DNA of 64,000 nucleotides from Arcticibacter pallidicorallinus (GTDB lineage: Bacteria > Bacteroidota > Bacteroidia > Sphingobacteriales > Sphingobacteriaceae), in NCBI RefSeq assembly GCF_003002875.1, contig NZ_PVTH01000002.1:372001-436000 (forward strand), in the 5' to 3' direction. Within the stretch, counting starts at the first letter, position 1. Every line of letters begins with the position of its first letter. Both the position numbers and the translations under genes were made by a program. The notes below the pieces were generated by a model. The model was not told the origin of the DNA, did no database searches, and saw only the letters and a list, made by a program, of their open reading frames with translations. This document shows positions 1 through 64,000 of the stretch, piece after piece.

Positions 1-130
1 TGTGTTTCTGAACGAGGGTTTCACGGCGAAGAATACACGTCATTGTGTAAATTCTGTGTCCATGGATTTTATCGCGGATTCCAAGTAGATTCAAAAAAAT
101 CTCTAACTTCACAGCCGATAATTTAGTATT

Positions 131-874
131 ATGAAGTTACTCGAAGGAAAAACTGCGCTGATTACTGGCGCTTCAAAAGGAATTGGCCGTAAGATCGCTG
201 AAAAGTTTGCCGAACATGGTGCGAATGTTGCGTTTACTTATTTGTCTTCCGTAGAGAAGGGCCTGGCTCTGGAGCAGGAATTGCAACAGGCAGGAACAAA
301 GGTTAAGGGATATCGCTCTGATGCTTCCAAGTTTGATCAGGCTGAACAGCTGATCACTGATGTTGTTGCTGATTTTGGTGCATTGGACATTGTAGTTAAT
401 AACGCTGGTATAACCAAAGACGGACTGTTGATGCGCATGACGGAGCAGCAGTGGGATGATGTGCTCGAAGTGAACTTAAAGTCGATCTTTAATGTTACTA
501 AAGCTGCATCTAAGATCATGATGAAGAACCGTAAGGGTGTTTTTATCAATATGAGCTCTGTAGTCGGCGTTCAGGGAAATGCCGGACAAGGAAACTACGC
601 TGCTTCTAAGGCAGGTATCATTGGTTTCTCCAAATCGATGGCAAAGGAGCTTGGTTCAAGGAATATTCGTACGAATGTGGTTGCTCCGGGATTTATCAAG
701 ACTGAGATGACGGAAGTGCTTGACCCAAAGGTTGTAGCTGGTTGGGAGCAAAGCATCCCGATGAAGCGTGCAGGTGAGACAGACGATGTGGCTAATGTTT
801 GTGTGTTCCTTGCATCGGACTTGAGTGCGTATGTGACCGGACAAGTTGTTGCCGTGGATGGCGGTATGTTGTAG
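131..874 (+). CDS. fabG: 3-oxoacyl-ACP reductase FabG (SDR family)
   Basis: This is a classical short-chain dehydrogenase of 247 residues that reduces 3-oxoacyl-ACP with NADPH in cytoplasmic fatty-acid elongation. The nucleotide-binding motif TGASKGIG lies at residues 12-19 and NNAG at 90-93. The catalytic tetrad is visible as N115, S143, Y156 and K160 (YAASK), and the C-terminal PGFIKTEM and VDGG segments are typical of FabG. The length is normal for the family. It stands alone on the plus strand and is closed by a strong hairpin terminator about 25 bp downstream. Other SDR reductases share this fold, so substrate assignment rests on overall FabG likeness rather than on operon context. Confidence 0.88.
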   Translation: MKLLEGKTALITGASKGIGRKIAEKFAEHGANVAFTYLSSVEKGLALEQELQQAGTKVKGYRSDASKFDQAEQLITDVVADFGALDIVVNNAGITKDGLLMRMTEQQWDDVLEVNLKSIFNVTKAASKIMMKNRKGVFINMSSVVGVQGNAGQGNYAASKAGIIGFSKSMAKELGSRNIRTNVVAPGFIKTEMTEVLDPKVVAGWEQSIPMKRAGETDDVANVCVFLASDLSAYVTGQVVAVDGGML

Positions 875-891
875 GAGAATATTCAAGCATA

Positions 892-921
892 TTTTGATGA
901 AAATTGGCATATTTACATTTG
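892..921 (+). promoter_or_regulatory. Bacteroidota-type promoter for the VWA protein gene
   Basis: TTTTG at 892-896 is followed after 17 nt by TACATTTG at 914-921, which fits the phylum consensus (-33 TTTG-like, -7 TAnnTTTG). The -7 box lies inside the loop of the fabG terminator hairpin. A start site near 928 would be about 16 nt before the TTG start codon at 944. Confidence 0.5.
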
Positions 922-940
922 GTAGTATGCCAATTTTTTT
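900..940 (+). terminator. Rho-independent terminator of fabG
   Basis: A perfect 12-bp stem, AAAATTGGCATA (900-911) with TATGCCAATTTT (926-937), encloses a 14-nt loop and runs into a T tract ending at 940. It begins 25 bp after the fabG stop codon. Confidence 0.8.
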
Positions 941-943
941 GCC

Positions 944-3013
944 TTGGAATTTCAGATAAGTCATTTTTTTTGGTTAGCATTCAGCCTTCTTCTTGGAGTG
1001 GGTTATGCGTTATTCCTGTACTCCCCGGGAATACGGGGAAGGGGCATGCCACATTTTGTGTTATTTGCACTGAGGCTTCTCGCTGTTGCCTCAATAACTT
1101 TTCTTCTATTTGCTCCACACATCAGGTCTGTGGAGAAGACGCTTGAAAAGCCGGTCATTATTCTGGCTCAGGATAACTCAGCCTCTTTGATCATTGGTTC
1201 GTCCGATTCCTCGGAAAGAACACGATATTCTGCATCTGTTAAAAAATTATATGAAGCACTTTCCAGGAAATACCAGGTAGACACACTTCTACTTGGCGAT
1301 AGTGTGCGCGCGGGATTCCGGATGGACCTGAAAGATAGAAGCACTAATATCAACTCGCTTTTTCAGAAGATAAGAAGTCTATATGCTGGGAGAAATGTAG
1401 GGGCAATAATTTTAGCATCCGACGGACTGTATAATCGGGGAGGTGATCCCCTCGCAGCGGCTCTGTCTCTAAGGGCTCCGGTTTATTCTGTTGCGCTTGG
1501 AGATTCCAATGAAAGCAAGGATCTCCGGATCTCCAATATCCATTATAATGAGCTCATTCAGGCTGGGAATGATTTCGAAATAAGCCTGCAGATTGAGGCA
1601 TACCAGAGTAAAGGCAATCAACCGAGGATCAGAGTTTACAGAGGAAAGGAGCTGTTGTTCTCTAAGATCCTGAACATTCATACGGATGATTTTCGCTATA
1701 ATCTACCCATAGTTTTGCCTGCGCAACGCGCCGGAACATCGCGATACACTGTTCGGGTAGACACGCTACCGAATGAGAGATCTTTTGAAAATAATATTCG
1801 CGACTTTTACTTGCAGGCCCAGGATTTGAAGAAAAATATCCTGATCGTTTCCGATGCTCCCCATCCGGATATAAGCGCTATCCGGCAGTCACTTCAAACC
1901 GCGGGTAGTTACGAAGTGAGGTTTTTGTACGTGCAGGATCTTAAACCGGTCGATGTCACCAATGCGGATTTGCTCATCTTGTATCAGTTGCCATCTCAGA
2001 GGACTTCTCTGGGGGGCTTTTTAAGCTCGATAAAGTCTAAGCCTGTATGGTATGTTCTCGGCGCCCAGAGTGATCTTCCTGCATTTTCTTCCATGCAGAG
2101 CATGCTCGATCTCAAAGCCTCACCCTCAGGGCTTGAATCTTCGGCAACGATAAACCCCTCTTTTCAGGCATTTTCTCTTCCCGACAGCCTGAGTGCTGCA
2201 ATATCAGGCTACGGTCCTTTGCTGGTACCTTTCGCAGATGTTCATTACAAAGGAAATCATTACGATCTTCTTCATCAGAAAGTAGGACAATTTAATACAG
2301 GAAAGCCGCTTTTTAGTTTTTCCGCAGATGCAGAACCAAGGTTCGGCTTCCTGGGCGGTGAAGGTATTTGGCGATGGCGCCTTCAGGCTTTCCAGACTTC
2401 AGGAAGTCACCATTTGGTTGATCAGCTTTTGAATAAGGCAGTGCAATTTCTGTTAGCAGATGCAGATAAACGGAGGTTCAGGGTTTATTCCTCCCAGCAA
2501 ATTTATACAAGTAGTGAGCCGGTTATATTCAATGCGGAATTGTATGATGAGTCGCTTGAGCTGGTGAATAAACCGGACGTATCGTTGACCTTGCATAGCG
2601 CGGCGGGCAGCATTTTTTCCTATCAATTCTCGAGAATGAACAATTCTTATATCATGAACCTTGGTGCGCTAACAGCAGGGGAATACACTTACAAAGCATC
2701 TACAAAGCTGGGAAATACGAGCTATAAGGCAGAAGGGAAGCTTCTGATAAGTGCAGACCAGCTTGAATACCAGGAAGTGAGAGCAAACCATCAGCTGCTT
2801 TATCAGCTCGCCAGGCAGAGCGGTGGAGAGTTGTTTTATCCCCGTCAGCTTGATGATATGGCAAACTCCATCGGCATGAATGAAACCCTGAGAACCGTAT
2901 CTTATGAAAATACGACTATGAGCGACCTGATGAGCATGAAATGGATTTTGGGTTTTATATGCGGATTAATGTTTTGTGAATGGTTTTTGCGGAAAAGAGG
3001 TGGTGATTTATAG
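944..3013 (+). CDS. Membrane protein with von Willebrand A-type domain
   Basis: This 689-residue protein has two N-terminal membrane segments (about 7-26 and 38-59), a large presumably periplasmic region and a C-terminal membrane segment (about 666-682). The MIDAS-type metal motif DxSxS is present as D77-N-S79-A-S81, with a second ASDG element around D160, so the 70-200 region is a von Willebrand A-like domain. Such proteins occur widely in Bacteroidota, often near Bat/aerotolerance-type genes, but their roles are poorly known. The only possible start in frame is TTG at 944, because an in-frame stop lies at 923. The 3' end overlaps the convergent secreted-protein gene by 6 bp. Function is not assigned. 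Confidence 0.8.
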   Translation: MEFQISHFFWLAFSLLLGVGYALFLYSPGIRGRGMPHFVLFALRLLAVASITFLLFAPHIRSVEKTLEKPVIILAQDNSASLIIGSSDSSERTRYSASVKKLYEALSRKYQVDTLLLGDSVRAGFRMDLKDRSTNINSLFQKIRSLYAGRNVGAIILASDGLYNRGGDPLAAALSLRAPVYSVALGDSNESKDLRISNIHYNELIQAGNDFEISLQIEAYQSKGNQPRIRVYRGKELLFSKILNIHTDDFRYNLPIVLPAQRAGTSRYTVRVDTLPNERSFENNIRDFYLQAQDLKKNILIVSDAPHPDISAIRQSLQTAGSYEVRFLYVQDLKPVDVTNADLLILYQLPSQRTSLGGFLSSIKSKPVWYVLGAQSDLPAFSSMQSMLDLKASPSGLESSATINPSFQAFSLPDSLSAAISGYGPLLVPFADVHYKGNHYDLLHQKVGQFNTGKPLFSFSADAEPRFGFLGGEGIWRWRLQAFQTSGSHHLVDQLLNKAVQFLLADADKRRFRVYSSQQIYTSSEPVIFNAELYDESLELVNKPDVSLTLHSAAGSIFSYQFSRMNNSYIMNLGALTAGEYTYKASTKLGNTSYKAEGKLLISADQLEYQEVRANHQLLYQLARQSGGELFYPRQLDDMANSIGMNETLRTVSYENTTMSDLMSMKWILGFICGLMFCEWFLRKRGGDL

Positions 3014-3475
3014 CCCCGGTAGCTGGTCTTCTTTCTTAAAAAGATAGAAAGACAAACCTGCATGTTTGCTTTTCCAATCCCCTTCGATGGTTCCTTCGAA
3101 GTTTTCACGTCCTTTGAAGGTATAGATCGTTTGTTTTTTATTATTGAGGCATCTGAGATTCCAACTGCCTGTTTCGCGGTCAATAGTGCCTGCGACAGGG
3201 AGGGTCTTGCCCGTTGCTGCTTCATAGCAGGTTCCCCGGACGGACGTTGTTTCCGAACCGGCAGTCGTTTGAACAGGCTCCAGTACGATTTTGATATAAG
3301 ATCGACCTTTAATCTCACCGATATAGGTAAGGGTGGTGATTCGTTTTAGGGGTGTGTTTTTGTCAAGAACAATTACCTCTCTCTGAGGCTCAGGTTGCTG
3401 AGCCACTGCCAGCGAAACTCCCGGGATGATCAGGGTAACTAGCAGGGAAGAAAATATTTTTGTCAATAGGTTCAA
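3008..3475 (-). CDS. Small secreted protein of unknown function
   Basis: This 155-residue protein has a cleavable-looking signal peptide (hydrophobic residues about 5-24, AVAQ before the mature part) and a mature domain of about 130 residues with two cysteines that could form a disulfide in the periplasm. I do not recognise a family. The start is a TTG; the signal peptide begins exactly there, and no ATG is available in frame. It lies 21 bp downstream of the ftsB/divIC gene on the same strand and may be cotranscribed with it. Its 3' end overlaps the convergent VWA gene by 6 bp. Confidence 0.65.
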   Translation of the reverse strand: MNLLTKIFSSLLVTLIIPGVSLAVAQQPEPQREVIVLDKNTPLKRITTLTYIGEIKGRSYIKIVLEPVQTTAGSETTSVRGTCYEAATGKTLPVAGTIDRETGSWNLRCLNNKKQTIYTFKGRENFEGTIEGDWKSKHAGLSFYLFKKEDQLPGL

Positions 3476-3496
3476 TTTCGACAGGTTATAATTCTT

Positions 3497-3799
3497 TTAT
3501 TTCTCTATCTCTTTCTCCGGAATTATTACATATACATCCTCATTTTCCTTCTTCATGAGGTATTTTTCTCTGGCAAACTTTTCAAGTTTGGTTTGGTCGG
3601 TAGTTAGCTCGCTGAGCGTTTTTTTTACCAATTCCGTTTCTTTTGTGTAGAAATCTTTCTCTTCCTGGAGTTTTTTCAACTCTGTCCGGTAGTCATATTG
3701 AGACATCAGATCATTCCTGTCAAAGAACAACATCCATGCTAGAAAGATCGAAGCGGAAAGGAAGTACTTATTGCTGAATAGGTTGATAATGCGTTTCAT
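3497..3799 (-). CDS. FtsB/DivIC-type septum formation initiator
   Basis: This is a small bitopic division protein of 100 residues when started at the ATG at 3799. It has a short cytoplasmic N-terminus, one membrane segment (about 12-26), a periplasmic coiled coil (about 38-75) and the conserved C-terminal block around EKFAREKYLMKKENEDV. FtsB/DivIC proteins join FtsL and FtsQ/DivIB in the divisome. An earlier in-frame ATG at 3820 lies within the eno terminator hairpin and upstream of a -7 box, so it is rejected. The gene lies just downstream of eno on the same strand, an arrangement common in Bacteroidota. Confidence 0.8.
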   Translation of the reverse strand: MKRIINLFSNKYFLSASIFLAWMLFFDRNDLMSQYDYRTELKKLQEEKDFYTKETELVKKTLSELTTDQTKLEKFAREKYLMKKENEDVYVIIPEKEIEK

Positions 3800-3806
3800 A
3801 GTGGTA

Positions 3807-3814
3807 CAAATATA
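3807..3814 (-). promoter_or_regulatory. -7 element upstream of the ftsB/divIC gene
   Basis: Read on the minus strand this is TATATTTG, a full match to the Bacteroidota -7 consensus. It ends 8 nt before the ATG at 3799, implying a very short or absent leader. No clear -33 box is visible at the expected distance, which falls inside the eno terminator stem. Confidence 0.4.
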
Positions 3815-3844
3815 AAACATCCCGTATGGTTTTCATACGGGATG
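3811..3844 (-). terminator. Rho-independent terminator of eno
   Basis: A perfect 11-bp stem, CATCCCGTATG (3818-3828) with CATACGGGATG (3834-3844), has a 5-nt loop and, on the minus strand, is followed by TTTTATATTTGT. The T-rich tract also forms the -7 box of the next gene. Confidence 0.75.
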
Positions 3845-3900
3845 TGCATTATAGGTATTTAAACTTTAATACCGGTATTTTACGAAAGCTGCCGGTGTGA

Positions 3901-5208
<1,308 letters not shown>

Positions 5209-5267
5209 TTATTATCTTATTGGGTTACTTTCTTCTTCTACAGCTAAAAAACTATGCAGGATTAGGC

Positions 5268-5275
5268 CAAAAGTA
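5268..5275 (-). promoter_or_regulatory. -7 element of the eno promoter
   Basis: On the minus strand this reads TACTTTTG, a match to TAnnTTTG. It lies about 75 bp upstream of the eno start codon and 55 bp downstream of the carA terminator, so eno has its own promoter. A good -33 box is not evident. Confidence 0.4.
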
Positions 5276-5330
5276 GTGTTTTTTAGACCATGAAAAATAA
5301 CTTATCTTACAATTATTTATGATTAGAAAC

Positions 5331-5361
5331 AAAAAACCCGTTAATGTAAACTATTAACGGG
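5331..5361 (-). terminator. Rho-independent terminator of carA
   Basis: The stem CCCGTTAAT (5337-5345) pairs perfectly with ATTAACGGG (5353-5361) across a 7-nt loop. On the minus strand it is followed by six T residues (5336-5331). It lies 10 bp after the carA stop codon. Confidence 0.8.
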
Positions 5362-5370
5362 GTGGTATTT

Positions 5371-6483
5371 CTAATTTGTTGTTTCAGGGATCATCATGTC
5401 GACAAACTGGTCGAATAAATAACGAGAATCATGAGGTCCGGGAGAAGATTCAGGGTGATATTGTACCGAGAATGCTTTCTTTCCCTTTACACGAATTCCT
5501 TCAATAGAGTTGTCATTAAGGTTAAGATGGGTGATCTCCACTTTGTCCGAACTGCGAACATCTTCTGAAACGACGCCGAAGCCATGGTTTTGAGAGGTAA
5601 CCTCACAATGGTCTAAAATGATGTTTTTAACGGGATGATTCAATCCGCGGTGACCATTCTTCATTTTCATAGTCCTGATGTCGTTCGCCAGGGCAAGTAG
5701 TTGATGTCCCAGGCAAATTCCGAATAAAGGCTTGTCGACAGCTAAAGCTTTCTTAACAGTTTCTAATGCATAAGGCATAGAAGCTGGATCGCCAGGACCA
5801 TTGGAGATAAAGTATCCGTCGGCGCCCCATTTCTCCATTTCTTCGAAAGGAGTTTTTGCCGGGAATACTTTAGCAAATACATCTCTGTGATCAAAGTTAC
5901 GAAGGATGTTTTTCTTCACTCCGAGATCCAGGACTGCCACGCGATGTTTAGCGTTCTCGTTTCCGTAGTAATAAGGCTCTTTTGTACTAACCTGTGAAGA
6001 GAGTTCCAGCCCGTCCATTGAAGGAACTGCAGCCAGCATCTTTTTCAACTCTTCAATGTCGAGTACCTCCGATGAAATAATAGCGTTCATAGCGCCCTTG
6101 TCGCGAATATGGCGGACGAGCGAGCGGGTGTCAACATCTGAAATGCCTACGACATTTTCTTCCTGGAAATAGTCCTGGATAGATTTGTCAGATTGCTTAC
6201 GGCTGTAGGCGATGTTAAAGTTTTTACAGACGAGGCCAGCAATTTTAATATCAGATGATTCGATCTCCTCTGAATTAACGCCATAATTGCCGATGTGGGC
6301 ATTGGTGGTAACCATGATCTGTCCAAAATATGACGGATCGGTAAAGATTTCCTGGTAACCGGTCATTCCGGTATTAAAGCAAATTTCCCCGGTTGTAGTG
6401 CCAATCTTTCCGGCAGCCTTTCCGTGGTACACAGTTCCGTCCTCAAGAAGGAGCACAGCAGGTAGTTTGATATAATTAATCAT
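5371..6483 (-). CDS. carA: Carbamoyl-phosphate synthase small subunit
   Basis: This 370-residue protein is the glutamine amidotransferase subunit that supplies ammonia to CarB for pyrimidine and arginine synthesis. The N-terminal CPSase small domain (about 5-135, with FNTGMTGYQEIFTDPSY) is followed by a class I amidotransferase domain (about 180-365). The nucleophile Cys lies in FGICLGHQ, and the His/Glu pair lies in QYHPESSPGP. The large subunit is not in the window. The ATG begins 1 nt after the stop codon of a small upstream reading frame, suggesting translational coupling or leader control. Confidence 0.95.
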   Translation of the reverse strand: MINYIKLPAVLLLEDGTVYHGKAAGKIGTTTGEICFNTGMTGYQEIFTDPSYFGQIMVTTNAHIGNYGVNSEEIESSDIKIAGLVCKNFNIAYSRKQSDKSIQDYFQEENVVGISDVDTRSLVRHIRDKGAMNAIISSEVLDIEELKKMLAAVPSMDGLELSSQVSTKEPYYYGNENAKHRVAVLDLGVKKNILRNFDHRDVFAKVFPAKTPFEEMEKWGADGYFISNGPGDPASMPYALETVKKALAVDKPLFGICLGHQLLALANDIRTMKMKNGHRGLNHPVKNIILDHCEVTSQNHGFGVVSEDVRSSDKVEITHLNLNDNSIEGIRVKGKKAFSVQYHPESSPGPHDSRYLFDQFVDMMIPETTN

Positions 6484-6484
6484 T

Positions 6485-6679
6485 TCAGTTTATGTCGTAT
6501 AGATTTGAATTCTTGTGTTCGTTTAATGTCTCATTTATCCATTCATAGTACAGGTATTCTGCACCGGGGCCATAAGCCAGAATGAATTCATTCTCAGCGT
6601 ATCCCTTATTTTTGATGTTTGTAAATAAATGAAACAGGTTAAAGTTCCCGAAAGATTTTCCGGATTCAGAGTACAACAT
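6485..6679 (-). CDS. Possible small protein or leader ORF upstream of carA
   Basis: This reading frame encodes 64 residues from the ATG at 6679 and continues open back to 6811. Its TGA ends 1 nt before the carA ATG, the spacing of translationally coupled genes. A minus-strand -7 box at 6713-6720 lies 34 bp upstream of this ATG and would exclude the longer start. The product is rich in Asn, Tyr, Glu and Phe, has no signal peptide and matches no family I recognise. It could be a real small protein, a carA leader ORF or chance. Confidence 0.35.
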   Translation of the reverse strand: MLYSESGKSFGNFNLFHLFTNIKNKGYAENEFILAYGPGAEYLYYEWINETLNEHKNSNLYDIN

Positions 6680-6712
6680 ACTGAAGCAGTTCACTTCAAT
6701 TTTCACAGGGGA

Positions 6713-6720
6713 CAAAGGTA
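6713..6720 (-). promoter_or_regulatory. Candidate -7 element for the carA transcript
   Basis: On the minus strand this reads TACCTTTG, a match to TAnnTTTG. A start site near 6706 would give carA an untranslated or leader region of about 220 nt that includes the small ORF. No convincing -33 box is visible. Confidence 0.35.
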
Positions 6721-6763
6721 TAAAATTATTGTGAATTATAGAATCGGATGAGTATAGTTTTTC

Positions 6764-6771
6764 TACATTTG
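6764..6771 (+). promoter_or_regulatory. -7 element of the panB promoter
   Basis: TACATTTG matches TAnnTTTG and lies 25 bp before the ATG at 6796. It falls downstream of the alternative ATG at 6748, so it decides the start codon in favour of 6796. It diverges from the carA-directed element about 45 bp to the left. Confidence 0.5.
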
Positions 6772-6795
6772 CCCGAATACCAATCGAGACGAGAT

Positions 6796-7611
6796 ATGTC
6801 AGTAAATACACAGATCAAACGTATCACCACCAACACTCTTCATGATATGAAAGCGAGAGGTGAAAAGATCGCTATGTTAACGGCCTATGATTATTCAATG
6901 GCCAGGGTTGTTGACGATGCAGGGATAGATGTTATTTTGGTAGGCGACTCCGCGTCAAATGTGATGGCCGGACATGAGACCACATTACCCATTACGCTAG
7001 ATCAAATGATCTACCACGCAGCATCAGTGGTGAGGGCGGCGGCACGTTGTTTAGTGGTTGTTGACCTTCCGTTCGGAACTTACCAAGGTAATTCTAAGGA
7101 AGCACTGCACAGTGCTATCCGGATTATGAAAGAGTCTGGTGCTCATGCGGTAAAGCTGGAAGGAGGCGAGGAGATTCGTGAGTCTGTTGAGAGGATAATT
7201 ACTGCGGGGATCCCTGTGATGGGTCATCTCGGTTTGACGCCTCAATCTATTCATAAGTTTGGTACTTACACAGTAAGGGCTAAGGAAGAAGCGGAAGCAA
7301 GCAAGCTGAAGCAGGATGTGCTTGTTTTACAGGAGGCCGGTTGTTTTGCTGTAGTGCTTGAAAAAATCCCCGCGGAACTCGCCAGGGAGGCAACTGCCAG
7401 TTTGAAGATACCTACAATTGGAATCGGTGCAGGTCGTCATTGCGACGGGCAGGTGCTGGTTGTACACGACATGATTGGCTTGAATAAAGGCTTCAAACCC
7501 CGGTTTCTGCGTCAGTATCTGGATATGTATGGAATGATGAACGAAGCGGTAAAGTCGTATGTCAATGATGTGAAATCAAGCGACTTTCCAAATGAAAAGG
7601 AACAGTATTAA
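6796..7611 (+). CDS. panB: 3-methyl-2-oxobutanoate hydroxymethyltransferase
   Basis: PanB transfers a hydroxymethyl group from methylene-tetrahydrofolate to 2-oxoisovalerate, the first committed step to pantothenate and CoA. The 271-residue product shows the family blocks [44 protein letters not shown] (substrate and metal site), [10 protein letters not shown] and [17 protein letters not shown]. The start at 6796 gives the usual N-terminus; an upstream ATG at 6748 adds 16 unrelated residues and precedes the -7 box. It is followed after 5 bp by an RluA-type pseudouridine synthase, so the two are probably cotranscribed. Confidence 0.95.
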
Positions 7612-7616
7612 TTCTA

Positions 7617-8336
7617 ATGGCTAAGATAGACAGGGAATATATAAGCTTCGATGTAACAGAGAAAGATGTCTTATTTGAAGATAACCATCTTATCGCAGTT
7701 AATAAGCGTGGCGGGGATATCGTCCAGGTTGATGATACCGGCGATGAATCTTTGGATGAGAAAGTTAAAAAATATATTGCCAAAAAATACAATAAGCCGA
7801 ATGGCGCATTTTTAGGCGTAGTACACAGGCTGGACCGGCCGGTAAGTGGGGTAATCCTATTTGCCCGTACAAGTAAGTCGCTAGATCGGGTCAACAAACT
7901 TTTCAAGTCCAGGCAGATGCATAAAACCTATCTGGCGGTGGTGAGAAACCGGCCAGTTCCTGAATCAGGTAATCTTGTGCACTGGCTGGTAAAGAATCCC
8001 CAGAAGAATGTAACCAAGGCGCATGATCAGGAAGTACCGGGAAGTCTGCGTTCTGAACTTAACTATAAGCTCATTGCCGAACTTGGTGGATATTATCTAA
8101 TCGAGGTAGACCCAATTACGGGGAGGCCTCATCAGATCAGAGTACAGTTGTCGACATTAGATTGTCCTATCGTTGGCGATAATAAATATGGATATCCCCG
8201 TGGCAGTCTGAAGAAGACGATTGCTCTTCATGCGCGACGGCTGCAGTTTGTGCATCCGGTAAAAAACGAACCGGTTGATATTGTTGCCCCTTTGCCTCAC
8301 GATGGCTTCTGGGAAAAGTTCGAACACCTGATCTGA
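7617..8336 (+). CDS. RluA-family pseudouridine synthase
   Basis: This 239-residue enzyme isomerises uridine to pseudouridine in structured RNA. The signature VVHRLDRPVSG carries the catalytic aspartate D73, and GRPHQIRVQL and the late IALHARRL motif are typical of the RluA/RluD superfamily. There is no N-terminal S4 domain, so it resembles the short RluA-like or RluC-like forms; the exact rRNA or tRNA site cannot be told. It begins 5 bp after panB and likely shares its transcript. Confidence 0.88.
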   Translation: MAKIDREYISFDVTEKDVLFEDNHLIAVNKRGGDIVQVDDTGDESLDEKVKKYIAKKYNKPNGAFLGVVHRLDRPVSGVILFARTSKSLDRVNKLFKSRQMHKTYLAVVRNRPVPESGNLVHWLVKNPQKNVTKAHDQEVPGSLRSELNYKLIAELGGYYLIEVDPITGRPHQIRVQLSTLDCPIVGDNKYGYPRGSLKKTIALHARRLQFVHPVKNEPVDIVAPLPHDGFWEKFEHLI

Positions 8337-8388
8337 TTGTTAGGATAAAGCCTGCGAAACCACTATATTACGCCTCTAACTTGATTGG

Positions 8389-9000
8389 ATGTACAAGTCG
8401 GCAGTAAAATCTTTTTTTACCTGGTATATCGGGTTTATTTTAAGAAAGGACTTTTCTAAATTTTCTTTCAATAAGATACCTTTTGATGAGCAGCGATCCA
8501 TACTGTTGCTGGCCAATCATTTTTCCTGGTGGGATGGTTTTATGATCTTTTGGATCAACCGCCTTCATTTCAAAAAGGAATTTCATGTGATGGTTACCGA
8601 AGAAAACTACAATAAGGTTTGGTTTCTAAGGTATCTGGGGGCATTTCCAGTTAGCCGGCAGCCTAAGAAGATGATGTGGTCGCTGGAACATGCCGGCCGT
8701 CTGCTGGATGATTCGCGGAACCTGGTGCTTATCTTTCCACAGGGTAAATTGCATTCTAATCATATCAAAGAGATCGCCTTTGAAAAAGGGCTAATAAACC
8801 TCATTAACTCCTCAGCTAAGCATTTTCAGTACGTTTTCTCTGCTTCCTTCGTTGACTATTTTGAAACACGTAAGCCTGCTGTTGTAACCTATCTGCGAAG
8901 CTGGGAGGGTGCTGAGTTTGCGAGTTTACAGTTAATTAAGAGTGCCTATAATAAACACTATGAACATTCACGGCAGCAACAGTGCCAAAGAATTATATAA
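8389..9000 (+). CDS. PlsC-type acyltransferase, CruD-like
   Basis: This 203-residue membrane-associated acyltransferase has the NHxxxxD motif (H44-FSWW-D49) and an FPQG motif (in LIFPQGKLHS) of the glycerolipid acyltransferase family. By itself it could be a phospholipid acyltransferase. Here it is 3 bp upstream of a family 2 glycosyltransferase and a CruF-type carotenoid hydratase, which mirrors the CruD (carotenoid-glycoside acyltransferase) and CruC (glycosyltransferase) pair known from Chlorobaculum. I therefore infer that it acylates a carotenoid glycoside, while a lipid role remains possible. The C-terminus is short compared with PlsC of phospholipid synthesis. Confidence 0.7.
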   Translation: MYKSAVKSFFTWYIGFILRKDFSKFSFNKIPFDEQRSILLLANHFSWWDGFMIFWINRLHFKKEFHVMVTEENYNKVWFLRYLGAFPVSRQPKKMMWSLEHAGRLLDDSRNLVLIFPQGKLHSNHIKEIAFEKGLINLINSSAKHFQYVFSASFVDYFETRKPAVVTYLRSWEGAEFASLQLIKSAYNKHYEHSRQQQCQRII

Positions 9001-9003
9001 TAA

Positions 9004-10095
9004 ATGCTTGTCTTTTATGTAGTTTTCTTTTTTCTCATACTGAGGTTTGCGATTAGTCTTTTTAACTTCATTTCTAATCCTAAGCTTCCTGGTTCACCCC
9101 GGACGTATACTGATCTGGTGTCCGTTTTAATTCCCGCGCGAAACGAGGCAGGTAGAATTGGGGCATTGCTTGAATCTGTGATGGGACAGTCGTATCAAAA
9201 CCTGGAGATCCTGATCCTCGATGATCAGTCCACAGACGAGACTCTCCAAGTTTGCAATTCATACGCCAATCAAGATAAACGGATACAGGTGATAAGCGGA
9301 AAGGAGTTGCCAGATGGATGGCTTGGCAAGAACTTCGCTTGTCACCAGCTGGGACAGATAGCGAAAGGCCGTTATTTCGTTTTTATCGACGCTGATACGA
9401 GGGTAGAGGAAGGATTGTTTGATAGTGCTGTGTATAGGGTTAAACGGGGCAAGCTGGTCTTGTTAAGCCTGTTCGCCACTCAAATTATGCAAACCATAGG
9501 CGAAAGGGTGGTTGTTCCTCTGATGCATTTTGTTCTTCTTAACCTGTTGCCGTTGAGGCTGGTGAGATTGTCGCGAAATCCCTCGTTTTCCGCTGCGAGT
9601 GGTCAGTTTATGATGTTCGATGGACCAATGTATCAGATCTATCACTGGCATGCGCAGATAAGAGATAAGGTGCTCGACGATATGGAGATCGCAAAGCTGA
9701 TAAAAACGTACCAATTGCCGATGGAGACATTGCTGGCAAACGGGTTTATCAAGTGTCGTATGTACAGTGGGTTTGATGAAGCTGTAAACGGCTTTAGTAA
9801 GAACATACTAGCGGGCTTCAATATGAACGTTGCCGGCTTGATCTGCTACTTACTGCTGGTAATGATCGGGCCGTTATTTATAGCCTATTACCTGAGCATT
9901 CCTTTGATGATGTTTGCACTGACCCTGATTCTTTTAAGCAGAGTGATGATATCTCTGATGAGCGGACAAAACGTTATTTGGAATCTTATTTTGCATCCCG
10001 TTCAAATGGTCACTTTAGCTTTAATTTCAGTTGTTTCAATAGTCAGACATTTAACTCAAAAGACCACGTGGAAAGGGCGTGCTATAAAATCATGA
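9004..10095 (+). CDS. Family 2 glycosyltransferase, CruC/CruG-like (carotenoid)
   Basis: This 363-residue protein has an N-terminal membrane segment (about 2-20), a GT2 domain (about 38-260) starting with SVLIPARNEAG and carrying the DAD metal motif in FVFIDADTR, and two or three C-terminal membrane segments (about 275-345). This membrane-flanked GT2 layout is that of carotenoid glucosyltransferases such as CruC and CruG. It overlaps the following CruF gene by 4 bp (ATGA) and follows an acyltransferase by 3 bp, so the three are translationally coupled. I infer that it glycosylates the tertiary hydroxyl made by CruF. The sugar donor is unknown. Confidence 0.75.
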   Translation: MLVFYVVFFFLILRFAISLFNFISNPKLPGSPRTYTDLVSVLIPARNEAGRIGALLESVMGQSYQNLEILILDDQSTDETLQVCNSYANQDKRIQVISGKELPDGWLGKNFACHQLGQIAKGRYFVFIDADTRVEEGLFDSAVYRVKRGKLVLLSLFATQIMQTIGERVVVPLMHFVLLNLLPLRLVRLSRNPSFSAASGQFMMFDGPMYQIYHWHAQIRDKVLDDMEIAKLIKTYQLPMETLLANGFIKCRMYSGFDEAVNGFSKNILAGFNMNVAGLICYLLLVMIGPLFIAYYLSIPLMMFALTLILLSRVMISLMSGQNVIWNLILHPVQMVTLALISVVSIVRHLTQKTTWKGRAIKS

Positions 10096-10724
10096 TCATA
10101 AGATATAAAACTTGTTCTTCGCTTATTGTGCTTTTCTACAGTGTTGGGCTGCTTGGCTTTTTGTATCCACCTGCGGTGCCCTTATTTAAGCAGCTCGTGC
10201 CGTTTCACCTCTTGCTGATGACCGGTTTGCTGATAGCCAATCAGCACGTCAGAAATCAGTCATTCTGGTTGTTCCTTGGCGTAGCTTATGTGGCTGGCTT
10301 CCTGATTGAAATGGTGGGTACACAAACCGGAATGGTCTTTGGGAGCTATTTTTATGGAGAAACTCTTGGTTATAAGATTTTCAATACGCCGCTTATGATA
10401 GGAGTAAACTGGTTCCTGGTTATCTATTCTGTTGGGATGGCCTTGTCAGAACTGAAGGTGGAGAATGTCTACGCATTTATTCTTTTGGGTGCATCATCTG
10501 TTACCTTACTGGATTTTTTTATTGAGCCTGTCGCTATGAAATTTGACTATTGGGACTGGGCAGGTGGGGTAGTACCCGTGCAGAACTATGTCGTATGGTT
10601 CATTTTTTCTGCGCTGTTGCTGTTGGTATTTTATAAATCTTATTTCCCCAAAATCAGTAGTTCTGCTGCGGTTTTGTTCGTCGTACAGTTTTTGTTCTTC
10701 CTTATTCTTTATTTGAATGTATAG
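10092..10724 (+). CDS. cruF: CruF-family carotenoid 1',2'-hydratase
   Basis: This integral membrane protein has 210 residues and about seven hydrophobic segments. It shows the carotenoid-biosynthesis family pattern (Caroten_synth type): GFLIEMVGTQTGMVFGSYFYGETLG, then FNTPLMIGVNWF, LLDFFIEPVAMKFDYWDW and PVQNYVVWF, with conserved Glu and Asp residues in membrane helices. CruF hydrates the open psi-end of gamma-carotene or lycopene, giving a 1'-hydroxyl. The ATG at 10092 overlaps the stop of the glycosyltransferase gene; an open frame extends further upstream but lacks family likeness. It is the strongest clue that the preceding two genes act on carotenoids. Confidence 0.85.
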   Translation: MIIRYKTCSSLIVLFYSVGLLGFLYPPAVPLFKQLVPFHLLLMTGLLIANQHVRNQSFWLFLGVAYVAGFLIEMVGTQTGMVFGSYFYGETLGYKIFNTPLMIGVNWFLVIYSVGMALSELKVENVYAFILLGASSVTLLDFFIEPVAMKFDYWDWAGGVVPVQNYVVWFIFSALLLLVFYKSYFPKISSSAAVLFVVQFLFFLILYLNV

Positions 10725-10775
10725 CTGTCTGTTTAGGAGCTGATAATTATGCAGTTTCAAACGGAAACATTTTGC

Positions 10776-10783
10776 TATTTTTG
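10776..10783 (+). promoter_or_regulatory. -7 element of the ispH promoter
   Basis: TATTTTTG matches TAnnTTTG and lies 12 bp before the ispH ATG. A TTTC at 10755-10758, 17 nt upstream, may be a weak -33 box. Confidence 0.45.
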
Positions 10784-10795
10784 CGTTAAGTTATT

Positions 10796-11644
10796 ATGAG
10801 CTACAATCTACAGGTGACAATAGACGGAAATTCGGGGTTCTGCTTTGGAGTGGTTTACGCCATTGATATGGCGGAGGAAATATTGGAGGAGGACGGATAT
10901 CTGTACTGCCTTGGAGATATAGTGCATAATGATGAAGAGGTTGAGCGCTTAAAAGCACGTGGCTTAAGGATTATCAGCCACGACGAGCTTCCGGATCTTC
11001 ATGGTGAGAAAGTGCTCATACGGGCACATGGAGAGGCCCCTGAAACTTATCGAATTGCCTTAAAAAACAACATTACCCTGATAGATGCTTCATGTCCTGT
11101 CGTTCTCAAGCTTCAGAATAGAATTAAAGTGTCTCATGAAGACGAAGAACCTATCCTTATTTTTGGTAAGCACGGGCATGCGGAAGTCATCGGTCTTCAG
11201 GGCCAGACCAATAATGAGGCCCTGGTTTTTCAGGACCTTAGCGAACTTGATCATGTCGATCTTCCCTCGAAGTTTACACTCTATAGCCAGACGACAAAAA
11301 GCACTGAGAAGTTTTATCAAATTAAAGATGAACTGATTCAACGGGGTTACGAGGTAAAGGCCAACGATACTATATGCCGGCAGGTCTCTAACAGGAATGA
11401 GGATCTCGAAAGCTTTGTTACGAACTTTGACAAGATCGTTTTCGTTTCTGGTAGAAAATCGTCAAACGGCAAAGTTCTCTACGAAGTTTGTAAGAAATAC
11501 AACCCCAATACCTATTTTATATCTCAGGCAGATGAGCTTGATATTAACCTTTTTAGTCCGAATGACCGGGTCGGAATCTGTGGTGCTACCTCTACGCCGA
11601 TGTGGCTAATGGAAAAGGTCAAAGCTGTGCTCGAAAATTTCTAA
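10796..11644 (+). CDS. ispH: 4-hydroxy-3-methylbut-2-enyl diphosphate reductase
   Basis: IspH is the last enzyme of the methylerythritol phosphate pathway and makes IPP and DMAPP. The 282-residue product has the three cluster-binding cysteines C16 (GFCFG), C100 (DASCP) and C194 (TICRQVSNR), together with the conserved histidines H44, H78 and the GKHGHAE segment, and the STE/TKS region near 166-171. It needs a [4Fe-4S] cluster and works in the cytoplasm. It stands between carotenoid-tailoring genes and is followed after about 12 bp by crtW, so precursor supply and pigment modification are linked. Confidence 0.95.
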   Translation: MSYNLQVTIDGNSGFCFGVVYAIDMAEEILEEDGYLYCLGDIVHNDEEVERLKARGLRIISHDELPDLHGEKVLIRAHGEAPETYRIALKNNITLIDASCPVVLKLQNRIKVSHEDEEPILIFGKHGHAEVIGLQGQTNNEALVFQDLSELDHVDLPSKFTLYSQTTKSTEKFYQIKDELIQRGYEVKANDTICRQVSNRNEDLESFVTNFDKIVFVSGRKSSNGKVLYEVCKKYNPNTYFISQADELDINLFSPNDRVGICGATSTPMWLMEKVKAVLENF

Positions 11645-11656
11645 TTGTCAATTTCC

Positions 11657-12325
11657 ATGAGAAAGGCATCTAATATCGGTATACTGGTTGCTTTAGTTGT
11701 CATCTCTTGCTGGGCATTCAGTCTTGTCTGGCTGCTTCGTTGGGATTTCCAGTGGAACAACCCCCTCGTGTATATTATGATTCTGGTGCAGACGCATCTA
11801 TATACAGGTCTTTTTATTACGGCGCATGATGCTATGCACGGTACTGTGTCTTCCTCAAGTAAATTTAATCTCATAATAGGGCAAGTTTGCACGGCCCTGT
11901 ATGCCGCTTTTTCTTTCAAAAAGCTGATGGTCAAACACCATCAACATCATCGGCATGTACACTCAGATCTTGATCCGGATTATCATGAAGGTCCTTTTAT
12001 AGTCTGGTATTTTCACTTTATGAAGGAGTATATGTCTGTCCTTCAGTTAGTGCTGATGGCAGTATTGTTTAACGTGTTAACCCTTTGGTTTTCAGAAGGC
12101 AATATTCTGCTGTTTTGGGTCGTTCCTGCTTTGCTCAGCACCCTTCAGCTCTTCTTTTTTGGTACATGGCTTCCCCACCACGGAGAGCATCAGAATGTTC
12201 ATCACTCACGAAGTCTGAAGAAAAATCATCTTGTTGGATTCTTTTCATGCTATTTCTTTGGATATCATTATGAGCATCATGAGTTTCCGGGGACTCCCTG
12301 GTGGAAGCTCTGGCGAATGAAATAG
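11657..12325 (+). CDS. crtW: Beta-carotene ketolase, CrtW type
   Basis: This 222-residue membrane protein of the fatty-acid desaturase/hydroxylase superfamily introduces a 4-keto group on beta-ionone rings. The di-iron histidine clusters are all present: HDAMH (H57, H61), HHQHHRH (H94-H100), WLPHH (H174, H175) and HYEHHEFPGTPWW (H204, H207, H208). The GTWLPH and PGTPWWKL wording is close to CrtW ketolases rather than lipid desaturases. An earlier TTG at 11645 is possible, but the ATG at 11657 is preferred. It follows ispH by 12 bp. No CrtZ hydroxylase is seen in the window. Confidence 0.85.
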   Translation: MRKASNIGILVALVVISCWAFSLVWLLRWDFQWNNPLVYIMILVQTHLYTGLFITAHDAMHGTVSSSSKFNLIIGQVCTALYAAFSFKKLMVKHHQHHRHVHSDLDPDYHEGPFIVWYFHFMKEYMSVLQLVLMAVLFNVLTLWFSEGNILLFWVVPALLSTLQLFFFGTWLPHHGEHQNVHHSRSLKKNHLVGFFSCYFFGYHYEHHEFPGTPWWKLWRMK

Positions 12326-12340
12326 CTAAGCTAAATCGGC

Positions 12341-12348
12341 TATATTTG
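12341..12348 (+). promoter_or_regulatory. -7 element of the hemH promoter
   Basis: TATATTTG is a full match to the Bacteroidota -7 consensus and lies 10 bp before the hemH ATG. No clear -33 element is seen. Confidence 0.4.
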
Positions 12349-12358
12349 CAATCAATTT

Positions 12359-13378
12359 ATGAGCAAGCAAGGTGTTTTATTAGTAAACCTCGGGACGCCG
12401 GACAGTCCCTCTGTTAAGGATGTGAGACGGTATCTGGACGAATTTCTGATGGATGAACGGGTGATTGATATCAGTCAGCTTGGACGGACACTGTTAGTTA
12501 AAGGAATAATCGTGCCATTCAGGGGACCTAAATCAGCTAAGACGTATCAAAAGATATGGACAGATAAAGGATCGCCACTGATGTATTACAGTGAAATCAT
12601 GCGAGACGAACTGCAGAACCGACTTGGTGGCGGTTATCAGGTGGAGCTCGGCATGCGCTATCAAAACCCTTCTATTGAGTCGGCTCTTAATAAGCTTAAA
12701 GAAGGCGGGGTAAAAAATATTCGGGTAATCGCATTGTTTCCTCAGTATGCCTCAGCAACCACGGGCTCCGTTCACCAAAAAGTGATGGAGATCGTAAGTA
12801 AGTGGCAGGCGATTCCTGATATCTCATTTATTAATTCCTTTCATAACGATCCGGATATGATCAGTGTTTTTGCTGAAAATGGCAGGAAACATGATCTGGA
12901 AACATATGATCATTACCTTTTCAGTTTTCACGGTTTACCACAACGCCAGCTGATTAAAGGTGATGACTCCAAAAAACACTGTTTGCAGTCTTCCGATTGC
13001 TGTTCAGTTCTTACCGATACAAATAAATTTTGTTACTCAGCACAGTGTCATGATACTGCACGCCTTATAGCTGAGAGTCTAAACATCCCCAGAGATAAGT
13101 ACACGGTGACTTTCCAGTCGCGGTTAGGCAAGGAGCCTTGGGCGCAACCTTACACTAGTGAAGTTGTTCATAATCTTGCCAAAAATGGGACCAAGCGTCT
13201 ATTGGTCTTCAGTCCGGCGTTTGTAGCAGACTGTCTGGAAACCATCTACGAGATTGCAGAAGAATATGACCTTGAATTTAAGGAGCTTGGTGGAGAGAAA
13301 GTTCAGCTTGTCGAGAGTTTGAATACTCATCCTGTTTGGATCGGAGTTCTTGAAAAGCTGGCGACGCAGACGGTTTAA
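12359..13378 (+). CDS. hemH: Ferrochelatase
   Basis: HemH inserts ferrous iron into protoporphyrin IX to make protoheme. The 339-residue product has LVNLGTPDSP at 8-17, the catalytic histidine H191 in SFHGLPQRQ, the TFQSRLGKEPWAQPYT block at 251-266 and E294 in CLETIYEI. A cysteine-rich insert (C208, C214, C215, C225, C230) follows the catalytic histidine; similar inserts occur in other bacterial ferrochelatases, some of which hold a [2Fe-2S] cluster, but whether this one does is unknown. It is convergent with waaA, with only 11 bp between the stop codons. Confidence 0.94.
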   Translation: MSKQGVLLVNLGTPDSPSVKDVRRYLDEFLMDERVIDISQLGRTLLVKGIIVPFRGPKSAKTYQKIWTDKGSPLMYYSEIMRDELQNRLGGGYQVELGMRYQNPSIESALNKLKEGGVKNIRVIALFPQYASATTGSVHQKVMEIVSKWQAIPDISFINSFHNDPDMISVFAENGRKHDLETYDHYLFSFHGLPQRQLIKGDDSKKHCLQSSDCCSVLTDTNKFCYSAQCHDTARLIAESLNIPRDKYTVTFQSRLGKEPWAQPYTSEVVHNLAKNGTKRLLVFSPAFVADCLETIYEIAEEYDLEFKELGGEKVQLVESLNTHPVWIGVLEKLATQTV

Positions 13379-13389
13379 AACCCATCAAA

Positions 13390-14640
13390 TTAATTGAACA
13401 CGCGCTCGTTGAGATAGGTAAAGATAGCTTCGGTAGCACCTGTATTTTCTGAAACCAGCCGTTTAGCTGCGCTGCCCCTTCCCTTACGAAATTCGCTGTC
13501 TTGAAGCTTCGTCATTACTTCCAGCAGTTCTTCCTCATTTTTAATGCTGAAGGCTGCCTTTTCGGATATAAGCATTTTTGCTTCCAGGAAGCGCTTGTAA
13601 TTGGGTCCGAATATTACCGGAAGTCCGAATGCAGCAGCTTCAAGTGTATTGTGAATACCTACTCCGAAACCACCTCCAATATAAGCGATCTGACCATACT
13701 GGTATAGTGAGGAGAGCATGCCGATATTGTCGATTATTAAAACCCTAAGCATTTTGTTAGCTGAAGATAATCCGTCGTTCTTTAAATCAGAATATCTCAC
13801 ATAGCTTTTGTCGGGAAGAAGGCTTTCAAATGCTTTTAGTTTGTCAGGTTTTATTTCATGTGGAGCAATGATAAACTTCCAGTTCTCAAATTGGGCAATA
13901 ACTTTCGAAATCAGGTTTTCGTCGTCGGGCCATGTGCTTCCGCCAACAAATATATTTGCCGAATCGCAAAAACTCCGTACCAACTGAAAATCTTTCGGCT
14001 GCTCAGCATTTGCGGCAACGCGGTCAAAGCGAGTATCTCCACCAATAGTTGCGTGCATAATGCCAATATTTTCGAGCATTGAAATGCTCGCAGCATCCTG
14101 CACAAATAGCCTGCTTACTTTTCTAAGCATAGAACGGTGCAAACTTCCATACCATTTAAAAAATAGCTGTTCCTTCCTGAAAATGGCTGATATGACGATC
14201 AGGGGTATATTGCGTCGGTCGAGTTCAGTAAAAAAGTGGTACCAATATTCGTATTTCGTAAAAATGGCCAGCTTAGGATTGATGATCTCCACAAACTGCC
14301 TCGCATTTCGTTTTGTGTCTAGTGGGAGGTAGAATACATGATCAGCAAGGGAATAGTTCTTTCTGAGTTCATACCCTGAGGGTGAGAAAAAGGTGATCAC
14401 AACAGGATAATCCGGATAGTCACTCTTTATTTTTTCAATTACGGGCCGGCCCTGCTCAAACTCACCTAAAGACGCAAAGTGAAACCAGATGTGTTCCTTT
14501 TCAGAATTTACATCCTGTTTTATTTTTTGGAACAGGTTTTTTCTACCTTTAAGCCAGGTTTTAGCTTTTATATTGAATGCCTGGGATATTGTAATTATTA
14601 TCCAATAGAATTGAATCCCAAGATTATAGATAAATAACAT
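13390..14640 (-). CDS. waaA: 3-deoxy-D-manno-octulosonic acid (Kdo) transferase
   Basis: This 416-residue GT30 enzyme transfers Kdo from CMP-Kdo to lipid A precursor at the inner membrane. It has an N-terminal hydrophobic anchor (about 1-20), the HFASLGEFEQGRPVIE block, EYWYHFFTELDRRNIP and the C-terminal donor-site region YIGGGFGVGIHNTLEAAAFG. The length matches the family. It indicates a lipopolysaccharide-type outer membrane. It is transcribed alone on the minus strand, convergent with hemH. Confidence 0.92.
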   Translation of the reverse strand: MLFIYNLGIQFYWIIITISQAFNIKAKTWLKGRKNLFQKIKQDVNSEKEHIWFHFASLGEFEQGRPVIEKIKSDYPDYPVVITFFSPSGYELRKNYSLADHVFYLPLDTKRNARQFVEIINPKLAIFTKYEYWYHFFTELDRRNIPLIVISAIFRKEQLFFKWYGSLHRSMLRKVSRLFVQDAASISMLENIGIMHATIGGDTRFDRVAANAEQPKDFQLVRSFCDSANIFVGGSTWPDDENLISKVIAQFENWKFIIAPHEIKPDKLKAFESLLPDKSYVRYSDLKNDGLSSANKMLRVLIIDNIGMLSSLYQYGQIAYIGGGFGVGIHNTLEAAAFGLPVIFGPNYKRFLEAKMLISEKAAFSIKNEEELLEVMTKLQDSEFRKGRGSAAKRLVSENTGATEAIFTYLNERVFN

Positions 14641-14835
14641 TTATATTTCTATGATTAATATGGATCGAAAATACTGTTAAATAATAAATTAATTTGTTCA
14701 TTACATGGAAATTGCTGTAGTTAGACTTGCTGATTCACATTGAATGTGTACCAAAACTTGAGCAGATCTATTCTCACACGCATGAATTGTTTTTAAGGTG
14801 CGTTTAAAAAATAGCGAAGTGCCTGAGTTAAAAGC

Positions 14836-14843
14836 TAAATTTG
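14836..14843 (+). promoter_or_regulatory. Candidate -7 element of the uxs-galE promoter
   Basis: TAAATTTG matches TAnnTTTG, 80 bp upstream of the uxs ATG, in an otherwise featureless 283-bp gap between the divergent waaA and uxs genes. No good -33 box is visible. Confidence 0.3.
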
Positions 14844-14923
14844 GAAGGCCTAAAGCTCAGGACCCAAATAGATAAACCGCGGACATTGCCGCATAAAGAA
14901 TACAGATAATCAGTACAGTCATA

Positions 14924-15913
14924 ATGGCAAGAAAAAGAATTTTAATTACGGGAGCTGCCGGCTTCCTTGGGTCACATTTATGCGACAGGTTTATTAGTGA
15001 GGACTTTCATGTCATCGCTATGGATAACCTGATCACCGGAGATCTTCGGAATATTGAACACCTGTTTAAGCTGGAGAACTTTGAGTTCTACAATCATGAT
15101 GTATCTACTTTCGTCCATGTGCCGGGAGAGCTTGACTATATCCTGCATTTTGCATCACCCGCCAGCCCTATTGATTACCTGAAGATCCCCATCCAGACAC
15201 TGAAAGTTGGTTCTTTGGGGACTCATAATCTTCTCGGTTTAGCGCGTGCGAAGCATGCGCGGATGCTTATCGCTTCTACGTCGGAAGTCTATGGTGATCC
15301 GAATTGTAACCCACAACCGGAAGAGTACTGGGGCAACGTAAATCCTGTGGGTCCGCGTGGCGTCTACGATGAGGCAAAGCGCTTCCAGGAGGCTATAACG
15401 ATGGCATACCATACCTTCCATGGGGTAGAAACAAGAATTGTTCGGATTTTCAATACATATGGACCGCGTATGCGGCTGAATGATGGTCGTGTACTGCCGG
15501 CATTCATTGGTCAGGCGATTAGAGGTGAGGATCTCACCGTATTCGGAGATGGATCTCAGACGCGCTCGTTTTGCTACGTCGACGATCTGATTGAAGGAAT
15601 TTACCGCCTTTTGTTTTCCGATTACCCTTACCCTGTTAATATCGGGAATCCCGACGAAATCACCATTCTGGAGTTTGGAGAGGAGATCATTAAGCTGACC
15701 GGAACCGATCAGAAGCTCGTAACGAGACCTCTGCCTACAGATGATCCGAAGCAACGTCGTCCGGATATCACTAAAGCTAGGGAAATCCTCGGTTGGGAGC
15801 CCAAGGTGTCCCGTGCAGAAGGTCTGAAGATTACATATGAATACTTCAAATCTCTTCCAAAGGATATTATAGAAAAAATTGAACATAAAGACTTTGCTAA
15901 TTATAATAAATAG
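14924..15913 (+). CDS. UDP-glucuronate decarboxylase (UDP-xylose synthase)
   Basis: This extended SDR of 329 residues oxidises and decarboxylates UDP-glucuronate to UDP-xylose. It has the NAD+ motif GAAGFLGSH (10-18), the STSEVYGDP block, the catalytic YDEAK and the strongly conserved [16 protein letters not shown] and [18 protein letters not shown] segments of the Uxs group. It is followed 2 bp later by galE, so the two nucleotide-sugar genes are cotranscribed and probably serve polysaccharide synthesis. Confidence 0.9.
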
Positions 15914-15915
15914 CC

Positions 15916-16944
15916 ATGGGTAAAATATTAGTAACAGGGGGAACCGGATATATCGGTTCCCATACTGTGGTCACGCTTCAGGAAGCCGGTTATGAAGTGG
16001 TAATAGTTGATAATCTAGACAACTCAAGCATTGGTATTCTCGATCAGATTACCCAAATCACGGGTATAAAACCGGAGTTTCATAATCTGGATCTCTGCGA
16101 AGAGAAGAAAGTCATCGAGTTCATATCAGCAAACCAGGATATCACGGGGGTTATTCATTTCGCTGCTCATAAAGCTGTTGGCGAATCGGTAGCTCAACCT
16201 TTGAAGTATTACAGGAATAACTTTTCGTCACTTATCAACTTGTTGAAAGCTTTCGAAGGAAGAGAAGTAAACTTCGTTTTTTCTTCATCTTGTACTGTGT
16301 ACGGGCAGCCTGATATTCTCCCTGTTACAGAAGATGCGCCAGTGAAAAAAGCCGAATCTCCTTATGGAAATACCAAGCAGATAGCTGAGGAGATCCTTTT
16401 AGATATTGCTAAAGTTAATACCAATTATCACATGATCTCCCTTCGGTATTTCAACCCCGTTGGTGCTCATGAAACTGCCCTTATTGGAGAACTTCCGATA
16501 GGCGTTCCTCAAAACCTTGTTCCTTTCATAACCCAGAGTGCCATAGGAAAGCGTGGTCCGATAACCGTATACGGCGATGACTACGATACTGAAGATGGCA
16601 GCTGCATCAGAGACTATATCCATGTCGTAGACCTTGCCAAGGCGCATATTGCCGCACTGAAAAGACAGGAAGAGAAGAGAATGGGTGCAGACTATGAAGT
16701 TTATAATGTTGGCACGGGCAAAGGAAGTTCTGTGCTTCAGGTTATCGATGCTTTCGAGAAGAGTACCGGCGTAAAGCTTAATTACCAAATAGGTCCAAGA
16801 CGTGAAGGCGATATCGAGAAGGTTTGGGGCGATGTTAGCAAGGCAGAGAGCGAGCTGAACTGGTCAGCTGAACTGAATCTGGAAGAAATGATGAGGTCCG
16901 CATGGGCCTGGGAGAACTACATTAAAGAAAATCCAATTCAATAA
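15916..16944 (+). CDS. galE: UDP-glucose 4-epimerase
   Basis: GalE interconverts UDP-glucose and UDP-galactose with bound NAD+. The 342-residue product starts with GGTGYIGSH (8-16), has HFAAHKAVGESV, SSSCTVYGQP, the catalytic YGNTK and the substrate-binding SLRYFNPVGAHE block, ending with YNVGTGKGSSVLQV and the C-terminal epimerase region. It starts 2 bp after uxs. Its product feeds UDP-galactopyranose mutase (glf at 44.9-46.0 kb), so it may be the source of galactofuranose for the surface polysaccharide. Confidence 0.94.
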   Translation: MGKILVTGGTGYIGSHTVVTLQEAGYEVVIVDNLDNSSIGILDQITQITGIKPEFHNLDLCEEKKVIEFISANQDITGVIHFAAHKAVGESVAQPLKYYRNNFSSLINLLKAFEGREVNFVFSSSCTVYGQPDILPVTEDAPVKKAESPYGNTKQIAEEILLDIAKVNTNYHMISLRYFNPVGAHETALIGELPIGVPQNLVPFITQSAIGKRGPITVYGDDYDTEDGSCIRDYIHVVDLAKAHIAALKRQEEKRMGADYEVYNVGTGKGSSVLQVIDAFEKSTGVKLNYQIGPRREGDIEKVWGDVSKAESELNWSAELNLEEMMRSAWAWENYIKENPIQ

Positions 16945-17008
16945 TTCCGGAGGCCCGGCTAAATTCTTTTAAAATAGCAGCCTGCCAGAATATATTAAAT
17001 GCCAGAAA

Positions 17009-17036
17009 GGGGCTGCCGCGGGCGGCCCCTTTTTTT
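17009..17036 (+). terminator. Rho-independent terminator of uxs-galE
   Basis: GGGGCTGCC (17009-17017) pairs with GGCGGCCCC (17021-17029), with one T-G wobble and a 3-nt loop, followed by a run of seven T. The T run reaches the stop codon of the convergent ABC permease gene. Confidence 0.85.
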
Positions 17037-18279
17037 ATTCATACCTTAACGCTTCAACAGGGTCGAGCCTGGAAGCCTTGGAAGCTGGGTATATACCCGA
17101 AATAATCCCCACAACAATACAAAGAACCACTCCCACAGCCATCCAGAGCCAGGGGATGATGAAGCTTGCTTCAAGAGCCATTGCCACCACATTTCCGATC
17201 AGTATTCCCAGGACAATGCCTGCTACACCACCAATCAGACAGATAACGATTGCTTCATAGAGGAATTGCTGCCTGATCAACGTAGGATTTGCGCCAATCG
17301 CTTTGCGTATGCCGATCTCTCTGGTCCGCTCGGTCACAGAGACGAGCATGATATTCATCAGCCCTATCGAGGCTCCGACAAGAGTCACAAAGGCGATTAC
17401 TATAGCTCCTATTGTTACCCATTTGATGTTTTGGAGAAGCGTTTGTACGATAGCATCACTCTTCGTGATCTCAAAGTTGTCGTCCTTTCCTGCGCTTAGT
17501 CCCCGTATGTTTCTAAAAAGCGCCGTCGCCTCCCCAATAGTCGATTCAGTTTGCCTGGAGTCAAGACTCATTACGGTGATGGTATAACTAGGTCGTGCAC
17601 TCGTAGAGATTTGCCGTGCTTTGAGCAGAGGCACTACGCAAATTTTATCCCCTCCAAAGCTTGCGCCTGATCCTTTCTTCTCGAATATGCCGATAATCTT
17701 GTATTTGTTGTTCCCCAAAAGGATAAACTTGTCGATAGGATTCAGGTTAGCGAACAACCGCGTCTTAATCTCTTCTCCAATGATGACGACATTGGCACCA
17801 TAGTCAACTTCCGATTTGGAGAAGTTCCTTCCGTCCGACAGTGAATATCCTCCGGTAGTAATGTATTCGCGGTCACCGCCGAGTATATTGATGTTGGGAT
17901 TCGTTTTTTCACTTGCGTATTTTGCTGTGGCTCCCTGAGACGCAAACGTGTTTACCGACACTATTGCAGGATAATCAAACCGCTCTTTAAAAGCAACGGC
18001 TTCCCTGAACGTGATGGAGGGATGTCTCTTAGGCTGTTCGCCGGGACCTCCAAACCGGATACCACCGCCTCGGTTCCTTATGGTGAAGGAGTTGGCTCCC
18101 ATCCTTGAGAAAGTGCTGTTTAATGAGCTCTTAATGGCGTCTATAGACGTAAGAATGCCAACCAAAGCCATCAGTCCAATGGCAATTATGGCTGCAGTCA
18201 GCAGTGTCCGCAACTTGTTGCTTTTTACAGACTGAAGCGCAACTCTAACGTTCTCTTTATAATTATTACTTATTGGCAT
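17035..18279 (-). CDS. MacB/FtsX-type ABC transporter permease
   Basis: This 414-residue inner-membrane protein has the four-helix MacB/FtsX plan: one N-terminal helix (about 25-45), a periplasmic MacB-type core domain (about 48-245) and three C-terminal helices (about 280-305, 335-360 and 375-400). The coupling-helix motif [17 protein letters not shown] and the end [13 protein letters not shown] are typical. Such permeases move lipoproteins, peptides or antibiotics with a separate ATPase, but no ATPase or membrane-fusion partner lies next to it. The ATG at 18279 is preferred over the TTG at 18288. Substrate is unknown. Confidence 0.85.
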
Positions 18280-18404
18280 GAGAGACAATGGTTAACCATG
18301 GTTTAGATCGGCAGGTATACTTCTTTGTTACATTCTAACGATTCTTTTTTACTGGGATACAGTTTGGTTGTTTGGTTGTTGAAATTGCGCTAAATAGATT
18401 ATTC

Positions 18405-19883
18405 CTATAATCGCAAAACCTTCATTGCTTCCTCTGCAGCTACTTGCCCCGATATAATGGCTGGAGGGACGCCCGGTCCGGGGATAGTTAGCTGGCCGGC
18501 GTAAAACAAGTTCTTAACCTTTCTGGAGCGTAGCTTCGGCTTAAGAAAAGCCGTCTGCAAGAGCGTGTTTGCCAGTCCGTAGGCATTGCCTTTAAAAGAA
18601 TGATAGTCCTCGACGAAGTCCTTTATAGCATAGCTTCTCTTCACAACGACCGCGTCTTTGATTGTTTCGCCGGTCACCGTTTCAAACCTGTCGACAAGAA
18701 GTTTAAAATAGCGCTCTCTGATTTCCTCTGTGTCTTCCAGTCCGGGAGCTACCGGAATCAGGAAGAACAGGTTCTCTCCGCCTTCAGGAGCAACCGAGGG
18801 ATCTGTTTTCGATGCACAGCATACGTAAAAGAGGGGTTTTTCAGGCCATTGAGGTCTGTTATAGATCTCATCGGAGTGTTTATTGAAATCCTCGTCAAAG
18901 AAAAGACTGTGATGTGGAATGTCTTTCAGTTTCTTATTGATTCCGATGTAAAACAATAACGAAGAGGGGGAGAGTGTTCGAGTGTTCCAGTAGGCAGAGC
19001 TATAACCGCGATATTGGCTTTCAAGCAAAACCTGATCGGTATGATGATAGTCAGCGTTGGAGATGATTAGATCAGCAGGGATAAAACCAGAATCTGTTTC
19101 CAGTCCACTGGCTATTCCATTCGATACCCTAATCTTCCTAACCTCCGTGTTCAGGCGGAACTTCACCCCCTGTTCATGGGCAATCGAAACCATAGCCTTC
19201 ACAATTTCATTCATTCCGCCCATCGGATACCATGTTCCGAGTGCCAGATCTGCATAATTCATAAGGCTGTAGAGTGCCGGAGTGGTCGCGGCAGTCCCTC
19301 CCAGAAATAGCACCGGAAATTCGAGGATCTCGATGATTTTGGGGTGCTTGAAATACGATCTGGCATGGTTCCGCAGACTCGTAAAGAGCTGCAGGCGGAA
19401 GCTTGCACTGATGAGCTTAAGATCGATATACTCTGTTATGGAGTGAGATGGTCGAAATACAAAATCACCCATGCCTGTTTGGTACTTGTATTCGGCCTGC
19501 TTAAGAAAGTTATCCAAGCCCTCAGAAGCACCAGGCTCAAGCTCTTCAAACAGTTGCTTCAGCTTTGACATATGGGCGGGAACGTCGGTAAAGTCATTCG
19601 CCCCCCAGTAAACACGATACGAGGGGTCAAGCCTTTTCAGCTCATAAAAGTCTGAACTTTTCTTGCCGAATAAGTGGAAGAAGTTCTCAAATACATCAGG
19701 CATCCAGTACCAGCTTGGCCCCATGTCGAAGCGGAAACCATCTTTCGACCATACTCTTGCTCTGCCACCAGCCTGGTCATTTTTCTCATAAACAGTTACA
19801 TCATACCCCGCTTTAGCGAGAATAGACGCTGCTGACAGGCCCGCAAAGCCGGAACCAATAATAGCTACTGAAGATGTATTCAT
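18405..19883 (-). CDS. crtI: Phytoene desaturase
   Basis: This 492-residue FAD-dependent enzyme desaturates phytoene to lycopene or neurosporene at the membrane. The dinucleotide-binding motif G10-S-G12-FA-G15 is followed by YEKNDQAGGRA and FDMGPSWYWMPDVF, and the C-terminal FAD segment NLFYAGQLTIPGPGVPPAIISG is characteristic of CrtI. It is transcribed divergently from crtB, with about 73 bp between the start codons, so the two core genes probably share a control region. Similar CrtD-type desaturases exist, but the position next to crtB supports CrtI. Confidence 0.93.
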   Translation of the reverse strand: MNTSSVAIIGSGFAGLSAASILAKAGYDVTVYEKNDQAGGRARVWSKDGFRFDMGPSWYWMPDVFENFFHLFGKKSSDFYELKRLDPSYRVYWGANDFTDVPAHMSKLKQLFEELEPGASEGLDNFLKQAEYKYQTGMGDFVFRPSHSITEYIDLKLISASFRLQLFTSLRNHARSYFKHPKIIEILEFPVLFLGGTAATTPALYSLMNYADLALGTWYPMGGMNEIVKAMVSIAHEQGVKFRLNTEVRKIRVSNGIASGLETDSGFIPADLIISNADYHHTDQVLLESQYRGYSSAYWNTRTLSPSSLLFYIGINKKLKDIPHHSLFFDEDFNKHSDEIYNRPQWPEKPLFYVCCASKTDPSVAPEGGENLFFLIPVAPGLEDTEEIRERYFKLLVDRFETVTGETIKDAVVVKRSYAIKDFVEDYHSFKGNAYGLANTLLQTAFLKPKLRSRKVKNLFYAGQLTIPGPGVPPAIISGQVAAEEAMKVLRL

Positions 19884-19956
19884 ATAACGGTAAATGTAAC
19901 CTCAAAAACTTTTAAAGCAAAATTTCGTATTATTGGTAAATGAGGCACTACATTTT

Positions 19957-20793
19957 ATGATGGATTTGTATAATTACTCGTGTTTTGAGTGCAGTAAGCT
20001 CATCACAAAAACCTACAGTACCTCTTTTAGTCTTGGTATTCGCACCTTTCACAAAGATCTCCGTAACCCAATTTACGCCATCTACGGATTCGTCAGGTAC
20101 GCAGATGAGATAGTGGATACCTTTCATGAATACGATAAAGTGGAAATGATCCGCCAGTTTGGCCTGGATACCTATCAGGCTATTGAAAGGGGGGTCAGCA
20201 TCAATCCGGTGCTGCAGTCGTTTCAGCTGGTCGTAAACCAATATCAGATAGACAAGCAACTCATTCAAGCCTTTCTGCACTCCATGGAGATGGATCTGCA
20301 AAAAGTTGCTTATACCGACGAGCTGTTCAAAGAATACATTTATGGTTCAGCCGAAGTAGTAGGACTTATGTGTCTGAAGGTTTTCTGCCACGGTCAGGAA
20401 GGTCTGTATGCAACGCTTTTGCCCTCGGCCAGACGACTGGGTTCTGCATTCCAGAAGATTAATTTCCTCAGGGATATACAAGCCGATTATGAGGAGCGGG
20501 GAAGGGTGTACTTTCCGGATGTTGACTTTCTAAGGTTCAGTGAGGCCGACAAAAAGCTTATCGAGGAAGACATTCGGATAGACTTTGATGAAGGCCTTGC
20601 CGGAATACGTAAGCTGCCCCGGAAATCTCGTGCAGGTGTCTATGTTGCCTATCTTTACTATCTGGAGCTTTTCTATAAGATAAAATCAAAGTCGGCCGGT
20701 ACTCTGGCAGCCGAGCGAATCCGGGTGTCCGACAAGAGGAAAATATGGTTGCTCGGACAGGCTCTGTTTAAAGAGAAGATAATAGGTTTATGA
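19957..20793 (+). CDS. crtB: Phytoene synthase
   Basis: CrtB condenses two geranylgeranyl diphosphates to phytoene. With the ATG at 19957 the product has 278 residues and both Asp-rich metal-binding motifs: D50-EIV-D54 in YADEIVDTF and D173-IQA-D177 in LRDIQADYEERGRVYFP. A TTG at 19933 is open but adds eight unrelated residues. A near-match to the -7 consensus at 19929-19936 would put transcription start between the two. Its stop overlaps the next start (ATGA), so it leads a four-gene translationally coupled operon. Confidence 0.92.
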   Translation: MMDLYNYSCFECSKLITKTYSTSFSLGIRTFHKDLRNPIYAIYGFVRYADEIVDTFHEYDKVEMIRQFGLDTYQAIERGVSINPVLQSFQLVVNQYQIDKQLIQAFLHSMEMDLQKVAYTDELFKEYIYGSAEVVGLMCLKVFCHGQEGLYATLLPSARRLGSAFQKINFLRDIQADYEERGRVYFPDVDFLRFSEADKKLIEEDIRIDFDEGLAGIRKLPRKSRAGVYVAYLYYLELFYKIKSKSAGTLAAERIRVSDKRKIWLLGQALFKEKIIGL

Positions 20794-21302
20794 TCAAGTT
20801 TTTTTTATTGTTTCTGCTGTTTCCCCTGTCGGTCTCTTCAACAGAGCTCGATAAAGTCCGGGTGCAGTTCTATCAGGCTGTTGAGAATAAGGAAGTTGCA
20901 GGCAAATTCTTTGAGCGTATGAAGCTTGAGCAGGGAATCAGTCCGGTTCATCTAGCCTATTATGGTTCCGCCCAAACACTAATGGGGAAGCATGCCTGGA
21001 ATCCTTACCAGAAGCTCACATATCTTAAAAGTGGTATGGAGGTGCTCTCTACCGCTTCGAAGAAAGTTCCCGAGAATCTTGAAATCCGATTTCTAAGGTT
21101 CAGTATTGAACACTATCTGCCTGGATTTCTAGGCATGAGCAAGCATCTTGATGAAGATCGGAAAAAGATTGTCAGCCTGGTTCAAAAGCGCCAGTTCGGA
21201 TCGCTCCCTAAGGCTGTTCTAAAAGACATGGTCACCTTTGTTATCAAAAGCGGCAGAGCAAAGGGGGAAGAGCTGGATATCTTAAACCAATTTATGAAAT
21301 GA
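20790..21302 (+). CDS. Secreted protein of unknown function in the carotenoid operon
   Basis: This 170-residue protein has an N-terminal signal peptide (hydrophobic residues about 2-15, cleavage near SVSS/TE) and an otherwise helical, Lys-rich mature part with no cysteine pair and no recognised motif. It overlaps crtB by 4 bp upstream and the cyclase gene by 4 bp downstream, so it is made in step with the carotenoid enzymes. The helical, repeat-like make-up resembles a TPR-like scaffold, but this is only an impression. A role in carotenoid handling or enzyme assembly at the membrane is inferred from position alone. Confidence 0.75.
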   Translation: MIKFFLLFLLFPLSVSSTELDKVRVQFYQAVENKEVAGKFFERMKLEQGISPVHLAYYGSAQTLMGKHAWNPYQKLTYLKSGMEVLSTASKKVPENLEIRFLRFSIEHYLPGFLGMSKHLDEDRKKIVSLVQKRQFGSLPKAVLKDMVTFVIKSGRAKGEELDILNQFMK

Positions 21303-21982
21303 ACGAAAAATATACTTACCTGTTAATCAATTTCCTCACGGTAATATTTCCGGTTCTGTTGTCCTTTGATAAAAATGTGCATTTTTATAAGAACTGGAAA
21401 TACATCTTTCCTGCGCAGGTAATCAGCGGTTTGTGCTTTCTGCTTTGGGATTATATCTTCACTTTATATGATGTATGGTCTTTCAATAGCCGGTATGTAA
21501 CAGGGATCTATTTTCTCAATCTACCCATTGAAGAAATCCTGTTCTTCGTCACGGTACCTTTCTCTTGTATATTTATCTATGAATGCCTGAACTTTTATGT
21601 CAGGAAAGATGTTTTGGCGAAAGCCAGTCTGCCGATCACGCACGGATTGACAGCGCTTTCGGTCATTCTTCTTGTGTTTTACCACGACCGCGTCTATACC
21701 CTGATTACGTTTGGTTTGCTTCTGGCGAACTGCGTCTATGTGTATCTGAGGAAACCGGACAATATGGGTCGTTTTTACCTCGCATTTTTGGTGTCCATGT
21801 TCCCGTTCTATATCGTGAACGGAATATTGACCTCATTGCCGATCGTAATGTATAATGATGCTCAGAACATGGGTGTCAGGATATCAACAGTGCCCTTTGA
21901 AGATCATTTTTACTCCCTTTCGATGCTGCTCATTAATATCCTGCTATTCGAATACTTCCGCAGAAGGGGTAAACGCGTATGA
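21299..21982 (+). CDS. Lycopene cyclase, fused CrtYcd type
   Basis: This 227-residue integral membrane protein has six to seven hydrophobic segments and two PxE-type acidic motifs, P76-I-E78-E79 and P199-F-E201-D202. These mark the two halves of heterodimeric CrtYc/CrtYd cyclases, here fused in one chain as in archaea, Bacteroidota and the fungal CarRP N-terminus. It forms beta-ionone rings on lycopene. Whether it closes one or both ends is not visible; the CruF hydratase in the same window suggests a monocyclic product. It overlaps its neighbours on both sides by 4 bp. Confidence 0.88.
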   Translation: MNEKYTYLLINFLTVIFPVLLSFDKNVHFYKNWKYIFPAQVISGLCFLLWDYIFTLYDVWSFNSRYVTGIYFLNLPIEEILFFVTVPFSCIFIYECLNFYVRKDVLAKASLPITHGLTALSVILLVFYHDRVYTLITFGLLLANCVYVYLRKPDNMGRFYLAFLVSMFPFYIVNGILTSLPIVMYNDAQNMGVRISTVPFEDHFYSLSMLLINILLFEYFRRRGKRV

Positions 21983-22224
21983 TGAATAGCGAACTGCCGC
22001 AATATACGATCGCTCAATTAGCCCTCCGAAATGGGCAAGACAAGCCGCAGATCTGGGTTGCAGTAGATGGCGTCATCTACGACGTCACGGAGAGTCGGCT
22101 TTGGCGAGATGGTAAGCATTATGAGCACTGGGCAGGGCAGGATTTAAGCGATGAGCTGGAAGATGCCCCTCATTCAAAGAGCGTATTCGCTCGGTTCGAA
22201 AAGGTGGGGAAGATTAAGCGATAG
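21979..22224 (+). CDS. Small cytochrome b5-like heme-binding domain protein
   Basis: This 81-residue single-domain protein matches the short prokaryotic cytochrome b5 pattern: WVAVDGVIYDVTESRLWRDGKHY at about 26-48, AGQDLS at 52-57 and PHS at 64-66, with H47, H50 and H65 as candidate heme ligands. There is no signal peptide or membrane segment. It is the last gene of the crtB operon, overlapping the cyclase by 4 bp. A role as redox partner for the di-iron ketolase CrtW or another pigment oxygenase is a guess from context. Confidence 0.75.
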   Translation: MMNSELPQYTIAQLALRNGQDKPQIWVAVDGVIYDVTESRLWRDGKHYEHWAGQDLSDELEDAPHSKSVFARFEKVGKIKR

Positions 22225-22242
22225 TCCCACCAGGGGACTATC
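22220..22242. terminator. Hairpin between the convergent crt operon and PfkB gene
   Basis: GATAGTCCC (22220-22228) pairs perfectly with GGGACTATC (22234-22242) around a 5-nt loop. The left arm contains the stop codon of the cytochrome b5-like gene. No long T tract follows on either strand, so it may terminate weakly or protect 3' ends. Confidence 0.5.
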
Positions 22243-22252
22243 ACTTCAAATA

Positions 22253-23173
22253 TTATGGTTCTATAACAAAGCTGCTGAGCGTAACAAACTCCTTTATGCG
22301 GCTCTCAACCTCTTGCTGAGTAAGATCTTTAATCCTTTCTGTTCCGAATTTTTCCACACAGAAAGACGCCAAAGCCGATCCGTAGATGACCGCGTTTTTC
22401 ATATTGTTGAAGTTAATAGTGCCAACTTTAGCCAGATAGCCTATAAATCCGCCCGCGAAAGTATCCCCCGCACCTGTTGGATCAAAAACCTCAGCTAAAG
22501 GGAGGGCTGGAGCAGAAAATACCCGCTCTGAATCAAACAGAAGTGCGCCATGCTCGCCTTTCTTAATAATCAGGTATCGCGGTCCCATCGCGATGATCTT
22601 TCTGGCAGCTTTTACCAGCGAGTACTCTCCCGATAGCTGGCGAGCCTCCGCATCGTTAATAGTCAGCACATCGACCAGCTTTAGTGTTTCCTTTAAGTCT
22701 TCCAGCGCCACATCCATCCAGAAGTTCATCGTGTCAAGAACGATCAGCTTCGGACGGTTCCGTAGCCTTTCAATAGTGGCCTTTTGTATTTGAGGGGTAA
22801 GGTTACCCAATAGAAGGTACTCACAAGTTTGGTATGATTCCGGAATGATAGGGTCGAAGTCGGCCAGTACGTTCAGCTCTGTAGCAAGTGTATCGCGACT
22901 GTTCATGTCGTTATGATACTTTCCAGCCCAGAAGAAAGATTTTTCGCCTTCCTTCACCTGCAAGCCCTCTACGTCAATCCCATGAGTGGAAAAAGTGTCA
23001 ATATCTTCTTTGTGAAAGTCGTCACCAACCACCCCAACAATCTTTACTTTATCATAAAAATATGATGCGGCGAGACTAGCGTATGTTGCTGCTCCTCCGA
23101 CGATTTTGTCTGTCTTTCCAAAAGGGGTTTCGATGGCATCGAAGGCCACCGTTCCTATAATAACTAAGCTCAT
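22253..23173 (-). CDS. PfkB-family sugar/nucleoside kinase
   Basis: This 306-residue cytoplasmic kinase belongs to the ribokinase-like family. The N-terminal GG motif appears as KIVGGAATYASLAASYF and the anion-hole/catalytic-base motif as DPTGAGDTFAGGF near residue 240. The strands around LIVLDTMNFWMD resemble the group annotated as PfkB sugar kinases close to adenosine kinase. Substrate cannot be told. It stands alone, convergent with the crt operon. Confidence 0.82.
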   Translation of the reverse strand: MSLVIIGTVAFDAIETPFGKTDKIVGGAATYASLAASYFYDKVKIVGVVGDDFHKEDIDTFSTHGIDVEGLQVKEGEKSFFWAGKYHNDMNSRDTLATELNVLADFDPIIPESYQTCEYLLLGNLTPQIQKATIERLRNRPKLIVLDTMNFWMDVALEDLKETLKLVDVLTINDAEARQLSGEYSLVKAARKIIAMGPRYLIIKKGEHGALLFDSERVFSAPALPLAEVFDPTGAGDTFAGGFIGYLAKVGTINFNNMKNAVIYGSALASFCVEKFGTERIKDLTQQEVESRIKEFVTLSSFVIEP

Positions 23174-23301
23174 AAATTATTTTTAAAAAACTTTAGGCAA
23201 ATTTGCATAAATAAATTTAAATCCCGAATATTGCAGTCCCAAAACACAGCAGTGCTGTCCGCTATTATAGGCAGCAAAGCACAAATAACCGCGTTTAATA
23301 C

Positions 23302-23375
23302 TCCTGAGTAGCTCAGCCGGTTAGAGCATCTGACTGTTAATCAGAGGGTCGCTGGTTCGAGCCCAGCCTCAGGAG
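23302..23375 (+). tRNA. tRNA-Asn (GTT), copy 1
   Basis: The 74-nt sequence folds as a cloverleaf: acceptor TCCTGAG/CTCAGGA, D arm GCTC/GAGC, anticodon stem TCTGA/TCAGA with loop CTGTTAA (anticodon GTT), T arm GCTGG/CCAGC with loop TTCGAGC, and discriminator G. CCA is not encoded. A perfect terminator hairpin follows. Confidence 0.97.
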
Positions 23376-23377
23376 CA

Positions 23378-23418
23378 AAAGGGTAAGCAAGGTAAATTTG
23401 CTTACCCTTTTCTTTTTT
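23378..23418 (+). terminator. Terminator of tRNA-Asn copy 1
   Basis: The stem AAAGGGTAAGCAA (23378-23390) pairs with TTGCTTACCCTTT (23398-23410), followed by a T-rich tract to 23418. Confidence 0.85.
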
Positions 23419-23661
23419 AACACAATCCTGACTTTCTGGTTTTCGTTAATCGCAGCCCCACAACATCTCAAGATCCCAAAGTGCTCTTTCCTTACTTCCC
23501 TTCTGAGAAAATTAATGTCCTTATTATGAAGCTTTAGCAGTTTAAAGCACGGTTTTTATGCAAACACACTTTTAAAATCAGATTTAAATCCCGAATATTG
23601 CAATCCCAAACACAGCGAAGCTTTCTTAGAAAGTGGAGCAAACATTAACCGGGTTTAGTAC

Positions 23662-23735
23662 TCCTGAGTAGCTCAGCCGGTTAGAGCATCTGACTGTTAA
23701 TCAGAGGGTCGCTGGTTCGAGCCCAGCCTCAGGAG
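23662..23735 (+). tRNA. tRNA-Asn (GTT), copy 2
   Basis: This gene is identical to copy 1 over all 74 nt, with the same cloverleaf and GTT anticodon. It lies 360 bp downstream of copy 1 and has its own terminator. Confidence 0.97.
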
Positions 23736-23740
23736 CAAAA

Positions 23741-23771
23741 GCCTTCCGGTATCAAACCGGAAGGCTTTTTT
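23741..23771 (+). terminator. Terminator of tRNA-Asn copy 2
   Basis: The perfect 10-bp stem GCCTTCCGGT (23741-23750) with ACCGGAAGGC (23756-23765) and a 5-nt loop runs into six T. Confidence 0.9.
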
Positions 23772-23799
23772 ATTTCCACCCGATCCACTTCCCTGCGTG

Positions 23800-26247
23800 C
23801 TAAAATTCATAGTTTATCCCTAAAGAGGGGATGAGGTTCCCTGATGAATCATTCAGAATGACCGGAATTCCATTACTTCCGTTCGGCTGCAGCGGCGCTC
23901 CGTCACTGGTAACAAAACTGCTGTTATCATCACTTCGCTTAAATGTGTACTTCGGGAAAGAAGCATTCTGCGTTTTAAGGATGTTTTGAATGTCGATGTA
24001 GAAGTTTAACGACGTTTTTTTCAAGTTTACTCGTTTATCTACACGAAGATCCGTTTGACTAAACGAACGGAGTCTTTCCGAATTAAGGCGGCTATAATCA
24101 AATGTTCCGGTGCCAATAGCCAGATAATTCAATTGAGAGCGAAGCATGTCGAATGGTGTATAAGGAGATCCGCCTGCAAAGCGGTATTTAAGACCCAAAT
24201 CCCAGTTATTCTTGAACTTGTAACCCAGGGTAGCAGAGAAAAGATGTTCGTTGTCCCATGAAGATGGCAGCAGTCTCCTATTCAGACCAGAAAATTTACT
24301 TCGTACATAAGTGTAACTGGCGACATAAAAAATCTTGTTCTCCAGCTTCTGCTGCGCGTAGACTTCGAATCCATATGTCTCTCCCTTGCCAATACTCAAC
24401 AGCTTTTCACTTCCAACAGATGTGTATTCAGAACCTTGATTAGCTAGTGATATTCCTGTCGCTTCTGAAACGGGGTAATCGTTGTATCTCTTAAAAAATG
24501 TTTCGAAGGTAAATCGCAAAGAGTTCTTTGGCAGGAACTGGGTCCCTAAAACATAATGGGTAGACTGTATGTAATCAAGGTCCTTGTTTGCATTTACACC
24601 ACTGTTATTCGCATATCCGAGAGCGGTATAAGGGGGGATCTTGAAGTATGTACCCACTGAAGCGTTGATGTCCCAGCGCGAATCAAGATGATAGGCAAAC
24701 GAAAGTCTTGGCGATAGTGTCTTGAGTGGATTGGTACCGTTATCGGTAAACGTATTCATATCCGTGCGTATACCCCCCGAGACTAAAAGTTTATCATTAA
24801 ATATATTCTTCGACGCTTGTGCGAAAAGCCCGTATTTCCAGAAATTAATCGCATTATCAAAGATCAGCACCCGTCCGGGCGAAATGATGTTACCCTGTTC
24901 GTCACTTACCGTGTTCGACAGTTTGTTAAAAATGTCTCCGTTATATCCTACATACTGCGTCATCAGACCGCCCGAAAGCTTCCATCCGTTAACGAATTTG
25001 TTAATATCAAACCGCAGTTTGTTTTCCATTTCCTGCGATTCAACCAGGAGGGTTCTTGTAGACTCAATTTTTTGCTCATCCTCAAACTTGTCCAGATTAT
25101 TTTCGAACATGTTGCGGCTAAGCGACACGTTCATATAGCCGTTTCTGATCTTATGGTTTAAGTTGAAACCAATGGTATAATTCCATTGGTTGATATAGGG
25201 GGTTGATCGGAGGATATACGTGTTTTCGGGTGTCGATTCTCTTGTCGGAGCAAAGTTGAAATGATCCATTGCACCTAACCCGATTGCTGTCAGTGTCGTC
25301 TTTGCGTTAAATTTATGCGTTACCTTGTACTGAAAGTCTTCAAAATCCGGACGTATCGGAAGGTCGATCAGCTTAAACAACAAGCTCAGGTAAGACTTCC
25401 TGGCTGATGCAAGGAACGTGGTTTTTTCCGATAACGGTCCCTCTAGGGTTAATACCGATTCCGTAAAGCTTATCCTGGCGTTTCCTGATAGGCGCTCAGC
25501 GTTTCCGTCTCTCTGGGTGATCACGAAGGTTGAGGCAAGTGGGTTGTCATAACGCGCGTCAAAAGCGGAAGAAGACAGCTTCAGACTCTCAATAAAAGAA
25601 ACATTTAAAATTCCCTGGGCTCCACCTGAACTTCCCTGCGTTTGAAAATGATTCAGGACAGGAATCTCTATTCCATCCAGGTAATAGACGTTTTCGTTTG
25701 GTGCGCCACCGCGTACAATAATATCGTTCCGCTCTCCTACACCATTGCTGATCCCGACTCCGGGAAGCGTCTGCACAACTTTAGAGACATCAAAGTTTCC
25801 TCCGGGATTGCTTTTGATTTCCTCAGTTGTGAGTTGCTGAACGGAGAGAGGGGTAACCATGTCGGTTGCAATCGCAGATTGTCCTTTGTTAAAGGTCACT
25901 TGCACTTCGTTTAAACTATTTACAGCGGGCTCAAGCCGGAAGTTGACAATCTGAGCATTCCCGCTTGATACTACCACATTAAATTTTTCTTCACCCAAGT
26001 ATCCTACATATCCGGCACTCAGGGTGTAAGTTCCAACAGGAACACTGATTCTGAACCTTCCGGTGCTGTCCGTCGCGGTGCTAACACCGGTACCCTTCAC
26101 CGTCACTGTCGCCCCCAGGATCGATTCATTAGTATATCTGTCAACAATGGCGCCAGTTACTAAACCTGTTCTCTGTCCGAGAACCTGCACGCTGATAAGT
26201 GAAAAGAATATAAAGAAAATGGTTCCGGTTTGGAAGCTTGCTCTCAT
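23800..26247 (-). CDS. TonB-dependent outer-membrane receptor
   Basis: This 815-residue protein has a signal peptide (about 1-24), a carboxypeptidase-regulatory-like domain (about 28-112, GAIVDRYTNESILGATVTVKG), a plug domain (about 130-240, with VVQTLPGVGIS and DIIVRGGAPNENVYYLDGIEIP) and a 22-strand barrel ending in an aromatic residue (NYEF). It imports a ligand through the outer membrane with energy from TonB/ExbBD. It stands alone without SusD or uptake genes, so the ligand is unknown. It is transcribed away from a second TonB receptor, the two starting 349 bp apart. Confidence 0.9.
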   Translation of the reverse strand: MRASFQTGTIFFIFFSLISVQVLGQRTGLVTGAIVDRYTNESILGATVTVKGTGVSTATDSTGRFRISVPVGTYTLSAGYVGYLGEEKFNVVVSSGNAQIVNFRLEPAVNSLNEVQVTFNKGQSAIATDMVTPLSVQQLTTEEIKSNPGGNFDVSKVVQTLPGVGISNGVGERNDIIVRGGAPNENVYYLDGIEIPVLNHFQTQGSSGGAQGILNVSFIESLKLSSSAFDARYDNPLASTFVITQRDGNAERLSGNARISFTESVLTLEGPLSEKTTFLASARKSYLSLLFKLIDLPIRPDFEDFQYKVTHKFNAKTTLTAIGLGAMDHFNFAPTRESTPENTYILRSTPYINQWNYTIGFNLNHKIRNGYMNVSLSRNMFENNLDKFEDEQKIESTRTLLVESQEMENKLRFDINKFVNGWKLSGGLMTQYVGYNGDIFNKLSNTVSDEQGNIISPGRVLIFDNAINFWKYGLFAQASKNIFNDKLLVSGGIRTDMNTFTDNGTNPLKTLSPRLSFAYHLDSRWDINASVGTYFKIPPYTALGYANNSGVNANKDLDYIQSTHYVLGTQFLPKNSLRFTFETFFKRYNDYPVSEATGISLANQGSEYTSVGSEKLLSIGKGETYGFEVYAQQKLENKIFYVASYTYVRSKFSGLNRRLLPSSWDNEHLFSATLGYKFKNNWDLGLKYRFAGGSPYTPFDMLRSQLNYLAIGTGTFDYSRLNSERLRSFSQTDLRVDKRVNLKKTSLNFYIDIQNILKTQNASFPKYTFKRSDDNSSFVTSDGAPLQPNGSNGIPVILNDSSGNLIPSLGINYEF

Positions 26248-26425
26248 GCGTTAGTTCGGATAAATAGTAAAACTACCAATATTCACCACATTATGTTTCG
26301 TATGGAGAGTTGATAACGGAAAAAATGGCTTTCTTCTGATGGGCCGCTGAGTAGAGACCTTCGTAAAATTCAGTCTCATCCAGTCGTTGAAGAACAGGTT
26401 TGTTACAATTATTTTTACTCAACGC

Positions 26426-26454
26426 TTGACAGCTCTGATTTATTTCTATATTTG
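26426..26454 (+). promoter_or_regulatory. Promoter of the 26.6-29.5 kb TonB receptor transcript
   Basis: TTG at 26426-26428 is followed after 18 nt by TATATTTG at 26447-26454, a full match to the -7 consensus. A start near 26460 leaves a leader of about 135 nt before the receptor ATG, holding a small ORF and an inverted repeat. In the rest of the 349-bp gap (26248-26425) I see no ORF or hairpin, and no good promoter for the divergent receptor. Confidence 0.6.
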
Positions 26455-26473
26455 TCTATCAAAACTATAGACT

Positions 26474-26554
26474 ATGAGTATTTATCTACTATCTCGGTTC
26501 CCCGCGCTACTCTGGCGCAATAGTAAAACATGTTGTCGTCGTCCTGAAAATTGA
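26474..26554 (+). CDS. Candidate leader peptide with Cys-Cys-Arg-Arg codons
   Basis: An ATG 20 bp after the -7 box opens a 26-codon frame ending in TGA at 26552-26554, 42 bp before the TonB receptor ATG. The peptide starts MSIYLLSRFPALLW and ends NSKTCCRRPEN. The codons TGT TGT CGT CGT at 26531-26542 form one arm of an inverted repeat whose other arm lies just upstream of the receptor start. This layout is that of amino-acid-responsive leader peptides, with tandem Cys codons as the sensor. Translation is not shown, and the frame is short enough to arise by chance. Confidence 0.4.
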   Translation: MSIYLLSRFPALLWRNSKTCCRRPEN

Positions 26555-26590
26555 TCCGCTATAAAACTAAATTCCTATTCAACGACGACG
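26535..26590 (+). promoter_or_regulatory. Inverted repeat linking leader-peptide codons to the receptor start
   Basis: GTCGTCGT (26535-26542), within the Cys-Arg-Arg codons of the leader ORF, is complementary over 8 bp to ACGACGAC (26582-26589), extendable by a T-G wobble to 26590. The right arm ends 6 nt before the receptor ATG at 26597, so pairing would block ribosome access. A ribosome stalled on the Cys codons would keep the stem open. The mechanism is inferred; the complementarity is direct. Confidence 0.45.
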
Positions 26591-26596
26591 TAACAA

Positions 26597-29533
26597 ATGA
26601 AACTTATCCATATTGCCTTATTCTTATTATTATCGATCTTCTCAGCCGCAATCTTTGCGCAAGGGAATAATTTTATCATCGTAAGCGGTACTATCGTACA
26701 GCAAGAAACAAAAACTCCTCTTCAGGGTGTCAGCGTACTCCTTAAAGGTACGGTAACCGGTACCTTGACAGACTCGAAAGGCGATTTTAGCCTTCGAACT
26801 CGCGCAAAATATCCTTTTACCCTGGTGTTTTCGAGTATTGGCTTTGAAACTCAGGAATTTGAAATAACAAGCCCGGAATCAAAGCTGAACATCGAGCTCC
26901 TCACCCAAACCGTTTTGGGTAAAGAGGTGGTGGTCACCGCTTCAAGAGTGGAAGAGAGCATACTTAAATCTCCTGTGGCTATTGAAAAGCTCGACATACG
27001 TGCTATAAGAGAGAGTCCGGCTCCCGGATTCTACGACGCATTGGAAAATGTAAAAGGTGTTCAGATGACCACCTCGAGCTTAACGTTCAAAGTTCCCAAC
27101 ACCAGAGGATTTAACATCCCAAATAACTTTCGTTTCGTACAGCTGGTAGACGGCGTCGATATGCAGGCTGGTACGCTTGGCGTTCCACTGGGTAATGCTA
27201 TCGGACCAACCGAGCTGGACATCGCCAGTGTGGAGATCACCCCCGGTGCCGCCTCAGCTCTTTACGGTATGAGTGCCATCAACGGTATGGCCAACCTCAT
27301 CACCAAGAGTCCTTTCCTATACCAGGGCTTGAGCCTTTACACGCGCAACGGAGTCAATCACGTGGGTGGTACAGGTCGCGATGCCGGTATTCTTACTGAA
27401 AGCGCGTTGCGGTACGCACAGGCTTTCAACAATAAATTCGCTTTTAAAGTAAATGTAAGTTATATGAGGGGAAAGGACTGGCTGTCGGATACCCGCACCA
27501 ACCAAAACCCTAATACGCTCAATACCGCCAATCCGCGCTTTTCGGAGCTGAATGCCGATGCTGATAATCCGGCTTATGATGCCTGGAATAAGTACGGTGA
27601 CGATAATGGGAGTAATGCGGTAACGATCAGCGGACTTACTATTCCCGGACAAACGGGGGCTCAGAGTATTGTAGTACGCCGTACGGGATACTGGGAGAAA
27701 GACGTAGTTAATCCAATTGTGGATAACCTCAAATTCGATGCTGCCCTACACTACCGTTTGTCGGATAACGCAGAGCTATCTTACGGTTATCGTTTCGGTA
27801 AGCTTGACGGACTTTTCCAGAGAGGAAACAAGATCCAGATGGATAATGTAACCGTCCAGAACCACAAACTGGAACTCAAAGGCTCTAGCTACTTCGTTAA
27901 GTCATACATATCTATCGAAAATACCGGCGACTCTTATAACATCAAGCCACTGGTAGATAATCTCGATATCACCAGCGGAGGTAAGAACTCCGTTTGGCAA
28001 GCTAAATATAAGACCGCGCTCCAGAACGCACTGAATGCAGGAACGTCCTTGGCCGAGGCTCTAAAGCTAGGACGTGCTGCTGCCGATGCCGGCCGCGCAG
28101 AACCGGGAACTGCCCAGTTTAACGACTTGAAAAATACCATCGTCGGCATTAATAACTGGGATCACCAGGAAGTCGTAGGCGGTGATGCCCCCGCAACGGG
28201 CGGTGCCTGGCTCAACCAGAAGAGCCGCACCTATCATACTGACGCACAGTGGGATCTGTCCGAAAAGGTTAAAGTTTTTGACTTGCTGGTAGGTGGTGAT
28301 CTCCGCATTTACGAAGTCGTACCCGACGGTAATAACTTCGTGGACTTTACCCGCCCTCTCGCAGAAAGGAATAATCCGCTTTCGGACGGAAGCTTCGGCG
28401 ACAACGTTTACTACAAGAAGTTTGGCGGTTTTGCCCAGATAACGAAAACGTTGTTTGAAGAGAAACTGAAGCTCTTCGGATCCTTGAGGCTTGACTACAA
28501 TCCTGAGTTTGACGCGAAGTTCAACCCGAGAGTTGCGGCTGTATACACCCTGGCCGAGAAGCACAACTTCAGAGCATCACTTCAGAACGGATACCGTTTC
28601 CCTGCTCTTTTTGAAGCGATTTCCTTTGTTAATAACGGCAATATCCGACGTGTAGGTGGTCTTTCTTATATCAACGAGGGACTCAATTATCTGGATAACT
28701 CTTATACTCTTGCATCAAGTGACGTCTTCAATGCGGCTGTAAATGCAGATGTGGCTGCGGGATTGTCTGCAAATGACGCTGCGCTTAAAAATAAAGCACT
28801 ACTGGCAGCAACCTCCTTGTCGCCCACTCGTCCCGAACGTATCAACTCTTTTGAAGTGGGATACAAAAGCGTACTGCTGGAGAATAAGTTGGTTGTTGAT
28901 GTAGACGCATACATCAATCAATACGACGGTTTCCTGGGGCAGGTAGAAGTTTCCGTGCCATATAAGAGATCGCTAACCCCTGGTGCTAATTTCGTTGAAC
29001 AGGCACCTGTCGGAAGTGATGACGCAATTTTCGCGATGCTCAGAGCGAACAGAGACGCACAGCAAACGCGCTACAGGGTGTACACCAATGCTAAGAATAA
29101 GTATAATAATTACGGTGCTGCATTGGGACTAACCTATAACTTCTACCAGAAATACACCATATCAGGTAATGCCAACTACAATAATATTTCGGAGAATACA
29201 CAGCCCGATGTGTTTGTTACCGGCTTCAATACTCCGAAATGGTCAACCAACGTGTCTTTCGGAAACCGCGAAATTGTAAAAAATATCGGTTTCAATATTG
29301 TTTACCGCTGGCAGCAGGAATTTTTATGGGAGAGTCCGCTTGTAAACGGTACAGTTCCTTCTTTCGGGACATTTGATGCTCAGGCTACCTATAAAATACC
29401 GCGACATAAAGCCACGTTTAAAGTCGGCGGCACCAACATCTTTAATAATAATTATGTGCAATATGCCGGTGGCCCGACCCTTGGTGGATTATATTATGTG
29501 GCCATTACCTTAGACGGGCTCCTGCAAAAATAA
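26597..29533 (+). CDS. TonB-dependent outer-membrane receptor with candidate leader control
   Basis: This 978-residue protein has a signal peptide (about 1-22, ending IFAQ), a carboxypeptidase-regulatory-like domain (about 28-110, LQGVSVLLKGTVTGTLTDSKG), a plug (about 118-240, with EVVVTASRVEESILKSPVAIE and SALYGMSAINGMANLIT) and a long barrel. The C-terminus (TLDGLLQK) lacks the usual terminal aromatic residue. The plug is closer to iron/cofactor-type receptors than to SusC. No partner genes are adjacent. The 5' leader holds a Cys-Cys leader peptide candidate, which would suggest control by cysteine or sulfur supply. Confidence 0.9.
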   Translation: MKLIHIALFLLLSIFSAAIFAQGNNFIIVSGTIVQQETKTPLQGVSVLLKGTVTGTLTDSKGDFSLRTRAKYPFTLVFSSIGFETQEFEITSPESKLNIELLTQTVLGKEVVVTASRVEESILKSPVAIEKLDIRAIRESPAPGFYDALENVKGVQMTTSSLTFKVPNTRGFNIPNNFRFVQLVDGVDMQAGTLGVPLGNAIGPTELDIASVEITPGAASALYGMSAINGMANLITKSPFLYQGLSLYTRNGVNHVGGTGRDAGILTESALRYAQAFNNKFAFKVNVSYMRGKDWLSDTRTNQNPNTLNTANPRFSELNADADNPAYDAWNKYGDDNGSNAVTISGLTIPGQTGAQSIVVRRTGYWEKDVVNPIVDNLKFDAALHYRLSDNAELSYGYRFGKLDGLFQRGNKIQMDNVTVQNHKLELKGSSYFVKSYISIENTGDSYNIKPLVDNLDITSGGKNSVWQAKYKTALQNALNAGTSLAEALKLGRAAADAGRAEPGTAQFNDLKNTIVGINNWDHQEVVGGDAPATGGAWLNQKSRTYHTDAQWDLSEKVKVFDLLVGGDLRIYEVVPDGNNFVDFTRPLAERNNPLSDGSFGDNVYYKKFGGFAQITKTLFEEKLKLFGSLRLDYNPEFDAKFNPRVAAVYTLAEKHNFRASLQNGYRFPALFEAISFVNNGNIRRVGGLSYINEGLNYLDNSYTLASSDVFNAAVNADVAAGLSANDAALKNKALLAATSLSPTRPERINSFEVGYKSVLLENKLVVDVDAYINQYDGFLGQVEVSVPYKRSLTPGANFVEQAPVGSDDAIFAMLRANRDAQQTRYRVYTNAKNKYNNYGAALGLTYNFYQKYTISGNANYNNISENTQPDVFVTGFNTPKWSTNVSFGNREIVKNIGFNIVYRWQQEFLWESPLVNGTVPSFGTFDAQATYKIPRHKATFKVGGTNIFNNNYVQYAGGPTLGGLYYVAITLDGLLQK

Positions 29534-29570
29534 GATTAAATAAATTAGTAGGTTATCTGTTTATAAGACA

Positions 29571-29602
29571 GGAGGGTCTATCATCCGGACCCTCCTTGAT
29601 TT
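29571..29602 (+). terminator. Terminator of the TonB receptor transcript
   Basis: GGAGGGTC (29571-29578) pairs perfectly with GACCCTCC (29588-29595) around a 9-nt loop, followed by TTGATTTT on the plus strand. It reaches the stop of the convergent LacI-type gene. Confidence 0.7.
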
Positions 29603-30669
29603 TACAGATTCTGATAATAGTCTATATTCTCCTTGATCAACAGATCAATAGGCATATAATTGATCTTCTCTGACTGCAGGTTTAGCAGCAGCTTGTCAGT
29701 GATTACCTTCAATGCCCTGTACCCCTGCAATTCCGGACGCTGTCCGATCAGCAAATCGATATATCCTTCTTTCAGTAATACTTTGTTCTTCTCGATCAAA
29801 TCATAACCCACCAAATAGGTTAGTTTCCTGTCCCTCACTTTGAGGTAATTCGCCAGAACGTGGCAGGTCGAGTTGAAAGTAATAGCGGCTCGTATAGAAT
29901 GACCTGTTTGCTCATCAAAAATCTTATCAAGTGCTTCAAAGTTTCTAATGTGCGCATCGATTTTCAGATCAGCATAATAAATCTTTCCGGCAAAAGCCGA
30001 TCGCTCTATATAATCCAGGAATCCCTTCTGACGGCTTAATACCTGATTAGAGAGCTCTTTGCTATTGTGGAACATCTTCGCAATAAGAATATCTTCCTTT
30101 TGCCCAATCCTTCCGCTGATAATACGGGCGGCTACTGCGCCACTATCGTAAGAATGCGTGCCGAAGTAGGCGAGGGGATTCTGATCCTCGATATTGGCGT
30201 CGATATACACATAGGGAATATTACGGACATCAAGCGCTTTCGATATTCGAACAACCTCACTACTGAAAAAATTAGCGATAATCACGCCGTCGACATCGAG
30301 GGTGAGAAGCCTTTCGATCGATTTCTCGAAACTCGCCCGATCATATTGATTGAAGTATAACCGTTCAAATGCAATACCAGATGACTTAGCTTCTTCTGAT
30401 GCTCTTTCGAGCCCCTCCGAGATATACATCCAATAATCATCTGTCGAGTGCTGAGGAATCAGAGCCACAACTTTATAATTCTTTTTCGATACAAGAGATC
30501 TGGCGAAGATATTCGGACTGTAGTTCACCATGCTTAACACAGCGTTTACTTTCTTCAGGCTTTCTTCAGAAACGCGGCCCCGTTTATGTATTACCCGGTC
30601 TACCGTGCCAATGGAAACCCCGGCCATTCTGGCTATATCTACTATTCGTATGTCCTTTTTAGAATCCAT
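29602..30669 (-). CDS. LacI-family transcriptional regulator
   Basis: This 355-residue regulator has an N-terminal LacI helix-turn-helix (about 8-55: IVDIARMAGVSIGTVDRVIHKRGRVSEE, then NYSPNIFARSL as hinge helix) and a periplasmic-binding-protein-like sugar-sensing domain (about 65-350). The divergent promoter region holds three copies of a near-identical 16-bp palindromic site, one over its own promoter and two upstream of the outer-membrane receptor and GH3 genes. It therefore probably controls itself and this glycan-use set. The effector is not predictable, but a sugar released by the GH3 enzyme is reasonable. Confidence 0.9.
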   Translation of the reverse strand: MDSKKDIRIVDIARMAGVSIGTVDRVIHKRGRVSEESLKKVNAVLSMVNYSPNIFARSLVSKKNYKVVALIPQHSTDDYWMYISEGLERASEEAKSSGIAFERLYFNQYDRASFEKSIERLLTLDVDGVIIANFFSSEVVRISKALDVRNIPYVYIDANIEDQNPLAYFGTHSYDSGAVAARIISGRIGQKEDILIAKMFHNSKELSNQVLSRQKGFLDYIERSAFAGKIYYADLKIDAHIRNFEALDKIFDEQTGHSIRAAITFNSTCHVLANYLKVRDRKLTYLVGYDLIEKNKVLLKEGYIDLLIGQRPELQGYRALKVITDKLLLNLQSEKINYMPIDLLIKENIDYYQNL

Positions 30670-30686
30670 GCTGCTTATTCAGTATT

Positions 30687-30694
30687 CAAATATA
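30687..30694 (-). promoter_or_regulatory. -7 element of the lacI-type gene
   Basis: On the minus strand this reads TATATTTG. It lies 17 bp upstream of the regulator ATG. Operator A covers the place where the -33 box would be. Confidence 0.5.
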
Positions 30695-30705
30695 AATAAA
30701 AATAG

Positions 30706-30721
30706 TGTGTTCGATAACACA
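30706..30721. promoter_or_regulatory. LacI-type operator A
   Basis: TGTGTTCGATAACACA is the core of a longer perfect palindrome, AGTGTGTT-CGAT-AACACACT (30704-30723). It overlaps the -33 region of the regulator's own promoter, the position expected for autorepression. It shares the pattern TGTGTnCGnTAACAyA with operators B and C. Confidence 0.7.
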
Positions 30722-30935
30722 CTTAAAATTTTGTTGTTAAGTGATCCTAGAATGAAGAGCCAAAGTTTTAATTAAATATTTATAACATATTGTTATTCAG
30801 TGATAATGGCAGAATTTTAGAATACGGCTGTCTCCAGCATTCAATAGATTTAGTTTTTGGATTAAGGCTTTACAGCAGCCAGAAGGACGATCCTCTCTGG
30901 ATCCGAAGTATATTTTTAAAATAGATGAAAGTTTT

Positions 30936-30967
30936 TTTGGAAAAATTAAGGCATAATCCTACATTTG
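30936..30967 (+). promoter_or_regulatory. Promoter of the receptor-GH3 transcript
   Basis: TTTG at 30936-30939 is followed after 20 nt by TACATTTG at 30960-30967. Operator B starts 8 bp downstream, over the expected transcription start. A start near 30974 gives a leader of about 200 nt that contains operator C. Confidence 0.5.
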
Positions 30968-30974
30968 ATCATTA

Positions 30975-30990
30975 TGTGTACGTTAACACA
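30975..30990. promoter_or_regulatory. LacI-type operator B
   Basis: TGTGTACGTTAACACA differs from operator A at two central positions. It lies immediately after the -7 box at 30960-30967, a classical repressor position. Confidence 0.7.
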
Positions 30991-31050
30991 AGCCGTACGA
31001 ATTTGCTTCCAACGGGTATAGCTCTTTTAACTACCTGTTTCATATGTTTG

Positions 31051-31066
31051 TGTGTACGTTAACATA
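31051..31066. promoter_or_regulatory. LacI-type operator C
   Basis: TGTGTACGTTAACATA matches operator B in 15 of 16 positions and lies 76 bp downstream of it, about seven helical turns, which would allow looping. It is 113 bp upstream of the receptor ATG. Confidence 0.65.
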
Positions 31067-31178
31067 ATCATAATTGACTGTTTTTTAGATAGGTTATAAA
31101 AAAATATAATTTTCTGCCACAGTCTTAGGCGAGCATTGAGTAAAGCAATAGAACCAATAATATAATAATCTAAGTTTG

Positions 31179-33476
31179 ATGAAAAACAAAAGGAACCCGA
31201 TTTGCAAGCTCTCGGTAGCGAGCTACATAATCATCTTGACATTATTTATGTCGCCAGCATACGCTCAGGTTGTTGATTCTCAGAAGCTAAGTCCCAAAGA
31301 CTCATTGCTGCTGAAGCAGGCTCCCGCCTCAAAAAAAGAAGAAGCGAACAGAAACGTCATGCTTAACGCCGAGAACAACGCTGGTCCCCGCTTTATTCAG
31401 ATCGGTATTCCTACGGGATCAGCGGTTGACGTGCCCACCATTCTGGAGAATGACATGCCGGCGGTCTACTACTTCTTTCCGCGTAACCCAAACACCTTCT
31501 GGCGTGCCGGATCGGGCCTGTCAAATATCGGCGTACTCAAAATCTCCGAAGTAGCTATAACCACCGGACGCGTTGGATATGGCGTAAATTCCTATACCCG
31601 CAAAGGGGATGATAATTTCACCGGTATCCTAAATACGGGCATGAACCATTTCGGAATGCAGCGTTACGATATGAACCTCTCAGGGAAACTCGGTAAAGAC
31701 TTGTACTATTCAGCAGGAACCTACCACATGTTCGACCCGGGAAGTTTCGACGTACCCTACGCCGACTATGTCGACAGAACGTCCATCTACCAGGGAATGC
31801 TGACGAAATATTTCAATAACAGGAAAGGTGAAGTCAGCCTGATGTACAGATATGCAGATGCCCATAGTCTAACCAATGTCGTGGGTAACTCACCGTTTAT
31901 CTATAACGGCGACGGAAGCATTACCGAACTTGAGGGTATGCCGCTTGGTACTACAAACGCATTTCCGATAGATGGAAACTTGACCTACCGCGATATCCTT
32001 ACCGGAGAAGAGAAAAATACCAGCCTGAAAGATGCCGCTAAAACGAAGGTCAACCAGGCCATGTTTCTGTATAGTTATAAATATGACAGCGGATTGAATC
32101 TAAAGGTAAACGCGATGTATTCCAATTCGGATGCTGGTTTTATCGTAGCCAGCCCTACCGGAATCATCCCTTCAGCAACAATTCAAAATTCAGCTAACCG
32201 ATATACCATTACCGGTACTGATCAGGCCTACACAGGCAACGTCCTCAACCGTTTGATGATCCTTAACCGAGCCAATATCAACGACGCGTTTATGATTGCT
32301 CAGGTAAGCAAAAGATCAGGCAACCATAACTGGCGCCTGGGTATAAACGAAATGTATTCGCATGTAGATCATCATGCTAACAGCCTTCAATATAGCCAGG
32401 AAGTGAAAGCAGACCCTCAGCGTCTCGACAGAGACGGCGTTCCTTTCCGTAATTTTAACACCAACGGTGAATATTATAAAGGTTCAGAAAGTAAAACCGC
32501 ACTGTTCTTCACAGACGATTGGGATATCACAGATCGCCTGAACCTATACTATGGTGCCCGTGTTGAATTGATGAACCTGAACGTCGACTACATGCCGCAC
32601 GCTCGTTTTGACGGTGTATCCGTCGGCGCAACAAACCCGAACACAGGGGAGGTGTCCAGCATCGAAAATTATAAGACCACTCGCATTAATCCTATAGGAA
32701 CCGCTGCCCTGGTCTATAAGCTGGCGAAGAAATATGGTATCACAGCAGAGTTTACTTACAATGTTCAAAACCCTACCCTGGTAAACTACGCAGGTTCTCA
32801 GGTGCCCATTACCAAAAACAGCGTGGTGCCTCTTGGCCGCGTCGGTGTCTACTACACGAGCGATAACTTCAGCCTGGTATCTGCTTTTTCTGTCATCAAA
32901 AAGACGAATTACTTTACGCGCTTTAACCTGACAGATCCAAGCGGAAGCGGTCAGGTACAGACCATTGGTAATGCGTATGACGTGCAGACCATGGGCTGGA
33001 CCACCGATATCGTGGCGAAACCTTTCAAAAATTTCAATCTTCACTTCCTGTTCACCTACCAGGAGCCGAAGTATAAAAACTTCAATGTAAGCGCTTTCGG
33101 AAGCGACTACAGCTTTAACGACAAGATTGTAACCAGCCAATCCAAGATCCTGATGGAAATCGACCCTTCCTACAATTTTACCAAAGATCTGAGGATATGG
33201 TCGAGCTTCCGCTACTTCGGTAAGCAAACAGCCAACCTAAGTAACGCACTCTATTTCAACGGTCGTTGGGAAACTTTCGGGGGCCTTAACTGGAACGTGA
33301 ATAAGAAATTTAACTTGGGCCTTACAGTGGTCAACTTCCTGAACCAGACCGGTGCACGGGGTACGATTTCGGGCGCGGAGCTAATAACCGACGCTTCCAA
33401 CTACCAGGATTATCTGATGGCCGGAAGTTACATCCGCCCATTCACAACCGAGTTGAGCGTGGGAATTAAGTTCTAG
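31179..33476 (+). CDS. TonB-receptor-like outer-membrane protein without SusD partner
   Basis: This 765-residue protein has a signal peptide (about 1-30, ending PAYAQ), a plug-like region (about 60-160, NTFWRAGSGLSNIGVLKISEVAITTGRVGYG) and a long beta-barrel with alternating aromatic strands ending in Phe (LSVGIKF). It lacks the N-terminal carboxypeptidase-regulatory domain of SusC receptors, and no SusD follows. The next gene is a GH3 glycosidase, and the promoter carries LacI-type operators, so it probably imports the glycan or glycoside that the GH enzymes attack. An ATG at 31179 is preferred over the TTG one codon earlier. Confidence 0.8.
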   Translation: MKNKRNPICKLSVASYIIILTLFMSPAYAQVVDSQKLSPKDSLLLKQAPASKKEEANRNVMLNAENNAGPRFIQIGIPTGSAVDVPTILENDMPAVYYFFPRNPNTFWRAGSGLSNIGVLKISEVAITTGRVGYGVNSYTRKGDDNFTGILNTGMNHFGMQRYDMNLSGKLGKDLYYSAGTYHMFDPGSFDVPYADYVDRTSIYQGMLTKYFNNRKGEVSLMYRYADAHSLTNVVGNSPFIYNGDGSITELEGMPLGTTNAFPIDGNLTYRDILTGEEKNTSLKDAAKTKVNQAMFLYSYKYDSGLNLKVNAMYSNSDAGFIVASPTGIIPSATIQNSANRYTITGTDQAYTGNVLNRLMILNRANINDAFMIAQVSKRSGNHNWRLGINEMYSHVDHHANSLQYSQEVKADPQRLDRDGVPFRNFNTNGEYYKGSESKTALFFTDDWDITDRLNLYYGARVELMNLNVDYMPHARFDGVSVGATNPNTGEVSSIENYKTTRINPIGTAALVYKLAKKYGITAEFTYNVQNPTLVNYAGSQVPITKNSVVPLGRVGVYYTSDNFSLVSAFSVIKKTNYFTRFNLTDPSGSGQVQTIGNAYDVQTMGWTTDIVAKPFKNFNLHFLFTYQEPKYKNFNVSAFGSDYSFNDKIVTSQSKILMEIDPSYNFTKDLRIWSSFRYFGKQTANLSNALYFNGRWETFGGLNWNVNKKFNLGLTVVNFLNQTGARGTISGAELITDASNYQDYLMAGSYIRPFTTELSVGIKF

Positions 33477-33515
33477 ACAAATCCAAAAGATACACCCAAT
33501 TAAAATGTCAGATAG

Positions 33516-33593
33516 ATGAGGGCCATCATGAGCATACCGCTTAAAGTCAGCGGTACACGCTCCTCGAACGGCTTCGTCACCATTGAAAAATAA
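33516..33593 (+). CDS. Possible mini-ORF between receptor and GH3 genes
   Basis: A 25-codon ATG frame (starting MRAIMSIPLKVSGTRSSNG) ends with TAA 11 bp before the GH3 start. It contains a 6-bp inverted repeat TACCGC/GCGGTA. It may be a coupling leader, a relic or chance; nothing in it is recognised. Confidence 0.2.
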   Translation: MRAIMSIPLKVSGTRSSNGFVTIEK

Positions 33594-33604
33594 ACTAAAA
33601 TTAA

Positions 33605-35710
33605 ATGAAAGTAGAAATTCAAAACGCAGCTCCCCTCCAGGGGAACTCTACCCTTAGAAAGGGAATGAAACATGCCGGCCTCGCGCTGTTTGTTGCATCG
33701 ATTATGCTGGCAGGGATGGACACTCCTGTTCAGGCTCAGAACTCCCGCAGCAAAGCAACCAGACAACCTGTGCTCGGACACCGATCAGCAAAGATTCTTA
33801 AAGTTGGCGCGCTGGAATTCAAGGATTTGAATAAGAACGGTAAACTCGATAAATACGAAGACTGGAGATTGCCTAACGACGTAAGAGCGAATGATCTGGT
33901 TTCGAAGATGTCTGTAGAAGAAAAAGTCGGATTTATGCTCATCAGCACCACGCGTTTACAGGGCGACTGGTCGTTCGATGAGAATCCCAGAAAGGATGTC
34001 ATCGGCAGTGGTTTCAATGAAGTAGATATCGTACGCAAGATCAATATGTTTACACATAAACCGCTGGATTACCCGATGATCTATGCGGCAGGAACTACAA
34101 AGGGGGTAACCCAGTTTCACCTCAGGCACTTCATCATCCGGGCGAATACCACCAATAAGATCATTGCAGAATGGTCAAACAATCTACAGGCACTTTGCGA
34201 AAGCAACGGCCTCGGAATTCCGGCAATCGTGGCATCCAATCCGCGTAACCATATCACCAAAGATGCTTCTATCGGACTCAGTGTCGGTAAAACAGGCTTT
34301 TCAACCTGGCCGGGAGAGCTTGGCCTGGCCGCCATGCGCGACGTCAAACTTGTCAGCGAATTTGCCGACATCGCCCGGCAGGAGTGGGCTGCAGTAGGTA
34401 TAAGAAAGGGATATATGTACATGGCCGATCTGGCCACAGAACCCAGATGGCAGCGCATTGAAGGTACCTTCGGTGAAGACGCCGACCTTGCATCAGAAAT
34501 GATCAAAGCGGTTACGCTGGGTTTTCAGGGACAGAAGCTCGGAGCGGGTTCAGTCGCTGTTACCACGAAGCACTTTCCTGGCGGCGGACCAGTAGTCGAC
34601 GGACAGGATCCACACTTTGATTGGGGAAAGAACCAGCATTACCCCGGTGGAATGCTGGAGTTTCATCTGAAGCCATTTAAGGCCGCAATTGACGCCGGAA
34701 CTTCTGCAATCATGCCTTACTACTCCATTCCTTTAGATACTAAATACGAAAAAGTGGCATTCGCCTATAACAAGGGCGTATTGCAGGATCTCCTCCGCGA
34801 CCAGCTGGGATTCAAGGGGATAATCAACTCGGATACAGGCCCGATCTACATGATGCCCTGGGGTGCTGAGCACTTGAGTCTCACTGAACGCTACAAGAAA
34901 ACAATGGAAGCCGGAATCAACCTTTATTCAGGCTCTGCAGATCCGACAAAATTACTGGAAACAGTTAAAAGCGGAATGGTAGATATGAAACTGGTCGATA
35001 ATTCGGTACACAGACTATTACTGGAGAAATTCGAGCTTGGTCTTTTTGAAAACCCGTATGTCGATGTCGCTTATGCAGAAAAGATCGTCGGCAGCAAGGC
35101 GTTCCAGGACAAAGCTGATCTTGCTTACCGCAAATCCATCGTATTGCTACGAAACGAATCCTCGGCGCTTCCCTTGAAAAAGAAAACCAAGGTTTATTTC
35201 GAATCGTACTTTCAGAAAAAAGGCACACCATCTCCCAGCAATGTCTATACAAGCACGAATCATAACTACGACATTGAGTTCGTAAACACTCCGGAAGAGG
35301 CTGATCAAATCGTTTTATGGATAACACCTGGTTCTAAGACCCTGTTTGATTCAGACGGCTCTGCACTGCATCTTTCTTTATCCAAAAATGCGGTAGATGT
35401 GGATTATGTGAACAAATTAACGGCAAAAAAGCCGACCATTCTGGTCATGAATTACACCAATCCATGGGTCATTGATGAAATATACGACGATAAGAACAAG
35501 AAAAACATAAAGGGTGTTGTGGCTACTTTTGGCACCTCAACAGATGCTTTACTCGACGTCTTAACAGGAAAGTTCAACCCTTCGGGAAAAATGCCGTTTA
35601 CCACACCTATTTCCGAAGAGGCAGTACTAAAGCAACGTTCTGACGTACCTGGATACCTTGAGGGTCCGGATTATCCTCTTTTTAAATTCGACGAAGGTCT
35701 TAGATTTTAG
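33605..35710 (+). CDS. Glycoside hydrolase family 3 enzyme
   Basis: This 701-residue exported enzyme cleaves terminal beta-linked sugars by retention. The signal segment lies at about 22-45 (AGLALFVASIMLAGM, cleavage near QAQ); an ATG at 33665 would remove a 20-residue extension and is a possible start. An EF-hand-like calcium loop, D74-x-N76-x-N78-G-x-L-D82-x-x-E85, precedes the TIM barrel. The barrel shows TKHFPGGGPVVDGQDPH, and the nucleophile is probably D410 in INSDTGP. The C-terminal GH3 domain ends FPLFKFDEGLRF-like. It follows the receptor and lies under the LacI operators. Confidence 0.88.
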   Translation: MKVEIQNAAPLQGNSTLRKGMKHAGLALFVASIMLAGMDTPVQAQNSRSKATRQPVLGHRSAKILKVGALEFKDLNKNGKLDKYEDWRLPNDVRANDLVSKMSVEEKVGFMLISTTRLQGDWSFDENPRKDVIGSGFNEVDIVRKINMFTHKPLDYPMIYAAGTTKGVTQFHLRHFIIRANTTNKIIAEWSNNLQALCESNGLGIPAIVASNPRNHITKDASIGLSVGKTGFSTWPGELGLAAMRDVKLVSEFADIARQEWAAVGIRKGYMYMADLATEPRWQRIEGTFGEDADLASEMIKAVTLGFQGQKLGAGSVAVTTKHFPGGGPVVDGQDPHFDWGKNQHYPGGMLEFHLKPFKAAIDAGTSAIMPYYSIPLDTKYEKVAFAYNKGVLQDLLRDQLGFKGIINSDTGPIYMMPWGAEHLSLTERYKKTMEAGINLYSGSADPTKLLETVKSGMVDMKLVDNSVHRLLLEKFELGLFENPYVDVAYAEKIVGSKAFQDKADLAYRKSIVLLRNESSALPLKKKTKVYFESYFQKKGTPSPSNVYTSTNHNYDIEFVNTPEEADQIVLWITPGSKTLFDSDGSALHLSLSKNAVDVDYVNKLTAKKPTILVMNYTNPWVIDEIYDDKNKKNIKGVVATFGTSTDALLDVLTGKFNPSGKMPFTTPISEEAVLKQRSDVPGYLEGPDYPLFKFDEGLRF

Positions 35711-35732
35711 TTTAGTTTTCTTTTGTTGCAGG

Positions 35733-35772
35733 CGGCGTGCAGGAACAACCTTCTGTGCGCCGTTTGTTTTTA
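35733..35772 (+). terminator. Terminator of the receptor-GH3 transcript
   Basis: CGGCGTGCAGGA (35733-35744) pairs with TTCTGTGCGCCG (35751-35762), with three wobbles and a 6-nt loop, followed by TTTGTTTTTA. It suggests that the GH2 gene downstream is transcribed separately. Confidence 0.65.
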
Positions 35773-35865
35773 TAGAGGATTTTCTCCTGAGTTATTTCCT
35801 GTGGTTTGTTTGGGGTCTTACCTGGGCCTGATAGATACCTGAGTCTGAATGCATCCCTATTAAAC

Positions 35866-35933
35866 CCCTGTTGAGTCCATGTTAAGTCCGACTTTAACCC
35901 TGGAAAGTGGGACTTAACATGGACTCAACAGGG
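35866..35933. repeat. Long near-perfect intergenic hairpin
   Basis: A perfect 24-bp inverted repeat (35866-35889 with 35910-35933) continues after one G-G mismatch into a 5-bp inner stem ACTTT/AAAGT, leaving an 8-nt loop. The arm itself contains the related words GTTGAGTCC and GTTAAGTCC. No T tract follows, so it is not a standard terminator. It may be a dispersed palindromic element. In the rest of the 496-bp gap between the GH3 and GH2 genes, apart from the GH3 terminator, I see no ORF or clear promoter. Confidence 0.75.
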
Positions 35934-36206
35934 ATTCTTGATGCGCTGAATCAGAACGAATGCCGAACGAGGTAGCTGGCGGTGGCCTGTCAGATCGGAG
36001 TTTAGTCCCTCATTGAATGATACGATTTGTATAAACTTTGAAAGTATTTTACTGGTAAGTGTAAAGAAAAAATCAGTCCTTTGAGAAGAGTAAAAAAAGA
36101 GTCATTTCAAGCTAAGTGTTCTTAGATCAGCTTGATACGCCGTACGCGGCTTTGCTCAGTGCTTGGAAGCAGACTCCAAACGTATACTAACTAACCAGTT
36201 ACCTTT

Positions 36207-38039
36207 ATGAAAACTCTTTGCGCTGTATTCTTATTCACGTTTGCTTTTGCAGTTACCAGTTCCGGGCAGGACTCGGGATGGAAATCCGTTCCGGGCAAAA
36301 TTCAGACGCCATGGGCAGAAAAAATAGACGTATCCAACCCGCATCCCCAATATCCCCGGCCGCAGCTGGTGCGCGCTGACTGGAAGAGCTTAAATGGGCT
36401 ATGGAATTATGCTATCAGACCCAAAGCGGAGAGTAAGCCAAAGTCTTACGAAGGAAGGATACTTGTTCCCTTTGCCGTAGAATCTTCGCTTTCGGGTGTG
36501 GGCCGAAATGTAGGGAAAGACAGCGTACTTTGGTACCATACACGTTTTTCCGTTCCGTCCTCCATGAAAGGTAAGCGGATGATTCTGCATCTTGGGGGTG
36601 TAGACTGGGAGGCAAGAGTTTCTGTAAACGGTAAGGAGGCCGGCGTACACCAGGGAGGAAATGATCCTTTTTCTTTTGATATTACATCATTGCTTAAAGG
36701 CGGGGGGGAACAGGATTTATCCATACGCGTCTGGGATCCAACAGACGAAGGTCCTCAGCCACGCGGAAAGCAGGTACGCAAGCCAGAGGGAATATGGTAC
36801 ACACCCGTAACGGGTATCTGGCAAACGGTTTGGCTGGAGGCTGTACCTGAAACATATATTCAGACAACCAGGCAGACACCTGATATTGACAAGGGTTTGG
36901 TGATGGTAAGCGCTCAGGTTAAAAATCTTCGTTCGGGCGACCGGCTGAGGGTATCTGCCTGGGATGGAGTAGTTAAAGTGGCAGAACAGGAGGTAAGCAA
37001 CGGCACTGCTGTCAATTTGACTATTCCAAATGCCAAACTTTGGTCGCCGGAAAACCCTTTCTTATATAAGATGCAGATCTCCGTTGTCAGGGGCGGGAAA
37101 GCAATCGATGAAGCGAAGAGCTATTTTGCTATGCGTAAATCTTCCATGGCGGCAGATAGCAAAGGCATCCAGCGGATGTTGCTCAACAATAAGTTTGTTT
37201 TTCAGTACGGTCCGTTGGATCAGGGATGGTGGCCCGACGGGCTGTATACTGCACCTACTGATGAGGCTTTGAAGTTCGATATCGAGAAGACCAAAGAAAT
37301 GGGCTTCAATATGATCAGAAAACATATTAAAGTGGAGCCGGCGCGGTGGTACTACTACTGTGATTCCATTGGTCTGTTGGTATGGCAGGATATGCCGAGC
37401 GGAGACCTCGGAAATCAATGGGAATCTCGGCCGGGTGTCGCCGGAAAGGGTACCGAGAAGGAGCGCTCCAAGGAGTCGGAGGGGTATTACCGCAAAGAAT
37501 GGAATGCTATTATGGATGCTCTTCATAACTTCCCATCGATTGTGGTATGGGTGCCTTTTAACGAGGCATGGGGACAGTTTAAAACCACTGAAATAACAAA
37601 CTGGACCATGCAGAAAGACCCTTCGCGTTTGGTTAACAGCGCGAGTGGAGGTAACTTTTTCCCGGTTGGGCATATCATTGATCTGCACAACTACCCTGAT
37701 CCCGTAATGCCGCGTCCCGACCTCTTCGGGGCTAAGCAGGCGCTGGTTTTAGGTGAGTTTGGCGGTTTGGGTTTGCCGGTTAACGGACATGTATGGCAGC
37801 AGAAGGATAACTGGGGGTATCAGAGCTTCAAGACCGCGGATGATTTGATAAAGCGCTACTCGTCCTTTATGGTAACCATGCAGAACCTTATCCGCAATGG
37901 CCTGTCTGCTGCAGTTTATACGCAGACGACCGACGTGGAAATTGAAACGAACGGCTTGATGACCTATGATCGAAAGGTTATTAAGGTTCCCGCAGCGAAA
38001 CTCAAAAGTTTGCATGAGCCTCTTTATCAAACTAAATAG
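36207..38039 (+). CDS. Glycoside hydrolase family 2 enzyme
   Basis: This 610-residue exported enzyme has a signal peptide (about 1-20), an N-terminal jelly-roll sugar-binding domain (about 45-215), an immunoglobulin-like domain (about 215-305) and a TIM barrel (about 310-600). The acid/base is E453 in WVPFNEAWGQF and the nucleophile is E517 in VLGEFGGLG, fitting the retaining GH2 mechanism on beta-galactosides, mannosides or glucuronides. It lacks the C-terminal domains of large GH2 enzymes. It lies behind the LacI-controlled GH3 gene but after a terminator, and no operator copy is seen nearby. Confidence 0.88.
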   Translation: MKTLCAVFLFTFAFAVTSSGQDSGWKSVPGKIQTPWAEKIDVSNPHPQYPRPQLVRADWKSLNGLWNYAIRPKAESKPKSYEGRILVPFAVESSLSGVGRNVGKDSVLWYHTRFSVPSSMKGKRMILHLGGVDWEARVSVNGKEAGVHQGGNDPFSFDITSLLKGGGEQDLSIRVWDPTDEGPQPRGKQVRKPEGIWYTPVTGIWQTVWLEAVPETYIQTTRQTPDIDKGLVMVSAQVKNLRSGDRLRVSAWDGVVKVAEQEVSNGTAVNLTIPNAKLWSPENPFLYKMQISVVRGGKAIDEAKSYFAMRKSSMAADSKGIQRMLLNNKFVFQYGPLDQGWWPDGLYTAPTDEALKFDIEKTKEMGFNMIRKHIKVEPARWYYYCDSIGLLVWQDMPSGDLGNQWESRPGVAGKGTEKERSKESEGYYRKEWNAIMDALHNFPSIVVWVPFNEAWGQFKTTEITNWTMQKDPSRLVNSASGGNFFPVGHIIDLHNYPDPVMPRPDLFGAKQALVLGEFGGLGLPVNGHVWQQKDNWGYQSFKTADDLIKRYSSFMVTMQNLIRNGLSAAVYTQTTDVEIETNGLMTYDRKVIKVPAAKLKSLHEPLYQTK

Positions 38040-38041
38040 GT

Positions 38042-38109
38042 AAATGGAGCTGAAAGGAATCGTATACAGTTAGATAGCACTGTTACTCGTTTTCCTTTCA
38101 GCCATTTTT
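38042..38109. terminator. Inverted repeat between the convergent GH2 and response-regulator genes
   Basis: GCTGAAAGGAA (38049-38059) pairs with TTCCTTTCAGC (38092-38102), flanked by AAATG/CATTT pairing and followed on the plus strand by TTTTTATTT. The loop is long (32 nt) and the right arm encodes the end of the response regulator, so the call is weak. Confidence 0.35.
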
Positions 38110-38876
38110 ATTTGCATGTATTCTGTCGGGGGCATTCCAAATTGCTTGGCGAAGCAGCGGCCGAAGTGCGTTTGAGAGCTATATCCTACCATTTCCGCAA
38201 TCTCGTAGATTTTGAATTCGTTCTCGGCAAGAAGCTGGGCAGCTTTTTTCAGTCGGGCGATGTTGATCAGTTCATGAGGTGTCAGATTAGAAATGGCTTT
38301 TATTTTCCGGTACAGGGTGGGTTTGCTCATATTCATGGAGTCGGCGAGGTGTTCTACGTCGAGGTCGATGTTTGCAATATTCCGGTTCACGGCTTCATTG
38401 AGCTTTTCGAGAAAGTTCTCATCAGCCTTGGAATAGGCCATCGTCTTGATATGCACCAGGGGCGAATTGGCGAAGTAGTCTTTAATCTTGCTTCTGTTCA
38501 GAAGGAGATTCGCGATCTGGACCTGAAGATGTTCGGGGGAAAAGGGTTTTTCGATATACGCATCTGCGCCCAGTTCGAGTCCCTCGATCTTCGATTGCAG
38601 CGTGTTCTTAGCCGTCAATAAAACTACCGGAATGTGGCTGTACTCAAAATCTGACTTGATTCGGCGACAAAGTTCGAAGCCGTCAATTTCGGGCATCATG
38701 ATATCGCTGATAACGAGCTGAACGGAGTGAACGTTTAGTGAGTCGAGTGCCTCCCTGCCGTTTCGGGCGGTAATGACGGAGTATCTTTCGCTCAGGTCAT
38801 CTGAGATAAAGTCCAGAATTTCTTCATTATCGTCTACCAACAATATAGTTGGCCGGTTTGCTATTTCTTCTTTCAT
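38070..38876 (-). CDS. Response regulator with AraC-type DNA-binding domain
   Basis: This 268-residue regulator has a receiver domain (about 8-125) with acidic pocket D15, D16 and phospho-acceptor D58 in VISDIMMPEIDG, and an AraC/XylS helix-turn-helix pair (about 165-262: LADSMNMSKPTLYRKIKAISNLTP and IYEIAEMVGYSSQTHFGRCFAKQFG). It lies 17 bp downstream of a propeller-type histidine kinase. In the usual hybrid two-component systems of the phylum these domains sit at the C-terminus of the kinase; here they form a separate gene. Likely targets are nearby glycan genes. Confidence 0.9.
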   Translation of the reverse strand: MKEEIANRPTILLVDDNEEILDFISDDLSERYSVITARNGREALDSLNVHSVQLVISDIMMPEIDGFELCRRIKSDFEYSHIPVVLLTAKNTLQSKIEGLELGADAYIEKPFSPEHLQVQIANLLLNRSKIKDYFANSPLVHIKTMAYSKADENFLEKLNEAVNRNIANIDLDVEHLADSMNMSKPTLYRKIKAISNLTPHELINIARLKKAAQLLAENEFKIYEIAEMVGYSSQTHFGRCFAKQFGMPPTEYMQIKMAERKTSNSAI

Positions 38877-38893
38877 TAGATTAGCGTTAGGGG

Positions 38894-41800
38894 CTATTTG
38901 CTCATTATGGGGTTAAATTCAATTTGTTGATGCAGCGGAAGTGTAACCGCAAAAACGTTGCAGTTGGCTTGCACCTCTCTCAACTCCAGATTGCCTTTAT
39001 GTAATTCTGTGAGAGAGCGTGAAATGGAAAGACCGAGTCCGCTGCCCGGTTGATTTTCTGTGAGCTTCATCCGATAGAATGTGTCGAAGATTTTTTCCTT
39101 CATATTCCAGGGAATGATATAGCCGTCGTTCTTGATTAGAATGGTAAACGTAAGGTCGCCTTCAAAGACGGGTAGTATTTGGATTGTGGCGGTCTGGGCA
39201 CCATATTTAATAGCGTTGTTGATCAGATTACTCATGATTTTGTCAAATGCTCCGACATCGATATAGGCGAAGAATTTACTGGCAGGCAGCTCCAGAGTAA
39301 AACGTATGTTTTTTTGTTCGGCCGCTGGCTTAAAACGGATATAGTTATCTCTGACCAGTTCGCAGATATCGGCTTTGACGAAATTAAGGCTGAATTCTCT
39401 GGTTTCTGTCTTTCTGAAGTCAAGCAGCTGGTTCGTAAGGTTAAGCAGACGCTCTGTGTTCTTCTGCATAATCAGCAGATTGTTCTTAATCTGAGGTACC
39501 TCTTCAGCACGTTTGATGATCTTTTCCATAGGCCCTTTGATCAGGGTGAGCGGGGTGCGTATTTCATGAGCCACATTCGTGAAGAATTCAATTTTTGCCT
39601 GATAGACTTCCTTCTCCTTCTTGTGTTCGAATATTTCAAGCCTTCGCTTGTTTTTTGTCTTTATGCGCTGGTGGTAATTCCGGACAGCGAGATAAACGAG
39701 GGCACATGAGAGCAAGACGTAGAAGATCAACGCCCACCTGCTTTTCCAGAGAGGGGGTACGATTTCAATTTGAAGATGTGTTTCCTCGTTGTTCCATACG
39801 CCGCTGTTGTTGGCTGCTTTTACTTTGAAGGTGTAATTTCCCGGTGGGAGGGAGGTGAAGTACGCCTTACGGTTTGTTTTGAGATACGTCCAGTCGTTGT
39901 CAAGTCCCTCCATTTTGTAGGCGTATTCGGTGGTATTCAACGAAGTATAACTTAAAGCTGAAAAGTCGATACTGAAAGAAGACTGCTCATGACTCAGCCT
40001 TATTTTTTTAGTGAACGTTATAGACTTCCTGAGAGGCGAATTTGTATTCTGGACGTTTATCTCCTGACCAAATATTTGGAAACCGGTGATGTAGACTGGT
40101 GGTTTATAGGTGTTTCTGGTAAATGAGGAGGGTCGAAACCGTACCAGGCCGTTAACGCTTCCGAAATACATTTGTCCGGACTCGTCCTTAAACGCGGAAT
40201 TGTAATTCAGCTGGTCGCTCAATAGCCCATGGGCTTTTGTATAGGTTTTTATTTTTCCGGTTTGAGGGTTAATGACAGCTAATCCACGAGAAGTGCTAAC
40301 CCAGAGCTGACTTTCTTCGTCTTCCAGTATCGATAATATCAAGTTGCTTGGTAGACCATTTGCTACGGTGAAGCGCTTGAATTTACCGGTCTGCGGGTTC
40401 ATCTTGCACAATCCTCCCTCGGTAGCAACCCATATGTACCCTTTTCGGTCTTCAAATATCCGGTTTATACGGTTGTTGCTCAGGCTATGCGGGTCATTAC
40501 TCTGATACGTGTACGAACCCCGCTTTCCGGTTTGAGGGTTGTAATAATATAATCCCTCCCTGTATGAGCCGAGCCAGAATATGCCCTTACTATCCTGCAG
40601 CATGGTGCTGTAGAACATCCGCTCGGGCACTCCGGTAATGTGAATAAAATTATCGTCTTTTCGATTATACTTAAAAAAGCCCCCGGATGTGCAGAAGAAG
40701 AGCTCTCCCGAGCGGCTTCGGTGAATACTATAAATGAAATTGCTTTTTAGGGAGTTTTTGTCCGCTCCTGCCGAGTAGTGTTTAATGATCTTTCCGGTCC
40801 TGATATTCATAAGATCCAGTCCGTTTTCGAATGTCCCGATCCAAAGTGAGTCGCCCTCGAGAAGCAGACCGTGGATGTTTGTGGAGGCAATATCCTGTTG
40901 CTTGCCCGAAGGCTTGAAATGCTCAAACCTCATTGTTCCTGCTTCGAGCTTGTTGAGGCCCGCATCTTCCGTACCGATCCAGAGATTCGAGTATTTGTCC
41001 TGAACGATTTCTCTCACGACATTTCCCCCGAGTGAGTTTTCCCCTACCATAGGAAAAAACTTTTCAAAAGAATTGTACTGCTTTGGATAGTAGTTCAGCC
41101 CGCCAAAATAGGTGCCAGCCCAGATACCGCCTTCCCAGTCCTTGCAAAGCGTGTAGACAGCGTTGTCTGATAAGGAGTAAGGGTTGTTATATTGTTTTTT
41201 AATATTAGTAGCAGCTCCCGTGCGGATGTTATAAAGAAATATTCCTGATTCGGTAGCGATCCAATACTGGTCTCCTGATTCATACAAAAAATTGCGTGCA
41301 AAAATTTCTGTGTTATCAGGATTTCTGGTAAGGATGTTTTTGTATGTCCTGGTCTTGATGTCGAATAGCTTGACACCTTGATTTGAGGTTCCGATAAACA
41401 GAGAACCCTTTCCGGTGTCTGAAATTTTTTCTATCCATTTGGACGATTCGGGTTGTAAGGCTGATGACACCTCATAACTGTTGAAAGTCTGACTGGAAGC
41501 CTGGTAATGTTCGAGAGTTCCGTATCGGGAGGATACCCATATCTGTCCATCTTTCAGAATACTGATGGAGGTTGCTTCGAAATAGTTTGAGGGGGTAAAC
41601 TCAGTGAGCTTCTTCCTGCTTTCGTTGTATGTAAAAAGAGTAAAGCCTGCAACGAACCAGATATTGCCTTTCTTATCGATCTGAATTTCCCTGACGTCTT
41701 CTGTCGGACAACCGCTGAGGGGGGTGAAACTTTCGGTTAGCGGACTGTATATAAAAAGCCCTCTGTCTGTTCCTACCCACATACGGCCTTTTTTATCTTC

Positions 41801-42070
41801 GGCAAGGGCATGAATGAAGTTGCTTTTGAGGCTGTTTGAATTGAGAGCATCTTCTCTAAAGATCTTGAAGGTATAACCATCGAAGCGGTTTAAGCCGTCC
41901 TTGGTACCGAACCATAGAAACCCTTTTTGGTCCTGCATACTGCAGATTACCGTATTGTTCGACAGTCCGCTTTCCACTTGGTAGCGGCTGAAGTAGTAGG
42001 GTGCCGCTCTGCCACCGCTTGTTAAAAGCATAAGCGAAATCAAGAGGGTTATGGTTTTAATTGTTTGCAC
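38894..42070 (-). CDS. Propeller-type sensor histidine kinase (HTCS-like, no receiver)
   Basis: This 1058-residue inner-membrane kinase has a signal peptide (about 1-22), about 14 two-component-propeller repeats (about 30-690, recurring KGxxWxGTxxGL words), a Y_Y_Y domain (about 700-765), a membrane helix (about 780-800) and a cytoplasmic kinase core. The phospho-accepting histidine is H835 in HEIRTPLTLIKG, and the ATP-binding lobe shows NLINNAIKYG and GSGLGLSISRSL. It ends after the ATPase domain without receiver or AraC domains, which are encoded by the next gene. It probably senses a glycan fragment in the periplasm. The start is GTG. Confidence 0.9.
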   Translation of the reverse strand: MQTIKTITLLISLMLLTSGGRAAPYYFSRYQVESGLSNNTVICSMQDQKGFLWFGTKDGLNRFDGYTFKIFREDALNSNSLKSNFIHALAEDKKGRMWVGTDRGLFIYSPLTESFTPLSGCPTEDVREIQIDKKGNIWFVAGFTLFTYNESRKKLTEFTPSNYFEATSISILKDGQIWVSSRYGTLEHYQASSQTFNSYEVSSALQPESSKWIEKISDTGKGSLFIGTSNQGVKLFDIKTRTYKNILTRNPDNTEIFARNFLYESGDQYWIATESGIFLYNIRTGAATNIKKQYNNPYSLSDNAVYTLCKDWEGGIWAGTYFGGLNYYPKQYNSFEKFFPMVGENSLGGNVVREIVQDKYSNLWIGTEDAGLNKLEAGTMRFEHFKPSGKQQDIASTNIHGLLLEGDSLWIGTFENGLDLMNIRTGKIIKHYSAGADKNSLKSNFIYSIHRSRSGELFFCTSGGFFKYNRKDDNFIHITGVPERMFYSTMLQDSKGIFWLGSYREGLYYYNPQTGKRGSYTYQSNDPHSLSNNRINRIFEDRKGYIWVATEGGLCKMNPQTGKFKRFTVANGLPSNLILSILEDEESQLWVSTSRGLAVINPQTGKIKTYTKAHGLLSDQLNYNSAFKDESGQMYFGSVNGLVRFRPSSFTRNTYKPPVYITGFQIFGQEINVQNTNSPLRKSITFTKKIRLSHEQSSFSIDFSALSYTSLNTTEYAYKMEGLDNDWTYLKTNRKAYFTSLPPGNYTFKVKAANNSGVWNNEETHLQIEIVPPLWKSRWALIFYVLLSCALVYLAVRNYHQRIKTKNKRRLEIFEHKKEKEVYQAKIEFFTNVAHEIRTPLTLIKGPMEKIIKRAEEVPQIKNNLLIMQKNTERLLNLTNQLLDFRKTETREFSLNFVKADICELVRDNYIRFKPAAEQKNIRFTLELPASKFFAYIDVGAFDKIMSNLINNAIKYGAQTATIQILPVFEGDLTFTILIKNDGYIIPWNMKEKIFDTFYRMKLTENQPGSGLGLSISRSLTELHKGNLELREVQANCNVFAVTLPLHQQIEFNPIMSK

Positions 42071-42086
42071 CGGGTTCGTTTACTAT

Positions 42087-42094
42087 CAAATATA
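42087..42094 (-). promoter_or_regulatory. Candidate -7 element of the sensor kinase gene
   Basis: On the minus strand this reads TATATTTG, 16 bp before the GTG start, implying a very short leader. No -33 box is obvious. The rest of the 195-bp divergent gap shows no clear signal for the glycosyltransferase on the other strand. Confidence 0.3.
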
Positions 42095-42265
42095 AGATAT
42101 AGCTTCGATGATTTTTTCCAGTCGCCCCGTAAAACACAGATCCGAGAAATAATGTGAATGAAGTACACTTTCCAGACTTTTTCTTAGCTGCGGAGTAATC
42201 TTTGTAATTTCAGCACTAAGTAGCATAGCCTCATTTCAGTTTGTTAGTTAATCAGGATTGTTGTT

Positions 42266-43405
42266 ATGAAGATTATTTTTATCTGTGGTTCTTTGGAGGA
42301 CGGCAAAGATGGGGTGGGGGATTACACCAGACGACTGGGTAAGAAACTAGTCGAAAACGGCTATTCTGTAGGAATTATTGCATTGCATGACAAGCATTTG
42401 GACACTAAGCTCTGGGAAGAAGAAGGCGATTCATCTTTTAGGACGTTGAGGTTGTCAACGCGTCTGTCCTGGAAAAGACGGGGTACCCTGTCAGCTGATT
42501 TAATTAAGGAGGTCGATCCGGTATGGATAAGTCTGCAGTTTGTGGGTTTTGCTTATCATCGCTATGGCTTGCCGCTAGGCATGATCTCTCTGGTGAAGAA
42601 GCTCTCGGATAGCCGATATCTGCATATTATGTTTCATGAGCTGTGGTGTGGCATGTCAGCGTCTGCACCTCCAAAGGAAGTCGTCCTTGGAAAACTGCAA
42701 TATTGGTTTCTGAGGCTAATGCTCGCTTCGCTCAAGCCCCGGGAGGTGTTCACCAATATTGAGCGGTACCAGGACCGTCTTCAGCAGCTGGGAGTGCAAC
42801 CTCTGCTCGTTCCGGTATTTAGCAACATTCCTCTGGCCTCGCGGGTTTCAGAGGAATCCTGGGACGCAGTAATCGCGAAATCTGGCCTGCAGCCTTTGTT
42901 AAGAGGTAGTGAAAATAGGCTGGTACTTGGCTTTTTCGGAAGTATCTATCCCATCGCTGGTTTTAAGGCGTTAATAAAAAATGCTTATGAAGCTGCAGGT
43001 GTGCTCGGCCGCGAATGCTGCGTTGTTTTGATAGGCAATAGTTCTAAAGAGGATCTGGCAAGACTCTCAGGCTGCAGCTTGCCTATGCGGGTTTTTGAGC
43101 TTGGCATGCAGTCGGCGGGTATCATTAACCGCGCAATGGATCTGGTTGATTTTGGAGTAGTCACTACGCCCGTTGACGGAATAAACAAAAGTGGCGGAGC
43201 TGCAGCATGGATTGAACGGGGGATCCCGATCCTGGTATCCGGAGAAGACCCAACCGATAAGGGGCATAATCTCCAGGCCGCTTTTGGAGCTTACCGGGTG
43301 ACATGTGAGGGTGATGTTGTGGAGGCATGTCTACAGCCGGGATGGAACAGGGAGAAGAAAGAGCGACTAGACAGCGTCGCAGAGGTGTATATGCGACACT
43401 TTTAA
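42266..43405 (+). CDS. Glycosyltransferase, GT4/GT-B type
   Basis: This 379-residue cytoplasmic protein has a GT-B plan: an N-terminal Rossmann half beginning MKIIFICGSLEDGKDGVGDYTRRLG, a typical acceptor-side glycine-rich loop, and a C-terminal half starting near LVLGFFGSIYPIAG with a donor-site segment DFGVVTTPVDGINKSGGAAAW. It lacks a strong EX7E motif, so it is a divergent member. It is transcribed alone, convergent with the exopolysaccharide operon, and separated from it by a two-way terminator. A role in surface polysaccharide assembly is inferred from position. Confidence 0.72.
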   Translation: MKIIFICGSLEDGKDGVGDYTRRLGKKLVENGYSVGIIALHDKHLDTKLWEEEGDSSFRTLRLSTRLSWKRRGTLSADLIKEVDPVWISLQFVGFAYHRYGLPLGMISLVKKLSDSRYLHIMFHELWCGMSASAPPKEVVLGKLQYWFLRLMLASLKPREVFTNIERYQDRLQQLGVQPLLVPVFSNIPLASRVSEESWDAVIAKSGLQPLLRGSENRLVLGFFGSIYPIAGFKALIKNAYEAAGVLGRECCVVLIGNSSKEDLARLSGCSLPMRVFELGMQSAGIINRAMDLVDFGVVTTPVDGINKSGGAAAWIERGIPILVSGEDPTDKGHNLQAAFGAYRVTCEGDVVEACLQPGWNREKKERLDSVAEVYMRHF

Positions 43406-43407
43406 AC

Positions 43408-43453
43408 AAAAAAAGCTGCTTATCTGCATGATTGCAGATAAGCAGCTTTTTTA
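43408..43453. terminator. Bidirectional terminator between GT and exopolysaccharide operon
   Basis: A long perfect stem, AAAAAGCTGCTTATCTGCA (43410-43428) with the complementary arm ending in a T run (43433-43452), has a 4-nt loop and A/T tracts on both sides. It serves both convergent transcripts. Confidence 0.9.
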
Positions 43454-43465
43454 TGTAAAAACTAT

Positions 43466-44899
43466 TTATTGTTCGATGATAGGAGGCATGATTACGGCGT
43501 AACTGATTGCCTTATTTGCCAGATTCTTTACGTTGCCGACAGCCTTTACATTAGCAAAAGTATTGGTTATCACACCAAGCCAGCTGTATCCCTGCTGACA
43601 AATGTTTCGGATGAGAGAGATGTCTCTGCTTCCTGGAAGCGCCTGCAGACGGATACAGTGTGCATTTGTGTAAATCGTATTTCCTTCTACAGTAATTTTG
43701 CTAACCACTCTTGGTATACCGTAAGTTCCTACCACTATACCGGAAGAGTTGCCTTTGGATAGACGAGTGTCGACGATGTTATTTTTTACAGTAATATCGC
43801 TGAGGTTGTTTCCACCATTACCCATCTGGATGCCGCCAACATTGTCACCCTTGGTTTTAACCGTGTTGTTATTGATCATGATTCCAAAACCGTCCTCCTT
43901 TAAGCCAGGTGCGATTGCTATGCTTCCTGCAGGAATGGTGTTATAGCTCAACGTGTTTTTTTGTCCGAATATCTCCAGACCGCTCCTGTGGTTTCCGTTT
44001 CCACCACTAAATACGTTTTTGGAAATCAGGGTGTTTTTGTAGTACCCGGATATTCCGTTCCCTCCCAGGTGTTTAGGGTCATTAAGCTTATTATCTGTAA
44101 TTACAGCGTCGATCACATAGGCAGCCGCACACTCTATTGCGAATTGTTTCCCGAAAGTGTTGTTAAACGTGTTTTTTGTAATCCTGGTGTTGTAGTTATG
44201 CTGGCTTTGCAGCTGGATGGCCGGGGAGTTAGGGTTTTGCGATCCCCAGTTGGCAAACACGCAGTTTGTTATGGATACGTCGCGTGTTCCTCTCATCTCC
44301 AGGCTCGTGCGCCCTGCCTCGGAAAAATTGCAGTTCAGAAATGTAACATTCTTTACCTGATAGTCGTTGAGTCCTTTGATCTGAACAGCGCCGCGGTCTC
44401 TTCCTCCTGCAAAATTTACGTTTTCAAAGTGGAGGTCGCTGACGTTGTCGGTTACATACAATGCCACCAGATCTGCACCGGTATTGGCAGCCTGATTGGC
44501 ATCGATCCGGATGTTTTTCAAACGGATGTTGGACGTGCGGGTCGGAATCTTAAAGACATTGCGTCCTTTTCTGCTTCCGGGAGTAAGCTTGATCTCGGTG
44601 GAATTGCCTGCACCTTCGATGGATGCGTTTGAAGGAAGAATGAGTTCATCTGAAATCGTAAACTTCCCTGCTGGAAGAATAAGTTTTTCTTTCTTGGCAG
44701 CCCAGGTATTGATCAGATCCTGAAGTTCCTTACGCTGATCTTTTCCGTTAGAAATGATGAGTGTGTTGCCGGACTTTTTTGAAATTGCGTTATCCTGAAT
44801 AACAGCTTTGTCCGGAATAATTACGTCAGACGACTCCTTTTTGCAGGCGAAACTGAGCGTTGCAAGAAGGAGAATTAAGATCATAAATTGGTTTTTCAT
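43466..44899 (-). CDS. Parallel beta-helix lipoprotein (pectate-lyase-like)
   Basis: This 477-residue protein begins with a lipoprotein signal (MKNQFMILILLLATLSFAC, lipobox LSFAC) and is predicted to be anchored in a membrane. Residues about 60-460 form repeated strands typical of right-handed beta-helix proteins (runs such as NVTFLNCNFSEAGRTSLEM and ITKNTFNNTFG). Such folds act as polysaccharide lyases, epimerases or hydrolases. It is the last gene of the exopolysaccharide operon, so it may trim or modify the polymer. The ATG at 44899 is preferred because an earlier ATG at 44920 lies in a hairpin loop and precedes the lipoprotein signal. Confidence 0.82.
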   Translation of the reverse strand: MKNQFMILILLLATLSFACKKESSDVIIPDKAVIQDNAISKKSGNTLIISNGKDQRKELQDLINTWAAKKEKLILPAGKFTISDELILPSNASIEGAGNSTEIKLTPGSRKGRNVFKIPTRTSNIRLKNIRIDANQAANTGADLVALYVTDNVSDLHFENVNFAGGRDRGAVQIKGLNDYQVKNVTFLNCNFSEAGRTSLEMRGTRDVSITNCVFANWGSQNPNSPAIQLQSQHNYNTRITKNTFNNTFGKQFAIECAAAYVIDAVITDNKLNDPKHLGGNGISGYYKNTLISKNVFSGGNGNHRSGLEIFGQKNTLSYNTIPAGSIAIAPGLKEDGFGIMINNNTVKTKGDNVGGIQMGNGGNNLSDITVKNNIVDTRLSKGNSSGIVVGTYGIPRVVSKITVEGNTIYTNAHCIRLQALPGSRDISLIRNICQQGYSWLGVITNTFANVKAVGNVKNLANKAISYAVIMPPIIEQ

Positions 44900-44900
44900 A

Positions 44901-44934
44901 TTAGTGGATTTCCTACGCATACGAAATCCACTAA
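44901..44934 (-). terminator. Hairpin between glf and the beta-helix gene
   Basis: TTAGTGGATTTC (44901-44912) pairs perfectly with GAAATCCACTAA (44923-44934) around a 10-nt loop, beginning 10 bp after the glf stop codon. There is no long T tract, so it may attenuate or process the operon transcript rather than end it. Confidence 0.55.
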
Positions 44935-44943
44935 TTTTAGTTA

Positions 44944-46050
44944 CTAATCAATAAAAGTTTCTTCAGTTTTTTTAAGTGCCAGTCCTACAACGTGATGCAT
45001 ATCATAATATTTGTAGTCTGCGAGCCTTCCTCCGAAGATCGTGTTCTCTTCCTGACGGGCCATTTCCTTATATTTCTTGAACATCTCGTTGTTCTTTTCG
45101 TCGTTAACGGGATAGTAAGGCTCGTCTTTTTTTGTCCATTCCATCGGATATTCTTTCGTAATCACTGTGTGCTCCTGTTCGCCGAACTCAAAGTGTTTAT
45201 GTTCGATGATACGGGTGTAAGGAATTTCCGAGTTGATGTAATTAACCACCGCATTTCCCTGGTAGTTGGGTATATCCAGCTTTTCGTGCTCAAACCGGAG
45301 GCTTCGGTATTCGAGGACACCATGCTGATAGTCGAAGTATTCGTCGATCATACCGGTGTAAACTTTCGTCTCCGCCAGTTCGTCCATTTCCTGACGTGAA
45401 TCGAAGTAGTTAATACCCAGTCTAACTTCCGTTCCTTCAAGTAATGCGTCGATGAGTTTGGTATATCCCCCAATAGGAATTCCCTGATATAAGTCGTTAA
45501 AATAGTTATTGTCGAACGTAAATCTTACTGGCAGGCGCTTGATAATAAATGCGGGAAGCTCGGTTGCTTTTCTTCCCCATTGCTTTTCCGTGTACTCCTT
45601 AATAAGTGTATTATAAATATCTGCACCCACGAGAGAGAGAGCCTGCTCTTCCAGATTCTGAGGGTCTTCAACTCCTGCCTCTTTAACCTGCTTATCGATG
45701 ATCGCCTTTGCCTCAGCAGGGGTCTTGACCTTCCAAAGCTGATAGAAGGTGTTCATGTTAAAAGGTAGGTTGTAGAGATTACCGTTATGGTTAGCTACCG
45801 GACTGTTTGTATAGCGGTTGAACTCTACGAAAGAATTGACATAATCCCAGATTTTCTTGTTGCTGGTATGGAAGATATGTGCTCCGTACTTGTGTACGTT
45901 TATTCCATTAACGTCTTCGCAATAAATGTTACCGCCAATGTGCGGCCTCTTGTCAATAACCAGGCATTTCTTCCCTTTTTTCTTCGCTTCATGAGCAAAT
46001 ATGGCTCCGTATAAACCTGCTCCTATAATCAGATAATCGTATTCTTTCAT
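44944..46050 (-). CDS. glf: UDP-galactopyranose mutase
   Basis: Glf converts UDP-galactopyranose to UDP-galactofuranose with reduced FAD. The 368-residue product has the FAD motif GAGLYGA (8-14), DKRPHIGGNIY, the KYGAHIFHTSN block with its conserved His, FPMNMNTFYQLW-like substrate region and YTEKQWG, and the C-terminal GRLADYKYYDMHHVV segment with FAD-binding residues. The length is typical. It shows that the polysaccharide made by this operon contains galactofuranose, with galE at 15.9 kb as a possible UDP-galactose source. Confidence 0.95.
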   Translation of the reverse strand: MKEYDYLIIGAGLYGAIFAHEAKKKGKKCLVIDKRPHIGGNIYCEDVNGINVHKYGAHIFHTSNKKIWDYVNSFVEFNRYTNSPVANHNGNLYNLPFNMNTFYQLWKVKTPAEAKAIIDKQVKEAGVEDPQNLEEQALSLVGADIYNTLIKEYTEKQWGRKATELPAFIIKRLPVRFTFDNNYFNDLYQGIPIGGYTKLIDALLEGTEVRLGINYFDSRQEMDELAETKVYTGMIDEYFDYQHGVLEYRSLRFEHEKLDIPNYQGNAVVNYINSEIPYTRIIEHKHFEFGEQEHTVITKEYPMEWTKKDEPYYPVNDEKNNEMFKKYKEMARQEENTIFGGRLADYKYYDMHHVVGLALKKTEETFID

Positions 46051-46098
46051 TCGTTAGTTAAGTATGTAAGATGTAGTGCTACAAAAACCCGGGTTTGT

Positions 46099-48093
46099 CT
46101 AGTGCACGCGTGCTTTCTTAGAGTTGAGCGTGTAATTGGAAACCTCGATTGACTTAGTTTGTTTGACGAGATCGGGTTGAACTATTAAACTTTTCTTTAA
46201 TTTTTTACTAATAAGGATGTAAACAAAATAGGGGCCGTAATAAAGATATCGTTTCCACATACGTCCTGGCTCATTTACCAATCTGACGAGCCACTCCATC
46301 CGCATATCTATCCAGAATTGCGAAGGTCTGCTAACTGTTCCGGCATAAAAGTCGAATACAGCACCGATGGCGCATATTACTCTCGCATCCACACTTTTAT
46401 AATGTTGATAGGCCCATTTTTCCTGTTTGGGAGCGGTCATTCCTATAAACAATACATCGGGTCTTACTCTGTTAATTTCCTCGATCATCAAGCGGTTGTC
46501 TTCCTCGGAAAACTCCTTTTTAAAGGGTGGAGAGAACGTATGAACGGTTATGGACGGGAACTCCTGATTGACATGTAGCCGGATCTTGAGGAGGGTAGTT
46601 TCGGATGATCCAAGATAAAAGCAGCTGCCCCCTTCCTTCTGAAGCTTTGTCAGAAGGAATTCGTGAAGTTCTGCGCCCGCAATCTTATTCATCTTTATCC
46701 CGTTGAGTAAACTTGACGCAATGGTTATCCCAACACCGTCGGGTAGCAGAACATCGGATGACATAAGCGCTTCTTTAAATACGGGATCCTTGGTAGTCAT
46801 TACATAAGAATACTGGTTGATCGTGTTGATGACTGTTTTCTGGTTTAGCTGCATCTTGTCCAGGGCCGCATTAAAAACCGGAAAATCCATTACTATAGTT
46901 TTCAGGCTCGCGCCTTTCTCCGCAACGGGGCTGGCTTGCGTACCAATGGCTGAACGGTAGATGCTTAACAATTTATCCAGATTCTCTTCCGGGGTATAGT
47001 GCGTTTCGTAAGTTTTTCTTGCGTTGATGCTTCTTATTGTTCTGCTGAGCTGATCCAGTGCTTCCCACTCCGCTATACTGGAACGCAGGCCCCTAATATC
47101 ACCGGGCGTGAACAGGTAGCCATTATGGTCATGCGTGATGAGGCTTTCCATAGCACCCAGCCTGCTGCCGATAACGCAGGTTCCTGTAGAAAATGCCTCG
47201 AGGATTGTCATGGGCATACCCTCATACCATATCGAAGGAAAGACAAGCGCCATAGAACTTTTCATGAGGCTTCTTATTTCTTCATTGGAGCGTGATCCCA
47301 GGTAGCTTATGTTCTTGTATTCATCAGCAAACCGCTCAACATCTTTTCGGAGAGGACCGTCACCGACAATCCGAAGTTCATATTCCGTGTTTGAAAAGGC
47401 CGCCAGGAGAGTGGGTATTCCCTTTTCAGGACTTAGCCTGCCTACAAAGAGGTAATATTTTTCTTGGCCCTTAACACTCCATCCACCGTCGGTTACGAAA
47501 TTTGCCTTCACATCAATCTGATTTTCGCTGAGATTCAAGTCAGACTTCAGGAAGAGGTCTTTTGAGAATTCATTGAGGGCGATGTAACGATCTACTCCCT
47601 GCCAGGTTTTAAGTCTTTTATGCCAGTGCGTGATGGCTGCAAGCCAAAAGGTCTGAATCCGTGAATTCCGGTAAACTTTGCTCATGATGGCCTTCCAGGG
47701 AAATGGTTCCCTAAGGCTTTCGGTAAAAAGCTTGCCATTATGAAACAAAGTGGCTGAGGGGCATAACAAACGGTAGTTATGCAAAGTTACGACAACCGGG
47801 ATCTGCAGTTTTTTTGCAGCTCTTATCAATATCGGCGAGGCGGCGAAATGCCAGTTATGAATATGTATCACATCTGGTCTGTCTGCCTTGATTGCGGACC
47901 TGAATTTCGACAAAGAAAAGAGGTTGAAGGGCCCTAGTATAAACTTAAATAGAACTTGTATCTTTTTTCCTCCATTATCGAAACACAGCTGTCTGGCTTC
48001 GGCAGCACCGGAAAGAAGATCACATTCATTTCTAAACACTTGGTCTTCGCCGCCACTTTGCCCATAAAATGTATGGATGAGTAATATTTTCAC
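46099..48093 (-). CDS. Fusion glycosyltransferase: GT4 plus WecG/TagA-type GT26
   Basis: This 664-residue protein joins two transferases that are normally separate. Residues about 1-385 form a GT4 enzyme (HNWHFAASPILIRAAK, VGRLSPEKGIPTLLAAF, PSIWYEGMPMTILEAFSTG with its donor-site Glu). Residues about 397-630 form a WecG/TagA/CpsF domain (DVLLPDGVGI near 445-455, PKQEKWA near 555, IGAVFDFYAG). GT26 enzymes add a sugar to a prenyl-linked acceptor, so the fusion could make two successive linkages. The start is GTG, with no in-frame ATG near. It lies 19 bp after the upstream gene in the operon. Confidence 0.88.
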   Translation of the reverse strand: MKILLIHTFYGQSGGEDQVFRNECDLLSGAAEARQLCFDNGGKKIQVLFKFILGPFNLFSLSKFRSAIKADRPDVIHIHNWHFAASPILIRAAKKLQIPVVVTLHNYRLLCPSATLFHNGKLFTESLREPFPWKAIMSKVYRNSRIQTFWLAAITHWHKRLKTWQGVDRYIALNEFSKDLFLKSDLNLSENQIDVKANFVTDGGWSVKGQEKYYLFVGRLSPEKGIPTLLAAFSNTEYELRIVGDGPLRKDVERFADEYKNISYLGSRSNEEIRSLMKSSMALVFPSIWYEGMPMTILEAFSTGTCVIGSRLGAMESLITHDHNGYLFTPGDIRGLRSSIAEWEALDQLSRTIRSINARKTYETHYTPEENLDKLLSIYRSAIGTQASPVAEKGASLKTIVMDFPVFNAALDKMQLNQKTVINTINQYSYVMTTKDPVFKEALMSSDVLLPDGVGITIASSLLNGIKMNKIAGAELHEFLLTKLQKEGGSCFYLGSSETTLLKIRLHVNQEFPSITVHTFSPPFKKEFSEEDNRLMIEEINRVRPDVLFIGMTAPKQEKWAYQHYKSVDARVICAIGAVFDFYAGTVSRPSQFWIDMRMEWLVRLVNEPGRMWKRYLYYGPYFVYILISKKLKKSLIVQPDLVKQTKSIEVSNYTLNSKKARVH

Positions 48094-48112
48094 AGGTTGA
48101 TATTTTAATGGA

Positions 48113-49078
48113 TTAAGCTTCTATTGTTTTGCTGATCAAAGACTTGTCGATAGGTGTCGACTTTTTAGTATAGTTAGAAAGAGCATTAAGTAGCCTCTTT
48201 GAATGTCGCTGCAGAAAATGTAGGTAGTTAGGCTGATCGTATTTGCTAATCAGACCTGGGCTGACTTTTTGATTTAATGGAATGAAGGACAAGGAGGTTA
48301 GCGCAATAGATGAGCTGCTATATACGCTTACATCGTTGATACAAATCTTCCTCTTTTGAAAATGGATATAGGCAAGCTCCCGATGCTGCATGCTACCTTC
48401 GTGTAAGAAGTACTGCTTCACGAGTCCGTTTTCCCACACGAAGAGTTGCTTTTTATAATTTTGAATATTGCTGCATGTGTATCTTGCCTTGTTCGGGTTA
48501 ATATCCGCTATGCACTCATCATGGTATTGAGGGATGTTGAATTCCTTGAATATCTGATGGATGCCGTGCCATTCGTCAAAGATGAAACAGGCATTTGATT
48601 CCATTATGGCCTGTGCGTCGATCGACTTTGAGGAGCGGTAAAGCGTATTTATATACTCCTCATTCTTATATAATGTGAGGTGCCCCCTGTTGAAGATTTT
48701 CTTGTAGGAGGACAAGATATCATCAGTAAGGAAGTGTGACACTTTACCGAACATCAGATCCATATCACAGTACCCCCAGAAATCGTAATTAGTAAGAAGA
48801 GGAGCGAAAAGTTCTCCAAATGCCGGTCTGAAATCGCACAGTTTATAAGAGAACTCAAAGGTCGGCTTGATGTGAAGACGTTGTCTGATGAGATCTTTTA
48901 AATCTTCCAAAGTCAGCGTTGTTACTTTGAGATTGTCCGGAATTTCCGATCGGTCAATATCCTGATCGGTAAAAAGGAGGAAATCATAATCCTCGTTTGC
49001 ACGTAGCGAACGCGTCCATAGTCGGAAATAGTCATGCAAGGGACCAAACCACAGAGCTATGACTGCAATTTTTTTCAT
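48113..49078 (-). CDS. Putative glycosyltransferase (DUF6625-like)
   Basis: This 321-residue protein starts MKKIAVIALWFGPLHDYF and has a GT-A-like metal motif in FWGYCDMDLMFGK (DMD) with the nearby YKLCDFRPAFGELF. The pattern recalls the DUF6625 family of presumed glycosyltransferases found in polysaccharide clusters. It has no signal or membrane segment. An earlier in-frame ATG at 49138 adds 20 residues without family likeness, so 49078 is chosen. Position in the operon supports a role in building the repeat unit. Donor and linkage are unknown. Confidence 0.7.
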   Translation of the reverse strand: MKKIAVIALWFGPLHDYFRLWTRSLRANEDYDFLLFTDQDIDRSEIPDNLKVTTLTLEDLKDLIRQRLHIKPTFEFSYKLCDFRPAFGELFAPLLTNYDFWGYCDMDLMFGKVSHFLTDDILSSYKKIFNRGHLTLYKNEEYINTLYRSSKSIDAQAIMESNACFIFDEWHGIHQIFKEFNIPQYHDECIADINPNKARYTCSNIQNYKKQLFVWENGLVKQYFLHEGSMQHRELAYIHFQKRKICINDVSVYSSSSIALTSLSFIPLNQKVSPGLISKYDQPNYLHFLQRHSKRLLNALSNYTKKSTPIDKSLISKTIEA

Positions 49079-49178
49079 TAGGATGTAAGTTTGTTTTTCA
49101 TAGGTATGAATCATCAGGAGCATGTTGCTCTTAATCATACCGGGACTAAGCAGGAATGGGCAGAGTGTTGTGGACGCG

Positions 49179-50078
49179 CTATATCGGGATGAGCGAAAGC
49201 GCTTTATACTTAAGCCTCGTTACGATGCTGTATTTTTTTACGAATTGCCTTATCAGCAAGTTGTTCAAACTCACGAAAGGATTTAGCTTAAATACGTGTG
49301 TACCTGTCGTATCGAGTGATGTAGCAAATCTGGACCGTTGAATGGATGATGTATGAGTTGCCGCATCTCCAAAGCCAACGTTCTGGACCTTGGACAATGA
49401 AGGGAATGCCGTGTAGGTATCTGTTTTAAACTGATGGTAACACCACCGGATGGCCCAGGAGCTAATCTTACCTTTCATTTGTTTATCAAGCATGCCGGCC
49501 ATATCACTTCCCATCAGGTTGAATTTTCTCCGTGCGGCAGGATTGCGGGCGAAACTGTCATAATCTCTAACTTCCCAGTCTACCGCGTTCCACCTGTTGC
49601 GCCAGGTTCCCCATCCCCATGAGGAACTACGCTTAGTAAAGTAATTGTCGTATACGTAGACTTGCGGAAAGGCGAGTTGAAAACTGTATCCTGAGATCGA
49701 AAGTACCTTTCTGTTATCCTTATAGAATTCGAGACTTTCGTTCATATAGCTCAGGAAGTTTATGCTCGTGAGCAGGTCATCCTCCAGTACGATAACGGTT
49801 TCGTGCTTTTTCAAAACTTCTGTCACTCCTTCTATGATGGATGTAGCGAGACCTTTATTATCCTGCGAGTTGATAATGTTAAGCTCTCTGAACCCGGTTA
49901 TCGTCGGAAGATACTCGCGGATGGCGGCTACCTTATCTTCATCTGATTCTTTTGAGGGTCCATCAGAGAATATATATAGATCGGTAAGTCCGGCCTGGAT
50001 GTTCTTCTGAAGATTCTCGACCGTGCGTCTAAGATTATCAAGTCTGTTATAACAGAATATAATTACGGGACTTGGCAT
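49179..50078 (-). CDS. Glycosyltransferase, GT-A type (sugar transferase)
   Basis: This 299-residue protein opens with PSPVIIFCYNRLDNLRRTVE, a GT2/GT-A start, and carries the metal motif EDD in VIVLEDDLLTS. The RSSSWGWGTWRNRW stretch is characteristic of a group of Bacteroidota transferases annotated as sugar transferases or GNT-I-like. It starts at ATG 50078, 5 bp after the upstream glycosyltransferase stop; an earlier ATG at 50105 would overlap that gene. It acts in the cytoplasm on the lipid-linked repeat unit by inference. Confidence 0.78.
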   Translation of the reverse strand: MPSPVIIFCYNRLDNLRRTVENLQKNIQAGLTDLYIFSDGPSKESDEDKVAAIREYLPTITGFRELNIINSQDNKGLATSIIEGVTEVLKKHETVIVLEDDLLTSINFLSYMNESLEFYKDNRKVLSISGYSFQLAFPQVYVYDNYFTKRSSSWGWGTWRNRWNAVDWEVRDYDSFARNPAARRKFNLMGSDMAGMLDKQMKGKISSWAIRWCYHQFKTDTYTAFPSLSKVQNVGFGDAATHTSSIQRSRFATSLDTTGTHVFKLNPFVSLNNLLIRQFVKKYSIVTRLKYKALSLIPI

Positions 50079-50083
50079 ATTGA

Positions 50084-50932
50084 TTACTTTTTGAATGTGT
50101 CCCAAAGAACAGGGAAGAGCGTCTTGAGCCAGAGCTTGGAAAAAGCTGCGGGATACGAGAACGGAAAATGATAACGAATAAAACTAAGGTATTCAGAATA
50201 TGCCAGCCCTTTGGGGCTTTTAAGAAAGGCTATTCGCTCCTTTAAACGAACTTTAGTGCTTTTCCAATTCTTGTCATGATCATGAATACATGTACCGAGA
50301 AAACCCGGAGCTACCAATACATCAATGCCGGCCTTTTTAGCCTTTAGTGTGTAATCGTAATCGGCGATCCCGTGAGTAAAGGCGCTCGACAGGATACCGA
50401 TGCGTTTTACTGCAATAGCGGGTACCAGCATTATATTTGCATTTCCAAGATCACAAGGCATAAATTCTTCTTCGCTGAAAATAAACTTGCCTTGAAGAGA
50501 ATACTTGGATGTCAGTGCCTTTCCTCCGTAGGTTATATTGCCCTCATGATCACAGGTACTTCCGATGCAGATTGCAGGTAAGCGGTCGTCTGCGATCGCA
50601 CGCATATTGTATTGAAGCATCGTATTGAGAGCATCATCTTTTAGTAGCGTGTCGTCGTTTAATAGCAGGTAATAATCGTAGTCTCCGGAAAGCGCTGCAT
50701 TCCAGGAGCTACGCATACCTCCCGCCCAGAACAGCGAGCCTGTACCTTTTAATAAATGGACTTCAGGAAAATGAAAAGCAACAGCTTCGGCGGTACCGTC
50801 GGATGAATTATCATCGGTAATGAAAATATCAGTCTGAGTATCCTGAGCAAGCTTTTGTCTGTTGAGGTTGCGTAAGCACGACAGGGTTTTCTGTTTCCTG
50901 TTGAATGTGGTCAATAGAATGGCAATTTTCAT
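50084..50932 (-). CDS. Family 2 glycosyltransferase
   Basis: This 282-residue GT2 enzyme begins MKIAILLTTFNRKQKTLSCL and has DDNSSDGTAE and the metal motif NDD in YLLLNDDTLL. The GGMRSSWN segment is shared with rhamnosyl- and galactofuranosyl-type transferases. There are no membrane segments. It is separated from the upstream operon gene by 84 bp without a clear terminator, so it probably remains on the same transcript. Confidence 0.85.
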   Translation of the reverse strand: MKIAILLTTFNRKQKTLSCLRNLNRQKLAQDTQTDIFITDDNSSDGTAEAVAFHFPEVHLLKGTGSLFWAGGMRSSWNAALSGDYDYYLLLNDDTLLKDDALNTMLQYNMRAIADDRLPAICIGSTCDHEGNITYGGKALTSKYSLQGKFIFSEEEFMPCDLGNANIMLVPAIAVKRIGILSSAFTHGIADYDYTLKAKKAGIDVLVAPGFLGTCIHDHDKNWKSTKVRLKERIAFLKSPKGLAYSEYLSFIRYHFPFSYPAAFSKLWLKTLFPVLWDTFKK

Positions 50933-51016
50933 CAGAAAATATTTATTTCAAGGATGTACCGCCTTGAGCGGGATGCGATCAAATGGTCGTGATCGCTTTG
51001 TTCACTAGAGAAGTTA

Positions 51017-52063
51017 TCAGTGCGCGCCCGCATACTTGCGGACCCTTTTCGCGATTGCTTTATAATAGCTGATTGAATAGTATCCGATCTTTCGGGAGGT
51101 TTTTAACCGGGGGATTCCTGTAGCCTTTCTGACCAGACCAAGGAAGCTTCTGTCAGATATATTTCTTCCATATTCGTCCAGGCGAAAGATCAGATAGTCG
51201 TATAGACGCGCGATACCAAAGGTTTTTTCTGCTGGAAGATGCCATAACGTGAGCTTCAAGTCTGAAGGTGCAACATTCCTGTAAAAAACAGGATTGGTCC
51301 AGATCCTCTTCATGAATAGATTCTGCTTAGCAGCTTCCCAACCGTTTTTATAGTACAGAAAGCTCAGGGTATGAGCCTCTTCGTTGAGCTTTTCAAGTCC
51401 CTTGTCATTACGTTCGAGTAACACAGGCCAGAGCTCGAGGAAGTCTGCGTAAAGTTTTTTAATATGAGCATTACTGCAGAGCAGAAATTCACCCAGGTGA
51501 TACGAAGGTATTTCCTTGACTTCTTTATTTAGCATTTCGGCAAAAAGCACTTGCATATCCAGCCTGCTTAAGCCGTTAATTTTGTGATGTACGGGACTGT
51601 CTATCTCGAAAGATATAAATCCATTGGGAGCTGCTTCTCTGAAAAGTCGTTTGGCCGGTTTAATAAAGATGCAATCAGAGTCTGCGATCAGATACAGGTC
51701 GTGGTCATTATGCTTATTCTGTGCGATATATTCAAGTATGGAAAACTCAAAGAACTGATTCTGAAAGGATCCGAAGTAGCCTTTAGGCGTTTTATACTTG
51801 AAATCTACATGTATTACTTCGACACCAAGGTCTTTCAAAATGTCTGAAACGGACTTGTCATCTACTACCGGAAGCGTTTTGAGGTTAGTAAACAGCAGGT
51901 GTTTCTCTTCCTTGTTAAATCGGGTGCTGCTGACGAAAAACACAATAAGACATCTCCAGTAAATGTTCTGATGGCTCTGGCTGGAAGACTTCATTCCGGA
52001 CTGAGGAAAGTCGCTTTCCTCTCCTTTTTCGTCAGCACATAGCCAAGTACAGATATGGTTCAT
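51017..52063 (-). CDS. Putative glycosyltransferase of unassigned family
   Basis: This 348-residue protein is not one I recognise with certainty. A DSD motif in LYLIADSDCIFIKPAK after a predicted beta strand, and an aromatic-rich C-terminal half (FMKRIWTNPVFYRNV), suggest a GT-A fold with metal binding. It has no signal or membrane segment. It lies 2 bp downstream of the polymerase gene and is thus tightly coupled to the operon. It may add a sugar or other group to the repeat unit. Confidence 0.55.
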   Translation of the reverse strand: MNHICTWLCADEKGEESDFPQSGMKSSSQSHQNIYWRCLIVFFVSSTRFNKEEKHLLFTNLKTLPVVDDKSVSDILKDLGVEVIHVDFKYKTPKGYFGSFQNQFFEFSILEYIAQNKHNDHDLYLIADSDCIFIKPAKRLFREAAPNGFISFEIDSPVHHKINGLSRLDMQVLFAEMLNKEVKEIPSYHLGEFLLCSNAHIKKLYADFLELWPVLLERNDKGLEKLNEEAHTLSFLYYKNGWEAAKQNLFMKRIWTNPVFYRNVAPSDLKLTLWHLPAEKTFGIARLYDYLIFRLDEYGRNISDRSFLGLVRKATGIPRLKTSRKIGYYSISYYKAIAKRVRKYAGAH

Positions 52064-52065
52064 AG

Positions 52066-53301
52066 TTATTCTTTAAAATTTTTATTCGTTTCGAGATAAT
52101 AAAGACACATGCCTACATGTCCCCAATAGATGAGCGGGGCGACGTAGCTCAGAGAAAAAATAAGACCACTCAGACAAAAGGGAATCAGGACTACAGCCCT
52201 GTTTGAAATCTTAGAGCTAAAAGCTTTGTATACGATATAGACGAGAAAAGAGAATTTGAAAAGGAAGCCCACGATGCCGTGATAAAACAGTATCTCAATA
52301 AAGCCCTCATGGAAATGGTGACCTGTTCCCGCATCCCACCAGTCTACCAGGGGGTTTGGAAGGCTATATCCTTCAAATGACCAGCCTAGCAAGGGTTTCT
52401 CTCTGATGAAATTCATATACATCTCCCGTTGCTGGATGCGGAATCCCCCGGTGCCGCTCTCTGTGGAGGGGTTCAGTATTTCAGCAAAACGGTCAGAGAA
52501 GAAGTCAAGTAGTCCCGGAGATATACTCGATACATAATACAAAGCGATGATGCAGACGAGGAAGCTCGTCACTGTAAAACTGGCGATACCCGTGAGTGCC
52601 TTCCTGTTGGTTCGTAAGACCATCACAAAATAGATGAGCGTGGCGAATATCGCACTACTCCATACAGACCGGTGCTGATGTATCAGAATGATGGTGAAAC
52701 ACAGCGCAAAAAGCAAAAACGATTGTAACGTCTGCCTGGTGATAAACTTGTTGAGATACCATAAGAACGGGATGATCATCATGAATATTGAATGTGCATG
52801 TATGATCCTCGTATCTCCGGAAAAAGGGCCGCTGTTGGGTTCTATGTGTTCGAGACTGAAGGAAAACTGGTGTCCGAAAAGAGCCATAAAGGCCAGATAG
52901 GTTACGAGATAAAAGCCTGCAATAAAGCCCAGGAGATCTGCATTCATTTTCCTCATAACCGATTTAATAAAAACGGTATAGATGATGGGGAAAAGAACGG
53001 TGTAGATCTCGAAATTGCGGAAAGGAACCTGATACTCAATCAATGACTGCAAAATCAGCTTGACAATGAAGACGGAGAAAAGGCCTACATATATCTTTTC
53101 CTTTAATTTAAGGCTGTTGAAATCCACCAGGATATAGCCGTAAATCAAAAGGCTTAAAGCCTTGACGGCAACGACGTTGATATAAGCGTTTTGCGTGAAA
53201 AACCATGCAAAGCACTTTTCCACGATCAGGTAGCAGAATAGAATTATAAGCAGCTCCGGCAAATAGATCCGGTAGTTGAAAAGTTTAACTGAAGCTATCA
53301 T
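52066..53301 (-). CDS. O-antigen polymerase/ligase-like membrane protein (Wzy type)
   Basis: This 411-residue inner-membrane protein has about 11-12 hydrophobic helices and a large periplasmic loop between the later helices (about 270-330: FREKPLLGWSFEGYSLPNP, GTGHHFHEGFIEILFYHGI). The H-x-x-x-x-E/HEGFIE loop is typical of the O-antigen ligase/polymerase family. In this operon with Wzx and Wzc, the Wzy polymerase role is most likely. It is flanked at 2-3 bp by its neighbours. Confidence 0.82.
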   Translation of the reverse strand: MIASVKLFNYRIYLPELLIILFCYLIVEKCFAWFFTQNAYINVVAVKALSLLIYGYILVDFNSLKLKEKIYVGLFSVFIVKLILQSLIEYQVPFRNFEIYTVLFPIIYTVFIKSVMRKMNADLLGFIAGFYLVTYLAFMALFGHQFSFSLEHIEPNSGPFSGDTRIIHAHSIFMMIIPFLWYLNKFITRQTLQSFLLFALCFTIILIHQHRSVWSSAIFATLIYFVMVLRTNRKALTGIASFTVTSFLVCIIALYYVSSISPGLLDFFSDRFAEILNPSTESGTGGFRIQQREMYMNFIREKPLLGWSFEGYSLPNPLVDWWDAGTGHHFHEGFIEILFYHGIVGFLFKFSFLVYIVYKAFSSKISNRAVVLIPFCLSGLIFSLSYVAPLIYWGHVGMCLYYLETNKNFKE

Positions 53302-53304
53302 CGT

Positions 53305-54270
53305 TTACCAGTAACATCCATCCTCTATGCTTTTTATTCCCTGAGGAGTTTCACTTACCTGTGGCCTCACCCAATGTTCGTTCATCATATCAGCCACGCG
53401 GCCGTGTATTTTTTTTGTTTCCCATCGCTTTCCCTTGATGCCAAAAAGAGTCTGTGTGGCGCCTCCCAGATGAATTCCTTTTTTTTCAATTCTTTTGACG
53501 TGGGCAGCTAATGGGAATCCGTAAGCTCCGCAACCTATGATAGCGACGTCAAAATCGATGGAAGCTATTTGGTCTTTCATATGCTCCAGAGCGTCGAACC
53601 AATTCCTGTACCCCGTCTGAGTATTCGCGATGGATTGCACCGCCCTTAAAGTGACGAGATCAAACTCGGGTAATACCGGTGAATCTTTGAAAATTAAATG
53701 CCGCTTTGAATACTGCTGACTGATACTTTCAGTAAAAGGGTGAATGACCAGCACCCGTTTGCCCTCAAGCGAAAGAGACCAGGGATCGTCATGGTTGTAG
53801 GGTTCCAGGTCAGTGAGGCCAATTCGGGTTGCATTGTGCAGTTCCCCTGCAAAGAGTTTTTCCTGCCACAGCCAGGAACCGAGAATATCCACCTCCGCCA
53901 TATCTTCCAGCATCAGCGACGAAAACCTTTCCAGCATGGCAGGTTCTGCGGGAAAGAATCCCGCATTGTTCGCCATGAGGGACATGGAGTTTTCTTCCCA
54001 CCAAAACGCTTCAGCCTTTCCGCGAATGTAGTTTAGTGTCTGGTTTCCCGAGCTATGTATGCTCTTATAAATCCCGATGCAGGATGCCTCTACTGCTCCC
54101 AATCTGGCAACCATAACAGGTGCATGCGTATTGATCGCATTGGCGATCAATTGGTTTGCTTGCTGATTTCTGACGACAGGATGCGACCCATAAAGATGTT
54201 CCCGGTCTAGAAACGCCTTCATATAGATCTTTCTGGCCAACTTTAAGCATTGAATCGTACTCTTCTTCAT
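53305..54270 (-). CDS. Uncharacterised protein, possibly GT-D-like glycosyltransferase
   Basis: This 321-residue protein has no membrane segment or signal. The early VMVARLGAVEASCIGIY and late DVAIIGCGAYGFPLAAHVKRIEKKGIHLGG segments recall the RxGxxE and phosphate-loop areas of GT-D-fold (DUF1792-like) transferases, but the likeness is weak and I do not claim the family. The ATG at 54270 is preferred over a TTG at 54282. It sits between a GT2 gene and the polymerase at 3-12 bp spacing, so it works in the same pathway. Confidence 0.6.
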   Translation of the reverse strand: MKKSTIQCLKLARKIYMKAFLDREHLYGSHPVVRNQQANQLIANAINTHAPVMVARLGAVEASCIGIYKSIHSSGNQTLNYIRGKAEAFWWEENSMSLMANNAGFFPAEPAMLERFSSLMLEDMAEVDILGSWLWQEKLFAGELHNATRIGLTDLEPYNHDDPWSLSLEGKRVLVIHPFTESISQQYSKRHLIFKDSPVLPEFDLVTLRAVQSIANTQTGYRNWFDALEHMKDQIASIDFDVAIIGCGAYGFPLAAHVKRIEKKGIHLGGATQTLFGIKGKRWETKKIHGRVADMMNEHWVRPQVSETPQGIKSIEDGCYW

Positions 54271-54282
54271 AGACCGTCTCAA

Positions 54283-55188
54283 CTACTCAACCAACTTGAA
54301 GGTAAAGCCATCCCGCATTGCCCTGGCAACTGTTGAAACGTGTTCAGGGAAAGCAGAGAACGTTTTCTTCCGAAGCGAAAGTTTACCGATCGCCAGGACA
54401 CGATGTATGTTTGTGTAAGCTGCACGGCTGACCGCTATATAAGGATTTCCAAACTTTCTGTCGATGATGATCTGGTTTCTGATACGGTAATAGAGCTTCC
54501 AATCGACAGAGATCCCATTCACAGGAGGGTTAATCATCTTCGTCATGATGGCGTCGCGAACGAGGCCAACTTTGAACCCGGCGTTAAAGACTCTGGCCGA
54601 ATAATCAGTATCATCATAAAAGATGAAATAGCGCTTGTCCACCCAACCCACTTTTTCTATAACTTTCCGGGAAAACATGGGTCCTTCAAAAGGAAAGGAG
54701 ACGATGGTTTTGATTTTCTCCTTGTCCTGAAAATCCGAAGACTTAACGGGAGTAGTGGCTTCAGGCATAAAGGGGTTCCTGAAGTTGAATTTAGACCCGT
54801 ATTGCCATTCTGATTCGGAATTGAAGAACTTTCTGTCGGGTTGCAATACATCAAACTGATTTTGGTAATAGGCGTTTGATGAGATCATCTCTTCGAGGCA
54901 GTTCAGCAGAGGGTCGACGTCATCGTCCATCATCCATATCCAGTCATAATTTCTTACATAGGCTTCTTTCATTCCCCTGTAAAAGCCGGCTGCTCCGCCG
55001 CCATTTTCCTGATGGAACACGATAAGGTCAGCCTGTGTATCAAGCCATTGCTGCGTACCGTCTGTACTGCTGTTGTTAATGACAATGATTGCGTCCAGAG
55101 GCTTTGTCTGATTCCTCAAAGAATCGATACATTTTTGGAGGAGGGCAAGCCTGTTGAAGGTAACGACTACTGCTGCGTATGTATTCAT
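54283..55188 (-). CDS. GT2 glycosyltransferase, GlfT2/rhamnosyltransferase-like
   Basis: This 301-residue enzyme starts YAAVVVTFNRLALLQKCIDSL, has NNSSTDGTQQWL and the metal motif DDD in WIWMMDDDVDP, and continues with GGGAAGFYRGMKEA. The combination of the GG-rich loop and MDDD is common in galactofuranosyl- and rhamnosyltransferases. With glf in the operon, galactofuranosyl transfer is a reasonable inference. Its ATG overlaps the flippase stop codon by 1 nt (TGATG). Confidence 0.85.
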   Translation of the reverse strand: MNTYAAVVVTFNRLALLQKCIDSLRNQTKPLDAIIVINNSSTDGTQQWLDTQADLIVFHQENGGGAAGFYRGMKEAYVRNYDWIWMMDDDVDPLLNCLEEMISSNAYYQNQFDVLQPDRKFFNSESEWQYGSKFNFRNPFMPEATTPVKSSDFQDKEKIKTIVSFPFEGPMFSRKVIEKVGWVDKRYFIFYDDTDYSARVFNAGFKVGLVRDAIMTKMINPPVNGISVDWKLYYRIRNQIIIDRKFGNPYIAVSRAAYTNIHRVLAIGKLSLRKKTFSAFPEHVSTVARAMRDGFTFKLVE

Positions 55189-56540
55189 CAGATATTTTTA
55201 TAAACCTTTTTTTTAAGTGTGAAAACGAAGGGTCTTACCAGCTGCGACAGGTGGCTAAGCCGGAAGTAGCTTATTTTTAAAAGCTGAATTTTTCTGGAGC
55301 AGAGGAAGATCCACATGGAGGAAGTGATGAATACCTCTGTCAGGAGCCAGGCCCATGCGGTGCCTGCAGCACCGGACTGTTTGGAGAGAAAATAATTTAG
55401 TATTAACCCAACGCCGGCTCCGAGCAACGTGATATTGAAGAACTGCTTATCCATCTTCAGATTGATCATCGTTTGGATACCGAACAGATCGCCCAGGGCC
55501 AGTATAAGGGGGACGAAACATAAGATTCGTAATACCGTTACAGCTTCTCCGAACTGGCTTCCGTAGAACATTTGAATCATCCAGGGAGCAAGTACCCAAA
55601 TAACAGCGCCTGATACCGCGGTGAATATGGTGATGAAGGGTATCAGCTGACTGACCTTGGCGATCCCATCTGCTTTGCTTCTTCCAAAGCTCTCGCCAAT
55701 AAAAGGAAAGAGGGATAGCCGCAAGGGTAGTGAAACAAATGTTTGCATAATCATGATGAGTTTCCAGCCTGCGGTGTAGAAAGCCACATCTTTATTTGTT
55801 TGCACAACTCCTAGAATAATGGTGTTTGTCGTGGTATAAAGTGTTACTACAATCATGGAGAAGAAGATCATCTTCTCGGTCCACAGCAACGTAAATATAT
55901 TTTTTACACCAACAGGTATAATGGTGATATTGTATTTTCTGACCGCCCATACAAAGGAGCATAGTCCAACTGCTATTTGCGACAAGCTGAGGATCAAAGG
56001 TTGAAGCGCATAATCCTCCTCTTTTCTGACAATGAATAAAATAGAGATGGTGAACAGCAGCTTTGCTATGAAATTAAAAATAGCAACCTGATGCAGCTCC
56101 TGCAAGCCCTGATAAAGCCAATTCGGTGTGATAACCAGAGAAAAGCAGGCAATGTAGGTAAAAATGAACAAGTCTTTGTCTGCCGCCATCGCGGGCACCA
56201 GGAATAGTGACGGAACGAAGACGAGCAGGGATAGTGAAAGCAGCAAGATCTTAGCGAACAAGATATTGCTGAACACCCTGTTTCGTTCCTCCTTGTCATG
56301 GGGTGCCCGGGCGATTGCCCGCGTTGCTGTTAAGTCGAAACCATAGTTGATAAGCAGTGAAAAATAGGTAACTATGGCTGCCGCGAAATTAATAGCACCA
56401 AATTTATCAGGACCTATAATCCTGACGATAACAGGTACTGTCAGCAACGGTAAAACGTTGTTGGCAAACTGAACGAGACTTAAAGAAAAGAAATTTCTAA
56501 CCAGCTTTTTTCCGGAGCTGAGCTGTTTGTTCGTGTCCAA
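55188..56540 (-). CDS. Polysaccharide flippase (Wzx-type)
   Basis: This 450-residue protein has about 12-14 membrane helices and the polysaccharide-transport N-terminus (NFFSLSLVQFANNVLPLLTVP, then DKFGAINFAAAIVTYFSLLINYG). It moves lipid-linked repeat units across the inner membrane. It starts at TTG 56540, 2 bp after wzc; no suitable ATG is in frame nearby. It overlaps the next gene by 1 nt. Confidence 0.88.
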   Translation of the reverse strand: MDTNKQLSSGKKLVRNFFSLSLVQFANNVLPLLTVPVIVRIIGPDKFGAINFAAAIVTYFSLLINYGFDLTATRAIARAPHDKEERNRVFSNILFAKILLLSLSLLVFVPSLFLVPAMAADKDLFIFTYIACFSLVITPNWLYQGLQELHQVAIFNFIAKLLFTISILFIVRKEEDYALQPLILSLSQIAVGLCSFVWAVRKYNITIIPVGVKNIFTLLWTEKMIFFSMIVVTLYTTTNTIILGVVQTNKDVAFYTAGWKLIMIMQTFVSLPLRLSLFPFIGESFGRSKADGIAKVSQLIPFITIFTAVSGAVIWVLAPWMIQMFYGSQFGEAVTVLRILCFVPLILALGDLFGIQTMINLKMDKQFFNITLLGAGVGLILNYFLSKQSGAAGTAWAWLLTEVFITSSMWIFLCSRKIQLLKISYFRLSHLSQLVRPFVFTLKKKVYKNI

Positions 56541-56542
56541 CG

Positions 56543-58915
56543 TTAGGAATTACTTAATAAAAGGCGATTTGATACCTCTCTCACAAAAGAATGCAGGGAG
56601 TGTTTTTTCTGCGTATTGATGGCGGTATAGTATTCATAACCATACTTGTATTCCCCGCGTTTCTGTATTGCATTAAAGACGACTTGCATTTTGGGTAATT
56701 TATGTTCCCTGAAGATTTTTTTAATAAAGCCGAGATGTTTACGATACGAGAAGTTCTGCCGTACAACATACAGTGAGGCATCTGCCACACGCGATATGAT
56801 CATGGCATCTGTTACCAGGAATATCGGTGGCGTATCGAGTATAATGTCATCATATTCGGATCGCAACAGTTGGATGAGATCATCGATTTCGATATGTTCC
56901 AATAATTCCGATGGATTCTCCGGGAGCGCGCCCGTTCCGATAATGGAAAGATTAGGGTGCAATGCAGAGGTTTTAGTGATTTGATCGACAGAAGCCCGGC
57001 CATACAGAAAGTCACTCAATCCCAGCCCTTCCTTGCTGATATTAAAATTGGATGCGATCTTGGGTTTGCGGAGGTCCAGTTCCAGAATAATCGTTCTTCT
57101 TCCCGATGCCGCCAATGCTACACCCAGGTTACTCGCAACAAAGCTTTTGCCTTCGCCCGCAATACTGGAGGTAACGAGGGTGACGCGACCGCTTTTTTTC
57201 TTTTCATGCAGGTACAGGAGGTTGGTACGCAGAGAACGAAACTGTTCTCCGATGGCGAAGCGGCTTTTATTGTGAACAACAATCGGAGATTTCGAATACT
57301 CGTAAACCAGCTCTGCAGTTACAGGTACTCCCGTGCGTTCAATTTGTTCGGTAGACTGGATCTTATTGTTAAAAAGCTGTCTGCCGAAAAGTATTGTAGC
57401 GGGGAGGAGAATTCCGATGAATAAAGCTAGCGAGTACGTTAGTGGCTTCTTATAGGTATCGAGGTACGCACTGTCAACCGTTTGGCTAAATGCCAGGGTC
57501 GAGGCATGGCTTAAAGCCGCTTCTTCTCTCTTTTGCAAGAGATAGAGGTACAGGTTTTCCTTAATACTTTGCTGACGCTTAATGCTAACCAACTGCCTTT
57601 CATCACTTGGCAGATTTCTGATCGAGCCCTGAAAGTTGGAATTAAAAGATTCCAGCTGCCGGCGTGTGGAAACCAGGGAGTTTTTGATGTTACCGATGTT
57701 CTGTTTGATCGCGTTTTTTGTGCTGGAAATCTGTTGTCTGATGGGGTCAAACGCCGGGTTCTTCTCGGGAAGTGTACCCATTAGCTGTTGATATTGAAGC
57801 TGCAGATCGATGAGTTTGCTTACCCATGATGTGAGTGCAGGGTCATCAATTCCGATAGTCGAGGGCGCAGATGTGGAGGTATTATCAGGCGAGTTTACGT
57901 AACGCTCAATTCCCCTGATGACGTTTAGCTGGACATCGACTTCGTTCAGGTGTGCATCATTTACTCTTACGTTATCCAGGTAGACTTTGGATTCTGAGGA
58001 GATATCTGTTAGTCCGCGGCTGCTTCTGAAGCCCTCGACGTCCTTTTCAACCGAGTTGAGTTCGCCGGTTAGAGAAGAGAGACGCTCGTCAATAAATTTC
58101 AGGGCAGTACCCGCAACTCTTTCTTTTTCCCTCTCAGAAGCGATGTTATATTGAACGATGAGCTGATTCAGTATATCCTTTCCGCGTTTAAGTACATTTT
58201 CCTGAATACTGAGTTCAACTACAGATGCATTCTTATTTACTTCTGTCGCTTCTATCCGTCCGAGCAACTGGTCTGTGGCGAGCTCCGGATCCTTTACTTT
58301 GATGTTTATCGATTTTCCTATGAAGTTGTCAAAATTTGCGGTCTTCTCCAGCTTCCAGGACCCGAAATTATTTCGAAGTCTGTCTGAAAAGCGGAATTGC
58401 TTAACGTTCCCATCTGCATCTTCCAGAGAGAAAGTTTCGGCGTCCAGTATCGTGATAAGGAAATCCTTCGACTCGAAGTCCTGATCTTTTTTAATGATCC
58501 TGAACCTAAGTGGGGATTGGCCATATAGATCTTCACTTATTATACTCCCTTTTTCTTCGTAATGTGCCCACAGTTCCAGGTCTTTTACGACTTGCTGGAT
58601 AACGGATCTCGACTTTAAGATTTCGATTTCGTCTTCCACACTCTTCCCTGTCTGGTAAGGTTTGATTATTTCGTTGAGGGAAGACTCAGAATTCGTGCTG
58701 CTTTTTTCGGCCTTGATCAGCAATTTGGCTTTTACGATGTACTCAGGCTTAGCATAGTGAAGGTACACGTAGGCGACAGCCAGCGAGCTTATTATGCAAA
58801 CGAGAAACAAGGGCCAATAATAAAGATATCGGGAAAGAGTCTCTCCGAAGTTACTCGATCCATTCTCTTCGTCTTTCTCTATAAAGCGCGTTAGAGGAGT
58901 GTTTTCAGTGTTCAT
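56543..58915 (-). CDS. Polysaccharide co-polymerase and tyrosine autokinase (Wzc type)
   Basis: This 790-residue protein combines a Wzz-like chain-length domain, with membrane helices near 32-52 and 505-525 and a long coiled-coil periplasmic part (about 260-470), and a C-terminal BY-kinase (about 560-770). The kinase shows Walker A SSIAGEGKSF, the A' motif IILELDLRKPK and Walker B ILDTPP, and a tyrosine cluster near the end (EYKYGYEYY). It controls chain length and export with Wza and Wzy. It lies 19 bp downstream of wza. Confidence 0.93.
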   Translation of the reverse strand: MNTENTPLTRFIEKDEENGSSNFGETLSRYLYYWPLFLVCIISSLAVAYVYLHYAKPEYIVKAKLLIKAEKSSTNSESSLNEIIKPYQTGKSVEDEIEILKSRSVIQQVVKDLELWAHYEEKGSIISEDLYGQSPLRFRIIKKDQDFESKDFLITILDAETFSLEDADGNVKQFRFSDRLRNNFGSWKLEKTANFDNFIGKSINIKVKDPELATDQLLGRIEATEVNKNASVVELSIQENVLKRGKDILNQLIVQYNIASEREKERVAGTALKFIDERLSSLTGELNSVEKDVEGFRSSRGLTDISSESKVYLDNVRVNDAHLNEVDVQLNVIRGIERYVNSPDNTSTSAPSTIGIDDPALTSWVSKLIDLQLQYQQLMGTLPEKNPAFDPIRQQISSTKNAIKQNIGNIKNSLVSTRRQLESFNSNFQGSIRNLPSDERQLVSIKRQQSIKENLYLYLLQKREEAALSHASTLAFSQTVDSAYLDTYKKPLTYSLALFIGILLPATILFGRQLFNNKIQSTEQIERTGVPVTAELVYEYSKSPIVVHNKSRFAIGEQFRSLRTNLLYLHEKKKSGRVTLVTSSIAGEGKSFVASNLGVALAASGRRTIILELDLRKPKIASNFNISKEGLGLSDFLYGRASVDQITKTSALHPNLSIIGTGALPENPSELLEHIEIDDLIQLLRSEYDDIILDTPPIFLVTDAMIISRVADASLYVVRQNFSYRKHLGFIKKIFREHKLPKMQVVFNAIQKRGEYKYGYEYYTAINTQKKHSLHSFVREVSNRLLLSNS

Positions 58916-58934
58916 AGGGTGGGGTTTTCTTGTG

Positions 58935-59696
58935 TTAGCGGGTTAATAAGATAACCACGATTGACAGCGCTGAAAGCAGGATGCTGATGTTCCTGTAACT
59001 GTTGTCTACGCTTGCAAATTTGTTCTTACCTGGTTGGATATACAAAATGTCATTGGTCTTCAGGTAGAAATAAGGAGAGTTAAAGAGTTTTTTGGATGTA
59101 AGATCAATAGGGATGTACTCTCTTACTCCTTCGTTTTCCCGTATGAGCATGACGTTTGTACGGAGCGCCGTTATGTTCAGGTCACCGGCCATTGTTATTG
59201 CCTCTGCAATACTTATACGCTGATTCTGTACCGGATAGACGCCTGGCCGGAGAACGTCGCCCATGACGGATACCTTAAAGTTGAGTAGCCTGACGTTGAC
59301 TACGGGCTGTTTCAGGTATTCTGTAAGTTGCTGTTGTATTTTCTCTCTGACTCCGGAAATGGTAAGGCCTGAAACTTTCACGCTTCCTACCAGGGGCAGC
59401 TGAATGTTTCCCTTCTCATCAACCAGATATCCGACGACCGGATTATTGGCGTTTTGGGTCGTTCCAGTTATCGTATTCAGATTGTAATTAAAGACCGATG
59501 AAGCCTCGGTGTTAAGGCTGCTTACATTTATTCCTAATACATCTTCCGGCTGTATGGTAACCGGTCGGAAATTAGCGATAGTTTCTTTGGAAGGAGTGTT
59601 TTGATTCAGATCCTGGAAATAAGGCACGCCTTTGTAGCTGCAGGCGGGAAGGAGGCACACTAAAAGAGCTGACAAGAAAAATAGGTGTTTATACAT
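58935..59696 (-). CDS. Polysaccharide export lipoprotein (Wza-type)
   Basis: This 253-residue outer-membrane lipoprotein has a lipobox LLPAC with the modified cysteine C19, a poly-export domain (about 45-130, FRPVTIQPEDVLGINVSSLN), SLBB repeats (about 140-225, VMGDVLRPGVYPV) and a C-terminal hydrophobic helix (about 233-250). It is shorter than E. coli Wza, as usual in Bacteroidota. It is the first gene of the minus-strand exopolysaccharide operon. Confidence 0.92.
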   Translation of the reverse strand: MYKHLFFLSALLVCLLPACSYKGVPYFQDLNQNTPSKETIANFRPVTIQPEDVLGINVSSLNTEASSVFNYNLNTITGTTQNANNPVVGYLVDEKGNIQLPLVGSVKVSGLTISGVREKIQQQLTEYLKQPVVNVRLLNFKVSVMGDVLRPGVYPVQNQRISIAEAITMAGDLNITALRTNVMLIRENEGVREYIPIDLTSKKLFNSPYFYLKTNDILYIQPGKNKFASVDNSYRNISILLSALSIVVILLTR

Positions 59697-59791
59697 ATTC
59701 GAAATTTTTTAAGGTAGCATAGCTTCGCCACTCCAGTTACATGGATCTGTTATCATCATGAGGATTCAGTTGGAACTAGCGTTAAACAACT

Positions 59792-59820
59792 CAAAAGTAG
59801 CTGAAAATGACGTTTCAAAA
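59792..59820 (-). promoter_or_regulatory. Promoter of the exopolysaccharide operon
   Basis: On the minus strand TTTTG (59820-59816) is followed after 16 nt by TACTTTTG (59799-59792). Both boxes fit the Bacteroidota consensus. The predicted start near 59785 leaves a leader of about 90 nt before the wza ATG. Confidence 0.6.
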
Positions 59821-60202
59821 TGGGATGTGCTTAGTTTGTAGAACGTTCTGTAAAATATGAGTAAATAAATGGCGGGCTGTGAACACCTTTTGCTCAGATT
59901 ATCACTGTCCGTTTAAAATAAGCTTGTCGCAAGCCTGCATTTAAGATGAACCGTATCGAATCTATTCGCGATCGGCAGAGATTTAGGAGTGATCTGACAA
60001 GATTTCGAAGTTCAGTTTAAGTGCGGTTACGCTAATTATGAACTTGTTATCTGGGAGAGAGGCAGAACGCGGTTCCCGCTGCTTTACACAACTTTACATT
60101 ATTGTACTCATAACCATGTTGTGTTGCTTTTTTCTGCTCAAGTCACTTTACTTTAGCTTCAAATCAGGACGAAATTCTCTGGCTCATTAACGAAAATAAG
60201 AT
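59821..60202. other. Divergent intergenic region without further recognised features
   Basis: This 382-bp stretch lies between the exopolysaccharide promoter and the divergent CDP-sugar genes. I see no ORF, tRNA or strong hairpin, and no convincing -7 element for the plus-strand module. Confidence 0.5.
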
Positions 60203-61006
60203 ATGAAAGCAGTTATACTCGCAGGCGGTTACGGTACCCGTATTAGTGAAGAAAGCGGAATCAGGCCAAAGCCAATGGTGGAAATCGGAGGCAGGCCGGT
60301 TCTCTGGCACATAATGAAAATTTATTCTCATTATGGCATCAATGATTTTGTTATCTGTTGCGGGTATAAAGGTCATATCATCAAAGAGTACTTCGCCAAT
60401 TATTTTCTGTATAACTCTGATGTAACGTTTGATATGTCCAATAATAGTATGGAAGTCCATCAGGTGCATTCAGAACCCTGGAAAGTAACATTGGTTAACA
60501 CTGGATATAATACTATGACGGGCGGGCGCCTTAAGCGCGTGAGGGAATATCTGGGTAATGAGACATTTTGTATGACATATGGCGACGGATTGAGTGACCT
60601 GGATATAGGCGCAGTAATATCCTTCCACCGTTTGCAGGGTACGCTGGCAACTCTTACAGCAGTACAACAGCCCGGACGTTTCGGGGCTTTTAACCTCGGA
60701 TCAGATGATACCAAAGTAAGCAGGTTTCAAGAGAAGCCTAACGGAGAAGAAATGCCCTGGATAAACGGTGGCTTCTTTGTGCTGGAACCCGAGGTGCTCG
60801 ACTACATAGAAGCAAATGAAACCGTTTGGGAACGGGAGCCTCTGGAAATGCTATCCAAGGAAGGGGAACTTTCTGCCTACCGCCATAATGGTTTTTGGCA
60901 GCCAATGGACACACTGAGGGACAAAACCCTTCTGGAAGACATGTGGAATAAAGGTAAAGCACCCTGGTATAACAAAATCGTTTCCAGCAATCAAGTAAGT
61001 TACTAA
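60203..61006 (+). CDS. rfbF: Glucose-1-phosphate cytidylyltransferase-like enzyme
   Basis: This 267-residue nucleotidyltransferase makes CDP-glucose from CTP and glucose-1-phosphate. The signature [13 protein letters not shown] at 6-18 and [12 protein letters not shown] at 22-33 are followed by [26 protein letters not shown] with metal-binding Asp and [15 protein letters not shown], all typical of RfbF. It leads a plus-strand module divergent from the exopolysaccharide operon and should feed a CDP-deoxyhexose route. Confidence 0.9.
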
Positions 61007-61024
61007 ATAGTACAAACGCTCAAT

Positions 61025-62119
61025 ATGAAAATTTTAATTACCGGTAACATGGGTTACGTAGGGCCAGGTGTTGTAAGCCACTTACGTAAAACCTTCCCTG
61101 AGGCCACGCTCGTTGGTTACGACATGGCGTACTTTGCTTCTTCCCTAACCAATGCGTCTTTGCTTCCCGAGCATAGTCTAGACGTTCAGTTGTTTGGGGA
61201 TGTCAGGAACATGTCTGCAGACGTCCTTGAAGGTGTGACGGCAGTTGTACATCTGGCAGCAATTTCCAATGACCCAATGGGTAACAAGTATGAGCAGATA
61301 ACGCTGGACGTTAATTACCGTTCATCAGTGGCCATCGCCAAGATGGCGAAAGCGGCGGGAGTAGGCTCATTTATCTTCGCTTCCAGCTGCAGTGTATATG
61401 GTGCAGCCGGAGATCAGGCAAAAAATGAAAGCTCAGCCTTGAACCCATTAACGGCGTATGCGAAGTCAAAGGTCTTTACAGAACTTGATCTGGAGCATCT
61501 TGCAGATGCGGACTTCAAAATTACTTGCCTGCGGTTCGCTACAGCCTGCGGCATGAGCGATCGTTTGCGGCTCGATCTTGTTTTAAATGATTTTGTTGCG
61601 GCAGCTGTTGTTTCCGGACGCATCAGTATTTTAAGTGACGGAAGTCCCTGGAGGCCTTTGATTCACGTCAAAGATATGGCCAGGGCTATCGAATGGGGCG
61701 TTCTGCGCGACATTGCTAACGGTGGTGAATTTGTTTCTGTCAACGCAGGTTCGGATGAATGGAACTACCAGGTTAAAGATCTCGCCGAAGCGGTTGTTGC
61801 TGTAATCCCGGGAACGACTGTCCATTTAAATACAGAGGCGGTGCCCGACAAGCGGTCTTATAGGGTTGACTTCGAGTTATTCAGGCAACTTGCCCCCAAT
61901 CACCAGCCGGTATATACCTTAAATCAGACCATTACAGAGCTGTATGAAAGTTTGGTAGCCATGAAGTTCTCTAATGTAGAGTTTCGCGATTCCCTCCTTA
62001 TGAGGCTGAAGCTATTGACAAGCCTGCAAGAGCGCGAATATATAAATGAAGAACTTGAATGGAACCATAAGCCTAACCTAAGAGCAGAGGCCCAGCCTTC
62101 ACTTGAAACAGCAAAATAG
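61025..62119 (+). CDS. NAD-dependent epimerase/dehydratase (extended SDR)
   Basis: This 364-residue protein has the nucleotide motif GNMGYVGPG (7-15), a VVHLAAISND segment and the active-site pattern SSCSVYG with YAKSK. It belongs to the extended SDR group of nucleotide-sugar enzymes, but it is not the classical CDP-glucose 4,6-dehydratase, whose N-terminus (VLVTGHTGFKGSW type) is different. It follows rfbF by 18 bp and precedes an RmlC-like epimerase by 6 bp. A role in modifying CDP-glucose-derived sugar is inferred. Confidence 0.82.
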   Translation: MKILITGNMGYVGPGVVSHLRKTFPEATLVGYDMAYFASSLTNASLLPEHSLDVQLFGDVRNMSADVLEGVTAVVHLAAISNDPMGNKYEQITLDVNYRSSVAIAKMAKAAGVGSFIFASSCSVYGAAGDQAKNESSALNPLTAYAKSKVFTELDLEHLADADFKITCLRFATACGMSDRLRLDLVLNDFVAAAVVSGRISILSDGSPWRPLIHVKDMARAIEWGVLRDIANGGEFVSVNAGSDEWNYQVKDLAEAVVAVIPGTTVHLNTEAVPDKRSYRVDFELFRQLAPNHQPVYTLNQTITELYESLVAMKFSNVEFRDSLLMRLKLLTSLQEREYINEELEWNHKPNLRAEAQPSLETAK

Positions 62120-62125
62120 AAAGAG

Positions 62126-62668
62126 ATGATTTTTACAGAGACAAAGCTGAAAGGCGCATACATTATCGATGTTAAAAGACTGGAAGACGAGCGCGGTTTC
62201 TTCGGACGATCTTATTGTCAGAAAGAGTTCGAACAATACGGATTGAATACGGCTATGGTACAGACAAACGTAAGCTATAATGCAAAGAAAGGCACCTTAC
62301 GGGGTATGCATATGCAAGTAGCCCCCTACGAAGAAACGAAACTGGTGCGTTGCACAAGGGGTGCTATCTATGATGTCATTGTCGACATGCGTGAAGGGTC
62401 TGAGACCTTTAAGCAATGGATAGGTGTAGAACTTACCGCCGACAGTTATCGGATGCTGTATGTTCCGGAGGGCTTCGCCCACGGTTTTATCACATTGGCG
62501 GATAATACAGATGTGACTTATCAGGTGACTCAGTTTTATACAGCCGGCTCTGAAAGAGGATACAGGTTTGATGATCCTGAAATCGGCATTGTTTGGCCGA
62601 TCGACCCTATGGTGGTGTCTCAAAAAGACCTAAGCCATTCATTACTCAACTCTGTGCTGGCGTCCTGA
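62126..62668 (+). CDS. dTDP-4-dehydrorhamnose 3,5-epimerase-like protein
   Basis: This 180-residue cupin enzyme has the RmlC features DERGFFGRSYCQKEF, NVSYNAKKGTLRGMHMQ with its active-site His, CTRGAIYDVIVDMR and YVPEGFAHGFITL. It epimerises 4-keto sugars at C3 and/or C5. Here it sits in a CDP-glucose context with no dTDP-sugar genes, so its natural substrate is probably a CDP-4-keto sugar. It follows the SDR gene by 6 bp. Confidence 0.85.
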   Translation: MIFTETKLKGAYIIDVKRLEDERGFFGRSYCQKEFEQYGLNTAMVQTNVSYNAKKGTLRGMHMQVAPYEETKLVRCTRGAIYDVIVDMREGSETFKQWIGVELTADSYRMLYVPEGFAHGFITLADNTDVTYQVTQFYTAGSERGYRFDDPEIGIVWPIDPMVVSQKDLSHSLLNSVLAS

Positions 62669-62709
62669 GGGATGCTGGTGCTGGAGTTCTTTAAAACATA
62701 ATTGCCACC

Positions 62710-63696
62710 ATGAGCTACGATGCACACATTCGTCAGTACCCGGCCGCTAAGGTTTTTATAACATCCGCTTATAACGACCCCGAGCCGATATCCTCTTTCC
62801 TGGAGATCGCGAAACTAGACAAGATCAAAAGGCATACACTAGTTGATGACCCGGAGAGGGCGGATATTATTTTATTTATAGAAAATTCAAGATACCATTT
62901 TGATCCTTTTTTCAGAGCGCTGAAAAGGAATTACCTCGTAAGGATGTACCCCGATAAAGTATATATGTACAATCCGCACGACAGGCCATGGTTTATTCTT
63001 AAAGGACTGTACGCCTGCGTACCACGTAGGCTTTACAACAGCAATCTGATGGCCGCAACGCCCTATATTGAAACGACCAACTCTTTTATCCGCTGTGACA
63101 ATGAAGTTGATCCTAAATACCTGTTTTCTTTTATGGGAAGCATTAGCTCCGGCATCAGGAAAAAGATCATGAGTCTGACTCACTCCCGCGGATATCTGGA
63201 TGATTGTAAAGGAGAGTCGTTCGGAAGGCACCCGCTTTCATCTAAAATGCATTATGCGAATCTGCTTTCCGAGAGTAAATTCGTCCTTTGTCCTAAAGGC
63301 TTTGGCCCTTCTTCTATTCGGATTTTTGAAACCATGAAGGCGGGAAGAGTTCCTGTGATCATCTCAGATGAGTGGGTAGGTCCTCCCGGTCTGCCATGGT
63401 CAGACTTTTCGGTCTTCATACCCGAAAACAGGGTGGATGAAATTCCCTCAATACTCGAAAAAGAGGAAGCTTCATGGGAAGCTAAGGCTAAACTATCCCG
63501 GCGTATTTGGGAGGAGAACTTCGCTTCGGATACACTTTTTCATTATTCCATTAATAGCCTGCTCGGACTTAAAAGATCATCGAACAAAAACATGAACGTT
63601 TACCTGCGGCTAAACCATTCTGTGGCCTTTCTCAAGTATTCCTTCGGGAAACATGTCGTAAAAGAGCTCAGATCTTTTCTTCACTTTCAAATTTAA
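62710..63696 (+). CDS. Exostosin-like glycosyltransferase (GT47 type)
   Basis: This 328-residue protein has the exostosin-family C-terminal block LCPKGFGPSSIRIFETMKAGRVPVIISDEWVGP, followed by WSDFSVFIPEN and an EEASWEAK helix. No membrane segment is seen, so it acts in the cytoplasm or at its membrane face. Exostosin-like transferases occur in bacterial surface-polysaccharide loci. It lies 41 bp after the RmlC-like gene, in the same direction. Donor sugar is unknown. Confidence 0.78.
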   Translation: MSYDAHIRQYPAAKVFITSAYNDPEPISSFLEIAKLDKIKRHTLVDDPERADIILFIENSRYHFDPFFRALKRNYLVRMYPDKVYMYNPHDRPWFILKGLYACVPRRLYNSNLMAATPYIETTNSFIRCDNEVDPKYLFSFMGSISSGIRKKIMSLTHSRGYLDDCKGESFGRHPLSSKMHYANLLSESKFVLCPKGFGPSSIRIFETMKAGRVPVIISDEWVGPPGLPWSDFSVFIPENRVDEIPSILEKEEASWEAKAKLSRRIWEENFASDTLFHYSINSLLGLKRSSNKNMNVYLRLNHSVAFLKYSFGKHVVKELRSFLHFQI

Positions 63697-63701
63697 GCTC
63701 A

Positions 63702-64000
63702 ATGATAATAGTAGATAAAGCCCTGGCAAAACGGCAGGATGAAAATAGACCGGTAAGGGTTGGTATGGTAGGCGCGGGATTTATGGGCAGAGGGATAGCG
63801 CTTCAGATCTCGCAGTTTGTACCGGGAATGGTTCTTGTAGCTATCGCAAACAGAACAGTTGATAACGCCCGGAGAGCGTATGTAGAAGCCGGAATATCTG
63901 ATATAGATACGGTATCGACAAGAGAAGAGCTGGAGGCCAATATCCGGAACTCGGTTGTAAGTATTACGGATGATGCCATGTTGATCTGCCAGGCAGAAGG
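63702..64000 (+). CDS. NAD(P)-binding oxidoreductase, 5' part (runs off the window)
   Basis: An ATG 5 bp after the exostosin-like gene opens a frame that stays open to the window edge (99 codons). The Rossmann motif VGMVGAGFMGRGIA lies at about residues 20-33. This N-terminus resembles homoserine-dehydrogenase-like or SAF-domain proteins that accompany CDP-sugar genes. The rest of the gene is outside the window, so function stays open. Confidence 0.7.
   Translation, partial: MIIVDKALAKRQDENRPVRVGMVGAGFMGRGIALQISQFVPGMVLVAIANRTVDNARRAYVEAGISDIDTVSTREELEANIRNSVVSITDDAMLICQAE

Follow-up and report, generated by a model that had tools for sequence, protein, structure and literature searches.

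The window analysed here, a 64,000-nucleotide stretch of the genome of Arcticibacter pallidicorallinus, carries a small gene for a cytochrome b5-domain protein, here called b5, at the end of a run of carotenoid (crt) genes. The features that concern us are these.

11645-12325, + strand: CrtW-like ketolase gene (NF045690, E 3.4e-70; 236 bits, under the 350-bit equivalog cut-off)
18405-19883, - strand: crtI-family desaturase gene, divergent from crtB (NF058655, 757 bits; cut-off 640)
19933-20793, + strand: crtB-like gene of the phytoene/squalene synthase family (PF00494, E 4.9e-46), whose true start may lie slightly downstream
20790-21302, + strand: hyp, encoding 170 residues that match no Pfam or NCBIfam profile
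21299-21982, + strand: crtYcd-type lycopene cyclase gene, 227 residues (PF18916, E 5.3e-41; TIGR03462, E 3.3e-27)
21979-22224, + strand: b5, ATG start, an 81-residue stand-alone cytochrome b5-domain protein of the short archaeal/bacterial type
22216-22246, + strand: hairpin spanning the b5 stop codon, where b5 and pfkB converge
22253-23173, - strand: pfkB-family sugar kinase gene, also a neighbour of b5 in crt-poor relatives

The crtB, hyp, crtYcd and b5 genes are joined by three consecutive 4-bp overlaps (20790-20793, 21299-21302 and 21979-21982), with b5 as the last of the run. The hairpin at its stop codon (-17.2 kcal/mol, z -4.4, with none of 200 shuffles as good) likely marks the end of the transcript; it is absent from the output of the consensus terminator scan because it has no T run. 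The hyp protein has a hydrophobic start and belongs to a cluster with 44 loci in a comparison of 141 stretches. The CrtW-like gene, a candidate client of b5, lies about 10 kb away within a set on one strand (8389-13378) that comprises putative acyltransferase-like, glycosyltransferase-like and cruF-like reading frames followed by ispH-like, crtW and ferrochelatase genes, and that suggests a glycosylated, acylated ketocarotenoid. Beyond pfkB, two tRNA-Asn(gtt) genes (23302-23376 and 23662-23736) lie in a short tandem duplication in which flanking sequence was copied as well. Outside the window, the same genome encodes a second CrtI-family protein (G000:C2:288884-290329; 345 bits, above the family cut-off).

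An earlier note on this DNA had described an 81-residue stand-alone b5-like domain that ends the crtB operon, and both parts of that description hold: the position of the gene is as given above, and residues 12-78 of the protein match the Pfam profile PF00173 (Cyt-b5) with an E-value of 1.5e-8 and a score of 35 bits, against a curated cut-off of 23.7. It is the sole PF00173 match in its own 4.12 Mb genome. The solved Cyt-b5 proteins nearest to it in sequence are 6vz6 (E 2.6e-14) and 6nzx (E 6.4e-12). A structure model built from 28 relatives (mean pLDDT 77.9, lowest at about residues 41-50) was compared with known structures by VIA-align and gave Z 9.9 with 6nzx (73 residues, 2.2 Å rmsd), Z 9.8 with 6vz6 and Z 8.5 with the PGRMC1 domain 4x8y; the matches shown, from Z 9.9 downwards, are all Cyt-b5 domains. 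The protein is also strongly conserved: across the first 30 relatives its identity is 64-84%, versus 28-60% for the adjacent crtY and 30-42% for hyp.

The closest known systems are the proteins of a Hadesarchaea member (6nzx) and of Methanococcoides burtonii (6vz6), which like b5 are short and stand-alone (chains of 78 residues), are 34-37% identical to it in structural alignment, and share its GxH element, a His near AG/GG, and APH. They differ in that the H47-H50 spacing is one residue shorter in b5, which also has an HYEHWAG block and, in its own family, a crt cassette beside it. Plasmid-borne cytochrome b5 domain proteins of Firmicutes are similar in size and 32-46% identical, though from another phylum. 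Classical cytochrome b5 proteins (3ner, 1cyo and the E. vacuolata b558 1cxy) share the fold, but b5 lacks their HPGG motif: in the alignment to 3ner, human type B cytochrome b5, the residues R43-D44-G45-K46 occupy that place, and R43 falls where the first axial His would be. The second axial His of 3ner, in contrast, aligns with H65.

Four residues stand out around the putative heme site. H47, Y48, H50 and H65 do not vary in any of the 28 relatives aligned, including those of genomes without CrtI, and in a larger set of 152 sequences, whose selection pattern itself required H47 and H50 and which therefore tests the other two only, Y48 and H65 are each conserved in every member. These patterns make heme binding likely, with the predicted ligands among H47, Y48, H50 and H65. 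In the alignment Y48, with His residues flanking it, also pairs with the Tyr of 1t0g, a plant MAPR-like protein, and MAPR proteins (PGRMC1 4x8y; plant 1t0g and 1j03) have the same fold. PMC4802085 describes the heme of PGRMC1 as bound through Tyr113. On these grounds b5 could resemble the MAPR proteins in function, as a sensor of heme, a chaperone or a scaffold, and not carry electrons at all. It differs from them, however, in keeping H65 at the place of the classical second axial ligand, in having two further His residues near the heme site and in a total length of 81 residues, and we consider such a role quite improbable.

The coupling of b5 to the lycopene cyclase gene, also asserted by the earlier note, is operon-like and recurs across the family. 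Distances could be drawn from 150 listed b5 genomes and 147 listed cyclase genomes of the order sample, 97 of them in both lists; in these 97, crtY lies less than 500 bp from b5 in 60, 500-3000 bp away in 21 and elsewhere in 16, so that the two genes are within 3 kb of each other in 81. The junction itself was measured at the 90 stored loci where crtY is near b5, with some genomes contributing more than one locus and the start nearest to -4 being picked each time: it is -4 bp in 28, -1 in 25, -8 in 12 and -17 in 6. An overlap of 1 to 17 bp in 71 of the 90 suggests that selection keeps crtY and b5 coupled. Among the titles and opening lines of abstracts retrieved from the literature, we found no matching report of a crt operon that contains a b5 gene, and PMC11282960 offered nothing of use.

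This linkage was seen in one family only, and even there the position of b5 is kept with or without the carotenoid genes. At least one of crtY, crtB and crtI is present in the stretch at 59 of 80 named loci. At 20 mostly crt-less family loci, by comparison, genes that we take from the starts of their sequences to be murB and a sigma factor gene, together with pfkB, are present in all 20, and a crt gene occurs in two, cyclase-like in both cases. A block of murB, ECF sigma, b5 and pfkB is kept in Sphingobacteriaceae (L032-L051 and many of L082-L161), and in other genomes the crt cassette sits between sigma and b5. In some relatives without CrtW (L011, L012, L014, L015, L020, L025, L050 and L051), a diverged cyclase-like gene, with 28-33% identity to the crtYcd of the window, overlaps or abuts b5 on its upstream side. 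What we take to be the PxEE and second-domain motifs are altered in several of these genes, in a comparison where the L112 and L016 rows are wrong reading frames and the L024 row is partial. Four genomes with the diverged cyclase (G014, G135, G152 and G215) have no CrtI at 1e-60. The gene may code for a membrane protein that has taken on a new role next to b5, or may be a decaying relic.

Across the order sample of 250 genomes, b5 is present in 228 and the cyclase family in 209, where two of the 22 genomes without b5 (G211 and G226) and 21 of those without the cyclase were deduced from their absence in the tables. Both genes occur in 191 genomes, b5 only in 37, the cyclase only in 18 and neither in 4. 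Because it is lost from 22 of the 250, b5 is not essential. CrtI is missing over its cut-off from 23 of the 37 b5 genomes without PF18916, and at 1e-60 from 7 of 27 further b5 genomes, so that at least 30 of the 64 b5 genomes tested lack it; conversely, 19 of the 22 order genomes without b5 do have CrtI. In other families no crtY, crtB or crtI was found near b5 at any of 40 loci, and pfkB was found at 3. The locus counts given here and above take genes anywhere in the stretch and hence include 14 loci where b5 was not located in the neighbourhood view (L106, L115, L118, L138, L140, L148, L160, L165, L168, L173, L179, L192, L193 and L197). The neighbours in those families presumably include aspartate-semialdehyde-dehydrogenase-like, MurQ-like, sugar-kinase-like and two-component genes, judging by the starts of their sequences. 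No redox theme runs through them, and we dropped them as a clue to the role of b5.

Little is known of what supplies electrons to di-iron carotenoid oxygenases in bacteria; the earlier note stated as much, and the literature consulted does not contradict it. That note had gone on to propose that b5 is a dedicated redox partner of the pathway, which would reduce the di-iron ketolase CrtW and serve nothing else. The relationship between the two genes was therefore counted, with CrtW scored at E <= 1e-30 since the 350-bit equivalog cut-off was reached by no hit. Part of the expected association was found: every one of the 115 order-sample genomes with CrtW carries b5, as do 37 of the 51 with CrtW in the class sample, and this adds to the position of b5 in the crtB-crtY run. 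Other counts go against the proposal. In the order sample 113 of the 228 b5 genomes have no CrtW, and a further 22 genomes have neither gene; 14 of the 51 class-sample CrtW genomes have no PF00173 match in a profile search, among them G332 and G484, both listed as 100% complete. With these presence and absence data, the b5 genomes that lack CrtI and the crt-free loci of other families, we reject an exclusive carotenoid role, to which we would give only a very slight chance. For comparison, di-iron carotene hydroxylases are described in PMC2288588 as needing ferredoxin and a ferredoxin reductase.

A less exclusive tie to the ketolase deserves more weight. Under this reading b5 is a general donor on which CrtW has come to depend in these lineages, among several clients, and genomes can lose b5 only if they have no CrtW. 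The order counts fit such a dependence. In the class sample (n=395), b5 occurs in 92 genomes and CrtW in 51, with both in 37, CrtW only in 14, b5 only in 55 and neither in 289; the rate of b5 is thus 37 of 51 in CrtW genomes versus 55 of 344 in the others, an odds ratio of 13.9. By family labels, from which we read 23 families with b5, 12 with CrtW, 32 with an SCS7-like protein and about 76 in total, b5 is found in 9 of 12 CrtW families and in 14 of the other 64 or so (Fisher p 0.0007, where Fisher values take genomes or families as independent, which related lineages are not). Against this, 17 of the 22 order genomes without b5 belong to the single genus g2, which has no CrtW (the g2 list used for these statistics omitted G211 and G226, placed in g2 by another table), and variation in both genes is confined to genera g3 and g5, with one b5 loss each. 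Seven of the 14 class-sample CrtW genomes without b5 are likewise from one genus, and four of the 14 fall within the b5-bearing families f2, f17, f50 and f68. The crtW gene is also distant from b5: among 82 genomes with both places listed, it is on a different contig in 57 and within 11 kb in only two (G000 and G040, at 10-11 kb, both of the window's own genus), with the other 23 same-contig cases at 26 kb or more. Bacterial CrtW enzymes work in E. coli, and E. coli is among the 14 control genomes, of which only Methanosarcina acetivorans has a PF00173 match. The co-occurrence is largely a matter of lineage structure; it nevertheless suggests a tie to the ketolase closer than one would expect of a gene with a purely housekeeping role. 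We regard the dependence of CrtW on b5 as unlikely but worth keeping in view.

Membrane lipid enzymes are another set of potential acceptors, as eukaryotic kin of SCS7-type ceramide fatty-acid hydroxylases and of acyl desaturases carry fused b5 domains. Beside CrtW, the genome encodes two PF00487 desaturase-like and two PF04116 proteins as candidate clients. One of the latter, encoded outside the window (L207:1465-2109), is a homologue of the SCS7-type hydroxylase (PDB SCS7, E 5.3e-29) and has no b5 domain of its own. The distribution of b5, however, is indifferent to that enzyme: in a control sample of 345 genomes, 116 with an SCS7-like protein and a deduced 77 with b5, b5 is present in 29 of the 116 versus 48 of the 229 others (odds ratio 1.26, against 13.9 for CrtW), and genes of this kind were not recognised next to b5 in the neighbourhoods viewed. 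The SCS7-type hydroxylase was dropped as the explaining partner for want of association, and we judge it improbable that donation to lipid enzymes, desaturases included, accounts for b5.

The reading that we prefer, with somewhat better than even confidence, is that b5 serves several clients as a general, heme-based electron carrier and is not a dedicated partner of the pigment pathway. It would be a small soluble protein, most likely binding heme b, that shuttles electrons one at a time between a general reductase and two or more acceptors. The gene would be an old one in Sphingobacteriaceae and neighbouring Bacteroidota, fixed in the family between the ECF sigma gene and pfkB. Since the cassette of crtI, crtB, hyp and crtY stands at the same place in many genomes, b5 is probably co-transcribed with it, and CrtW may be one client without being the reason for the existence of b5.

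A bolder version of the CrtW tie makes this free-standing b5, with its mixture of classical and MAPR features, the actual electron donor to CrtW in Sphingobacteriaceae and in several further families of Bacteroidota, alongside its other clients. We think that unlikely. If true, a donor to a di-iron carotenoid ketolase of bacteria would have been identified genetically, and the linkage to crtY would be a trace left by co-regulation; it would also explain both the co-occurrence throughout the CrtW genomes of the order and the loss of b5 only where CrtW is absent. As matters stand, b5 belongs to a familiar type of small heme protein and occupies this neighbourhood whether carotenoid genes are there or not. 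Operon position can thus mislead, as a strongly conserved gene in the carotenoid operon of one family outlives the pathway.

Follow-up and report, generated by a model that had tools for sequence, protein, structure and literature searches.

The stretch of Arcticibacter pallidicorallinus DNA analysed here, 64,000 nucleotides long and referred to below as the window, carries on its forward strand a gene for a TonB-dependent receptor of 978 aa (26597-29533) with CarboxypepD_reg-like, Plug and beta-barrel domains, the orthologues of which are about 63-80% identical. The same strand holds a Bacteroidota-type promoter (26426-26454), read directly as TTG (26426-26428), 18 nt and TATATTTG (26447-26454), and an ORF of 26 codons with an ATG start (26474-26554; MSIYLLSRFPALLWRNSKTCCRRPEN) that ends in KTCCRRPEN, 42 nt from the receptor ATG. 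The arrangement TTG-N18-TATATTTG is one that we take to be the promoter type usual in Bacteroidota, and a scan with the sigma-70 consensus gave no promoter match at the leader locus. Tandem Cys codons, TGT TGT (26531-26536, forward strand), form the proposed stall site and are followed by CGT CGT (26537-26542); the leader thus has two Cys codons only, fewer than the leaders of many relatives. A putative operator, the imperfect dyad GTCTATCAAAACTATAGAC (26454-26472, without assigned strand), overlaps both the promoter and the predicted transcription start, scores 27.6 bits with a weight matrix and is by far the best such site in the 64-kb window; the first-pass annotation of this DNA had missed it. 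A search with Rfam covariance models over 26200-26800 gave no match up to E = 1, nor did an NCBIfam search with the leader peptide, which at 26 aa is hard to match. No intrinsic terminator (a hairpin with a U run) lies between leader and receptor in 26380-26620, so that attenuation in the window, if there is any, is more likely to be translational than terminator-based.

Short ORFs with tandem Cys codons are conserved before orthologous receptors, a check that the first-pass annotation had proposed, and Cys-Cys leaders occur at positions orthologous to that of the window ORF. Orthologues were drawn from related whole genomes, a genome collection (80 loci) and the family of a Rufibacter genome, and 99 upstream regions of 200 nt each were scored for an ATG-initiated ORF of 6-45 aa with Cys-Cys within its last 12 residues. 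Such an ORF is present in 40 of the 99 regions, whereas 200 dinucleotide shuffles average 1.1 and never exceed 4 (an enrichment of about 36-fold), in a set that includes some close relatives, and is therefore not fully independent, and in which peptide sequence is highly varied outside the Cys run. Three consecutive Cys residues occur in 22 regions (0.07 expected from shuffles), the reverse strand of the same 99 regions yields a single Cys-Cys leader, and no other residue comes near the figure for Cys. Arg-Arg near the leader end is also raised (13/99, 2.5 expected) and often adjoins the Cys run. Examples of orthologue leaders ending in Cys runs are MSTMKMLKMCCC, MGHYIFSQCRCCCCCF, MSEYKNLNVQNECCCCR, MKNNQLINKQPMCCCCC, MESKYIIHYQFTCCS, MKPDVLKANQRRKRMCGLARRHCCCCR and MQKTLPTRCYRQFVINYFSHSCCCCCRF, together with MRVSQRRCCSSR and MPAVFPRRCCSR from Hymenobacter-type genomes; they have the Cys runs in common and little N-terminal sequence. 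Tandem codons for the regulated amino acid in a short upstream ORF, the arrangement by which an attenuator is recognised, are thus present, and the retention of Cys runs within otherwise variable peptides points to decoding of Cys rather than a function of the peptide, a pattern that would be expected from selection on Cys decoding and not from a conserved peptide. About 60% of the 99 regions have no such ORF, including those in which the receptor ATG directly follows the dyad; in Sphingobacterium, Chitinophaga and Chryseolinea the dyad is kept, the leader has been dropped and the receptor ATG lies closely 3' of the dyad. The leader is therefore dispensable.

For 76 of 86 receptor orthologues the dyad, with the consensus TTaGTCTACTAAATctATAGAcTtTAt, reaches at least 12 bits at a distance of no more than 250 nt, as scored with a matrix trained on the same receptor set, for which shuffled regions give 6.8 bits at the 99th percentile; 9 of the remaining 10 orthologues have it farther upstream, at 232-647 nt. 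Elsewhere in this genome the dyad model finds sites at a second TonB receptor, a peroxiredoxin gene and the cysH-cysD operon, the last of which has the dyad and no leader. The second receptor (locus L136; G000:C5:258010, minus strand) has both the dyad and a leader of its own, MKTQNSQSHQTTKNQNVRHAGNARMCC. On the 3' side of this second receptor lie a peptidase-like gene, genes for two membrane proteins and an FAD oxidoreductase, and a transporter-like gene, and a similar set is found in L239. Across seven relatives the dyad precedes cysH and genes for siroheme methylase, sulfite reductase, sulfatase, TauE/SafE and peroxiredoxin proteins, as well as a class-V aminotransferase gene (cysteine desulfurase-like). 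Dyad and Cys leader stand together in relatives before SusC genes, before a SusC/SusD/sulfatase operon, before the gene of a PLP enzyme of Cys/Met metabolism, and before a gene for a putative periplasmic protein that lies 5' of a further SusC/SusD and sulfatase set. The PLP-enzyme case, in Solitalea agri (L162), has the leader MKKTLQTSVLSACDFNISQPAKLITNKLNNICYCCCCMC and places a cysteine leader on a biosynthetic-type gene within Bacteroidota. In one Hymenobacter-type genome the receptor and its leader are part of the sulfate-assimilation operon, in which the order is cysH, cysD, cysN, the siroheme methylase gene (cobA), cysJ, the receptor with its leader, an outer-membrane protein gene and cysI. 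Downstream genes serving cysteine supply are accordingly present, by this operon context and by the sulfatase and PLP-enzyme targets, and the tie to sulfur supply that had been proposed for the receptor is backed by operator, regulon and operon context alike.

CymR is a member of the Rrf2 family. It is described as the master regulator of cysteine metabolism in Firmicutes (PMC2869319), and the resemblance here is that of an Rrf2-family protein found with cysteine and sulfur genes, with binding to the dyad putative in our case and suggested by genome context. An Rrf2-family gene at G000:C13:74773-75291 directly follows the sulfite reductase and siroheme synthase genes of this genome; 24 of 37 genomes have an orthologue, and many of these orthologues adjoin sulfite reductase or siroheme synthase genes. 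The two marks of an Rrf2-regulated sulfur operon, an operator common to sulfur genes and linkage to an Rrf2 gene, are both found, and the Rrf2-family protein is probably the repressor that acts at the dyad, a candidacy that its genomic neighbourhood suggests. The attenuator leader would then lie, as is probable, within an Rrf2-type sulfur regulon.

Genes for tRNA-Cys also occur near dyads. This genome has two (50.5 and 61.3 bits), and the lower-scoring one (L319 / G000:C1:228557-228626, and L112) lies about 25 nt downstream of a sulfur-type dyad, suggesting that the regulon takes in the supply of tRNA-Cys. Members of the Rufibacter-type clade have a tRNA-Cys gene between the dyad and the Cys leader, 5' of the receptor (L040:7502-7573, L043:7607-7678, L044, L048, L050, L194, L205 and L206). 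The equivalent tRNA gene at L045:7596-7667 has a tRNA-Cys-like body but the anticodon GAA (Phe) according to ARAGORN, and two tRNA-Cys-like sequences that adjoin dyads in Hufsiella (L119 and L134) are not accepted as tRNA genes by the same program.

The first-pass annotation had also described complementary 8-nt arms, GTCGTCGT at 26535-26542 within the Cys and Arg codons and ACGACGAC at 26582-26589, which at its far end lies 7 nt from the receptor ATG (26597); these arms and their distance to the ATG, like the promoter and the ORF with its KTCCRRPEN end, were found in place. By folding, that exact register has a pair probability of about 0.2, and the preferred fold is longer, pairing 26531-26535 with 26591-26595 and 26537-26543 with 26584-26590. 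The best stem in the window accordingly has 12 pairs and one bulged base (TGTTG/TAACA and CGTCGTC/GACGACG), its 5' arm occupying 26531-26543 (TGTTG, the bulge and CGTCGTC) and its 3' arm GACGACGTAACA 26584-26595, both on the forward strand, and reaches to 1 nt from the ATG. The Cys-codon region pairs with the spacer at -17.8 kcal/mol, a value that no shuffled spacer out of 200 equals (mean -8.7); the 167-nt leader as a whole folds moderately better than its shuffles, and no more than that (z -1.7). Masking the leader, to imitate a ribosome stalled on it, raises the mean unpaired probability of the receptor start region from 0.34 to 0.69. Same-genus orthologues of the receptor are two others only, both 68-70% identical, so few and so diverged that the stem in the window is not traceable over short distances.

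As a general feature the Cys-codon stem finds no support: in 36 leaders Cys codons pair with the spacer no better than in shuffles (mean z -0.2), and once the window is excluded a Cys region pairs no better with its own receptor start than with a mismatched one (p = 0.24). The earlier claim had been made to depend on conservation of the ORF and of the complementary arms, and it has come apart in two, the ORF being conserved and the arms not. The Cys-codon sequestering stem may therefore be this genome's own version, or its details may turn over fast. A different stem is predicted in the Rufibacter-type clade (nine sequences), in which the first codons of the leader pair with the stretch before the receptor ATG; it has a mean z of -2.9, separates cognate from non-cognate pairs (p = 0.0016) and includes two-sided compensatory changes, for example GAUGUU/AACAUC and GAUGUCUU/AAGACAUC. 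Such a first-codon stem is not supported outside that clade (p = 0.33). In Hymenobacter-type leaders the spacers are long and fold strongly, and an alignment of these leaders shows CGATGTTGTAG over the Cys codons to be nearly invariant. RNA structure that could couple a stall to the next gene is thus strong in the window and in the Rufibacter-type clade and not in the remaining leaders tested, a distribution that suggests a conserved sensing part, the Cys codons, with a coupling structure that varies by lineage where it is seen.

We consider it likely that the ORF encodes the leader peptide for a cysteine-responsive attenuator, probably acting translationally here, which forms one layer of a two-layer control of sulfur acquisition. 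In the first layer, as motif and targets suggest, a repressor, probably the Rrf2-family protein, would, in times of ample sulfur, bind the dyad that overlaps the promoter. The anatomy of the second layer is there to be read, and from it we infer the action. With charged tRNA-Cys plentiful, a ribosome translating the leader would finish it, the Cys codons would pair with the bases that immediately precede the receptor ATG, and the receptor would be poorly translated; with cysteine scarce and charged tRNA-Cys low, the ribosome would stall on the Cys codons and cover the arm, the start region would open and the receptor would be made. Across Bacteroidota, a short ORF with a row of Cys codons close to its end would be the constant element, and the read-out of the stall would differ, through a Cys-codon arm here, a first-codon arm in the Rufibacter-type clade and other structured spacers in Hymenobacter-type genomes.

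A leader may also respond to cysteine with no stem involved, if the stalled ribosome alters Rho-dependent termination or mRNA stability, or supplies ribosomes to the nearby start, and the stem in the window would then be incidental. That the Cys codons are conserved and the stem is not, that the window lacks an intrinsic terminator, and that CruR of Bordetella controls its TonB transporter through Rho-dependent termination (PMC9973294) would all fit such a mechanism; however, the window stem is unusually strong and the sister clade has a stem at the leader start with compensatory changes, which together suggest that structure matters where it is present, and we regard a stem-free mechanism as rather unlikely. 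A sensor of metal or redox state, in which the Cys-rich nascent chain and not its codons is sensed in the manner of CutF or CruR, appears improbable: Cys runs could bind metal, and CruR, too, is an upstream ORF that precedes a TonB transporter (PMC9973294), but the peptides here range from 8 to 45 aa with no common motif and no proline-rich stall motif seen, the window peptide, short as it is for such a search, has no NCBIfam match, and the neighbouring genes are those of sulfur, not copper. Regulation by the dyad alone, with the ORFs translated by chance or left as relics, would account for the wider distribution of the dyad and for the many lineages without a leader. It is difficult to reconcile with an enrichment of Cys-Cys of about 36-fold over shuffles, or with the persistence of the leader both in the Rufibacter-type clade, with the dyad at a distance of 430-650 nt, and in Hymenobacter-type genomes that have no recognisable dyad, and we hold it to be highly improbable.

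The cysteine-responsive attenuator within a sulfur regulon that we favour has partial precedents. In mycobacteria, poly-cysteine leaderless short ORFs are described as cysteine-responsive attenuators (Canestrari et al. 2020, Mol Microbiol, as cited in PMC13236596 and PMC9094748). The system is like the present one in having tandem Cys codons in a short ORF before sulfur or cysteine genes; it differs in belonging to Actinobacteria, in its leaderless mRNAs and in its cysteine biosynthetic targets, whereas here the phylum is Bacteroidota, the targets are a TonB receptor and SusC and sulfatase genes, a separate operator is present, and the case is drawn from sequence alone. The uORFC-8-2 motif before cysS in Rhodobacterales is a terminator-type attenuator with tandem Cys codons (PMC8632094), and in it, too, a short upstream ORF has two of them close to its end; it acts through an intrinsic terminator on cysteinyl-tRNA synthetase, whereas here the terminator is absent and the target is a transporter. 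In Bordetella a copper-responsive upstream ORF (CruR) controls a TonB transporter (PMC9973294). The position of the present leader before a TonB transporter is like that of CruR, and a stem hiding the start of the next gene is like that of CutF, but those systems sense copper, not sulfur, through proteins that carry Cys motifs together with a proline-rich stall sequence (PMC9973294). Within Bacteroidota, leader-peptide attenuation of amino-acid operons has been suggested in Flavobacterium psychrophilum (PMC9723704). A literature search, with subscription papers mostly outside it, found no cysteine leader described in Bacteroidota or before a TonB receptor, which is weak evidence of novelty.

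More tentatively, and with rather more doubt than confidence, the elements described above may amount to a widespread cysteine sensor of Bacteroidota, in which nothing more than a fast-evolving short ORF ending in Cys codons is set on an Rrf2-type operator and controls outer-membrane uptake, sulfatase and cysteine/methionine genes and, via the operator, a second tRNA-Cys gene, the leader being kept and the RNA structure that reads it being reinvented from clade to clade. On the reading that we favour, a cysteine-leader device known from mycobacteria would be extended to a new phylum and to a new kind of target gene, apparently raising sulfur scavenging when cysteine is low. If that reading is true, outer-membrane uptake in a major phylum would be tied to the charging of tRNA-Cys, and the combination of dyad and Cys leader would be a signature for sulfur-scavenging transporters and sulfatase loci without a known substrate. 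It would also be a case of conserved sensing codons read through an RNA structure that is itself not conserved, and structure-based searches would miss such cases.
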